Positions 1 through 40,639 of a stretch of DNA of 40,639 nucleotides are shown in pieces; the stretch's first letter is position 1; each line of letters opens with the position of its first letter. Source of the stretch: Muribaculaceae bacterium (lineage in GTDB: Bacteria; Bacteroidota; Bacteroidia; Bacteroidales; Muribaculaceae); assembly GCA_017449785.1 (NCBI GenBank), contig JAFTFA010000186.1, positions 1 through 40,639 of the forward strand, written 5' to 3'. A model generated the notes under the pieces. It was not told where the DNA came from. It searched no databases and saw only the letters and a program-made list of their open reading frames with translations. A program made the position numbers and the translations under genes.

Positions 1-202
1 ATTTAGCCCGATCCCTTCCATGCTGTTCATACTCAACAATATAATACCCCACCAGCCAAGCACGTGCCGTCACGGCTCGATTTATAACCAATCGAGCATT
101 TCCCTGTAAAGCGTCACTGGCTTTCTTGATAGCAGCAACCAGCGATTCAAAATCGGGCCGATTCTCTCCTCCCGTTGCCGGTAATTCTTGATCGTCATTC
201 AT
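1..202 (-). CDS. DUF1016/YhcG-type PDDEXK nuclease, N-terminal part (cut by window edge)
   Basis: The frame opens with ATG at 202 and is still open at base 1, giving 67 residues. After an acidic start (MNDDQELP) it continues with the block INRAVTARAWLVGYYIVEYE followed by QHGRDRAK. This closely resembles the N-terminal DUF1016 domain of YhcG-like proteins (vNra...nWliGyyIvEyEq.G.drA). In that family a helical N-terminal domain precedes a PDDEXK nuclease domain, which here would lie outside the window. The start is 22 bases after the stop of the WYL regulator on the same strand, so the two are probably co-transcribed. The biological role of the family is not settled; links to recombination and to defence have been suggested. 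Family assignment is good; the nuclease domain itself is not visible. Confidence 0.75.
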   Translation of the reverse strand, partial: MNDDQELPATGGENRPDFESLVAAIKKASDALQGNARLVINRAVTARAWLVGYYIVEYEQHGRDRAK

Positions 203-224
203 AAGCCATCCATTGATTATCGTT

Positions 225-1121
225 TCATTGATAGTTGTTGAGGGCCTGCTGGAGCTCGGTGCGGATGAGGGTTTTCAGTTCCTTGGGTTCCAGCACCTCG
301 ATGCTGGCGCCGTGGGACATGAGTTCCTCCTTGAGGTCATAGGTGATGCGCATCACATAGGAGAAAATCGAATAATTGTCATGCACCTCCTCCTGCTGGG
401 AACGGTGCAGCGGCAGGGCGCGGAAGTACTTGGCCTGGGTGGGCTCGACGCGCAGGACGATGCGCTTGGGGCTGTTCTGGTTGGTGATGATGCCGAAACA
501 GTCCTTGAAGAATTCCGACGGCTTGATGCCAGCGGGCATCGTGAACGTATCCTGCAACAGGTTCAACTGGCTGATGCGGTCCAGCGAGTAGGTCTTAATC
601 AGGCCGTCCTTGACGTTAAGCCCGATGACATACCACAGTTGCTTGAAAATCTTGACAAAATAGGGTTCCAGGACAATGCCGTCGGTGGGCCGGGCCCGGA
701 CGTAACTCTTGTAGGAGAAGCGGATGCGGCGGTTCTGCTTGAGGGCATCGATGATCACGGGCAGGTGCTCACGAGCCGACGGGACATTCTCGAGCATGAT
801 ACGCTCGCTGATGTCGTGGGCATTGCTCAACATGCCGCTCATCGACACCGAATCGACCAGCCATGACCTCAGGCGGGCATTGTTCTCCTCGCCGTCGTTG
901 ACGATATAGTACTCAAATGTGGCCTTGTCACACTTGATGCTGATGGCGAACATCTCCTCCACCGCGTCACGGTAATGGAAGAACGTGCGGCGGGCCAGGG
1001 GCTTTCCCTCGCTGATGGGGCTGTTGATCCACACCCTGTTCAAGTCAGGGAACGTGATGCGCCCATAGCGGCTGATGGTATCCACCAGCCACACGTAGCG
1101 ATTGATCAGGTTGCGTGCCAT
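225..1121 (-). CDS. WYL-domain transcriptional regulator
   Basis: A 298-residue protein. The N-terminal ~70 residues (MARNLINRYVWLVDTISRYG..., then a helical stretch with RRTFFHYRDAVEEMF) look like the winged-helix part of this family. The central region holds the WYL ligand-binding domain: IIDALKQNRRIRFSYKSY, VLEPYFVKIFKQLWYVIGL, KTYSLDRIS. The signature triad reads W-Y-V here. The C-terminal ~100 residues correspond to the WCX extension. WYL proteins are ligand-responsive regulators that in several systems sense nucleic acids or nucleotides. The gene begins 31 bases after the symporter stop and precedes a DUF1016 nuclease start by 22 bases, so it sits inside a same-strand run. Its target is unknown; the adjacent nuclease is the simplest guess. 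Confidence 0.85.
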   Translation of the reverse strand: MARNLINRYVWLVDTISRYGRITFPDLNRVWINSPISEGKPLARRTFFHYRDAVEEMFAISIKCDKATFEYYIVNDGEENNARLRSWLVDSVSMSGMLSNAHDISERIMLENVPSAREHLPVIIDALKQNRRIRFSYKSYVRARPTDGIVLEPYFVKIFKQLWYVIGLNVKDGLIKTYSLDRISQLNLLQDTFTMPAGIKPSEFFKDCFGIITNQNSPKRIVLRVEPTQAKYFRALPLHRSQQEEVHDNYSIFSYVMRITYDLKEELMSHGASIEVLEPKELKTLIRTELQQALNNYQ

Positions 1122-1152
1122 GGTTACTCGAGTGACAAGCGAGGAGTTGACT

Positions 1153-2601
1153 TCATTTTCCCTTCTTGATGAGCAGCGCGAGGCCCAGCATGGTCAAGGC
1201 GGCATTCAGCAGCAGGAGTTCAAAGCCCAACGTGTAGTCATACTGGTTCTTGAGCCACATCTGGATGAAGAAGCTGATGACGGGGGCGGCGATGCACACC
1301 ACGGGCACCAAGCGGTCACGCACGGGGCTCTTGCACATCATGCCGAAGGTAAACAAGCCCAGGATGGGACCATAGGTGTAGCTGGCCAGCGTGTAAACGG
1401 CGCTGATGGCGTCGCTGTTGCTGATGGCATAGAAGATGAGGATCACCAGACCCATGCCCGCGGCCATGGCCACGTGTACCATGCGGCGTGTGCGGCCCAG
1501 GGCGGCCTCGTCCTGCTTCTTGTCGGCACCCAGGATGTCAACGGTAAACGAGGTGGTGAGCGACGTCAGTGCAGAGCCTGCGGCCGAGTAAGCAGCGGCA
1601 ATCAAGCCGATGATGAATACCACGCCCAGCAGCACGGGCATACCCTCGCTGAAGGCCACCGTGCCGAATAGCTCGTCAGTCTTCTCGGGCATGGCGATGC
1701 CGTGAGCCTTGACATGAAGGGTGAGCAGCGTTCCCAGGATCAGGAACAGGGCAATGACGATGACCTGGAGGAAGACGCTCACGATGAGGTTCTTGGCCGA
1801 CTCGTTGGCATTCTTGCAGGCGAGGCTGCGCTGCATCAGGTCCTGGTCCAGGCCCGTCGTGGCAATGACCATGAAGATGCCGGCGATGAATTGTTTCCAG
1901 AAGTAAGTGCCCTCCTTGGGATTGTCAAAGAAGAAGATGCGCGACGACTCGTCACCGGCCACCGCCTGGCACAGGCCGCCCAGGTCATAGCCCAACCCCT
2001 TGGAGACGAAGTAGATGCTCAGCACGACCGACAGGATGAGGCAGAAGCTCTTCAACGTGTCGGTCCAGATGACGGTCTTCACGCCGCCCTGCAGGGTGTA
2101 GAGGAAGATGAGGGCGATGGTGACGATGACGTTGATGACAAAGGGGATGTGCAGCGGCGTGAACACCAGCAACTGCAAGGTCACGCACACGACATAGAAG
2201 CGCACGGCCGCGCCCAGCATCTTGCTGATGAAGAAGAACCACGCGCCGCTCTTGTGGGTGCTGCCGCCGAAGCGCTGCTCCAGGTAGCCGTAGATGGACA
2301 CCAGGTTGCGCTTGTAGAACAACGGGATGAGCACATAGGCGATGACAAAGTAGCCCACGATGAAGCCGAGTGCCATCTGCATGTAACTGAAGCCCTTGGT
2401 GACCACCATGCCGGGAACCGAGATGAAGGTCACGCCCGAGATGGGCGCTCCCAGCATGGCAATGGCAACGATGAACCACGGGGCCTGACGGCCGCCGCTC
2501 AGGGCCGTCGCGGTGTCGCTCTTGCGCGACGCGGCCCAGGAGATGATAAACAATAAGATGAAGTAGCCAACGATGGTGGCAAGTACGATCCAGGGAGTCA
2601 T
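1153..2601 (-). CDS. Sodium:solute symporter (SSS family)
   Basis: A 482-residue, highly hydrophobic protein with about 13 predicted membrane helices, starting MTPWIVLATIVGYFILL. SSS-family hallmarks are visible: the early helix with GAPISGVTFISVPG, the block RFYVVCVTLQLL, then LQGGVKTVIWTDTLKSF, and the later helix with AAYSAAGSALTSLTTSFTVDI. These transporters use the sodium gradient to import sugars, amino sugars, amino acids or similar solutes. The neighbour upstream in the same direction is a DUF1343/NamZ lipoprotein, a pairing that suggests import of a peptidoglycan-derived sugar; this is inference from context. The start codon lies immediately downstream of an array of heptads (2611-2680), so its leader is A-rich on the coding strand. 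Confidence 0.88.
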   Translation of the reverse strand: MTPWIVLATIVGYFILLFIISWAASRKSDTATALSGGRQAPWFIVAIAMLGAPISGVTFISVPGMVVTKGFSYMQMALGFIVGYFVIAYVLIPLFYKRNLVSIYGYLEQRFGGSTHKSGAWFFFISKMLGAAVRFYVVCVTLQLLVFTPLHIPFVINVIVTIALIFLYTLQGGVKTVIWTDTLKSFCLILSVVLSIYFVSKGLGYDLGGLCQAVAGDESSRIFFFDNPKEGTYFWKQFIAGIFMVIATTGLDQDLMQRSLACKNANESAKNLIVSVFLQVIVIALFLILGTLLTLHVKAHGIAMPEKTDELFGTVAFSEGMPVLLGVVFIIGLIAAAYSAAGSALTSLTTSFTVDILGADKKQDEAALGRTRRMVHVAMAAGMGLVILIFYAISNSDAISAVYTLASYTYGPILGLFTFGMMCKSPVRDRLVPVVCIAAPVISFFIQMWLKNQYDYTLGFELLLLNAALTMLGLALLIKKGK

Positions 2602-2610
2602 TATTTTTAA

Positions 2611-2680
2611 GTTGTAAGTTTTTAGTTGTAAGTTTTTAGTTGTAAGTTTTTAGTTGTAAGTTTTTAGTTATCAGTTTTTT
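2611..2680. repeat. Ten-heptad tandem array (period 7/14)
   Basis: Four perfect copies of the 14-mer GTTGTAAGTTTTTA (2611-2624, 2625-2638, 2639-2652, 2653-2666) are followed by a degenerate copy (GTTATCAGTTTTTT, 2667-2680). Read as heptads, all ten units begin with GTT. The array fills the gap between the NamZ stop codon (first base of the stop at 2680) and the symporter start at 2601. On the minus strand it would lie in the leader or intercistronic RNA of the symporter as an A-rich stretch. Such perfect short repeats can change copy number by slippage. Confidence 0.95.
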
Positions 2681-3948
2681 TATTCGGGATAGAGGAGGTA
2701 GGGGCGGCGCTGGGCCTTGAAGAGTTCGACATCGGCTTGCCAGGTGGCCTTGATCTCGTCGGCACTCTTGCCCTGGGCAATCATTTCGCGCACGCGGGTG
2801 GTGCCCATCAGCAGGTCAAAGAAGTTGCTCTTCAAGTAGAACTGGTGGCCCCCCTTGGTGAGATTGCGGTAGGCGTCGATGATATACTCCAGGTTGATGC
2901 CCTTGGCGATGACTGCCTCGGGATCCAGGTTGTGAAGATCGACACCGTGGCACAGCTTGTCCATCTGGGGCGGTGTCTTGGCCCCGAAGCGGCTCTTGGG
3001 CGTAAATTCAAAGCTGTAGCCCGTCATATCGGGATGGCCATAGACCTGGAACGGCCAGTCGGTGCCGCGTCCCAGGCTCACCGTCGTGCCCTCGAAGTAG
3101 CACATCGACGGATAGAGGTAGATGGCCAGCATATTGGGCAGGTTGGGGCTCGGGGCGATGGGCAGCGTGTAGCGGGTCTGGTGGGTATAGTTCTGGCACG
3201 GGATGACCGTGAGGTCACACTTCTTGCCGTCCTTGAGCCAGCCCTCGCCATTGGCCATGCGGGCCATTTCGCCCAGCGTCAAGCCGTGCACCGTGGGGAT
3301 GGGCAACCGTCCCACGCCCGACTTGAGCGTCATGTCCAGGATGGGACCATCGACATACATGCCGTTGGGGTTGGGCCTGTCCAGTACCATGAACTGCTTG
3401 TCATAGGTCACCGCGGCGTCCATCAGGTTGATCATTGTCACATAATAGGTGTAGAACCTGAGGCCCACGTCCTGGATGTCGGTCACGATCACGTCGATGC
3501 TGTCCATCACCTGCTTGCTGGGCATCGGCGACTTGCCGTCATAGAGCGACGCGATGGGGACACCCGTATTCTCATCGACGCTGCTCGACACGTGTTCGCC
3601 CGCATCGGCATTGCCCCGGAATCCATGTTCGGGCGAGAAGATGGTCACCACGTTCACGCCATTCTCCAGCATCAGGTCCAGCGTGTGCTTGTCGCCCACC
3701 ATGCCCGTCTGGTTGCTCAGCAGCGCCACGCGCTTGCCGTTGAGCTGGGAGACATATTCACTGGTGCGTGCAGCCCCGACGACCACTTCGCCGCTCGCCG
3801 GTGTGGCGACATCGGCCTGCTGCCCACCGACGGCCTTGCCGGCAGGAAGGCGCCCTGCGGTACTGCCGCAGGCATTGAGCGCGGTCATCGACGTGAGCGA
3901 CAACCACATGACCATCATCAATAATGAGATTCTTGTATTCATATTCAT
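2680..3948 (-). CDS. DUF1343 lipoprotein, NamZ-like exo-beta-N-acetylmuramidase
   Basis: A 422-residue protein. The N-terminus is a lipoprotein signal with lipobox LNAC, the lipidated cysteine being residue 27, so the mature protein is probably membrane-anchored at the periplasm or cell surface. DUF1343 hallmarks are present: RVALLSNQTGMVGDKHTLD, FSPEHGFRGNADAGEHV, DVGLRFYTYYV and LDRPNPNG. Characterised members (NamZ) remove terminal MurNAc from peptidoglycan fragments. The length is normal for the family. It is first in a run with an SSS symporter, fitting a hydrolyse-then-import module for wall sugars. A promoter candidate with TTG-N20-TAATTTTG lies at 3979-4009. Family assignment is firm; enzyme activity is inferred from homology. 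Confidence 0.88.
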   Translation of the reverse strand: MNMNTRISLLMMVMWLSLTSMTALNACGSTAGRLPAGKAVGGQQADVATPASGEVVVGAARTSEYVSQLNGKRVALLSNQTGMVGDKHTLDLMLENGVNVVTIFSPEHGFRGNADAGEHVSSSVDENTGVPIASLYDGKSPMPSKQVMDSIDVIVTDIQDVGLRFYTYYVTMINLMDAAVTYDKQFMVLDRPNPNGMYVDGPILDMTLKSGVGRLPIPTVHGLTLGEMARMANGEGWLKDGKKCDLTVIPCQNYTHQTRYTLPIAPSPNLPNMLAIYLYPSMCYFEGTTVSLGRGTDWPFQVYGHPDMTGYSFEFTPKSRFGAKTPPQMDKLCHGVDLHNLDPEAVIAKGINLEYIIDAYRNLTKGGHQFYLKSNFFDLLMGTTRVREMIAQGKSADEIKATWQADVELFKAQRRPYLLYPE

Positions 3949-3978
3949 CTATTTTTTTGATATCCGTTTACCAAATGG

Positions 3979-4009
3979 CAAAATTAGATGATTTCAACCA
4001 CAAAAACAA
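3979..4009 (-). promoter_or_regulatory. Promoter candidate for the namZ-symporter operon
   Basis: Reading the minus strand, TTG (4009-4007) is followed after 20 bases by TAATTTTG (3986-3979), a match to the Bacteroidetes -7 box TAnnTTTG with a shortened -33 box. Transcription would start near 3972, giving a leader of about 25 bases. Confidence 0.5.
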
Positions 4010-4028
4010 CAGCGAGCGACAACTATTT

Positions 4029-4043
4029 TGCCAAAAAGTGGCA
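4029..4043. promoter_or_regulatory. Small inverted repeat between divergent promoters
   Basis: TGCCA (4029-4033) and TGGCA (4039-4043) form a perfect 5-base inverted repeat with a 5-base spacer. It is placed between the -33 elements of two divergent promoter candidates (4009 on minus, 4049 on plus). It could be an operator for a dimeric regulator; the arms are short enough that chance is possible. Confidence 0.25.
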
Positions 4044-4048
4044 CACGC

Positions 4049-4079
4049 TTGCCCCGATTACCATTTTATAGTACTTTTG
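4049..4079 (+). promoter_or_regulatory. Promoter candidate for the DUF6056-like gene
   Basis: TTG (4049-4051), 20 bases, then TACTTTTG (4072-4079): Bacteroidetes-type -33/-7 boxes at normal spacing. The expected transcription start is about 4083-4087, on top of the first in-frame ATG at 4087. Either the gene is translated leaderless or the second ATG (4123) is used. Confidence 0.5.
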
Positions 4080-4086
4080 CACTGAT

Positions 4087-5808
4087 ATGGACAATGATCG
4101 AGGGAATAGGGCTCATGCATCCATGTGGAGGCGACTGGGCATCGGCGGCACGGCCACGATGGCCGTGGCACTGCTGGCGTTCCTGGTGCTGAACGTGTTG
4201 ACGCCGTTCTATCATGACGACTTTGTCTATCGGTTCATGTTCGAGGGCGGTTCGGTCAACTATGGCCACCGGATCGGCAGCCTCGGCGACATCATCGCCT
4301 CGCAGGTGGAGCACTACTTCACCGTCAACGGCCGCAGCCTCGTCCACAGCCTGGTACAGCTGTTCGCCGGACTGCTGGGCAAGCCGGTCTTCAATCTCTT
4401 GAACGTCATCGTCCTGGGCGTCTTCCTGGGGCTGCTCGTCAGGCCCGTCGCCCGCCACGCCAGGGGGGCATGGCACGGGGCGTTCATCGTGACGGTCACG
4501 CTCGTCCTGGTACTGCTGCTGCCGCGATTCAAGGACACCTTCCTGTGGATGACTGGCAGCATCAACTACCTGTGGAGCGCAACGGCGGCACTGGCGTTCC
4601 TGTTGATGTATGAGCGGCGGCGACAGCGGGCCATGGGCGCATCGGCCATCCTGCCGATGGCCGTCGCGCTGCTGCTGGGCTGGTCCCATGAGGGCATCAC
4701 CCTGCCCCTCGCCGCGGCACTGGTCTTCCTGGAACTGCTCCATGTCAAGAGCGGGGGACGCTATCAGGGGCTATGGCTCGCGCTGGCGTTCCTCACGGGC
4801 AGTTACGTCATTGCACTGGCACCCGGCACCATCGCCCGCTCGGGCATGGCGGGCGGCCTGTCACCGTCGGCTCTCGGGTTGAAGGTCATCTCTGGTTTCC
4901 AGGTACTGGCCAAACTCAAAATCGTCTATCTGGCACTGCTAGCAAGCGTCGTAGCGTGGTTTGCCGACCGCGACACCGCCAAGCGTACCATTTCCCGCAA
5001 CAGCCACCTGCTGCTGGCCATGCTATTGTCGCTGGGCATCGTTTTCGCCTCGGGCATGGATTCCTCGCGCACGGCCTTCGGGCTGGAGTTTTTCGCCCTG
5101 GTTTACCTGTTGGCGCTGCTTGGAGAATGGTTGCCACGCCTGGATAATGCCCTGGCGCGCTGGTGCAGCATCGGGCTGATGGTGGGACTGGCGGTTTTCT
5201 ATGGATTGCTGTTGCGCCACACCATCGCCTCATGGCAGGAGTCGCAGCGGCTCATGGCCCAGATCGAACGCACCAGCGACGGCATCATCGGCACCCACGA
5301 GCATCATGCCGGCCGCTTCTCGTCGTTCATCTGCACGATGCTCTCGCCCGACAGCACCGTCAATGCGATGAACTATGACCCCAAGGGCTGGCCTGCCAGC
5401 ATCGCCGCGACCTACGGGCGCGACTCGCTCATTTTTCTGCCCCAGGCCTTCCTCGACGACCTCAAGGCGCGGCCCGGGCACTACGACACGCTCCACCTCG
5501 AGACGCCGCTGGAATTCTACGCCCAGCGCATCGGCCACGACGCGTCCATCCAGGGAGTGACCTTCATCCTGGCCGAAAATGACTACAGCGACGTGCCGTT
5601 GCTCTTGCGTCCCATCGCCCGCAGGATGAACCGCTATAACGACACCGCCGTCACCACGACCAAGTGGGTCACCCTCGACCTGCACGGCAGCCGTTACCTC
5701 CTCATCAAGAAGGACCACACCCTCCACCCCCGCCTCCTCGACATCCGGGTCACCGCCACCTCTCCCGCCGCGCCCCCTGGGGCTCACGCCAAGCCGCCAA
5801 GCCGCTAA
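4087..5808 (+). CDS. Polytopic membrane protein, DUF6056-like
   Basis: A 573-residue integral membrane protein with about 11 hydrophobic helices, the first at roughly residues 19-38. The N-terminal loop carries YHDDFVYRFMF and a following IASQVEHYFTVNGRSLVH. This layout (acidic DD motif after the first helix, then xNGRxxxH) is what I recall of DUF6056 proteins, which resemble membrane glycosyltransferases of the GT-C type. I infer a role in surface polysaccharide assembly but cannot name a substrate. The ATG at 4087 gives the longest product; the promoter position favours ATG 4123 (MWRRLGIGG), which would drop a 12-residue hydrophilic leader. The last codons (HAKPPSR, stop) are encoded by a copy of an intergenic repeat, so the native C-terminus has probably been replaced. 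Confidence 0.7.
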   Translation: MDNDRGNRAHASMWRRLGIGGTATMAVALLAFLVLNVLTPFYHDDFVYRFMFEGGSVNYGHRIGSLGDIIASQVEHYFTVNGRSLVHSLVQLFAGLLGKPVFNLLNVIVLGVFLGLLVRPVARHARGAWHGAFIVTVTLVLVLLLPRFKDTFLWMTGSINYLWSATAALAFLLMYERRRQRAMGASAILPMAVALLLGWSHEGITLPLAAALVFLELLHVKSGGRYQGLWLALAFLTGSYVIALAPGTIARSGMAGGLSPSALGLKVISGFQVLAKLKIVYLALLASVVAWFADRDTAKRTISRNSHLLLAMLLSLGIVFASGMDSSRTAFGLEFFALVYLLALLGEWLPRLDNALARWCSIGLMVGLAVFYGLLLRHTIASWQESQRLMAQIERTSDGIIGTHEHHAGRFSSFICTMLSPDSTVNAMNYDPKGWPASIAATYGRDSLIFLPQAFLDDLKARPGHYDTLHLETPLEFYAQRIGHDASIQGVTFILAENDYSDVPLLLRPIARRMNRYNDTAVTTTKWVTLDLHGSRYLLIKKDHTLHPRLLDIRVTATSPAAPPGAHAKPPSR

Positions 5809-6068
5809 GTTTTTATAATTAGAAGACAAAAAAGACAAGAAAGACAAAATATTGATAATCAATATATTATTATACAATTATCCTTCTTGTCTTTCTTGTC
5901 TTCCAACTTAACCTTACGCTAAGGCGCGAAGTCGCTAAGTTTTTTTAAAGTTTATTGCTCGCAAGGGGCTCGCAATTATGTTTTGTCGTGTCAACGGCGC
6001 GACAACGATTGCGAGCCTCTTGCGAGCAATAACTTATTATACTTAGCGGCTTGGCGGCTTCGCGTGAG
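5783..6068. repeat. Nested intergenic repeat element with 28-base terminal inverted repeats
   Basis: This fills the 319-base gap 5809-6127 between convergent genes. Outer arms 5783-5810 and 6041-6068 are inverted copies matching at 27 of 28 bases; each consists of three 8-base units of form NCGCNAAG. A diverged direct copy lies at 5916-5940. Inside are two further inverted pairs: 5832-5847 with 5887-5902 (16 of 16, built from 9-base units of type AGACAAGAA), and 5954-5976 with 6008-6030 (22 of 23), the latter enclosing a 6-base stem TTGTCG/CGACAA. A 17-base palindrome (5849-5865) sits in the loop of the first pair. No coding sequence is seen inside. The left arm overlaps the end of the DUF6056-like gene and provides its TAA stop. 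Confidence 0.92.
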
Positions 6069-6070
6069 AC

Positions 6071-6092
6071 TCGTGAGGTTCGTGAGGTTCGT
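6071..6092. repeat. 9-base direct repeat
   Basis: TCGTGAGGT occurs at 6071-6079 and 6080-6088, and a third partial unit (TCGT) begins at 6089. It lies just outside the right arm of the larger repeat element and before the end of the minus-strand gene at 6128. Confidence 0.8.
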
Positions 6093-6127
6093 TATGGCGG
6101 CAGGGGGGAGAGCTCGTTCGGGGGGGG

Positions 6128-6586
6128 TCAGTACTTGAGGAGGACGGTGACGGGCGTGGGGCTGGAGGTGTCGAGGGTGAAGGAGGCCCAGGCGCTGGTG
6201 AGCTGGCTTTCGTAGCGGATGCGGTACTTGGAGCCGGGGCGCAGGCACTTGAGCAACGCCTCGCCACTGACGGGCTGACCGACGCTGCCGCGCCGCTTGA
6301 GGCCCTTCTTCTCGACGATGCTGCACGTGTCCTCCTGAATGGTGATGACCAGGTTGACCGTTTCCTCGCTGCCGAGCGTGAGGCCAGTGCGCCTGACCAG
6401 GATGCGCCCGCCGTCAACGGGCTCCATCGACACGCGGTCGTCGGCCTCGGCCTCGGCCGGGGAGGTGAGCAGCTGGACGATGTGGGTGCTGGGCGGCTGC
6501 TTCTCGCGCCGTCCCATGAGCAAGGCCACGAGAGCCATCGCCACAACAAAGGCGATCGTGTAGAATTCAGGGGAATTAAGGTCCAT
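6128..6586 (-). CDS. Small membrane-anchored protein of the O-acetylation cassette (function unknown)
   Basis: 152 residues from ATG 6586 (MDLNSPEFYTIAFVVAMALV). One N-terminal transmembrane helix (about residues 8-25) is followed by a short basic stretch (GRREKQ) and a soluble domain of about 120 residues rich in beta-type sequence, with no motif I recognise. I chose this ATG because it overlaps the stop of the preceding gene (TGATG) and puts the hydrophobic helix at the N-terminus; a longer frame begins at 6643 but would run far into the upstream gene. The tight coupling implies a stoichiometric partner of the MBOAT and AlgX-like proteins, perhaps a periplasmic accessory subunit. No function can be assigned from sequence alone. 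Confidence 0.7.
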   Translation of the reverse strand: MDLNSPEFYTIAFVVAMALVALLMGRREKQPPSTHIVQLLTSPAEAEADDRVSMEPVDGGRILVRRTGLTLGSEETVNLVITIQEDTCSIVEKKGLKRRGSVGQPVSGEALLKCLRPGSKYRIRYESQLTSAWASFTLDTSSPTPVTVLLKY

Positions 6587-7629
6587 CACTTGAGCTTGCT
6601 GATGACCTCGCGCGCGACGAGGCGTGACGAGGCGGGTGACCAATGGGTGTCGTTGAACAGATAGACGTCCCTCACGCCCTGCTCGACAAGGGGGTGCAAG
6701 ACCTGCTTGGCCAGGACAAAGCGGTCGAGCTCGGGAGCCATCCAGCGGGCGATGTCCTCGTTGAGGGCCTTGGGCGGATAGGGATTATCGACGATCATGT
6801 CCTGATACATGTCATACTTGTCACAGGCAATCACAATCACCAGATTGACCCCGCGCTGGCGCGCCATGGAAATAAGCAGACGATAGCAGTACTCAATGGC
6901 CTGGCGCTGGTCGGGCGTGATGTCACAGCCCGACTTGACGTCCTCGTTGTAGAAATAAAGCACATCGGGCTCCTTGCCGCCGAACATGGGGCGCGACAAG
7001 CGCGCCTTGTAGATGGGATTGGCCCCAAAGAAGTGATAGAACACAAAATCCTTGACCCGCAACAGCGGGCTGGCCTCCTCGGGCTGGGCGGGCGCTGCCG
7101 AAGCTCCCGAAGCATCCTCGGGGCGCGGCAGGGAGGTGTGGTTGCTGACGAAGGCGCTGTGACGCGCGACGATGTTGCGCTCCACCTCCTGGACGACAAG
7201 ATTCTTGACGCGGCTGGAGTCGATCACGCCGAGGCGCAGGGCATCGTAGGCCACCTGCATGGGCGCCAACTGGGCATTGTCGGCCGGGGTGAAGACCACC
7301 ACCCGACGACCGCTGTCATGGGCCAGATAGTTGACAAAATCGCCCTGCTTGCCCACGCCGCCGCCATGGGAGAACGAGTCACCGATGACCACGACATCAC
7401 AAGTGTCCAGCAGCAAGAGGCTGTCGTTGTTCTGGCTGGCGTATTCAACCTCACGGAGGACATCGGTGGCCAGAATCGAGTCGGTGTACTCGGGGCCACC
7501 GTCGATGAGGCCCAGGCGCATCAAGTCACCCGAATTGTCGTCGGTCACCCACAGATAGGTCGCCATGCCGACCAGCAAGAGCCAGACGGGCAAGACGGTG
7601 TAGGATATCTTGATGAGGAACTGCTTCAT
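6586..7629 (-). CDS. AlgX/DHHW-like SGNH-fold O-acetyltransferase accessory protein
   Basis: 347 residues with an N-terminal signal-anchor helix (about 8-28). The SGNH block I serine is in VVVIGDSFSHGGG (Ser85), and the C-terminal catalytic pair appears as FNDTHWSPASSRL (Asp327, His329), the DxHW motif of AlgX/AlgJ/DHHW proteins. In those systems this protein takes the acetyl group moved across the membrane by an MBOAT partner and transfers it to an extracytoplasmic polysaccharide. The MBOAT gene ends 9 bases upstream on the same strand, matching that partnership. An Ala/Pro/Glu-rich stretch (about residues 172-188) looks like a flexible insertion. The acceptor glycan is unknown. Confidence 0.82.
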   Translation of the reverse strand: MKQFLIKISYTVLPVWLLLVGMATYLWVTDDNSGDLMRLGLIDGGPEYTDSILATDVLREVEYASQNNDSLLLLDTCDVVVIGDSFSHGGGVGKQGDFVNYLAHDSGRRVVVFTPADNAQLAPMQVAYDALRLGVIDSSRVKNLVVQEVERNIVARHSAFVSNHTSLPRPEDASGASAAPAQPEEASPLLRVKDFVFYHFFGANPIYKARLSRPMFGGKEPDVLYFYNEDVKSGCDITPDQRQAIEYCYRLLISMARQRGVNLVIVIACDKYDMYQDMIVDNPYPPKALNEDIARWMAPELDRFVLAKQVLHPLVEQGVRDVYLFNDTHWSPASSRLVAREVISKLK

Positions 7630-7638
7630 GACACAAAC

Positions 7639-9084
7639 TCAGAACTGGAAGTAGATAAACGTCTGTACCTTGCCGGCAAAATAGAAGATGAGAAACGCGA
7701 TGAGCGCATAGAGGGCTAATCGGGCAGCTTGGACCGAGAAAAGACGGTAACCGTCGATCTGCAATACATGCTCGCGCTCACGCTGCACCCACTCGACCAG
7801 CAGCAAGCCGGCACACCAGAGCAGCATCCGGGCCATCGACATGGTCAGGCCGTGCACATTGAACAGCGAGGGAGAGAACAGACGCGACGTGAAGTCACAG
7901 AAGCCGGCGACATCCGGCGCACGGAACAAAATCCAGCCGAAGTTAATCAGCAGGAAGGTGAGCAGCATCGAAGCGAACTCGCCCCCCGTGGGCAATAGCC
8001 TGCCATGGGCCACGGTATCCTTGTAACGGGCCGACCCGAGCAGGATGAGCGGGATAAACAGCAGGGCATGGTACAGTCCCCAAAGGACAAACGTCCAGTC
8101 GGCACCATGCCACAGGCCGCTCAAGGCGAACACGATGAGCGTATTGACAATCGTCCGGCCACGGCCACGACGACTGCCTCCCAGCGGGAAATAGACATAC
8201 TGGGTGAACCAGTTCATCAAGGTGATGTGCCAGCGCCGCCAGAACTCACGCACGTTGCGCGAGAAATAGGGCACCTTGAAGTTGGTCGTCAGCCTGAATC
8301 CGAACAGCTTGGCACAGCCGATGGCGATGTCACTGTAGCCCGAGAAATCGGCATAGATCTGGAACGTGAACAGCAATGACGCGATGAACAGCATCAAGCC
8401 GGTCGCAGTCCCCATGCCGTCCCACAGCTGGTTCACGACCTCGGCACAACCGTCGGCGATGATGAGTTTCTTGAAAAAGCCCCACAGCATCTGCCTCATG
8501 CCGTCGACCGCGACGGCATAGTCGAAGGTGCGCTCGCGATGCATCTGTGGCAGCAGATTGGTCGCGCGCTCGATAGGTCCGGCCACCAGCTGCGGGAAGA
8601 AGCTGATGAACGAGAAAAAGGCAATCCCGTCACGCGTTGGCTCGATGCGGCGGGCATAGACGTCGATGGAATAGCTCAACGCCTGGAAAGTGTAGAAACT
8701 GATACCTACAGGCAGGATGATGTGCATCGTGGGCCAATCCACAGCGATGCCAACAGCCGACAACACCGAGGCCAAACTGTCCACAAAGAAGTTGAAATAC
8801 TTGAACACCGCCAGGATGCCCAGATTGAGCACAATATTGACGGCGCTGACGGCACGCTGCACAGGACGGTGCCCCTCAAAGTGCCGGATGAGCAGGCCGC
8901 TGGCAAAGCTGCTGGCCGACGTGATGACAATCAGGATGAGAAAACGCCAGTCCCACCATCCGTAGAAGACATAACTCGCCACGAGGATGAGCAGATTCTG
9001 CCACCTCAACTTCTTGAAGACGAACCAGTAGAGCAGGAACACTACCGGCAAGAAGATCATGAATGTGAACGAGTTGAAAAGCAT
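7639..9084 (-). CDS. MBOAT-family O-acyltransferase (AlgI/DltB-like)
   Basis: 481 residues with about 11 membrane helices, beginning MLFNSFTFMIFLPVVFLLYW, a typical AlgI-type start. Family motifs: LPVGISFYTFQALSYSIDVY, FFPQLVAGPIERATNLLPQ, FADFSGYSDIAIGCAKLFGF (here YADFSGYSDIA), FWRRWHITLMNWFTQYVY, and the catalytic region LSGLWHGADWTFVLWGLYHA with the conserved histidine near residue 326. It would transfer an acyl group, usually acetyl from acetyl-CoA, across the inner membrane. It is first of three tightly spaced genes with the AlgX-like and small anchored proteins. Its start is preceded by an inverted array of heptad repeats. Family assignment is firm. Confidence 0.93.
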   Translation of the reverse strand: MLFNSFTFMIFLPVVFLLYWFVFKKLRWQNLLILVASYVFYGWWDWRFLILIVITSASSFASGLLIRHFEGHRPVQRAVSAVNIVLNLGILAVFKYFNFFVDSLASVLSAVGIAVDWPTMHIILPVGISFYTFQALSYSIDVYARRIEPTRDGIAFFSFISFFPQLVAGPIERATNLLPQMHRERTFDYAVAVDGMRQMLWGFFKKLIIADGCAEVVNQLWDGMGTATGLMLFIASLLFTFQIYADFSGYSDIAIGCAKLFGFRLTTNFKVPYFSRNVREFWRRWHITLMNWFTQYVYFPLGGSRRGRGRTIVNTLIVFALSGLWHGADWTFVLWGLYHALLFIPLILLGSARYKDTVAHGRLLPTGGEFASMLLTFLLINFGWILFRAPDVAGFCDFTSRLFSPSLFNVHGLTMSMARMLLWCAGLLLVEWVQREREHVLQIDGYRLFSVQAARLALYALIAFLIFYFAGKVQTFIYFQF

Positions 9085-9097
9085 CTCCAGATTAAAA

Positions 9098-9213
9098 TTA
9101 GCTGTTAGCTTTTAGCCATTAGCTTTTAGCATTTGGAGGCATCGGCCACCAGCTAATAGCAAAGACTAAATGCTAACAGCTAAAAGCTAAGTGCTAAGAG
9201 CTAGAAGCTAATA
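9098..9213. repeat. Inverted heptad arrays (TTAGCNN x5, GCTAANN x6)
   Basis: On the plus strand TTAGC recurs exactly every 7 bases at 9098, 9105, 9112, 9119 and 9126. The complement GCTAA then recurs every 7 bases at 9172, 9179, 9186, 9193, 9200 (as GCTAG) and 9207, with an isolated copy at 9152. The two arrays are inverted relative to each other and could fold into a long imperfect hairpin. They occupy the gap between the PorZ-like gene (stop at 9225) and the MBOAT gene (start 9084). Confidence 0.93.
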
Positions 9214-9224
9214 GTTAGTCGATT

Positions 9225-11567
9225 TTACTTGATGATCATCACCGTGGCTCGGGGCGTTCCGGTCGTTGCAGGCTGGCCACCCTGTGCCGCATAGATGTTG
9301 TACAAGCCCGTGGGCACACGCTCACCGTCGGCACCGCTGCCATCCCAGAATGCGCTACCCATCACGGGGCCGAACTGTGCCACGACAGCACCGTTGTGAT
9401 CAGTAACCGTGACATAGGAATTATCCATCAGGCCGGTAATCTTGATCATGCCCGTGAAGTTGGGTTCAACGGGATTGGGGAAGGCATAGACATTATCAAA
9501 GTTCAGTGCCACAGCATCGCCGTGGGTGATATACTCGGCAAAGCCGTTGTCGGTGAAGATATAGACACGGTCGTTGATGGTGTCACACTCGGCACTAAAT
9601 ACCGTGTTGCTGGGGATGTCGCTGTTCTCGACAGTGAAGTGGTTGAACACCTCGCTACCGTCGGGAGACACATAATAGAGACCATTGTTGGTGGCAATCC
9701 ACTTGTTGTTCTCGCGGTCAACGCCAACGTCATAGACAGTGTAGGTGTCGCACAGGTAACCCTTACCCTCGGTGAACTTGCTGGCATAGGGGCGAGTGAC
9801 ACGCGGAATCTCGTCGAACACCACATCGGGATCGAGGACAAACAGACCGGCGTCATGACCGATCCAGATGAGGCCTTCACGGTCTTCCTCGAAGTGGGTC
9901 AAGTGTACCCAATCGACCTGACTGTTGTTCTGGTCAACGAAGTGGGCAATGCTCACGAGACGATAGTTGTCCACAGCAGGATCCTCGCTACCATTATCCC
10001 AGCAGATCATGTGACCCGTATAGGAGCCCGAAGGATAGTCGCAGTCACTGAAGATCTTGAAGTTATTCTTCTTGGAAATGATGAAACGGGAACGCTGGAA
10101 GGAGCGCGTGTTCAGTGCAAGCAATCCGTTGGGAATAATCCAATCGGACTTGGTTGTCGTCGTCTTGGAGAGTTTGTCCTTGGGGAGTACTACGCAGGGA
10201 TTATCGGCAGCGCCATAAGTTGTAACCGCCCACAGATTGCCATATTTATCAAAAGCCGGGTGGGACTTATAAGTAGCCAAAGGAGCCGTAGATTTGGTAT
10301 AGTTGCTGATTCTCACGTCATCAACGACCTTGAAAATGCCTTTATTCCAGCTAGCGCGCACATACATGTGAGGATCAATTGGATTAAAGACGAACTCATA
10401 ACCAGCACCTTGTGCCACATAGGGCGTAGCGTCGGCCCAGTTATAGCCATCATAAGTATTAATGACGTTAGCGACCGTATATTCAGTATTATAGATCTGA
10501 TTGGGCGCAGTGACACCGACATAGAGTTTATTCAGCACGCCATTATAGCTCAACCAGAAAGGAGCATCGGTCGTCAGCGAGTTTATCTTGTGGTAATCGG
10601 TACTGCCATTGATGTGGAGGCCATTGGCATCGGTGACCCAAACGGTACCATCACCCAGGGGGTCAGAACTCATACAAACGATCTGAGAACTTACCCTCGT
10701 GTAGCTAGTGCCCTCGGGATTAACCAAATAACAAGCAGCGGCAGCCACGAAGTTGCCATAATAGCCGTCATGCCCCTTCTGCATAGAAACCACATTACCC
10801 GGAGCAATATTAGTCAGCACCGGAGTTCCAGACGAGAAGTCATATCGATTAACACCGCTGCTGGCACCGTAGATGAACACCGAATGGTCATTCAACGGGT
10901 ACATTTTCCTATTAGAGAATGTTCCTGTTACGCTCTGATAGTTTTTGAGGGGGTCGGGATCGCCAGGAGTGCCGTAATAGCACCTATTGTTGGACAAAAT
11001 AAGCAATGTATCACCCATTAAGCAAACAGAGTTGATGCAGATGGTCAAACCCAAGTCATAGTTCTTGATAACCCTCAACGTGCTCTCATCGATAGTAACA
11101 AAACCATAACCCACAGCGACATAGGCAACGCCATTACCGAAAGTGATGTCCTTGATCTCCTTTCCCGTGTAGTTGTTCAGGACGCCATTGCTCAGGCTGT
11201 AGTTGTGGACAATCGAGATCATATCCTTGATATTCGGGATATTGGTCACACGGCCCAGGCTGTCGATGACATCGATATTGGAATTACCGTATGCCACGAA
11301 CAACAAACGGTTCTCCCAGTCATAATAAATCTGGGAAATCTGGCTGTCGGACAGGATGTTCTGCTTGTTCAACGCTACAGTCACCTGCGTCGCCTTGTCA
11401 TACTGGAAAAGATTGTCGCTGTTCAGGTAATACACTTTATCACCCGCATCAAAGATGTTCTGCACCTTCTTTTCCACATAGTAGTTATGCATTTTCCAGG
11501 TGCCGGCGTTGGCACTGAGTGCCGCCATCACCACGAGCATCACTAGAATCAGATGTTTTTTTAACAT
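9225..11567 (-). CDS. PorZ-like type IX secretion protein (beta-propeller with C-terminal sorting-type domain)
   Basis: About 780 residues from ATG 11567 (MLKKHLILVMLVVMAALSANA, a clear signal peptide with cleavage after ANA); the upstream in-frame ATG at 11609 would put a hydrophilic leader before the signal. The mature start (GTWKMHNYYVEKKVQNIFDAGDKVYYLNSD) and the repeated blades (for example WIGHDAGLFVLDPD and KWIATNNGLYYVSPDG) match the PorZ type of two-component-regulator-like propellers. The last ~85 residues (VYAFPNPVEPNF..., WDGSGADGERVPTGLYNIYA) have the form of a T9SS C-terminal domain. In Porphyromonas PorZ is a surface component that supplies anionic LPS to the sortase PorU. Codons are less GC-rich here than in neighbouring genes. 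No other T9SS gene is in the window. Confidence 0.78.
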   Translation of the reverse strand: MLKKHLILVMLVVMAALSANAGTWKMHNYYVEKKVQNIFDAGDKVYYLNSDNLFQYDKATQVTVALNKQNILSDSQISQIYYDWENRLLFVAYGNSNIDVIDSLGRVTNIPNIKDMISIVHNYSLSNGVLNNYTGKEIKDITFGNGVAYVAVGYGFVTIDESTLRVIKNYDLGLTICINSVCLMGDTLLILSNNRCYYGTPGDPDPLKNYQSVTGTFSNRKMYPLNDHSVFIYGASSGVNRYDFSSGTPVLTNIAPGNVVSMQKGHDGYYGNFVAAAACYLVNPEGTSYTRVSSQIVCMSSDPLGDGTVWVTDANGLHINGSTDYHKINSLTTDAPFWLSYNGVLNKLYVGVTAPNQIYNTEYTVANVINTYDGYNWADATPYVAQGAGYEFVFNPIDPHMYVRASWNKGIFKVVDDVRISNYTKSTAPLATYKSHPAFDKYGNLWAVTTYGAADNPCVVLPKDKLSKTTTTKSDWIIPNGLLALNTRSFQRSRFIISKKNNFKIFSDCDYPSGSYTGHMICWDNGSEDPAVDNYRLVSIAHFVDQNNSQVDWVHLTHFEEDREGLIWIGHDAGLFVLDPDVVFDEIPRVTRPYASKFTEGKGYLCDTYTVYDVGVDRENNKWIATNNGLYYVSPDGSEVFNHFTVENSDIPSNTVFSAECDTINDRVYIFTDNGFAEYITHGDAVALNFDNVYAFPNPVEPNFTGMIKITGLMDNSYVTVTDHNGAVVAQFGPVMGSAFWDGSGADGERVPTGLYNIYAAQGGQPATTGTPRATVMIIK

Positions 11568-11663
11568 ATCAAGATCGTTTAATATTATTTTTCCAGTTTT
11601 ATAACACACTCATTTACAGCGGAATGCGCGCCACTAGCACACAAAACCCACTGAATCAACTGA

Positions 11664-11671
11664 CAAAGTTA
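11664..11671 (-). promoter_or_regulatory. -7 promoter box for the PorZ-like gene
   Basis: TAACTTTG on the minus strand (11671-11664) fits TAnnTTTG. No clear -33 box is seen. The implied leader is about 90 bases. Confidence 0.35.
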
Positions 11672-11756
11672 TAAATAAATAACGGAATTCTTATCCTTTT
11701 AGCCTAAATAACCCGATGAAAAGTTTCTTAAAAATTGCAAAATCGCTGATAGACAA

Positions 11757-11791
11757 AGGCAAGAAGCCCGAGTTGTCCCGGCTTCTTGCCT
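11757..11791 (-). terminator. Terminator downstream of lysS
   Basis: A perfect 12-base stem (AGGCAAGAAGCC with GGCTTCTTGCCT) is extended by further pairs to a 4-base loop. On the minus strand it is followed by TTTGTC. It sits about 30 bases past the lysS stop (11824). The T-tract is short, so efficiency is uncertain. Confidence 0.65.
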
Positions 11792-11823
11792 CAGTATATA
11801 TTACAGTAGTCGTGTTGCTGACG

Positions 11824-13575
11824 TTACTCTTGGGGAGCCTGCACAGCAGCGGCGGCCTCGACCCATTTCTTGACCTCGTCAACGACGGGTACCTTGAAGC
11901 CCAATTTGTACTTCTTGTTGATGTCGAGCAGGTCTTGGAAGAGTTTGCCGGGCTTCTCCAGCGCGCCGAGGGCGGCAACGGTGAGGAAACCAGCCTTCTG
12001 AATCGGAGCGACCCATTCCTCGGGAATACCCAGGGCCGTGAAGGCCTCGACCTTGTCGCGGGCGGGCACCTTCTCGGGACGCATCTGCGGGAAGAGCAGC
12101 ACATCCTGGATGTAGCTGTTGCCGGTCATGAGCATCACCAGGCGGTCGATGCCGATGCCGATGCCACTCGTGGGCGGCATACCATATTGCAGGGCACGCA
12201 AGAAGTCCTGGTCGATGATCATCGCCTCGTCATCGCCCTTGTCGGCCAGGCGCATCTGCTCCTTGAAGCGCTCCTCCTGGTCGATGGGGTCGTTGAGCTC
12301 GCTGTAGGCATTGGCCAACTCTTTACCATTGACCATGAGCTCAAAACGCTCTGTCAGACCGGGCTTGCTGCGGTGCATCTTGGTCAGCGGAGACATCTCG
12401 ACGGGATAGTCGATGATGAACGTCGGCTGGATGAATGTGCCCTCACAGAATTCGCCAAAGATTTCATCAATCAGCTTGCCCTTGCCCATCGTGTCGTCGA
12501 TCTCGAGTTTGAGTTCCTTGCAGACGGCGCGGATCTCGTCCTCGCTCTTGCCCTCCAGGTCATAGCCCGTCTTCTCCTTGATGGCCTCAAGGATGGGCAG
12601 GCGACGATAGGGAGCCTTGAAGCTGATGACCTGCCCGTCGATTTCGGTCTCGGGCTTGCCATTGACGGCGATGCAGATCTTCTCGAGCAGTTGCTCGGTA
12701 AAAGACATCATCCAGTTATAGTCCTTATACTGCACATACAACTCCATGCAGGTGAACTCGGGATTGTGGTTACGGTCCATACCCTCGTTACGGAAGTTCT
12801 TGCCGATCTCATACACGCCCTCAAAGCCGCCCACGATCAAGCGCTTGAGGTAGAGCTCGGTAGCGATGCGCATGTACATGGGGATATTCAGTGCATTGAA
12901 GTGGGTGATGAACGGGCGGGCCGTTGCACCTCCAGCAATGGCCTGGAGGGTCGGGGTCTCGACCTCGGTATATCCAGCATCGTCAAGCACCTGGCGCATG
13001 GTCTTCACGACCTGGGCACGCTTCAAGAAGGTCTCCTTGACGCCAGCATTGACCACCAGGTCAACATAGCGCTGGCGATAACGCAACTCAGGATCCTCAA
13101 AGGCGTCATAGGTCACTCCGTCCTTCTGCTTCACAACGGGCAGCGGCTTGAGCGACTTGCTGAGCAACTTGAGCGACTGGGCGTGAACACTGATTTCGCC
13201 CGTCTGGGTACGGAAGACAAAGCCCTCGACACCGACAAAGTCGCCCATGTCGAGCAACTTCTTGAACACGACATTATACAGGTCCTTGTTCTCGTCGGGG
13301 CAAAGGTCATCGCGGCTCACATAGACCTGCACACGACCCTTGGAGTCCTGCAGTTCAAAGAATGAAGCCTTGCCCATGATGCGGCGGCTCATCATGCGAC
13401 CGGCGATGCTCACCTGACGAGGCTCTGCATCGTCGTCGAAGTTAGCGACAATTTCGTCACTGTAAGCGTTGACCACATACTCGGCAGCGGGGTACGGGTT
13501 AATGCCCATCGCCTTGAGTTGTTCCAGACTGTTGCGGCGGATAATCTCTTGTTCGCTTAATTCAAGTACATTCAT
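11824..13575 (-). CDS. lysS: Lysyl-tRNA synthetase, class II
   Basis: 583 residues. The N-terminal OB-fold anticodon-binding domain is visible (VSIAGRMMSRRIMGKASFFE...VQVYVSRDD), then class II core motif 2 (FRNEGMDRNHNPEFT) and motif 3 (GIGIGIDRLVMLMTG). It charges tRNA-Lys in the cytoplasm. The protein is about 80 residues longer than the ~500-residue E. coli enzyme because of a C-terminal extension after LFPQMRPE (helix-hairpin-like AFTALGIPEEWVAPIQKAGF, then a charged Ala/Val-rich tail), which I believe is common in Bacteroidota. It lies 150 bases downstream of dapF on the same strand but has its own -7 box (13614-13621) and a terminator hairpin. Confidence 0.97.
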   Translation of the reverse strand: MNVLELSEQEIIRRNSLEQLKAMGINPYPAAEYVVNAYSDEIVANFDDDAEPRQVSIAGRMMSRRIMGKASFFELQDSKGRVQVYVSRDDLCPDENKDLYNVVFKKLLDMGDFVGVEGFVFRTQTGEISVHAQSLKLLSKSLKPLPVVKQKDGVTYDAFEDPELRYRQRYVDLVVNAGVKETFLKRAQVVKTMRQVLDDAGYTEVETPTLQAIAGGATARPFITHFNALNIPMYMRIATELYLKRLIVGGFEGVYEIGKNFRNEGMDRNHNPEFTCMELYVQYKDYNWMMSFTEQLLEKICIAVNGKPETEIDGQVISFKAPYRRLPILEAIKEKTGYDLEGKSEDEIRAVCKELKLEIDDTMGKGKLIDEIFGEFCEGTFIQPTFIIDYPVEMSPLTKMHRSKPGLTERFELMVNGKELANAYSELNDPIDQEERFKEQMRLADKGDDEAMIIDQDFLRALQYGMPPTSGIGIGIDRLVMLMTGNSYIQDVLLFPQMRPEKVPARDKVEAFTALGIPEEWVAPIQKAGFLTVAALGALEKPGKLFQDLLDINKKYKLGFKVPVVDEVKKWVEAAAAVQAPQE

Positions 13576-13613
13576 TTTATCCTATTGATTTGATATTGTT
13601 ATATTCCAAATTG

Positions 13614-13621
13614 CAAAGGTA
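13614..13621 (-). promoter_or_regulatory. -7 promoter box for lysS
   Basis: TACCTTTG on the minus strand (13621-13614), followed by C as at several other promoters in this window. The implied transcription start is near 13606, giving a leader of about 30 bases. No good -33 box was found. Confidence 0.45.
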
Positions 13622-13725
13622 GTACTTTTCTGGGACTTAGCGGGCATGAACGGGCGGTTTTTTGCTGCCGCAAAGTCGCAGAAACGCACGAGGGAACAAA
13701 GGGGGAATGGGCGACGATGTATCGC

Positions 13726-14541
13726 CTAGAGGAGGATGTCGCCTGAATAGACGTGGGTGGCGGGGCCGGTGAGATAGACGTGGTTGTCACCTTGACGCCA
13801 GTCGATGTCGAGGGTGCCACCGTCCATGATGACGCGAGTGTGACGTGAAGTGCGGCCCGTGACAGCAGCGGCAACTGCGGTAGCACAGGCTCCCGTGCCA
13901 CATGCCATGGTGATGCCACTGCCGCGCTCCCAGACGCGCATGCGGATACCATCGTCACGCACCTGGGCGAACTCGATGTTACAACGCTCGGGGAAACAGG
14001 CATTGTGCTCAAGGATAGCACCACTAGTGGCCACGTCAACAGCATCGATCTCGTCCACAAAGATCACATAGTGGGGATTGCCCATCGAGACGAACACTCC
14101 GTCAGGCAAGGGTTCGGCCGCAGGGCGGAACAACACGGGATTTTCCAGGACGGGTGCAAGCATGTCTACCGTCACCGACTCGACAATGCCATCGGCACCG
14201 ACGGTCAATTCGAGCGTTTTGATGCCCGAGGCCGTCTTCAGGCGGATGGTGGTTGCGGCAGTGAGTCCCTGCTCATAGACATACTTGCCGATGCAACGGC
14301 TAGCGTTGCCGCACATGAGCCCCTCGGACCCGTCGGCATTGAAGATGCGCATCGTGAAATCGGCATCCGGGGTGTCGCTGCGGCCGATGAGTACCAGGCC
14401 ATCGCTGCCGATGCCCATGTGGGGACGGCTCCACGCGATAGCGGCAGCCTGGGGGTCAGGAATCGGATAGAGTGCCGTGTCCACAAAGATGTAGTCATTC
14501 CCCACCCCGTGCATCTTCATGAAATGAATTGTTCGTTTCAT
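13726..14541 (-). CDS. dapF: Diaminopimelate epimerase
   Basis: 271 residues starting [21 protein letters not shown]. The two catalytic cysteines are in place: Cys77 in [13 protein letters not shown] and Cys213 in [15 protein letters not shown]. The enzyme converts LL- to meso-diaminopimelate, used by MurE for peptidoglycan and by LysA for lysine; both genes are in this window. Length and motifs are normal. It is divergent from a PatB/MalY-type aminotransferase gene, with a ~105-base region between them that carries back-to-back -7 boxes. Many Bacteroidota have dapL next to dapF; here the neighbour is of the PatB/MalY type instead. Confidence 0.97.
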
Positions 14542-14565
14542 TGCGTATTATTAAATTAAGGTGTG

Positions 14566-14573
14566 CAAATATA
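14566..14573 (-). promoter_or_regulatory. -7 promoter box for dapF
   Basis: TATATTTG on the minus strand (14573-14566) matches TAnnTTTG; the implied leader is about 20 bases. No clear -33 box. Confidence 0.45.
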
Positions 14574-14595
14574 CTCATTATTGACGAAAATGCAC

Positions 14596-14603
14596 TACCT
14601 TTG
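14596..14603 (+). promoter_or_regulatory. -7 promoter box for the PatB-like gene
   Basis: TACCTTTG (14596-14603) followed by C. The implied leader to the ATG at 14647 is about 35-40 bases. A TTG at 14581 is too close to serve as a normal -33 box. Confidence 0.45.
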
Positions 14604-14646
14604 CCACGATTAATTCGCATTACTCACCTTAAATCTTATACAGAAG

Positions 14647-15837
14647 ATGGCAAAATATGACTTTGACCAGCGCATTGACCGCCATGGCACGCAATGCAAG
14701 AAAATTGAGGTTCTCAAACAAGATTACGGTCGCGACGACCTGCTGCCGCTGTGGATCGCCGACATGGACTTTGCCGTGTGCCCCGCAATCACCGAGGCGC
14801 TGGTGCATCGTCTGGGCGACCATCCCATCTATGGCTACACGTGCCTGTATGACGAGTACTGGCAGTCGATCATCGACTGGCAGCGCGAGCGCAACGGCTT
14901 TGAGTTCACGAGAGAAGAAATCACCTTTGTGGCCGGCATCGTGACAGGTTTCGGCCTGGCAGTGAACTTCTTCACGCAGCCCGGCGACAAGATTGTCATC
15001 CAGCAACCGGTGTACTACCCCTTCAAGGACGTCATTGAAGGCAACGGCCGCATCGCCATCAACAATGCCCTGATTCCTACCGAGGACAACTACGCCCGGA
15101 TGAACCTTGAGGAACTGGAGCGCATCATGGAAGAAGAACAGCCGCGCATGATGGTTGTGTGCAACCCCCACAACCCCATCGGCATCACCTGGCCAGCCGA
15201 GGTCCTGCGCGAGGTAGCCCGCTTGGCCAAGAAGCATGGCGTGATCGTGTTCTCGGACGAGATCTTCGGCGACCTGACGCTCTATGGCCACAAGCACATC
15301 CCCATGGCCACCGTCAGCGACGATGCCGCCGCGGTGACAATCACCTGCGGAGCACCGAGCAAGACGTTCAACATCGCGGGCCTGAAGAGTTCCTGGTGTG
15401 TCGTCAAGAATCCCGAGTTGCGGGAGCCGTTCTTCAAGTGGATCGAGCTCAACGAGCTGTGCAACGCCAATCTCACGTCGATTATCGCAGCCGAGGCGGC
15501 CTATCGCAACGGCAAGCAGTGGCTGGAGGAGTGCCTGCATTATATTGAAGGCAACACCGACCTGGTAGAGCAGTATTGCCGCGAACACATTCCCGGCGTT
15601 GTCGCCATCAAGCCTCAGGCAGGTTTCCTCGTGTGGCTGGACTGCCGAGGACTGGGTCTGGAGCACGACGAGGTCGTGGACTTGTTCCGCAACCGCGCGG
15701 GGTTGGCCATGAACGAGGGATCCATGTTCGGCGAGGCGGGCAAGTGCCACATGCGTTTCAACATGGGCAGCCCGCGCAGCGTCATCGAGCAAGCCCTGCA
15801 CCAGCTCGAAGCGGCCGTGGCCTCGCTGCACCAGTGA
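14647..15837 (+). CDS. PatB/MalY-type PLP-dependent aminotransferase (probable cystathionine beta-lyase)
   Basis: 396 residues, fold type I class I/II aminotransferase. Motifs: DDLLPLWIADMDFAVCPAI (the WIADMDF block typical of PatB/MalY), VCNPHNPIGITW, VFSDEIFGDL, and the PLP-lysine in APSKTFNIAGLKSS (Lys239). The C-terminal substrate-binding arginine region is MRFNMGSPRS. MalY/PatB proteins cleave cystathionine to homocysteine; related sequences have other aminotransferase roles. Because the gene is divergent from dapF, a role in the diaminopimelate pathway is conceivable, but the WIADMDF block argues for PatB rather than DapL. Start chosen at ATG 14647, which follows the promoter box at a normal distance. 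Confidence 0.85.
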   Translation: MAKYDFDQRIDRHGTQCKKIEVLKQDYGRDDLLPLWIADMDFAVCPAITEALVHRLGDHPIYGYTCLYDEYWQSIIDWQRERNGFEFTREEITFVAGIVTGFGLAVNFFTQPGDKIVIQQPVYYPFKDVIEGNGRIAINNALIPTEDNYARMNLEELERIMEEEQPRMMVVCNPHNPIGITWPAEVLREVARLAKKHGVIVFSDEIFGDLTLYGHKHIPMATVSDDAAAVTITCGAPSKTFNIAGLKSSWCVVKNPELREPFFKWIELNELCNANLTSIIAAEAAYRNGKQWLEECLHYIEGNTDLVEQYCREHIPGVVAIKPQAGFLVWLDCRGLGLEHDEVVDLFRNRAGLAMNEGSMFGEAGKCHMRFNMGSPRSVIEQALHQLEAAVASLHQ

Positions 15838-15878
15838 ATCCAGTTAATGAAATATATGTGAGAATATAATACAGGACG

Positions 15879-15918
15879 GCATCCGTGGCCTTTTGGAAAT
15901 AAAGGGCATCGCGGATGC
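15879..15918. terminator. Hairpin between convergent genes
   Basis: GCATCCG (15879-15885) pairs with CGGATGC (15912-15918), and an inner GCCTTT/AAAGGGC segment can extend the fold. On the plus strand it is followed by a TGTTTTC tail. It lies between the PatB-like gene and the acyltransferase-3 gene and could terminate both. Confidence 0.55.
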
Positions 15919-15926
15919 TGCTGTTT

Positions 15927-16964
15927 TCATGCCTGGGGACGCGACTTGCCGAGCATCCAGGGGAAATAGCGCTCAATCATGAGGGCGATGGGATAGAGGA
16001 TGACCATGACCACAAGGGCGATGGCAAATTTCCAGAAGATGTTCTCGTTGAGCGACTCGGGGCCGACCACCTTGGAAACGAGCATCTTGAAGATGCCGAT
16101 GAGGTAGTTCTGCAAGCCCAGGAAGGTGATGCCCGTGATAGCAACATTCTGGGCGATGCGGCTGGGGCCGAAGCAATCGGCCAGCCACTTGCTGATCGAG
16201 ACATAGAGCGGGATGAAGAGGATGGCAGCCTCGGGGGCCAGGACATAGGCCAGGCCCGCCTCCATCGACACGGGCGAGATGATGAGAAATGCCATGCCCA
16301 CAACAGCGAGCGCCACCATCAAGGCGATGGAGCCCGATTTCACGCCGGTTGACGCATCATGACGCACCTTGACGTAGGGCAAGGAATCCACAAAGTCCTT
16401 GCAACAGTTGCCGAAGGCATACAGCGGCATGTAGAGCAGGGCGCGGTCAAAGTTCCACAGGTGCAGGACTTCGATGTCGGGCAAGACGAGCAGCGACAGA
16501 CACAGCAGGATAGACACTACCAGCGGCCATGCGCCCGACAGGTAACGCCTGATGGGATAATAGATGAGCTGCATGGTGAACATCGTGGCCAGGAACCAGA
16601 ACGGCGCCACGACGACGTCGGGACGGCCCTGGATGAACTGCCACAAGGGCGTCAACGGGTCGATGGCCATCTCCTCGGGGCCAGCCATGCGCCGCCCGAC
16701 GGCGAGCCACAGGGCATAGAAGACCACGAAGAAGGTGGTGTAAGGGATCAATATCTTGCGGGCACGGTGGCGCAGGAAGGTGAGAAAATCCTGCTCCTTG
16801 ACGACCTTGAACAGATAGCCGGCGGCAAAGAAAAACATGGGCATCCCGACGTAGACGAGTGCTACCTCGTGGGCAGGATTGTAACGAGGGGGCGTGTGAT
16901 GGAACACCACGAGTGACATCGCGATGAACTTCATGTAGTCGAGCCAGGCTTTTCTCTGTGCCAT
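15927..16964 (-). CDS. Acyltransferase family 3 membrane protein
   Basis: 345 residues from ATG 16964 (MAQRKAWLDYMKFIAMSLVVFHHTPP). This start begins directly with the family signature (R..WLDYMKFIAM...VVFHH) and avoids an unlikely extension to 17027. About ten membrane helices follow, with GMPMFFFAAGYLFK and RARKILIPYTTFF characteristic of OafA/WecH-like acyltransferases. These transfer acetyl or succinyl groups to surface glycans or lipids. The gene lies after the ftsZ-serS terminator on the same strand, so it is probably a separate unit, although no promoter is obvious. The substrate is unknown. Confidence 0.85.
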   Translation of the reverse strand: MAQRKAWLDYMKFIAMSLVVFHHTPPRYNPAHEVALVYVGMPMFFFAAGYLFKVVKEQDFLTFLRHRARKILIPYTTFFVVFYALWLAVGRRMAGPEEMAIDPLTPLWQFIQGRPDVVVAPFWFLATMFTMQLIYYPIRRYLSGAWPLVVSILLCLSLLVLPDIEVLHLWNFDRALLYMPLYAFGNCCKDFVDSLPYVKVRHDASTGVKSGSIALMVALAVVGMAFLIISPVSMEAGLAYVLAPEAAILFIPLYVSISKWLADCFGPSRIAQNVAITGITFLGLQNYLIGIFKMLVSKVVGPESLNENIFWKFAIALVVMVILYPIALMIERYFPWMLGKSRPQA

Positions 16965-17000
16965 AGTGATCAATAATCGATGAGCGTTAAAATTGAGGTG

Positions 17001-17045
17001 AAAACAGGCACTGCCCCCATGCAGCATAGAGCGGACAGTGCCTGT
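17001..17045 (-). terminator. Rho-independent terminator after serS
   Basis: A perfect 10-base stem (ACAGGCACTG 17004-17013 with CAGTGCCTGT 17036-17045) is followed on the minus strand by TTTT. It starts 40 bases past the serS stop and marks the end of the dcw/serS run. Confidence 0.85.
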
Positions 17046-17084
17046 AGATGAATCATTCTTGTCAAACAGCCAATGGGGCCGACA

Positions 17085-18356
17085 TCAATCAATGATGTCA
17101 AATCCCGTGTAACGCTGCAGGGCGGCAGGGATGCGGATGCCCTGGGGCGTCTGGTTGTTCTCGAGCAGAGCGGCAACGATGCGCGGCAACGCCAGTGCCG
17201 ACCCGTTGAGGGTGTGGCACAGGTGGGTCTTCTTGTCATCGCCACGATAGCGGCACTTCAAGCGGTTGGCCTGATAGGTCTCAAAGTTGGAGACACTGCT
17301 CACCTCGAGCCAGCGCTTCTGGGCTGCGGACCACACTTCAAAGTCAAAAGTAATGGCACTGGTGAAGCTCATGTCACCGCCACACAGGCGCAGGATGTGC
17401 CACGGCAGTTCCAGCTTCTCGAGCAGACCCTGGACGTGATCCTTCATCTCCTCGAGGGCGGCATAGGAGTTCTCGGGCTTCTCGATGCGCACGATCTCGA
17501 CCTTGTCGAACTGGTGGAGGCGGTTGAGGCCACGCACGTCCTTGCCATAGGAACCAGCCTCACGGCGGAAGCATGCCGAGAAAGCACAATTCTTCTTGGG
17601 CAGTTCCTCCTGCGGGATGATCACGTCACGGTACATGTTGGTGACAGGCACCTCGGCCGTGGGGATGAGGTAGAAGTTGTCCACCTGGCAGTGGTACATC
17701 TGTCCCTCCTTGTCGGGCAGCTGTCCCGTGCCCAGACCTGAAGCCTCATTGACCACAAAGGGGGGCTCGATCTCGAGATAACCGGCCTTGCCGGCCTCGT
17801 CGAGGAAGAACTGGGTCAACGCGCGCTGCAGGCGTGCGCCCTTGCCGACATAGACGGGGAAACCCGCGCCGGTAATCTTGACACCCAGGTCAAAGTCGAT
17901 CAAGTTATACTTCTTGGCCAGGTCCCAGTGGGGCAAGGCATCCTCGCCCAGCTCGGGCATCTTGCCACCGGTCTTCTCGACGATGTTGTCCTCGGCGGTC
18001 TTGCCCTCGGGCACACCGCTATAGGGGACATTGGGGACACTGAGCAGGATGTCGGTAATCTCGTCCTGAGCGGCAGTGAGGTTGTCGTCAATCTCCTTGT
18101 TGGCGGTCTTGAGGCCGGCCACCTGGGCCTTGACATTCTCGGCCTCCTCTCGGTTGCCCTGCTTCATGAGGGCACCGATCTGGGCAGCCATCTTGTTGAG
18201 CACGGCGGCGTTGTCGTCGCGCTGTTTCTGCAGCGCACGGCGCTGCTTGTCCAGTTCCACGATGCGCATGATGGGTTCGCGACCGTCAAAGTGCTTGATG
18301 GCAAGGCGACGGATCACGTCCTCGGGATCCTGGTTGATGAGTTGTAATGTGAGCAT
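17085..18356 (-). CDS. serS: Seryl-tRNA synthetase
   Basis: 423 residues. An N-terminal helical arm for tRNA-Ser binding (about residues 30-105: ELDKQRRALQKQRDDNAAVLNK...) is followed by the class II core with motif 2 (CFRREAGSYGKDVRGLNRLHQF) and motif 3 (ALALPRIVAALLENNQ). It aminoacylates tRNA-Ser in the cytoplasm. It starts 48 bases after the ftsZ stop, with no promoter box or terminator between, so it is probably read through from the division genes. The start MLTLQLINQDPEDVIRRL is the usual one for SerS. Confidence 0.97.
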   Translation of the reverse strand: MLTLQLINQDPEDVIRRLAIKHFDGREPIMRIVELDKQRRALQKQRDDNAAVLNKMAAQIGALMKQGNREEAENVKAQVAGLKTANKEIDDNLTAAQDEITDILLSVPNVPYSGVPEGKTAEDNIVEKTGGKMPELGEDALPHWDLAKKYNLIDFDLGVKITGAGFPVYVGKGARLQRALTQFFLDEAGKAGYLEIEPPFVVNEASGLGTGQLPDKEGQMYHCQVDNFYLIPTAEVPVTNMYRDVIIPQEELPKKNCAFSACFRREAGSYGKDVRGLNRLHQFDKVEIVRIEKPENSYAALEEMKDHVQGLLEKLELPWHILRLCGGDMSFTSAITFDFEVWSAAQKRWLEVSSVSNFETYQANRLKCRYRGDDKKTHLCHTLNGSALALPRIVAALLENNQTPQGIRIPAALQRYTGFDIID

Positions 18357-18404
18357 TATCTAGTCTCTACTATAAAATCTTGTCTCTAAATTGATGGGTT
18401 ATTA

Positions 18405-19811
18405 TCAATCGTTGCCGAAGTCGATGGTGGGCGAGTCGCTGATGTTGTTGCGCTTGGCGGCCGACTTAGGCACCTCGACGGGCCTGTCCTGGCTGGCGGC
18501 CTGCTGACGCTCCTTGATCTGGCTGCGGAAGTCGGGCTTGCGCCTGTAGGTCGGGGTCTTCTCGATCATGTCGATGACATCGTCGTCGTCCATCTCATCG
18601 GGCGAGAGCACGATGTAGCGGGCACGCAGCTGATTTTGGGTCAACTCGCTGATAGCCTTGGAGCCGTACTCGATCTCGAGGCGCTCGGCGTCGGACATCT
18701 TGGGCTCGGCCACGACTGGCTCGCGGCGTGATACCGACGACACGGGAGCCTCCTTGTCGAGCGACACGTTGAAGCCCGATGCCAGCACGGTCACCTTGAT
18801 CTGGTCGGCCAGGGTGGTATCGTAGGCCATACCCCAGATCACATCCACCTCCTTGTCGAAGTTGGCCATGAACTCCTGGATCTCGTTCATCTCCTCCATC
18901 TTGAGCGGTGCATCGCTCTCGGGGTTGTAATAGAAGTTCATCAGGATCTTCTGTGAGCCATAGACGTCACGGTTCTTGAGCAGCGGCGACTCGAGGGCGT
19001 TCTCGATGGCCTTGGTCACACGGCGCTCGCCCGTGCCGTAGCCCGAGCTGATGATGGCGGCACCACCCTCGCGCAGAGTCGTGTTCACATCATTGAAGTC
19101 CAGGTTGATCTTACCCTTGACGGTGATCAGGTCACTGATGCTGCGTGCAGCGATGGTCAACGTGTCATCGGCCTTGCCGAAGGCGTTGGTGAAGTCGAGG
19201 TCACTGTAGATCTCGGTCAGGCGCTGGTTGTTGATGATGAGCAGGGCATCGACATACTTGCCCATCTCGTCGGCACCGGCAAGAGCCTTGAGGATCTTGC
19301 GGGGTCCCTCAAAGAGGAAGGGGATGGTCACGATACCGATGGTGAGGACACCCTTCTGGTGGGCGATGCGGGCCACGACGGGAGCGGCACCGGTACCGGT
19401 ACCACCACCCATACCGGCGGTGATGAAGACCATCTTGGTATCATCGTCAAAGAGGGCAGCGATCTCGCTCTCGCTCTCCTCGGCGGCACGGCGCGCCGTC
19501 TCGGGGATGTTGCCGGCACCCAGGCCGTGGGTCGTGTTCGGTCCCAGCAGCACGCGGTTGGGGACCGGCGACTCGTTGAGCTGCTGGCGGTCGGTGTTGA
19601 GCACTACAAACGAGACGCCCTCGATATTCTGCATATACATGTGGTTGATGGCATTGTTACCGCCGCCACCGACACCCATCACCTTGATGATGGTGAGGGG
19701 CTTCTCCCTGTCCTGGAAACCCGAGTTCTTGTCCAGCGTGGACAAGATTTCGCTACCTGCTGCGTGCGGACCCTGGTTAGTTCCATCAAATTTGATACTG
19801 TTGTCGTCCAT
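18405..19811 (-). CDS. ftsZ: Cell division GTPase FtsZ
   Basis: 468 residues. The tubulin-type nucleotide-binding signature GGGTGTG is at residues 135-141, preceded by VMGVGGGGNNAINHM and followed by NNQRLTEIYSDLDF. FtsZ polymerises into the Z-ring at midcell. The globular domain ends around residue 330. A ~130-residue linker and tail follow, with an acidic patch (SPDEMDDDDVIDM) and basic stretches, closing with PTIDFGND, which resembles the conserved C-terminal peptide that binds FtsA. A 30-residue N-terminal extension precedes the core. It follows ftsA by 51 bases. Confidence 0.98.
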   Translation of the reverse strand: MDDNSIKFDGTNQGPHAAGSEILSTLDKNSGFQDREKPLTIIKVMGVGGGGNNAINHMYMQNIEGVSFVVLNTDRQQLNESPVPNRVLLGPNTTHGLGAGNIPETARRAAEESESEIAALFDDDTKMVFITAGMGGGTGTGAAPVVARIAHQKGVLTIGIVTIPFLFEGPRKILKALAGADEMGKYVDALLIINNQRLTEIYSDLDFTNAFGKADDTLTIAARSISDLITVKGKINLDFNDVNTTLREGGAAIISSGYGTGERRVTKAIENALESPLLKNRDVYGSQKILMNFYYNPESDAPLKMEEMNEIQEFMANFDKEVDVIWGMAYDTTLADQIKVTVLASGFNVSLDKEAPVSSVSRREPVVAEPKMSDAERLEIEYGSKAISELTQNQLRARYIVLSPDEMDDDDVIDMIEKTPTYRRKPDFRSQIKERQQAASQDRPVEVPKSAAKRNNISDSPTIDFGND

Positions 19812-19862
19812 ATTGTGTTGTATTTATTTTAGTCAGGAAATAAATGAGTTCATTGCGCTAAA

Positions 19863-21197
19863 TCACTGCTCGTCATCGAGGTCGGTATCTTCCGAGATGA
19901 GGTTGGTGAGCTTGGTTTTCCACTTGTCCCAGCGGCTCTCCTTCTTCTTGGGTCTGCCCTCGGGACGGACGTCACCGCGCTCGGCGGGCCTGACGGGCTC
20001 CTCATACTGGGGTGCATATCCGGCACCCTGGGGCATGACGGGACCCTCAACGACCGAGTTGAGCTCGACACAGGTCTGGTCGTCCTCGATGCGCTCGGCG
20101 GCGGCAGCAAGGAGCGAGAATACCTCGATATACTCCATGCGGTTGATCTCGCTGTTGAGGATATTGATCGAGGTCGGGTTCTGGCCCATGCGCACCTTGA
20201 TCTTGGTCGTGTCCTCGAGTTTCTGCTTGAGGCCACCCAGGTGGGCACAGCCACCGATGAGGACGATGCTCTTGATCTCGTCGGACGAGACGCCGGCATC
20301 GGCCAGCTGCTGATTGATGTTGGCGATGATCTCGCCGGTGCGGGCACTGATATAGTTGGCTGCCTCGCGGGCATTCACGCCCTCGATGACCACGTTGCTT
20401 GCATTGACGGGGTCGAGGGGGTTGTTGATGTTCTTCTTGACGTTCTCGGCCGTCTCCTCCATCACGTTGAGGCCGATCATCACATCGCGCGTCAGGTTGC
20501 GACCACCCAGGGGCAGGGTGTTCAGGTAGATGAGCGACTTGTTCTTGTAGATGGCCACGGTCGTGGTCTCGGCACCCATGTCGACGAGCATGCAGCCCAG
20601 CTCGCGGTCACTGTCACTCAGGATCTGCTTGGCGACAGCCAGCGGAGTGACGATGAAGCCCTTGGCGGGAATGCCGAAGGTCATCAGCCTATTGAGGTTC
20701 AGCATCAGCGTGGGCTTGGCCACGATGAGGTTGACCTTGATCTTGATAGACGAGCCGAATTGTCCCACAGGATTAGGGGTTTCCACCTTGTCCACATAGT
20801 AGGTACGCGGCACGACATCGACGGTGTCGTGGTTGCGGATAGGGGTACTGGTGGCATCCTTGATGATGCGGTCGATGAGCTCGTTGGTGATGGCCTCGGT
20901 CGAGCCGACGCTGCGGTTCACCTCGCTCACGATGCTGTGCAGCGACCTGCCGCCGACGCCCAGATAGACCTGGGTCACGCGGCCGTCGATCATACCCTCA
21001 AGGTTCTTGAGGATACGGTTGATGCTAGTCTTGATGTTCTCGACATTCTGCACGATGCCATAGCGCACGCTGTTGAGGTGACGTTCCTCCTGCAGGTGCT
21101 TGACGCTCAAGTATCCAGCCGAAGTCTTCTCGGCGATAGCTCCAACGATTTTAGAGCTTCCGATTTCAAGTGCTACGATATGTTGTTTCTTTTCCAT
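19863..21197 (-). CDS. ftsA: Cell division protein FtsA
   Basis: 444 residues with an actin/Hsp70-like ATPase fold: phosphate 1 motif IVALEIGSSKIVGAIAE, phosphate 2 region GCMLVDMGAETTTVAIY, and adenosine motif IVLIGGCAHLGGLKQKLE. FtsA tethers FtsZ to the membrane. The C-terminus has a Pro/Arg/Glu-rich linker followed by SRWDKWKTKLTNLI, which fits the amphipathic membrane-targeting helix, then an acidic end. It lies between ftsQ (79 bases) and ftsZ (51 bases), the standard order. Confidence 0.97.
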   Translation of the reverse strand: MEKKQHIVALEIGSSKIVGAIAEKTSAGYLSVKHLQEERHLNSVRYGIVQNVENIKTSINRILKNLEGMIDGRVTQVYLGVGGRSLHSIVSEVNRSVGSTEAITNELIDRIIKDATSTPIRNHDTVDVVPRTYYVDKVETPNPVGQFGSSIKIKVNLIVAKPTLMLNLNRLMTFGIPAKGFIVTPLAVAKQILSDSDRELGCMLVDMGAETTTVAIYKNKSLIYLNTLPLGGRNLTRDVMIGLNVMEETAENVKKNINNPLDPVNASNVVIEGVNAREAANYISARTGEIIANINQQLADAGVSSDEIKSIVLIGGCAHLGGLKQKLEDTTKIKVRMGQNPTSINILNSEINRMEYIEVFSLLAAAAERIEDDQTCVELNSVVEGPVMPQGAGYAPQYEEPVRPAERGDVRPEGRPKKKESRWDKWKTKLTNLISEDTDLDDEQ

Positions 21198-21276
21198 AAA
21201 ACAATGATTGGTGTATTGATTATTTTTTAATTTTGGTTTGTTGTTCTCTGTCTGTTGTTACGTCAAGATGTTATGA

Positions 21277-22233
21277 TTAATTACTTTTCTTGTTCTTGGA
21301 CTTGTCATCCTGTTGCTTGGCCTTGTCACTGGCCTTCTTGCCATCGTCGGCCTTCTTGGACTTGTCGTCGGGCGCTGCAGCGGCGTCGGCCTTCTTGGCA
21401 TCATCACCGGCATCATTCTTCTTGACCGACACGTCCATCGTCTCGAGGTCGGGAGCCTGCTCGTCATCCTCGGGGTCATACTCGAAGGTCTGCACAACGG
21501 CCTTGGTCCGGCGGGTAGCCACCACCTGATGGTCCCACTTGACCGAAATGGTGTCGAACGTGTTCCAGCCGCGCTTGGGCATCACCTCGCGATAGAAGAG
21601 CAAGAGTTTGGCGAACTTGTTCTTGAATCCATCGACGTGGCCCATATTGACCACATGGCCGCTGATCTGGGGCACGATGATGATGTTGTTGGAGTCCCTG
21701 ACGGTGTACATCGTGACCAGGGAGTGCAGCAACGAGTCGGACTCGACATAGTCGATGAGCGGCAGCAGGCGCGTGGCAGGGAACTGCCTGGTGAAGTGGC
21801 CCTGCACGACGGGCACGTCGCTGTAATAATAGATCGACGCGTCCATGCGCTTGCCGGCACGGTTCAGGTAGTAGGACTGGTCGCCGTCGAACACGCGCAT
21901 CACGGGCAGCAGCTGGCTCACGCGGATGAGCAGGCGGCCGTCCAGGCACTTCACGATGTCGGTAGCCTCGAGGTAGGGCGAGTGGTCGAGCGCCTTCTCG
22001 ATGTCGGAGGCGTTGATGTCGGCCATGCGCTTGCCCTTGAACTTCATGCCCTGGTGCTCCAGGTCGCTGAGGACGCCCTCGGGGGTGACAAACGATGTGC
22101 TGTCGGCGTTGAGTACCTCAACCACGACACTGGTGCACACTTCACCCCTGGACTTGTAACGGGCCCAGAAGATTCCAGCGATGAGCGCAGCCGCCATCAC
22201 CACCAGTATTGTATTCTGTATCAGTCGTTTCAA
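21277..22233 (-). CDS. ftsQ: Cell division protein FtsQ with lysine/aspartate-rich C-terminal tail
   Basis: 318 residues. A single N-terminal membrane helix (about residues 6-24, NTILVVMAAALIAGIFWARY) is followed by a periplasmic POTRA-like region (VVVEVLNADSTSFVTPEGV...) and the FtsQ domain. FtsQ links the early ring to the septal synthase FtsW-FtsI. The last ~52 residues (267-318) are low-complexity, nearly all K, D, A, S, N and Q, and are unusual for a periplasmic domain. The start overlaps the murC stop by four bases (ATGA), implying translational coupling, but a consensus promoter inside murC (22313-22344) could also drive it. Confidence 0.92.
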   Translation of the reverse strand: MKRLIQNTILVVMAAALIAGIFWARYKSRGEVCTSVVVEVLNADSTSFVTPEGVLSDLEHQGMKFKGKRMADINASDIEKALDHSPYLEATDIVKCLDGRLLIRVSQLLPVMRVFDGDQSYYLNRAGKRMDASIYYYSDVPVVQGHFTRQFPATRLLPLIDYVESDSLLHSLVTMYTVRDSNNIIIVPQISGHVVNMGHVDGFKNKFAKLLLFYREVMPKRGWNTFDTISVKWDHQVVATRRTKAVVQTFEYDPEDDEQAPDLETMDVSVKKNDAGDDAKKADAAAAPDDKSKKADDGKKASDKAKQQDDKSKNKKSN

Positions 22234-23612
22234 CGCTTTTGCTTCTTATATTCGACGCAAATTTGTGGCAGCAGATTGGCGATGTCGCCGGCACCCGCTG
22301 TCAATAAAACGTCAAAATTACTCTTTTTTATTGACCCAATCAAATTTTCTTTTGAGTAAATGATTTTTTTTGTGCTTGTGACCTGTTCAAGCACCATTTC
22401 ACTCGTCACCCCGGGGATGGGTTCCTCGCGGGCGGGATAAATCGGCAGCAGGATGACCTCGTCGGCCAGCGAGAGTGCCGCAGCAAACTCGGGCGCGAAA
22501 TCCCGGGTGCGGCTGTACAGGTGAGGCTGGAAGATGACGGTCAACTGGCGGCCAGGGTACAGGTCGCGCACCGACGCGATGCTGGCACGCAGTTCGCCGG
22601 GATGGTGGGCATAGTCGTCGATCATCACCCTACCCCGCTCGCCCGGCTCCTTGAGCCAGAACTCAAAGCGACGCTTGGGTCCCATGAACGTGGCCATGGC
22701 GTCGCGCATCGCGTCGAGGGGCGTGTCCACCAGGCGGCAGGCCGCCATTGCAGCGATGGCGTTCTCGATGTTGATGTCGACGGGGACACCCAGGCTGATG
22801 CCGGGCAACGTCTCCCACGGCGTCACCAGGTCGAAGGTGATCTCGCCGTTGCCCTTGCTGATGTTGGCGGCATGGAAGTCGCCATTGTCGCGGCTGTAGG
22901 TATAGGTCTTGACCTCCTTGCCCACACGGGGTTGCAGGGCCAGGCCGGTGTGGACGATGAGGGCACCACCCGGCTGGATGAGCTCGGTGAAATGGGCAAA
23001 GCTCTCCAGGTAGTTCTCGGCCGTGCCATAGATGTCCAGGTGGTCGGGGTCGGTCGAGGTCACCACGGCGACATGGGGCCGCAGGTGGTGGAACGAGCGG
23101 TCAAACTCGTCGGCCTCGATGACCGAGTAGGGGCTGGTCGCCGACAGCAGGAAGTTACTGTCATAGTTGCGCAACACACCGCCCAGGAAGGCGTTGCAGC
23201 CGATGCCCGAGCTGTGCAGCATGTGGGCCGCCATGCTCGAGGTAGTGGTCTTGCCGTGGGTGCCGGCAAAGCACAGGGCCTTGCTGTGGGCGGTCACAAC
23301 GCCCAGCAGCGCCGCCCGCTTGACGATATCAAAACCATGCTCGCGGAAGTAGGTCAATCCCTGATGCGAGGCGGGGACAGCGGGCGTATAGACCACCAGC
23401 GTGCGCAACGGGTCGCGGCAGTAGTCGGGAATGAGCGCGGGATTCTCGTCATAGTCGATGTGTACACCTTCCCGCTCCAGTGCATGGGTCAAGTCGCTGG
23501 GAGTGCGGTCATAGCCGGCCACACGCTTGCCCTGGGCCAGAAAATAGCGCTCCAGGGCAGCCATGCCGATGCCGCCAGCTCCCACAAAATACAGTGAATC
23601 AAACTCTTTCAT
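22230..23612 (-). CDS. murC: UDP-N-acetylmuramate--L-alanine ligase
   Basis: 460 residues. Rossmann-type N-terminus (YFVGAGGIGMAALERYF), ATP-binding P-loop CFAGTHGKTTTSSMAAH (GTHGKTT at 117-123), VIEADEFDRSF, and the C-terminal DDYAHHPGELRASI block. It adds L-alanine to UDP-MurNAc, the first step of stem-peptide assembly. The last ~40 codons (about 22305-22380) are conspicuously AT-rich compared with the rest of the gene and contain a promoter-like signal. It is 98 bases downstream of murG and overlaps ftsQ by four bases. Confidence 0.97.
   Translation of the reverse strand: MKEFDSLYFVGAGGIGMAALERYFLAQGKRVAGYDRTPSDLTHALEREGVHIDYDENPALIPDYCRDPLRTLVVYTPAVPASHQGLTYFREHGFDIVKRAALLGVVTAHSKALCFAGTHGKTTTSSMAAHMLHSSGIGCNAFLGGVLRNYDSNFLLSATSPYSVIEADEFDRSFHHLRPHVAVVTSTDPDHLDIYGTAENYLESFAHFTELIQPGGALIVHTGLALQPRVGKEVKTYTYSRDNGDFHAANISKGNGEITFDLVTPWETLPGISLGVPVDINIENAIAAMAACRLVDTPLDAMRDAMATFMGPKRRFEFWLKEPGERGRVMIDDYAHHPGELRASIASVRDLYPGRQLTVIFQPHLYSRTRDFAPEFAAALSLADEVILLPIYPAREEPIPGVTSEMVLEQVTSTKKIIYSKENLIGSIKKSNFDVLLTAGAGDIANLLPQICVEYKKQKR
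22313..22344 (-). promoter_or_regulatory. Internal promoter within murC, directed at ftsQ-ftsA-ftsZ
   Basis: On the minus strand TTTG (22344-22341) is followed by exactly 20 bases and TAATTTTG (22320-22313), a full match in both boxes and spacing to the Bacteroidetes consensus. Transcription would start near 22306, about 70 bases ahead of the ftsQ ATG. The surrounding codons are atypically AT-rich, consistent with a DNA-level constraint on the coding sequence. Confidence 0.6.
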
Positions 23613-23710
23613 TTTTCCTGTTTTATTATTTAAAAGTTGATCGATGATGAGTGATTGGGGATTTAAAAATGATGATGTAAAACTATCTGCAAGCCGTTGT
23701 CATCAAGAGG

Positions 23711-24838
23711 CTATCGATTCAAGATTTTCTCGATCTCATCGACGATGTGCTCGGCGGCATCGCGCAGGGCCATGGCCGAGACGTTGGTGCCCAGCGTGCT
23801 GATGCGCGCAGCGTCGGTGACGGTGTCGAGCATCGTGTCCATCAGGCGGGTGGCAGCCTCGGCATCGGTCACCATCATGGCCGCCTCACGGTTCACCAGA
23901 GCCAAGGCGTTCTTGGTCTGATGGTCCTCGGCCACATTGGGCGACGGCACGAGGATGGCCGCCTTGCCCAGCAGCTGCAGCTCCGAGATCGAGCTGGCAC
24001 CGGCACGCGAGACGACGAGGTCGGCAGCACGGTAGGCCATATCCATATTGCTGATAAAGGGCATCTGCACCACATTCTTCACGCCCGACGCGCCCAGGGC
24101 CTCACGGCACTGCTGGTCATAGAGCTTGCCCGTCTGCCAGATGACCTGGACATCGTGGGCCGCGGCACCGATCTTCTCCAGGCCGCCGATGATGGCGTTG
24201 TTGATCGTGCGGGCACCCAGGCTGCCGCCGATGATGAGGATCGTGTGCTTGTCGGGGTCAACGCCCATCGCCTGGCGTGCCTGCTCGGGCGAGGCGCCAC
24301 ACTCCAGCAGGTTGCGCCTGACGGGGTTGCCCGTGAGGACGATCTTGTCCTGCGGGAAGAAGCGCTCCATGCCCTCATAGGCCACACAGATGCAGTCGGC
24401 CTTGGCCGCCAGCAACTTGTTGGTCACGCCGGCATAGGAATTCTGCTCTTGCAGCAGGGTGGGAATGCCCTGTTTCTGGGCCTCCTTGAGCATCGGGCCG
24501 CTGGCATAGCCGCCCACGCCGATGGCGATGTCGGGCCTGAAGTCCTTGAGGACCCTGCGGGCCAGCCTCATGCTCTTGAACAGGCGTGCCACGACCTTGA
24601 AATTGCGCAGCAGGTGCTTGCGGTCAAAGCCGCTCACGGGCAGACCGACGATGTTGTAGCCCGCAGCGGGCACTTTCTCCATCTCCATGCGGCCCTCGGC
24701 CCCCACAAAGAGGATATTGGACTCGGGGTGGCGGCGGCGCACCTCATTGGCGATGGACAGGGCGGGGAAGATGTGTCCGCCCGTGCCACCACCGCTCACC
24801 AGCACTTTTAATTGTTTTTTTTCTTTATTTCCAGACAT
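23711..24838 (-). CDS. murG: UDP-GlcNAc--undecaprenyl-PP-MurNAc-pentapeptide transferase
   Basis: 375 residues from ATG 24838 (MSGNKEKKQLKVLVSGGGTGGH); the upstream frame to 24931 runs into ftsW and is rejected. The glycine-rich loop GGGTGGH is at residues 16-22, with IGVGGYASGPM and the C-terminal GT28 donor-site block (SRAGASSISELQLLGKAAILVP) also clear. It converts lipid I to lipid II at the inner face of the membrane. The start overlaps the ftsW stop by 14 bases. Confidence 0.97.
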   Translation of the reverse strand: MSGNKEKKQLKVLVSGGGTGGHIFPALSIANEVRRRHPESNILFVGAEGRMEMEKVPAAGYNIVGLPVSGFDRKHLLRNFKVVARLFKSMRLARRVLKDFRPDIAIGVGGYASGPMLKEAQKQGIPTLLQEQNSYAGVTNKLLAAKADCICVAYEGMERFFPQDKIVLTGNPVRRNLLECGASPEQARQAMGVDPDKHTILIIGGSLGARTINNAIIGGLEKIGAAAHDVQVIWQTGKLYDQQCREALGASGVKNVVQMPFISNMDMAYRAADLVVSRAGASSISELQLLGKAAILVPSPNVAEDHQTKNALALVNREAAMMVTDAEAATRLMDTMLDTVTDAARISTLGTNVSAMALRDAAEHIVDEIEKILNR

Positions 24839-26186
24839 TTTTAGCAGGTATTTCGGTTGGATTCTCGGCGTCGAGGCCCTCGATGATGGGGACCTCCTCG
24901 ACCTTAATATTCTTGTTATCCTGATTGGCAATCGTGCGACTCACACTCAACATCACGCCAAAGGCGGCACAGATGGCCAGCATCGACGATCCACCCATCG
25001 AGATGAGGGGCAGGGGCTGACCCGAAACGGGGAACACGCCCACGTTGATGGCGATGTGGAACAGCGCCTGGAAGGTGATGTAGGACGCCATACCGATGAC
25101 CAGCAGCGACGGCAGCACTCGCTTGCTGCGCCTGACGATCATCGACGCCCTGCCCAGCAGGGACAGATAGAGCGCGATCACAAACAGACCGCCAAAGAAG
25201 CCCGTCTCCTCGACAATGATCGAGAAGATGTAGTCGCTGAAGGCCAGCGGCAGACGGCTGCACTCGCGGGAGCGTCCCACACCGACGCCGACCAGGCCGC
25301 CATTGGCCTGGGCCATGCGGGAGAACATCTCCTGCTGATTCTCGGCAGTGATGGGGTCATAGACCAGCGAGTCACGACGGAGCCACTTCTGGATGCGACC
25401 CATGCGCATGTTTTCACGTTTCACCTCCTTCTTTCCCGAGGGGGTCGCCAGCAGTTCCTCGGCTTGCTCGCGGTCGATGCCGGGCTGGGATGCCTGCACC
25501 TCCTGGATGAGCTGTTCCTTGTCGTCGTTGAGGCTCTTGATGATGACGTAGCCGCCGGCAATGAAGCCAAAGAACACAAAGAAGATCACAAACTTCTTGA
25601 CGTGGGCGCCGCCGATCAGCAACATCGACGCACTGATGCTGAAGAGCAGCAGCATGTTGGTCAAGCCGCTCTGGTACATCATTCCGCAATAGATAGCGAC
25701 CACGATGATGGTCCACAACAATCCGCGCTTGGTGATGTCCTTGTTCTTCTGCGACTTGGCCAGGATATAGGACAACAGCGTGACAATCGACAACTTGGCA
25801 AACTCCGACGGCTGTATCGACGGCAAGCCGGGGATGATGGTCATTGAGCGACGAGCACCATTGATGAGGTCACCGAACTTCATCACATACAACAGACTGA
25901 CGACCGAGAATATCGCCAGTATCGGCACTGCCAAATAGAGGAACCACGTCCTGTTGTAGTTCACGTGCAGCAGGCCGATGGCGAGCAGGGCACCGACGCC
26001 CAGGAACAGGCATTGCTTGATCAGGGGTGCATACAGGCCGACCTTAGCGACCTCGCGGCTTGACGCGCTGTAGCTCTCAATGATCGAGATAATCATCAGC
26101 ATGATGAAGATGCCCCAGATCCAGGGATCGCCATACTTGCGCGATATCTCGTGGTATTTAGTAATAGGAACTTCGTTCTGAGCCAT
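24825..26186 (-). CDS. ftsW: Lipid II polymerase FtsW (SEDS family)
   Basis: 453 residues with about ten membrane helices. SEDS features include IPGLPSIQPSEFAKLSIVTLLSYILA, the block FSDYIFSIIVEETGFFGG, and the closing VSGQPLPLISMGGSSMLAICAAFG. With FtsI it makes septal peptidoglycan. A long soluble loop (about residues 215-290) between helices is highly charged (QEVQASQPGIDREQAEELLATP, then KKEVKRENMRMGRIQKWLRRD) and longer than in E. coli FtsW. The gene follows murD by 34 bases and overlaps murG. Confidence 0.95.
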   Translation of the reverse strand: MAQNEVPITKYHEISRKYGDPWIWGIFIMLMIISIIESYSASSREVAKVGLYAPLIKQCLFLGVGALLAIGLLHVNYNRTWFLYLAVPILAIFSVVSLLYVMKFGDLINGARRSMTIIPGLPSIQPSEFAKLSIVTLLSYILAKSQKNKDITKRGLLWTIIVVAIYCGMMYQSGLTNMLLLFSISASMLLIGGAHVKKFVIFFVFFGFIAGGYVIIKSLNDDKEQLIQEVQASQPGIDREQAEELLATPSGKKEVKRENMRMGRIQKWLRRDSLVYDPITAENQQEMFSRMAQANGGLVGVGVGRSRECSRLPLAFSDYIFSIIVEETGFFGGLFVIALYLSLLGRASMIVRRSKRVLPSLLVIGMASYITFQALFHIAINVGVFPVSGQPLPLISMGGSSMLAICAAFGVMLSVSRTIANQDNKNIKVEEVPIIEGLDAENPTEIPAKNVWK

Positions 26187-26220
26187 GGGTAGAATGGGGA
26201 TAAATCATTAATACTCTATA

Positions 26221-27579
26221 TCACTTACCAGCCTTGAATTTCTTGACACACTCCTTGAACTGGTTGCCGCGGTCGGCCATGCCGTTGAACAGGTCGAAGC
26301 TGGCACAGCAGGGCGACAGCAGCACGGTGTGGCCCTCGTGGGCCAGGCTGCGGCATTTGTCCATGCACTCGCCCATGCTACGGGCATCGGTCACCACGGG
26401 CACCTTGCCGTCGAAGAAGGCGTGCAGCTTGTCGTTGTCCAGGCCCAGGCAGACGATGGCCGTCACCTTCTCCTTGACCAGGGCCTCAATCTCGGTGTAG
26501 TCGTTCCCCTTATCGACGCCGCCCAGGATGAGCACACAAGGCTCGTTGACGCTCTCGAGGGCATACCAGCAGGCATCCACGTTGGTGGCCTTGCTGTCGT
26601 TGATGTAGCGCACGCCGTCCACCGTATCGACATACTCCAGGCGGTGGGGAACGGCCTCAAAGTCGGCCAGCGCCTCGCGGATGACGTCCTTGCGGATGTC
26701 AAACACCTGGGCCGACAGGCCGGCAGCCATCGTGTTATAGACATTGTGCAGCCCCTTGAGGGAGAGCTGGTCGCGAGGAACGTCCCACTTGTCGCCACCC
26801 AGGTTGAAGTGGAGCATGCCGTCGTGCAGCCAGGCGGCATTGCTGTCGTCATCGTCGGCGGTGAAGCTCAGCAGGCGAGACTCCAGGTGGTGCTGGCGCA
26901 GCTGCTCGGCAATCACGGGGTCGTTCTTCCAGAAGATGAAGGAATCCTCGCCCGTCTGGTTGCGCGTGATGCGGAACTTGGCGGCGACATAGTTCTCCAT
27001 CTTGTAGTCATAGCGGTCCAGGTGGTCGGGGGTGATGTTGAGCAGGACAGCCACATTGGCCTTGAAGTCATACATGTTGTCGAGCTGGAAGCTGCTCAGC
27101 TCGATGACATACACGTCATGGTGCTCGGTAGCCACCTGCAGCGCCAGGCTGCGGCCCACGTTGCCCGCCAGACCCACGTTCAGGCCCGCCTTCTTGAAAA
27201 TGTGGTAGGTGAGCTTGGTGGTCGTCGTCTTGCCGTTGCTGCCGGTGATGCACACCATCTTAGCATCGGTATAACGGCCGGCAAACTCGATCTCGCTCAC
27301 GATGGGGATGCCGCGCTCGATGGCCTGGGCCACCATGGGGGCCGTATCGGGGATGCCGGGACTCTTGACAATCTCGTCGGCATTGAGAATCTTCTCGGGG
27401 GTGTGTCCTCCCTCTTCCCAGGCGATGTCATACTGGTTGAGCAGGTCCTTGTAGGACTGAGAGATGCTGCCGGCATCGCTCAGCCACACGTCCATGCCCT
27501 TGACCCTGGCGAGCACTGCGGCACCCGCGCCGCTCTCGCCACCGCCCAAAACTACTAATCGCTTTGTCATAGCTGTCAT
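26221..27579 (-). CDS. murD: UDP-N-acetylmuramoyl-L-alanine--D-glutamate ligase
   Basis: 452 residues. N-terminal dinucleotide-like motif VVLGGGESGAGAA, ATP P-loop CITGSNGKTTTTKL (113-120), LNITPDHLDRYDYKMENYVAAK, and the C-terminal domain with YINDSKATNVDA and LILGGVDKGNDYTEI. It adds D-glutamate to UDP-MurNAc-L-Ala in the cytoplasm. The start could be either MTAMTKRL at 27579 or the internal MTKRL nine bases later. It lies between mraY (34 bases) and ftsW (34 bases). Confidence 0.97.
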   Translation of the reverse strand: MTAMTKRLVVLGGGESGAGAAVLARVKGMDVWLSDAGSISQSYKDLLNQYDIAWEEGGHTPEKILNADEIVKSPGIPDTAPMVAQAIERGIPIVSEIEFAGRYTDAKMVCITGSNGKTTTTKLTYHIFKKAGLNVGLAGNVGRSLALQVATEHHDVYVIELSSFQLDNMYDFKANVAVLLNITPDHLDRYDYKMENYVAAKFRITRNQTGEDSFIFWKNDPVIAEQLRQHHLESRLLSFTADDDDSNAAWLHDGMLHFNLGGDKWDVPRDQLSLKGLHNVYNTMAAGLSAQVFDIRKDVIREALADFEAVPHRLEYVDTVDGVRYINDSKATNVDACWYALESVNEPCVLILGGVDKGNDYTEIEALVKEKVTAIVCLGLDNDKLHAFFDGKVPVVTDARSMGECMDKCRSLAHEGHTVLLSPCCASFDLFNGMADRGNQFKECVKKFKAGK

Positions 27580-27613
27580 TTATCTATATTATTTGGTGCT
27601 AACTTGTTGAGTA

Positions 27614-28873
27614 TTATCTGATTTTGAGAGTCACAAAGGTCAAAGCCGCCAGCAGGATGCTCACCAGGAAGAAACGCATCACGATCTTGGCCTCGGGGAT
27701 GCGATGGTCAGGGGTCTTGATCTTGTAGTCCCACGTGAGCTTGGCCGGGTCGGCGGTGAAGTGGTGGTGCAGGGGCGTCATCTTGAACAGGCGCATGTTC
27801 TTGCCCTTGTGGCGCTTGACATACCACACCTGCATGATGACCGACAGCTCCTCGATGAGGAAGATGCCGCACAGCAGGGGGATGAGCCACTCCTTGCGGA
27901 TGAGGACGGCAAACACCGCGATGATGCCGCCCAGGCACAGGCTACCCGTGTCGCCCATGAAGACCTGGGCCGGGTAGGAATTGTACCACAGGAAGCCGAT
28001 TGTCGCGCCGATGAAGGCGGCGGCATACACTACCAGTTCGCTGCTATCCGGGATATACATGATATTCAGGTAGGATGAATAGATGACGTTGCCACCCAGA
28101 TAGCACATGATGGCCAGGGCAACGCCAATGATCGCCGAGGTGCCTGTCGCCAGGCCGTCCACGCCGTCGGTCAGGTTGGCACCGTTGCTCACGGCCGTGA
28201 TGACAAAGATGGTCACCAGGATGAACAGGATCCAGCCGCCGGTCTGCTTGTACTTGCCCATCCAGCCGGTGAAGTAGGCATAGTCGAAGTTGTGGTTCTT
28301 GACAAACGGCAGGGTGGTCTTGGTCGCCTTGACCGCCTGGGACTTGTGCACCTCGACCAGTTCGGGGGTCTCGTTGCGGTTGGTGACATGGACGTTCTCG
28401 TTCATCACGATGGCGGGGCTCAGGTACATGGTCAGGCCCACGATGATGCCCAGACCCACCTGGCCGACGATCTTGAACTTGCCCTTGAGGCCCTCCTTGT
28501 TGTGATGGAAGACCTTGATGTAGTCGTCGGCAAAGCCCAGGGCGCCGCACCACAGGGTGGAGACGATCATGAGCAGCATGTACACGTTGTTGAGCTTGCC
28601 CAGCAGCAGGCAGGGTACCAGGATCGAGATGATGATGATGATACCGCCCATGGTGGGAGTTCCCTGCTTGGCTGAGTTGCCGCCCAGTTTCTCCTCGCGC
28701 TCCTTGTCACACATCTGGCGCTCCTTGAGCTTGAAGATGATGCGACGGCCGATGACGATACCGATAAACAACGACAGGATAAAGGCAAAGCCCGACCTGA
28801 AGGTGATGTACTCAAACAATCGCGCTCCGGGCACGTGGGAGTCTTGCAGGTAGTGGAAAAGATGGTATAACAT
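27614..28873 (-). CDS. mraY: Phospho-N-acetylmuramoyl-pentapeptide transferase
   Basis: 419 residues, about ten membrane helices. Diagnostic motifs: KQGTPTMGGIIII, GALGFADDYIKV, NGANLTDGVDGLATG, VFMGDTGSLCLGG and MTPLHHHF. It transfers phospho-MurNAc-pentapeptide to undecaprenyl phosphate, forming lipid I. It is longer than E. coli MraY (360) because of an insertion of about 60 residues (about 155-215) between FADDYIK and NGANLTDG, containing VTNRNETPELVEVHKSQAVK; I believe this is usual in Bacteroidota. It starts 42 bases after murE. Confidence 0.97.
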   Translation of the reverse strand: MLYHLFHYLQDSHVPGARLFEYITFRSGFAFILSLFIGIVIGRRIIFKLKERQMCDKEREEKLGGNSAKQGTPTMGGIIIIISILVPCLLLGKLNNVYMLLMIVSTLWCGALGFADDYIKVFHHNKEGLKGKFKIVGQVGLGIIVGLTMYLSPAIVMNENVHVTNRNETPELVEVHKSQAVKATKTTLPFVKNHNFDYAYFTGWMGKYKQTGGWILFILVTIFVITAVSNGANLTDGVDGLATGTSAIIGVALAIMCYLGGNVIYSSYLNIMYIPDSSELVVYAAAFIGATIGFLWYNSYPAQVFMGDTGSLCLGGIIAVFAVLIRKEWLIPLLCGIFLIEELSVIMQVWYVKRHKGKNMRLFKMTPLHHHFTADPAKLTWDYKIKTPDHRIPEAKIVMRFFLVSILLAALTFVTLKIR

Positions 28874-28915
28874 AATCTTTCAGCAATTATTGATGCTTCT
28901 ACTTGTGGTTAATAA

Positions 28916-30379
28916 TCAATTGGTTTCGCCGGCAAACACTTCCTCGACCTGCTCGCGGTCGTCGAAGTGGTGCTTCACGCCCTGGATCTCCTGATAGTTC
29001 TCATGGCCCTTGCCGGCAATGAGAACGACGTCGCCGGGCTGGGCCAGCTGGCAGGCCGTGCGGATGGCCTGGCGGCGGTCGGTGATGGTCAGCGTGCGGG
29101 GACGGGCATCGTCGGGGAGGCCCACCTCCATCTGGCGCAGGATCTCGTCGGGATCCTCGGTGCGCGGGTTGTCGCTGGTGAGCACGACACGGTCGCTGCG
29201 CACGGCAGCCTCGCGGGCCATCATGGGCCGCTTGCCGGCATCGCGGTCGCCACCGCAGCCACAGACGGTGATGATGTGCCCACTGGTGCCCACCACCTCG
29301 CGGATGGTGTCCAGCACATTGACCAGGGCATCGGGCGTGTGGGCATAGTCCACGATGGCGGTGTAGCCGCGCGGCGAACTCAGCGTCTGGAAACGGCCGG
29401 CCACGGGCACGAGCAGGCTCATCTTGACGAGCACCTGCTGCGGGTCAAAGCCCAGCAGCAGCGAGGCACCATAGACCGACAGCAGATTGTAGGCATTGAA
29501 GCGGCCCGTAAAGAGCACCTCGACCTGATTGCCGTTGAGTTCGAGCGTGGTACCGTCCAGGCGTGACTCGACGATGCGGCCCTTGAAGTCGGCCATCGAG
29601 CGCAACGAGTAGTGGTACTTGTCGGCGCGGGTGTTCTGCAACATCACGTCGCCCACCTTGTCGTCGGCATTGACCAGGGCGAACGCCCCCGCGGGCAGCG
29701 CGTCAAAGAACATCTTCTTGGCAGCGATGTAGTTGTCCACCGTCTTGTGGAAGTCCATGTGGTCGCGGGTCAGGTTGGTGAAGATGCCGCCGGCAAAGGT
29801 GATGCCCTCGATGCGGCGCTGTACACACGCGTGGGAGCTCACCTCCATGAAGGCATACTCGCATCCCGCCTCGACCATCTCGTGCAACAGGCGGTTGAGG
29901 GTCAGGTGGTCGGGGGTCGTCTGCTTGGCTTCCTGCTCGACGGTGTCGATGACGTTCTTGACCGTGGAGAGCAGGCCGGCCTTGTAACCCATCAGGCGCG
30001 CCATCTCATAGAGGAGCGTGGCCGTCGTGGTCTTGCCGTTGGTGCCGGTGACGCCGACCAGGCGCAGGCGGCGCGAGGGGTGGTCAAACCACTCGTCGGC
30101 CAGTCGAGACAGGGCAATCACGCTGTTCTCGACCTGTATGTAGGTGACGTCATCCTTCATCTCGGCGGGCAGTTCCTCGCAGACGATAGCGCGCGCTCCG
30201 GCGGCCACCACGTCGCCGATGAAGCGATGGGAATCGACGGCGACGCCCTTGACGGCGACAAACATAACGCCCTCACGGCTCTGGCGCGAGTCGTTGATGA
30301 CATCGGTTATTTCTACCTGGGTGCTGCCCACCACGCGCTGTGGATTGATGGCAGCCAGTAACTGTGACAATATTTTCAT
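28916..30379 (-). CDS. murE: UDP-N-acetylmuramoyl-L-alanyl-D-glutamate--2,6-diaminopimelate ligase
   Basis: 487 residues from ATG 30379 (MKILSQLLAAINPQ); the open frame continues upstream to 30787 but that part is the antisense-like shadow of ftsI and is not believable. P-loop GTNGKTTT at 112-119, YAFMEVSSHA, TRDHMDFH, and DNPRTEDP near residue 403; the DNPR motif marks specificity for meso-diaminopimelate, agreeing with dapF and lysA in the same window. It starts 13 bases after the ftsI stop. Confidence 0.97.
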   Translation of the reverse strand: MKILSQLLAAINPQRVVGSTQVEITDVINDSRQSREGVMFVAVKGVAVDSHRFIGDVVAAGARAIVCEELPAEMKDDVTYIQVENSVIALSRLADEWFDHPSRRLRLVGVTGTNGKTTTATLLYEMARLMGYKAGLLSTVKNVIDTVEQEAKQTTPDHLTLNRLLHEMVEAGCEYAFMEVSSHACVQRRIEGITFAGGIFTNLTRDHMDFHKTVDNYIAAKKMFFDALPAGAFALVNADDKVGDVMLQNTRADKYHYSLRSMADFKGRIVESRLDGTTLELNGNQVEVLFTGRFNAYNLLSVYGASLLLGFDPQQVLVKMSLLVPVAGRFQTLSSPRGYTAIVDYAHTPDALVNVLDTIREVVGTSGHIITVCGCGGDRDAGKRPMMAREAAVRSDRVVLTSDNPRTEDPDEILRQMEVGLPDDARPRTLTITDRRQAIRTACQLAQPGDVVLIAGKGHENYQEIQGVKHHFDDREQVEEVFAGETN

Positions 30380-30392
30380 GATCAATGGTGAT

Positions 30393-32546
30393 TTAGGAAT
30401 TTCTGAGTTTGAGGTTGATGCGTTCTCCGCGGGCGAAGTGCGAACCGGCCGAGAGGCTCTGGGACACGACCATGCCCGAGCCCGAGATCGACACCCTGAG
30501 GCCGGATTTCTCCAGGATGCGGATGGCCTCGCGGATGTCCAGCCCGATGACGTTGGGCACGCCGCTCTCGACCCGCGTGGGACGGGCAAAGCGGTGGGCG
30601 GAGCCCAGGTTGAGGCTGCGCTGCAGGCGGTTGTTCTTGCTGTCGCCCATCGAGGCGAACAGCGTGGGATAGGGCTTGGAGTCCTCCTTCTTCTTGTCGT
30701 CGGCCTTCTTGCCATTCTTGTCCTTGCCGGCGTTGGCATAGTCGGGCGCGTCGCCCAGCAAGCCATGGGCATACATCTTGCAGGCAATGTTCTTCATCAC
30801 CAGGCCACTGCTGGCACCGGCACCGCGGTCGGCCCCCAGCATGAGGACGATGCAGGAGTACTTGGGCTTCTCGTAGGGGAAGAAGCCGCAGAAGGCGAGA
30901 CGCTTCCTCGCGCCATACTTGCCGTTGACGACCTCAAAGGCGGTACCCGTCTTGCCGGCGATCTCCACATTGTCGTCCTGCACCCAGTGGCGCGCGGTAC
31001 CGTGGTCGCCCCACACCACATCGTGGAGCATGAGGCGCAGCTTGGCGGCATTCTCGGGGCTGCACACCTGCTTGCGGATGTAGGTCACGGGAATGATGGA
31101 GTCGGGTTCGCCCTCGCGGGAGAGCTTGGTGAACAGGCGGGGACGCACATACTTGCCGTCGTTGGCAATGGCGTTGTACATGGCCAGGGTGCACAGCGGC
31201 GGGATGCGGGTGCCGTAGCCATAGGCCTGGCGGGAAAGCACCACGCGGCCACCGTCCTTGACGTCGGCATTGCTGAACTCGGGCGTCTGCTCACCGGCGA
31301 TACCCAGATGGAAGGGCTCAAAGAAGCCCATCTCCTCCAGGCGAGCCTTGAAGGCGGGCGGGTTGGAGCCATACTTCTGGGTGATGATCTTGGCCATGCC
31401 GATGTTGGACGAGGTCTCGATGATCTGGCGAGCCGTCCTGGTGGCGCCGCCATGGGAGTCGGTGATGGGATTGCCGCCGGCATAGGCCCACGACGAGCCC
31501 GTCACCCACGGCTTCTCGATGTCGGTGACAATGCCGTCCTCGAGCGCGACCATCATCGAGATGGTCTTGACCACCGAGCCCGGCTCGAAGCCCAGCACGG
31601 CATAGTTGATGCCCTCGACATAGACGTTGGGGTCATCCTCGCTGCGCTTGAGGTTGCTGATGGCCTTGATGTCGCCAGTGGCCACCTCCATGAGGACACA
31701 TGTGCCCCACTCGGCCCCGGTCTCGATGCACATGTCGTTGAGCTCGTGCTCCACGATGTCCTGCAACTGGACGTTGATGGTCGTGGTGATGTCATAGCCC
31801 TTGACGGCGGGAACGCTCTCGACGGGCACGATGGCATTGGTCAACTGCAAGTGGCGGGCAATGCCCGGCTTGCCGTAGAGCAGGGTGTCGAGCGCGCGCT
31901 CCAGTCCCGAGATGCCGTGGCTGCGCGTGCTGTCGAGGTTGCCGATACTGCGTGCGGCCATCGAGCCGTAGGGTTTCTTGCGCAGGGGGACCTTCTCGCA
32001 ATAGAAGCCCGACTCATTCTTGGGCTTCCTGAAGAAGGGGAAACTGTGCAGCCGCTCATACTCGCGGTGGGTGAGCAACTGGGGGAAGAGGCGATAGGAG
32101 TGCTTGTAGCGCGGCTTCTGCTTCTTGTCGGCCGGGTTGGCGGCATCGAGGATCGCCTGGCGGTCGTTGGTGATCTTTTCGCGCCACTGGGCAGGGGTCC
32201 TCGAGCTGTCGAAGGCGGCAAGGCTGTCGCACAGCGGGCCGATGTATTTCTTCAACGTGTCGGTCGAGATGCCCTGCGAGAGCCAGTCCACGCGTGCGAT
32301 ATAGTACTCCAGGTTGGCAGCCAGCTCGGTGCCGTTGTCGGCCAGGAGCTTGCCGCGCTCGGGGTTGGTGTACATGATGCTGTCAAGCACCGTGTGGGCC
32401 TTCTTGTTCCACAATGGCGCCTGGACCACCGTGAGCTTGAACATGTTCCACACGATGGCGAGCGAGAAGAGCAGCATGAATCCCACTACCACCATGTAAC
32501 GCCACAGGATGTGCCGCTTGTTGTTCTGTTTCTTTGCTTTTGCCAT
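30393..32546 (-). CDS. ftsI: Septal peptidoglycan transpeptidase (class B PBP, FtsI) with C-terminal PASTA domain
   Basis: 717 residues. N-terminal membrane helix (about 16-36), a dimerisation domain, then the transpeptidase domain with SVVK (serine near residue 322), SSN (in IETSSNIGMAKI, about 377) and KTG (AGKTGTAFEV, about 531). A lysine/aspartate-rich linker (NAGKDKNGKKADDKKKEDSK) leads to a single PASTA domain (about 662-717, VPNVIGLDIREAIRILEKSG). It cross-links septal wall with FtsW. The single PASTA domain makes it longer than E. coli FtsI (588). It follows ftsL by 36 bases and is followed by murE after 13. Confidence 0.95.
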   Translation of the reverse strand: MAKAKKQNNKRHILWRYMVVVGFMLLFSLAIVWNMFKLTVVQAPLWNKKAHTVLDSIMYTNPERGKLLADNGTELAANLEYYIARVDWLSQGISTDTLKKYIGPLCDSLAAFDSSRTPAQWREKITNDRQAILDAANPADKKQKPRYKHSYRLFPQLLTHREYERLHSFPFFRKPKNESGFYCEKVPLRKKPYGSMAARSIGNLDSTRSHGISGLERALDTLLYGKPGIARHLQLTNAIVPVESVPAVKGYDITTTINVQLQDIVEHELNDMCIETGAEWGTCVLMEVATGDIKAISNLKRSEDDPNVYVEGINYAVLGFEPGSVVKTISMMVALEDGIVTDIEKPWVTGSSWAYAGGNPITDSHGGATRTARQIIETSSNIGMAKIITQKYGSNPPAFKARLEEMGFFEPFHLGIAGEQTPEFSNADVKDGGRVVLSRQAYGYGTRIPPLCTLAMYNAIANDGKYVRPRLFTKLSREGEPDSIIPVTYIRKQVCSPENAAKLRLMLHDVVWGDHGTARHWVQDDNVEIAGKTGTAFEVVNGKYGARKRLAFCGFFPYEKPKYSCIVLMLGADRGAGASSGLVMKNIACKMYAHGLLGDAPDYANAGKDKNGKKADDKKKEDSKPYPTLFASMGDSKNNRLQRSLNLGSAHRFARPTRVESGVPNVIGLDIREAIRILEKSGLRVSISGSGMVVSQSLSAGSHFARGERINLKLRNS

Positions 32547-32582
32547 AGCGTAATTACTGTAAACTTAATGGGGTTGATATTT

Positions 32583-32948
32583 TTACTTGCCGGAATCGGA
32601 ATGTAACTGATAGGGGGGCACGTCGGGGGCGGCGAGGCCCAGATGGCGCTCGCGGACCATGCGGGTCATCTCGCTCTCTCGGATCATGGAGTTGTAGGTC
32701 GCGCTCGACGAGATCAGGTCGGTCTGGGCATTGAGCAGATCGTTCTTCTGCAACGACAGGAGTTCCTGCAGACTGCTCTGGCAGGCAAACTTGTTGCCGA
32801 TGTAGGCAAGTGCCATGGCCATGACAAAGACGACATAGATCCAATTGCGCTTGAAGAAGTCAAGCGAGAAGATGCGGCCTTGAAGAATGACCCTGCGGGC
32901 TTTTTTCCCTGAGGCTGCGGCGCTGTTGGTGTTACTGTTTTCACTCAT
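32583..32948 (-). CDS. ftsL: FtsL-like cell division protein
   Basis: 121 residues. A basic cytoplasmic N-terminus (GKKARRVILQGR) and one membrane helix (about residues 36-53, WIYVVFVMAMALAYIGN) precede a periplasmic helical segment with heptad-like character (LQELLSLQKNDLLNAQTDLISSSATYNSMIRESEM). Size, topology and position between rsmH and ftsI identify it as the FtsL-like subunit of the divisome rather than sequence identity, which is always weak in this family. Spacing is 54 bases after rsmH and 36 before ftsI. Confidence 0.85.
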   Translation of the reverse strand: MSENSNTNSAAASGKKARRVILQGRIFSLDFFKRNWIYVVFVMAMALAYIGNKFACQSSLQELLSLQKNDLLNAQTDLISSSATYNSMIRESEMTRMVRERHLGLAAPDVPPYQLHSDSGK

Positions 32949-33002
32949 GTTCTTGACAGTGTTGATTGACTACTACTTGTTGCTATAGGTTATTGATGGG
33001 GA

Positions 33003-33920
33003 TTACACTTCATTGCTCGAGGGCATGAGCTCGGCAACGCGCAGCTTGGCACTGCGGGAGCGGGGATTGCGCGCCACCTCGTCGGCCGTGGGCACGATGA
33101 CCTTGCCGGTCACCACTCGCCATGGCGTGGAAACGCGACCATAGAAGTCCTTGTGCTGCCGGCCCTCAACGTTGCCGCTGCGCATGAAGTTCTTGACCAG
33201 GCGGTCCTCCAGCGAGTGGTAGGTGATGATGGCCAGGCGGCCGCCGGGACTGAGCACCTCGACGGACTGGGCCAGCAACTTGCGCAGGGCGTCCAGTTCA
33301 CCGTTGACCTCGATGCGCAGGGCCTGGAAAATCATCGAGAGCTCCTTCTTCTCCTGGGCAGCCTTGACCAGCGGGCGGACGGCGGCCAGCAGTTCGCCGG
33401 TCGTGGACAGCGGGCGGGCCTTGACGATGGCCGAGGCCAGACGCCTCGACTGCCGCAACTCGCCGTAGAGGTAGAGCACATCGGCCAGACGCTCCTCGCT
33501 GTAGGTGTTCAACAGCTCGCGGGCAGTGAAGGCGGCGCTGCGGTTCATGCGCATGTCCAGGGGCGCGTCGGCACGGAAGGTGAACCCCCTCTCCACGTCG
33601 TCGAAGTGGTGGAACGACACTCCCAGGTCGGCAATGATGCCATCCACCTTGTCGATGCCGTAGTAGCGCAAGAAGTTCTGCATGTAGGCAAAATTGCCGT
33701 GTGCAAATGTAAATCTCGGGTCATCCAGGCGGTTTTGCCAGGCATCCATGTCCTGATCCATGCCGACGAGACGGCCTCCTTCTCCCAGATGCTCGAGAAT
33801 GGCACGGCTGTGGCCGCCGCCACCAAAGGTGGCGTCAACATAGGTGCCCGCAGGCTTGATGGCAAGCCCGTCAATGCTCTGGTCGAGCAGCGCAGGTATG
33901 TGATATACAAGTGGTTGCAT
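33003..33920 (-). CDS. rsmH: 16S rRNA (cytosine(1402)-N(4))-methyltransferase
   Basis: 305 residues from ATG 33920 (MQPLVYHIPALLDQSIDGL); the open frame upstream to 34013 crosses the promoter region and lacks family similarity. The SAM-binding motif YVDATFGGGGHSRAIL is at residues 27-42, followed by DGIIADLGVSFHHFDDVERGF, LRIEVNGELDALRK and ITYHSLEDRLVKNFM, all diagnostic. It methylates C1402 of 16S rRNA. It heads the dcw run here; mraZ, which normally precedes it, is absent. A -7 box lies at 33975-33982. Confidence 0.97.
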   Translation of the reverse strand: MQPLVYHIPALLDQSIDGLAIKPAGTYVDATFGGGGHSRAILEHLGEGGRLVGMDQDMDAWQNRLDDPRFTFAHGNFAYMQNFLRYYGIDKVDGIIADLGVSFHHFDDVERGFTFRADAPLDMRMNRSAAFTARELLNTYSEERLADVLYLYGELRQSRRLASAIVKARPLSTTGELLAAVRPLVKAAQEKKELSMIFQALRIEVNGELDALRKLLAQSVEVLSPGGRLAIITYHSLEDRLVKNFMRSGNVEGRQHKDFYGRVSTPWRVVTGKVIVPTADEVARNPRSRSAKLRVAELMPSSNEV

Positions 33921-33974
33921 TATTTTAAAACTTTTGCCGTTGAGTGTTTTCCTCTCCCTCGTTTTTTGGGACTT

Positions 33975-34007
33975 CAAAGGTACTGCTTTTTTTTGAATAA
34001 TTTGCAA
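33975..34007 (-). promoter_or_regulatory. Promoter candidate for the dcw operon (rsmH)
   Basis: On the minus strand TTG (34007-34005) is followed after 22 bases by TACCTTTG (33982-33975). Transcription would start near 33968, with a leader of about 50 bases before the rsmH ATG. Confidence 0.5.
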
Positions 34008-34044
34008 TTCCAAACCATCAAATTTACATTCCAGAAGTTATTTT

Positions 34045-34066
34045 TTATTAACAGGCCTGTTAATAA
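34045..34066. promoter_or_regulatory. Perfect 22-base palindrome, candidate operator
   Basis: TTATTAACAGG followed directly by its reverse complement CCTGTTAATAA: eleven paired bases on each side and no spacer. It lies upstream of the rsmH promoter and some 200 bases upstream of the lysA box. The symmetry without a loop favours a protein-binding site over an RNA hairpin. Confidence 0.6.
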
Positions 34067-34156
34067 CCTGCCATCACAAACTAAGTCACTGATTATCAAA
34101 ATGGTTGTCAGAAATTTACAACTGCAAAATTTTGCGCCCCAAAAGATTGTATTTCA

Positions 34157-34185
34157 AAATCGGGAAAGGTATTTTTCCCCGATTT
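34157..34185. repeat. Imperfect inverted repeat upstream of lysA
   Basis: AAATCGGGAAA (34157-34167) pairs with TTT, a bulged C, and CCCGATTT (ending at 34185) around a short loop. It lies upstream of the expected lysA transcription start, so it is more likely a DNA element than a leader RNA structure. Confidence 0.45.
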
Positions 34186-34263
34186 CTGCTGCCTGAAAGT
34201 GCCGAAACCTCAATATTAACAGATTTTATAGATTGTAAATACTTTTTTAATGGATTTTTTCTA

Positions 34264-34271
34264 TAATTTTG
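34264..34271 (+). promoter_or_regulatory. -7 promoter box for lysA
   Basis: TAATTTTG (34264-34271) followed by C. The -33 position holds only a T-run. The implied leader is about 40 bases. Confidence 0.45.
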
Positions 34272-34318
34272 CAACATCATTCATGCGACCCTCTTTATAA
34301 CCATCTTTCAACATCATT

Positions 34319-35494
34319 ATGATCACCAGAAAAGAATCAACATTCAACTGCCAACTGCCCGTCGATGAATTGAACCGCGAGGCGACTCCATTCTACTACT
34401 ATGACATGGATGTCCTGCACGCGACACTCGGTGCCATCAAGCAAGAGACCGAGGGGTGGCCCTATGTCGTGCAATATGCCATCAAGGCAAATGGCAATCC
34501 ACTTATTCTCAAAGAGATAGCATCCAGTGGACTGGGCAGTGACCTGGTGAGCGGAGGAGAGATCCTGGCGGCACTGGAAGCCGGGTTCCAGGCCCAGGAG
34601 ATGAGCTACTCGGGCGTCGGCAAGACCGACCGCGAGATCAAGCTGGGCCTGGAGAAAGAGATCGGCTGCTTCAATGTAGAATCCATCCCCGAGCTGGAGG
34701 TCATCAACCAGCTGGCCGGGGAGGCCGGCAAGACGGCGCGCATCGCCATCCGCGTCAATCCCGACATCGACGCCCACACCCACAAGTACATCACTACCGG
34801 CACAGCCGACAACAAGTTCGGGATTCCTGTCGAGGCCCTGGAAAGTGTTTTCAATCAGGCAATAGCCATGCCCAACATCGACTTGCGGGGCCTGCACTTC
34901 CACATCGGGTCGCAGATCACGACCATGCGCCCCTACGTCATGCTGTGCGAGAGAATCAACCAGCTGCAGGACGACTATGAGGCACGGGGAATCGGCTTTG
35001 ACATCATCAACGTGGGCGGCGGCCTGGGCATCGACTACACACATCCCGACGACTGCCCGGTGCCCGATTTCAAGCAATACTTTGACGTGTTCAAGCAGCA
35101 CCTCGAGCTGAGGCCCAACCAGCAGCTGCACTTTGAGCTGGGACGAGCCATCGTGGGACAATGCGGCACGCTCATCAGCCGTGTCACCTATGTCAAGGAG
35201 AACCGCAACAAGAAATTCGTCATCCTGGACGCAGGCATGACCGACCTGATCAGGCCGGCACTCTACGGCGCCCGCCACGAGGTGCAGAACCTCACGTCGG
35301 TCGAGGACGGGCGCGAGCACTATGACATCGTCGGTCCCGTCTGCGAGTCAAGCGACGTGTTTGCCAGCGACTGTGTGCTCCCCGTCACGCGCCGCGGCGA
35401 CCTCATCGCCATCCGCTCGGCAGGCGCCTATGGCGAGTCGATGGCATCAAGATATAACATGAGAGAACTGCCGCGCAGCCATTTCAGCCACTGA
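34319..35494 (+). CDS. lysA: Diaminopimelate decarboxylase
   Basis: 391 residues, a fold type III PLP enzyme. The PLP lysine is Lys56 in VQYAIKANGNPLIL; other marks are SGGEILAALEAGF, HFHIGSQITTMRPY, NVGGGLGIDY, and the C-terminal GPVCESSDVFASD with the catalytic cysteine. It decarboxylates meso-diaminopimelate to L-lysine, the last step of lysine synthesis. It is divergent from the dcw operon, with a 398-base control region between, so diaminopimelate use for wall and for lysine could be co-regulated there. Length is normal. In Bacteroidota lysA is often fused to or followed by an aspartate kinase; here it stands alone. Confidence 0.93.
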   Translation: MITRKESTFNCQLPVDELNREATPFYYYDMDVLHATLGAIKQETEGWPYVVQYAIKANGNPLILKEIASSGLGSDLVSGGEILAALEAGFQAQEMSYSGVGKTDREIKLGLEKEIGCFNVESIPELEVINQLAGEAGKTARIAIRVNPDIDAHTHKYITTGTADNKFGIPVEALESVFNQAIAMPNIDLRGLHFHIGSQITTMRPYVMLCERINQLQDDYEARGIGFDIINVGGGLGIDYTHPDDCPVPDFKQYFDVFKQHLELRPNQQLHFELGRAIVGQCGTLISRVTYVKENRNKKFVILDAGMTDLIRPALYGARHEVQNLTSVEDGREHYDIVGPVCESSDVFASDCVLPVTRRGDLIAIRSAGAYGESMASRYNMRELPRSHFSH

Positions 35495-35638
35495 TCCGCA
35501 GGGCTCCAACAGGGTACACAAAATTTCTTTTTATGTGCCGAAAACCACTATCTAATTATCACACAATCACTTAGAGAAAAGTTATTAAAAAAAGCAAAAA
35601 AATATTTACTGAATTCTATAGCCTAATTAAAAAAAATG

Positions 35639-35659
35639 GTTACATTTGCAATTGGTAAC
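35639..35659 (+). promoter_or_regulatory. -7 box and inverted repeat at the Lrp-family gene
   Basis: TACATTTG (35641-35648) fits the -7 consensus. It is enclosed by a 5-base inverted repeat, GTTAC (35639-35643) and GTAAC (35655-35659), centred on the box with TTGCAA in the middle. An operator for autoregulation is possible. Confidence 0.4.
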
Positions 35660-35672
35660 TAAAATATTACTC

Positions 35673-36134
35673 ATGGAAAAGATTGATACTCTAGACAAAA
35701 AGATCCTGGAAATTGTGATGAATAACGCCCGCATCCCCAGCAAGGATGTGGCGCAGGTGTGTGGTGTATCACGCGCTGCCGTGCACCAGCGCATCCAGCG
35801 GCTCATCGACGACGGCGTCATCACCGGGTCGGGCTACAATGTAAATCCCAAGCTGCTGGGCTATTCCACCTGTACTTTTATCGGCTTGACGCTCGAGCGC
35901 GGCTCGATGTACCGCACGGTTGTCCCCGAGCTGCTCAAGATCAAGGAGGTTGTGGAGTGCCACTTCACTACTGGCCACTACACCATGATGATCAAGGTCT
36001 ATGCCCGCGACAACGAGCACCTGATGTCACTGGTCAATGACCGCATCCAGCACATCGAGGGCGTCGCCGCTACCGAGACGCTCATCTCGCTGGAACAAAG
36101 CATTAGCCGCACGCTTCCCATCTACTTCGACTAG
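35673..36134 (+). CDS. Lrp/AsnC-family transcriptional regulator
   Basis: 153 residues from ATG 35673 (MEKIDTLDKKILEIVMNNAR); the ATG at 35646 lies inside the promoter and is rejected. The N-terminal winged HTH is clear (SKDVAQVCGVSRAAVHQRIQRLIDDGVITGSGYNVNPKLLG), followed by the RAM/AsnC effector domain (CTFIGLTLERGSM..., VVECHFTTGHYTMMIKVYARD). Such proteins bind amino acids as octamers or dimers and control amino-acid metabolism. Its place after lysA is suggestive, but 178 bases with a promoter separate them, so it is a unit of its own, ended by a hairpin and T-run. Confidence 0.93.
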   Translation: MEKIDTLDKKILEIVMNNARIPSKDVAQVCGVSRAAVHQRIQRLIDDGVITGSGYNVNPKLLGYSTCTFIGLTLERGSMYRTVVPELLKIKEVVECHFTTGHYTMMIKVYARDNEHLMSLVNDRIQHIEGVAATETLISLEQSISRTLPIYFD

Positions 36135-36135
36135 T

Positions 36136-36172
36136 TCCCCGGCTAGACACACGCCCGGGACACCGATTTTTT
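36136..36172 (+). terminator. Rho-independent terminator after the Lrp-family gene
   Basis: TCCCCGGC (36136-36143) pairs with GCCCGGGA (36153-36160) with one mismatch around a 9-base loop, followed by six T residues at 36167-36172. Confidence 0.7.
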
Positions 36173-36249
36173 CCCATCTACCACCCGCAGCGCCATGACC
36201 AATGGTGCTCATTTCCATGACAGAATTCCCGATATTGATTTTTTATTTG

Positions 36250-36257
36250 TAACTTTG
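36250..36257 (+). promoter_or_regulatory. -7 promoter box for the GDP-mannose gene
   Basis: TAACTTTG (36250-36257) fits the consensus; the leader to the ATG at 36300 would be about 35-40 bases. No -33 box at normal spacing. Confidence 0.45.
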
Positions 36258-36299
36258 TCGGCTACAAATGAGAATTGACTTAACACAACCTTTTTCATC

Positions 36300-37391
36300 A
36301 TGGCTATCACAATAGACAATAACCGCTACTGCGTCATCATGTGCGGTGGCGTGGGCAGCCGCTTCTGGCCGTTCTCCAAGGCCGCCAAGCCCAAACAGTT
36401 CATCGACTTCTTCGGCACAGGGCGATCACTGCTACAGACGGCATTTGACCGCATCAACGGCATAGTGCCTGTCGAGAACATCATCCTGATTACCAATGAG
36501 AACTACGAGCCGCTCATCAAGGAGCAGTTGCCCGAAATCGCCGACAGCCAGATCCTTCTTGAGCCCGCACGCCGCAACACCGCGCCGTGCATCGCGTGGG
36601 CAGCCCATCACATTAAGGCCATCAACCCCGAGGCCAAGATGATGGTCGCTCCCAGCGACCACCTCATTATTAATGTAGACAAGTTCAGGCAGAGCGTCAC
36701 CAGCGCCTTTGACTTCATCGACAAGCATGACGCCCTGGTCACGATGGGCATCAAGCCGAGCCGCCCCGAGACCGGATATGGTTACATCCAGGTGGGCGAG
36801 CCCGTGCAGGGCGAGTTCTCGACCGTGAAAACCTTTACCGAGAAGCCCAACGAGGACCTGGCACGCGTCTTTCTGGAGTCGGGCGAGTTCTTCTGGAACT
36901 CGGGAATGTTCTTCTGGAGCGCCGACAGCATACTCAACGCCCTCAACAACCATGCGCCTGAGGTCAATGCGGTCTTTGAGCAGGGCAAAGAATACTTCGG
37001 CACCGCCCAGGAGAGAAAATATATCGAGGACAACTTCGAGGCCTGCCCCAGCATCAGCATCGACTTCGCCGTCATGGAGAAGGCCCCCAACGTGTATGTC
37101 GAGACGGTGGACTTCGGCTGGAACGACCTGGGCACCTGGCGCTCGCTGTATGACCACTCGCCCAAGAACAAGGACGGCAATGTCACCCAGAACTGCAAGG
37201 CGCTCATGTACAACAGCCACAACAACATCGTCGCCGTCAAGGGCGACAAGCTGGTCGTCATGTCGGGCCTGGAAGGCTATATCGTCGCCGATGTTGACGA
37301 CGCACTCCTCATCGTCCCCCTTGAGGAGGAACAGAAGATCAAGAACTATGTCAACGACGTGAAGGCCAAGTTTGGCGACAAGTACCTCTAG
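36300..37391 (+). CDS. manC: Mannose-1-phosphate guanylyltransferase
   Basis: 363 residues, nucleotidyltransferase fold only. The GTP-binding signature CGGVGSRFWPFSKAAKPKQF is at residues 15-34, followed by LLEPARRNTAPCIAWAA, APSDHLI, TGYGYIQVGEP and VKTFTEKPNE. It makes GDP-mannose from mannose-1-phosphate and GTP for glycan and glycolipid synthesis. It lacks the C-terminal cupin isomerase domain of bifunctional ManC/AlgA enzymes, which is normal for the short Bacteroidota form. It stands alone between two terminators. Confidence 0.93.
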   Translation: MAITIDNNRYCVIMCGGVGSRFWPFSKAAKPKQFIDFFGTGRSLLQTAFDRINGIVPVENIILITNENYEPLIKEQLPEIADSQILLEPARRNTAPCIAWAAHHIKAINPEAKMMVAPSDHLIINVDKFRQSVTSAFDFIDKHDALVTMGIKPSRPETGYGYIQVGEPVQGEFSTVKTFTEKPNEDLARVFLESGEFFWNSGMFFWSADSILNALNNHAPEVNAVFEQGKEYFGTAQERKYIEDNFEACPSISIDFAVMEKAPNVYVETVDFGWNDLGTWRSLYDHSPKNKDGNVTQNCKALMYNSHNNIVAVKGDKLVVMSGLEGYIVADVDDALLIVPLEEEQKIKNYVNDVKAKFGDKYL

Positions 37392-37450
37392 AGACTTGAC
37401 AGTCAATGGAGAACGGTCACCCGTCGTCCCCACTCCACCCCTATAACGGA

Positions 37451-37487
37451 CCCACGGGGCTCCTGCCGATGGCAGGGGTCCCGTGGG
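37451..37487. terminator. Strong bidirectional hairpin terminator
   Basis: A 17-base stem (37451-37467 with 37471-37487, two G-U type pairs, otherwise perfect) encloses a 3-base loop. It lies between the converging manC and ssb genes. The T-tract is weak on both strands, but the stem is very GC-rich. Confidence 0.75.
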
Positions 37488-37525
37488 CGTTTACCAGTGT
37501 CGGATAGAACAAGCTATCAGACGTG

Positions 37526-37888
37526 TCACTGCTGCGGCTGGGCACCGTCCTCGCGGGGACGAGCCAGCAGTTCAAAGGTATCTACATAGATTTCGGTAGT
37601 GTAACGCTTGATCTGGTTGCGGTCCTCCCAGGCACGGGTGCGCAGGCGGCCTTCCAGATAGATCTGGGTGCCCTTGCGGATGTAGCGCTCGGCCACCTCG
37701 GCATTCTTGCCCCACATCACGATGTTGTGCCACTCGGTGCGCTCGGGCACCTGAACACCGTTGGCGTTGGTATAAGCGCGGTCGGTAGTAGCCAAAGTGA
37801 ACGAAGCGACGGGCTGATTCTGTGCCACATAACGCACATCGGGGTCCTTGCCCACACGACCCAACAGAATGACTTTATTGACTGACAT
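37526..37888 (-). CDS. ssb: Single-stranded DNA-binding protein, short form
   Basis: 120 residues forming just the OB-fold: MSVNKVILLGRVGKDPDVRYV, SFTLATTDRAYTNANG, TEWHNIVMWGKNAEVAERYIRKGTQIYLEGRL, and YTTEIYVDTFELL. It binds ssDNA during replication, repair or recombination. The C-terminus ends ARPREDGAQPQQ, without the acidic DDDxPF tip through which standard SSB recruits partner proteins. It may therefore be a secondary SSB. It is 66 bases downstream of the argC-like gene on the same strand with no promoter box found, so read-through is possible. Confidence 0.93.
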   Translation of the reverse strand: MSVNKVILLGRVGKDPDVRYVAQNQPVASFTLATTDRAYTNANGVQVPERTEWHNIVMWGKNAEVAERYIRKGTQIYLEGRLRTRAWEDRNQIKRYTTEIYVDTFELLARPREDGAQPQQ

Positions 37889-37954
37889 GATTAGTAGTGC
37901 TTTAGTTGATGTTTATGTGATAATATGATATAAAAGATGTGATTAATTCCATTG

Positions 37955-38911
37955 TCAACAACCGGTTCCCTTCAAGGCCAGCCCCACGCGCTCATGCAGG
38001 CCGAACAGCAGGTTCATCGCGTGCACTGCGGTGCCGGCACTGCCCTTGAGCAAGACGTCCATCACGGCATGCACCGTGAGGTCGCCCGTGTGGTCACCCT
38101 TGTCGAGACGGATGAGGCACTTGTTGGTATTCTCGACGTCGGCAGCAACGATGGGACGGTCAACCAGGAAGACGAAGTTGTGGTCGTCGTAGTATTGCTC
38201 ATAGAGCTGACGGACCATCTCGTCGTCAACGCCACACTTGAAGCGTGCCGCCACAGCCAGGGCGCGCCGCTCGGCCAGCCGACTGATGGTCAGCTCGACC
38301 GGCTGGTTGAAACTCGACTGGCACTGCCCCAGCGCCATGACCACCTCGCGCTGCTGCTCCATCGCCCACTCGTCGGCCGTCAGGCCGTCAAGCGTCCTGC
38401 CATCGCTGGCCAAGGCCATCTCGCCCATCGCCACATGCAGGCTCAACGGGCTGTTGAGCAACAGGTTGCGAGCCATCGGCATCAAGGCAAGCAATGCCGC
38501 CGTCGCAGCATTGCCGGGCACGGTCACCCAATCAGTGTCATGGACGAGCACACGCCGTTGCATCTCGCTCAGGCCATATTTCCATGCCACGGCCTCGCCG
38601 TGGTCCAGATTGTGGCTGCCGCTCAGGTCTATCAGCTTCAAGCCATCGGGGACGGGATGCGATGCCATCCATGCCGACACGTCGGCACGACTGCCGCACA
38701 GGTACACCAGATTGACATCGGCCAGCGCCGGTTCATCAGCGACGACGAGGTCACACTCACCGATGATGCCAGGCACAATGCTGTCGAGACGCGTCCCGGC
38801 ATCACAGCCGCCAGTGGCCCACATCAACTCCACGTCGGGGTGGTTGATGAGGATGCGGACGAGTTCGGCGGCACTGAGATGGTCACAACCGACTATACCT
38901 ACTTTAATCAT
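37955..38911 (-). CDS. ArgC-like protein lacking the catalytic cysteine
   Basis: 318 residues from ATG 38911 (MIKVGIVGCDHLSAAELVRIL); another ATG lies six bases upstream. The ArgC framework is present: LINHPDVELMWAT, LKLIDLSGSHNL, PGNAATAALLALMP, and the C-terminal LLKGSAGTAVHAMNLLFGLHERVGL. ArgC reduces N-acetyl-glutamyl-phosphate in arginine synthesis using a cysteine in the motif PGCY; here that residue is Asn134 (PGNAA, codon AAT). The NADP-binding GASGYTG-type loop is also replaced, by GCDHLSA. The gene overlaps the end of argR by eight bases. It is either a pseudo-enzyme with another role or a decayed argC still under an intact frame. I leave the symbol empty because activity is doubtful. 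Confidence 0.85.
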   Translation of the reverse strand: MIKVGIVGCDHLSAAELVRILINHPDVELMWATGGCDAGTRLDSIVPGIIGECDLVVADEPALADVNLVYLCGSRADVSAWMASHPVPDGLKLIDLSGSHNLDHGEAVAWKYGLSEMQRRVLVHDTDWVTVPGNAATAALLALMPMARNLLLNSPLSLHVAMGEMALASDGRTLDGLTADEWAMEQQREVVMALGQCQSSFNQPVELTISRLAERRALAVAARFKCGVDDEMVRQLYEQYYDDHNFVFLVDRPIVAADVENTNKCLIRLDKGDHTGDLTVHAVMDVLLKGSAGTAVHAMNLLFGLHERVGLALKGTGC

Positions 38912-39479
38912 CAGCAACGTCCGGCTGCTGCGGAGCTGTCACGGTAAAGTGGGAATTCTTGGGCAGGAACTGCTCGAACACGGCCCGTGCCTGCTCGTGG
39001 GTCACGCCTTCGGCAAGAATGGCCACGACAGTGTCGGCTCCCGCGATGGTGCCCAGCACCTCGGGGGGACGGCTCATGTCTATATCATAGGCCAAGCCAG
39101 GGGCATAACCGTTGCGCGTCTTGATGACGGCCAGGTTGCCCGAGAACTGCAACGACACCAGGCCCACCTGCTTGGCGGCATGAGTGTCGGTCTGACGCAT
39201 GCTCAGCAGCCTGTCTTGCAGCTGGTTGGTATCGGGAATGATATACATGTAGGTATTGCGATCGGTGGCCACCTTAGAAATCTTCAAGGCCTTCAAGTCG
39301 CGCGACAACGTTGCCTGAGTCACATTGATGTTGTGCTCACGCAGCATGTCGGCCAACTCGCTCTGGCTGCCAATGCAATTTGTCTTGATCAGATCGGTGA
39401 TCAATTGTAAACGGTCACGTTTTCTTTTCACGAGTACTTTCTTTTTTCTTGGTTTCTTGGTTAATGTTGTTGTCTCCAT
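38904..39479 (-). CDS. argR: Arginine repressor
   Basis: 191 residues from ATG 39479 (METTTLTKKPRKKKVLVKRKRDRL); the frame further upstream lies across the promoter. After a basic N-terminal extension of about 20 residues comes the winged HTH (GSQSELADMLREHNINVTQATLSRDLKAL), then the C-terminal hexamerisation and arginine-binding core (NLAVIKTRNGYAPGLAYDI, EVLGTIAGADTVVAILAEG). ArgR represses arginine genes with arginine as co-repressor. It is ~35 residues longer than the typical 156. It is first in an operon with the argC-like gene, and an inverted repeat overlaps the -33 region of its promoter. Confidence 0.94.
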   Translation of the reverse strand: METTTLTKKPRKKKVLVKRKRDRLQLITDLIKTNCIGSQSELADMLREHNINVTQATLSRDLKALKISKVATDRNTYMYIIPDTNQLQDRLLSMRQTDTHAAKQVGLVSLQFSGNLAVIKTRNGYAPGLAYDIDMSRPPEVLGTIAGADTVVAILAEGVTHEQARAVFEQFLPKNSHFTVTAPQQPDVADD

Positions 39480-39510
39480 TGCATATATACTTAAAAATTG
39501 GTTACAGATG

Positions 39511-39539
39511 CAAAGGTAATTACTTTTTTGAGAATTCAA
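39511..39539 (-). promoter_or_regulatory. Promoter candidate for argR
   Basis: On the minus strand TTG (39539-39537) is followed after 18 bases by TACCTTTG (39518-39511). The implied leader is about 25-30 bases. The TTG forms part of one arm of the adjacent inverted repeat. Confidence 0.5.
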
Positions 39540-39556
39540 CACATATATATTGAATT
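39533..39556. promoter_or_regulatory. Inverted repeat overlapping the argR promoter, candidate operator
   Basis: AATTCAA (39533-39539) and TTGAATT (39550-39556) are perfect inverted arms around a 10-base AT-rich spacer. The half-site sequence resembles the TGAAT/ATTCA halves of ARG boxes but in the opposite orientation and spacing. It overlaps the -33 element, as expected for a repressor site. Confidence 0.5.
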
Positions 39557-39629
39557 TTTTCATAAACATTCCACTAACTACTGAATTTAAATAAGCTATT
39601 CATTATAATCAATAGTGTTGCATATCCCC

Positions 39630-39674
39630 AAAAACAAGCACACACATTATATATAAATATAACGCGTGCACTTG
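39630..39674 (-). terminator. Rho-independent terminator after the patatin-like gene
   Basis: An 18-base stem (39635-39652 with 39657-39674, four G-T pairs, no mismatches) encloses a TTAT loop and is followed on the minus strand by TTTTT (39634-39630). It lies about 40 bases past the stop at 39717. Confidence 0.85.
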
Positions 39675-39716
39675 CAGGATGAATTCTTTCAATACCTTCA
39701 ATGAAAAAACGAGGCC

Positions 39717-40639
39717 TCAACGGGGGTCGGCCTTGGGGACCATCCAGTGAGGATCCTGCTGGAATCGTTGCCAGGCGGCGACGAGTTGGGGCTTGCACGC
39801 GACAAGGAGGCGGTGACCAGCGGTGAGGTTGGTGGGGTCGGCCTCGATCTTCTCGATATAGTCAAGGAGGTTGAAGCAGATGTTGTATTGCCCAGCTGAC
39901 ATGAGGTCGGCAGGCATACCGGCCTGTTTCTCCTCGCTGGTGAACCACAAGGTAGTGCCCATGCCGGCTGCGCGGGCGCTGTTCTGCTGGATGGCCTCGC
40001 TGGGAACGAGATAGGCCGGGAGGGTGCCGTTCTTGTGCAAGGATTCCCATCGCTCGCCGGGACGCAGCTCATAGATGGTGCTCGTCACCGCACGGTTGTG
40101 CCACGCCTTGTCGCTGTAGATCGAGTCATAATTCATCTGGCGCAGGCGCTTGAGGAAGACCTCGCTGCTCATCATCACGACCGAGCGGGCACGGTTCATC
40201 ACCATCGCCTCGAGCGTAGCGAACTTGAGGTGGCTAACGAAGGCGGCCCTGTCACCGACAAAGGTCTTGCGGATGGCCGTGAACATATTGCTCTTGAACA
40301 GGGCTCCAGCGATGTTAGCCAGTGTCACGATGGCGAGAATGACCGACATCACGCCCAGCCAGAAGTGGCTGCCCAGCACCAGCGAGACGATAAACAAGGC
40401 GATCGCGACGGCCTCGCTGATCAAGCCGTAGTTGCGCAAGCGGCCGAGGGTCAACTTGCCGACGCCCTGCGGAATCATCTGCTTGCTGGGCTCATAGCCG
40501 TCCATGTAGGGACTCGACACGTCGCTGACGATAATGAGGTCCAATGCCTTGTCGGTGCGGGTCTTGTCGGCACGGTACTTGCTCATGCGCTGCTCGGCCA
40601 GCAGGACGGGTTCAATGCCCTGATTGTCGGACACGCCCC
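39717..40639 (-). CDS. Patatin-like phospholipase, C-terminal part (cut by window edge)
   Basis: The frame is open at the right edge; about 307 residues are visible. The first complete codons read G-V-S-D-N-Q-G-I-E-P-V-L-L-A-E-Q, and the preceding partial codon (NGG) allows the patatin DGG motif (D-G-G-V-x-D-N-Q-G-I), whose aspartate is the catalytic acid. The region DKALDLIIVSDVSSPYMDGYE also fits patatin-like proteins of Bacteroidota. Two membrane helices follow (about residues 75-95 and 98-115 of the visible part), then a soluble C-terminal domain. The family hydrolyses acyl esters of lipids; the serine GXSXG motif would lie outside the window. The GTG at 40632-40634 is internal, not a start. 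Confidence 0.75.
   Translation of the reverse strand, partial: GVSDNQGIEPVLLAEQRMSKYRADKTRTDKALDLIIVSDVSSPYMDGYEPSKQMIPQGVGKLTLGRLRNYGLISEAVAIALFIVSLVLGSHFWLGVMSVILAIVTLANIAGALFKSNMFTAIRKTFVGDRAAFVSHLKFATLEAMVMNRARSVVMMSSEVFLKRLRQMNYDSIYSDKAWHNRAVTSTIYELRPGERWESLHKNGTLPAYLVPSEAIQQNSARAAGMGTTLWFTSEEKQAGMPADLMSAGQYNICFNLLDYIEKIEADPTNLTAGHRLLVACKPQLVAAWQRFQQDPHWMVPKADPR

Follow-up and report, generated by a model that had tools for sequence, protein, structure and literature searches.

An ArgC homologue without catalytic residues in the Muribaculaceae

What does an intact homologue of the arginine biosynthesis enzyme ArgC do beside an arginine repressor gene when its catalytic residues are missing? 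The question is raised by a gene, here called argC', in a Muribaculaceae contig of 40,639 nucleotides (the window, meaning the whole stretch of DNA analysed). We found no literature that brings ArgC pseudoenzymes together with ArgR, and none on pseudoenzymes of arginine biosynthesis in Bacteroidales. Judged by titles and the beginnings of abstracts, none of the papers listed on arginine biosynthesis or auxotrophy in Muribaculaceae treats argC'.

The argC' gene of the window and its neighbours

The frame of argC' (37955..38911, minus strand) starts with ATG and codes unbroken for 318 amino acids. The closest known system is ArgC, the N-acetyl-gamma-glutamyl-phosphate reductase (TIGR01850; PDB 1vkn, 2i3g, 8afu). 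NCBIfam TIGR01850 (argC) matches residues 2–313 at 127.5 bits, short of the required 233.6; the matches to Pfam Semialdhyde_dh and Semialdhyde_dhC_1 exceed their cut-offs, and the protein has the ArgC fold. Unlike the reductase it lacks the catalytic cysteine, HxH, GAG and the canonical nucleotide loop. Residues 132–134 read P-G-N instead of PGC, placing Asn134 (codon 38510..38512, minus strand) in the column of the cysteine, whose catalytic role in ArgC is described in PMC10170137. Residues 8–14 (38870..38890, minus strand) read GCDHLSA at the place of the glycine-rich nucleotide loop of the GxxGYTG type. The C-terminal ArgC motifs are present in the alignment. On all these points, as on the intact frame, the first-pass annotation proved right. 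Beyond its list, the alignment shows that HxH, GAG, the substrate loop after GAG and the R-G pair are missing as well: the phosphate/carbonyl-binding HxH (HRH) reads MEQ and the GAG of the substrate channel reads ALA. The glutamate of the HxHxxE motif is mostly kept in the altered ArgC proteins. Judging by these residues, it is near certain that the protein is dead as ArgC.

Two other stretches are well preserved. In residues 240–246, YYDDHNF (38174..38194, minus strand), Y240, D243, H244 and F246 are invariant in alignment A1, and residues 289–305, KGSAGTAVHAMNLLFGL (37997..38047, minus strand), form a conserved C-terminal block. C265 (in NTNKC) is the most conserved cysteine of argC' and invariant in A1. 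It was rejected as a substitute nucleophile, since four of the 30 altered family loci lack it (L189, L203, L204, L213) and cysteine-containing canonical ArgC has it too. The own genome, 93.84% complete, gave no second, cysteine-containing argC, the search for which had been suggested with the initial observation; the other TIGR01850 match there is an aspartate-semialdehyde dehydrogenase. A plasmid search with argC' returned 24 records, all below 60% identity, and both annotated Bacteroidales rows among the matches listed carry the name argC.

Upstream lies argR, identified by Pfam and NCBIfam matches and listed as an ORF at 38904..39569 on the minus strand. Its stop at 38904 lies within the start of argC', so that the two genes share the eight bases ATGATTAA (38904..38911, minus strand), as had been claimed. 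The ATG at 39479 is probably the likelier argR start (191 amino acids), given the position of a promoter-like element, TTACCTTTGC (39510..39519, minus strand), which we take to resemble the Bacteroidetes -7 promoter element. The downstream neighbour of argC' is ssb (Pfam SSB; 37526..37888, minus strand).

The repressor shares both Pfam domains with ArgR/AhrC and falls below the cut-off of TIGR01529, as did all ArgR matches found in the genus and family searches. It differs from ArgR/AhrC in the arginine-contact turn, where the alignment places Ala at the first Asp of GDD (GTIAGADT; 39030..39053, minus strand). All 36 ArgRs of the genus read GAD, and those of Bacteroides, Parabacteroides and Tannerella in the alignment read GDD. 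According to PMC7248756 and PMC2880562, four studied ArgRs share no run longer than two residues except GDD, and Asp128 of E. coli ArgR contacts the guanidino group of arginine. GAD or GSD also occurs alongside canonical ArgC (L117, L123, L151, L165), and a genome of another family of the order (G057) combines GDD with an altered ArgC; the change in ArgR is therefore not tied to argC'. Matches to ARG boxes of the E. coli-type consensus were set aside as weak given their shuffle P values, which were ≤0.03 in 14/34 regions upstream of argR (0.2 in the window) and in 1/19 usable regions upstream of the OTC gene.

Distribution in the genus and the family

We surveyed 37 genomes of the genus (G000–G036); 21 further genus genomes from the family sample stood outside this one-by-one reading, and two of them (G149, G212) have an ArgC above the cut-off. 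Most surveyed genomes are MAGs, in which the apparent absence of a gene can be an assembly gap. The argC' protein was present in 33/37 genomes, which excludes chance as an explanation of the altered motifs. All 33 copies have intact frames and lie behind argR on the same strand, overlapping it by 8 bases (11 copies) or 4 bases (4) or separated by a gap of 6–37 bases (18). Cysteine is found at the catalytic column in none of them; the column holds N in 12, P in 7, D in 5, S in 3, A in 3, G in 2 and E in 1. The loss of the cysteine is shared by all genus copies; the asparagine, whose conservation had been put up for checking, stands in 12/33. Both histidines of HxH are kept in 0/33 and one in 1/33, GYT of the nucleotide loop is kept in 0/33, and GAG is found in 0/33 compared with 37/46 cysteine-containing rows.

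Four genomes have no argC'. In G003 and G030 the ArgC matches are canonical, and argR directly precedes ssb with no trace of argC' between them, which counts against our best explanation. G008 and G015 gave no match: in G015 argR stands beside other genes, and in G008 both argR and argC' are missing. In G021 canonical and altered ArgC are both present, on different contigs.

From the family 247 genomes were drawn evenly. ArgC exceeded the cut-off in 142; the remaining 105 comprised 32 of the window's genus and 73 others. Profile A1 was run on 66 of these 73, leaving out five with stronger sub-cut-off matches (G075, G123, G134, G172, G228) and two with no TIGR01850 match (G104, G107). It matched in 64 of the 66, in seven genera beyond that of the window; only G281 and G147 gave no argC'. 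Among the best 30 of the 64 loci none has cysteine at the catalytic column. A stop was flagged in 9 of the 66 listed matches, all in genus g28, and the three flagged loci that were opened (G276, G195, G142) hold open frames of 297–322 amino acids.

Retention of argC' thus extends over eight genera, and in five of them it lies behind argR. Outside the window's genus, argR was the same-strand upstream neighbour in 28 of the 64 genomes with argC', the match ends being 13–220 bases apart: 20/21 in g54, 5/5 in g33, 2/2 in g53 and 1/1 in g26. In g46 all 12 genomes searched have argC', never beside argR (on another contig in 8, no match in 4). In g28, argC' was found in 22/23 genomes searched, all without an ArgC above the cut-off, and an argR match in 0/23. 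Five g28 loci were read with wider flanks. Here argC' follows waaA in four and gltX in one; three show the order gltX-waaA-argC', L224 has an extra gene between gltX and waaA, and in L218 the argC' frame, missed by the gene picker, comes directly after gltX. A locus of g41 (L219) also reads gltX-waaA-argC'. In 14 control genomes with an ArgC above the cut-off, argR was located about 1.9–2.2 kb upstream in 9, on another contig in 1 and unmatched in 4.

Arginine genes, origin and constraint

In most genomes of the genus key genes of arginine synthesis are missing. Matches to argG, and to argB above the cut-off, were found in the same 3/37 genomes (G003, G021, G030), and argH exceeded the cut-off in G003 and G021, with weak matches in six more (E 2e-5 to 4e-4). 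The profile search of the own genome gave no argG or argH match, and argB in altered form only. For genera beyond that of the window, ArgC was the marker from which a loss of the pathway may be inferred. G003, G021 and G030 hold a cluster of argB, OTC-type, argD-type, argC and argG genes. Their ArgC groups with that of another family (G054), outside the family's own ArgC (all three in our first tree, G003 and G021 in the second), so this cluster was probably regained laterally.

An OTCace_N match was present in 33/37 genus genomes, and the 20 loci opened encode an OTC-like protein of 330 residues. In many genomes an amino-acid-kinase match lies nearby, which we took for carbamate kinase; in the own genome (G000) this kinase has a complete frame, and a contig end truncates the OTC-like one. 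Together these genes suggest arginine breakdown rather than synthesis. The own genome also holds an ArgB-like kinase (C77; L066:6972-7742, minus strand) beside asd, scoring 122.8 bits against a cut-off of 151.3. It reads FSGN in place of the HGGG loop and RPVVD in place of RRVTD, which presumably affects the glycine-rich loop and the substrate-binding arginine. Similar changes, differing in detail, are seen repeatedly among 21 aligned ArgB-like proteins. The kinase is otherwise well conserved, with dN/dS of 0.04–0.11 (NG86, eight pairs). Full-length ArgB matches below the cut-off occur in 28/37 genomes; G008, without argR and argC', still has the kinase.

Complete operons of the family read argR-GNAT-argG-argC-argD, the gene names being partly assigned from sequence in this analysis, with gltX or waaA before argR in L117, L122 and L165 and an ssb homologue behind, as in the window, in L123, L125 and L143. 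Both argR-argC'-ssb and gltX-waaA-argC' look like remnants of such an operon after deletions around argC. In the tree (the second one, with 73/153 rows, which gave support and AU figures) altered copies fall inside the family's ArgC with support 99. The ArgC of G057 also falls there, on a long branch of unsure place. The first tree used 79/100 rows after dropping 21 near-duplicates, with L086–L108, also genus copies, outside it. A single origin of the cysteine loss was not rejected (AU p 0.26). L163 (PGA) groups with the canonical L151 (support 99) and seems to have lost the cysteine on its own, so it may have been lost several times. In G057 the strongly diverged, cysteine-less ArgC (L085/L043) lies directly behind its GDD-intact argR and is possibly of separate origin.

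The ratio dN/dS for argC' is 0.09–0.20 by NG86 (a value was obtained for 12/14 pairs) and 0.08–0.25 by YN00 (6/14 pairs), compared with 0.08 and 0.16 for two pairs of canonical argC (NG86) and 0.015–0.069 for argR (YN00, 12/14 pairs), all rough values since many dS are high. They indicate that the argC' protein is constrained, less so than ArgR. Evolution of argC' is fast, with 59–74% identity to the 16 nearest genus copies against 82–96% for ArgR, and we count this against our best explanation. Its absence in G003, G008, G015, G030, G281 and G147 shows that the gene is dispensable. Conservation, taken as the mean share of the commonest residue per column, was compared between the genus copies and 37 canonical rows: it drops furthest in residues 161–200 (0.37 vs 0.84) and 1–20 (0.65 vs 0.93) and least in 236–270 (0.72 vs 0.76) and 101–130 (0.55 vs 0.62). 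H244 and V123 are invariant in three altered groups (of 52, 9 and 9 rows), and 31 canonical rows have H244 at 71% and the top residue of the V123 column at ≤43%. Records of Parabacteroides and Muribaculaceae show DDHxF in canonical ArgC, too.

Possible functions of argC'

An enzyme homologue without catalytic residues and under purifying selection is a pseudoenzyme; neither a broken frame nor neutral substitution, as in a pseudogene, was found. The protein resembles other pseudoenzymes kept from biosynthetic pathways in having the fold without catalysis and a frame under selection. Unlike such pseudoenzymes generally, it sits where key genes of the pathway are gone in most genomes of the genus. 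In yeast, Arg5,6 combines ArgB and ArgC and reportedly has a second role. We consider it likely that argC' is retained for a function, and our best explanation, at a probability of about 0.6, is that the protein works without catalysis, as a scaffold that forms oligomers or as a regulator that binds a ligand, and outlasted the loss of arginine synthesis. Its persistence without argR in g28 favours a role that was probably independent of ArgR at its root. Under this explanation the ancestral ArgC would already have had a second, non-catalytic role within an operon of the kind gltX/waaA-argR-GNAT-argG-argC-argD-ssb. Deletion of argG and other arginine genes would have left argC in place, whether argR stayed or not, and its catalytic residues would have drifted afterwards. 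Residues 236–318 (DDHNF, NTNKC, KG..G.AVH.MNLLFGL), the best-kept constraint, would carry the function. Where argC' sits behind argR, joint production of the two proteins is predicted, and argC' may act on arginine control there. If true, the loss of the pathway lays bare a second role of a textbook enzyme, and of the biosynthetic genes in the operon it is argC that several genera of one family have kept, stripped of every catalytic element.

The first-pass annotation had suggested that a pseudoenzyme coupled to the arginine repressor could be a sensor or a regulator of ArgR, or that the protein may have a new substrate. The pseudoenzyme part is borne out by the lost catalytic residues and the purifying selection, and the place behind argR is conserved in 33/33 genus copies and in 28/64 other family genomes; as a general function a role on ArgR is not supported by g28, where argC' occurs in 22/23 and argR in 0/23 genomes. 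The stricter reading, that argC' is a dedicated ArgR partner, co-translated, binding ArgR and setting its response to arginine or a related metabolite, draws on the same adjacency, on the overlap by 4 or 8 bases in 15/33 copies, on GAD in all 36 genus ArgRs and on G008, which lacks both genes. A dedicated partner is expected only together with argR, but argC' was found without it in g28 and away from it in 12/12 g46 genomes searched. Moreover, G015, G003 and G030 have argR without argC', and the changes in the two proteins are not linked (GAD/GSD beside canonical ArgC, GDD with altered ArgC in G057). We regard this reading as unlikely; argC' may be an ArgR partner, at a low probability, where the two genes are coupled.

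Less probable still is an enzyme with a new chemistry or substrate without need of a cysteine, for example with the conserved VHD and DDHNF as its site. The invariance of H244 and V123 in the altered groups, variable in canonical ArgC, and the mostly kept glutamate of HxHxxE would fit such an enzyme. On the other hand, DDHxF is shared with canonical ArgC, the nucleotide loop, GAG and the substrate loop are gone, and the cysteine column accepts many residues (N, P, D, S, A, G, E), which makes a replacement catalytic residue less plausible there. About equally doubtful is a combined module in which argC' and the ArgB-like kinase would be what is left, without catalysis, of a former pair of ArgB and ArgC, now serving arginine control: dead enzymes would sense a metabolite beside an ArgR minus one arginine-contact Asp, in bacteria that only import and degrade arginine.

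That argC' is a decaying relic held for now by its operon position is improbable: loss of key pathway genes, fast divergence and absence from several genomes agree with it, and it is disfavoured by dN/dS of 0.09–0.20 (NG86), intact frames in 33/33 genus copies and matches in seven further genera. A still working ArgC in which another residue replaces the cysteine can practically be dismissed, although the fold is kept and no other ArgC turned up in the own genome, because that genome, with no argG or argH match and argB only altered, has no pathway for it to serve, HxH and GAG are lost and the behaviour of C265 is unfavourable.

Some altered ArgCs pass the curated TIGR01850 cut-off and would be taken to indicate arginine prototrophy, two of them without the cysteine (L129 with Ser, 263 bits; L163 with Ala, 236 bits). 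L135 and L147, the two gltX-linked copies scanned, also pass (238 and 245 bits) with the cysteine kept, GAG lost and one histidine changed. ArgCs behind gltX that kept the cysteine and lost GAG and one histidine were seen in L135, L137, L144, L147, L152, L153, L157, L158 and L161. A separate class, with Cys changed to Ala and both histidines kept (L113, L119, L121, L127, L131, L141), has genes for a TPR protein and a CstA-like protein behind it (Pfam on L119), and no argR was found adjoining. The ArgCs of L131, L144 and L152, from NALB MAGs titled Clostridiales, Staphylococcus and Paenibacillus, are very like Bacteroidales ones; it looks as if the titles are wrong or the bins mixed.
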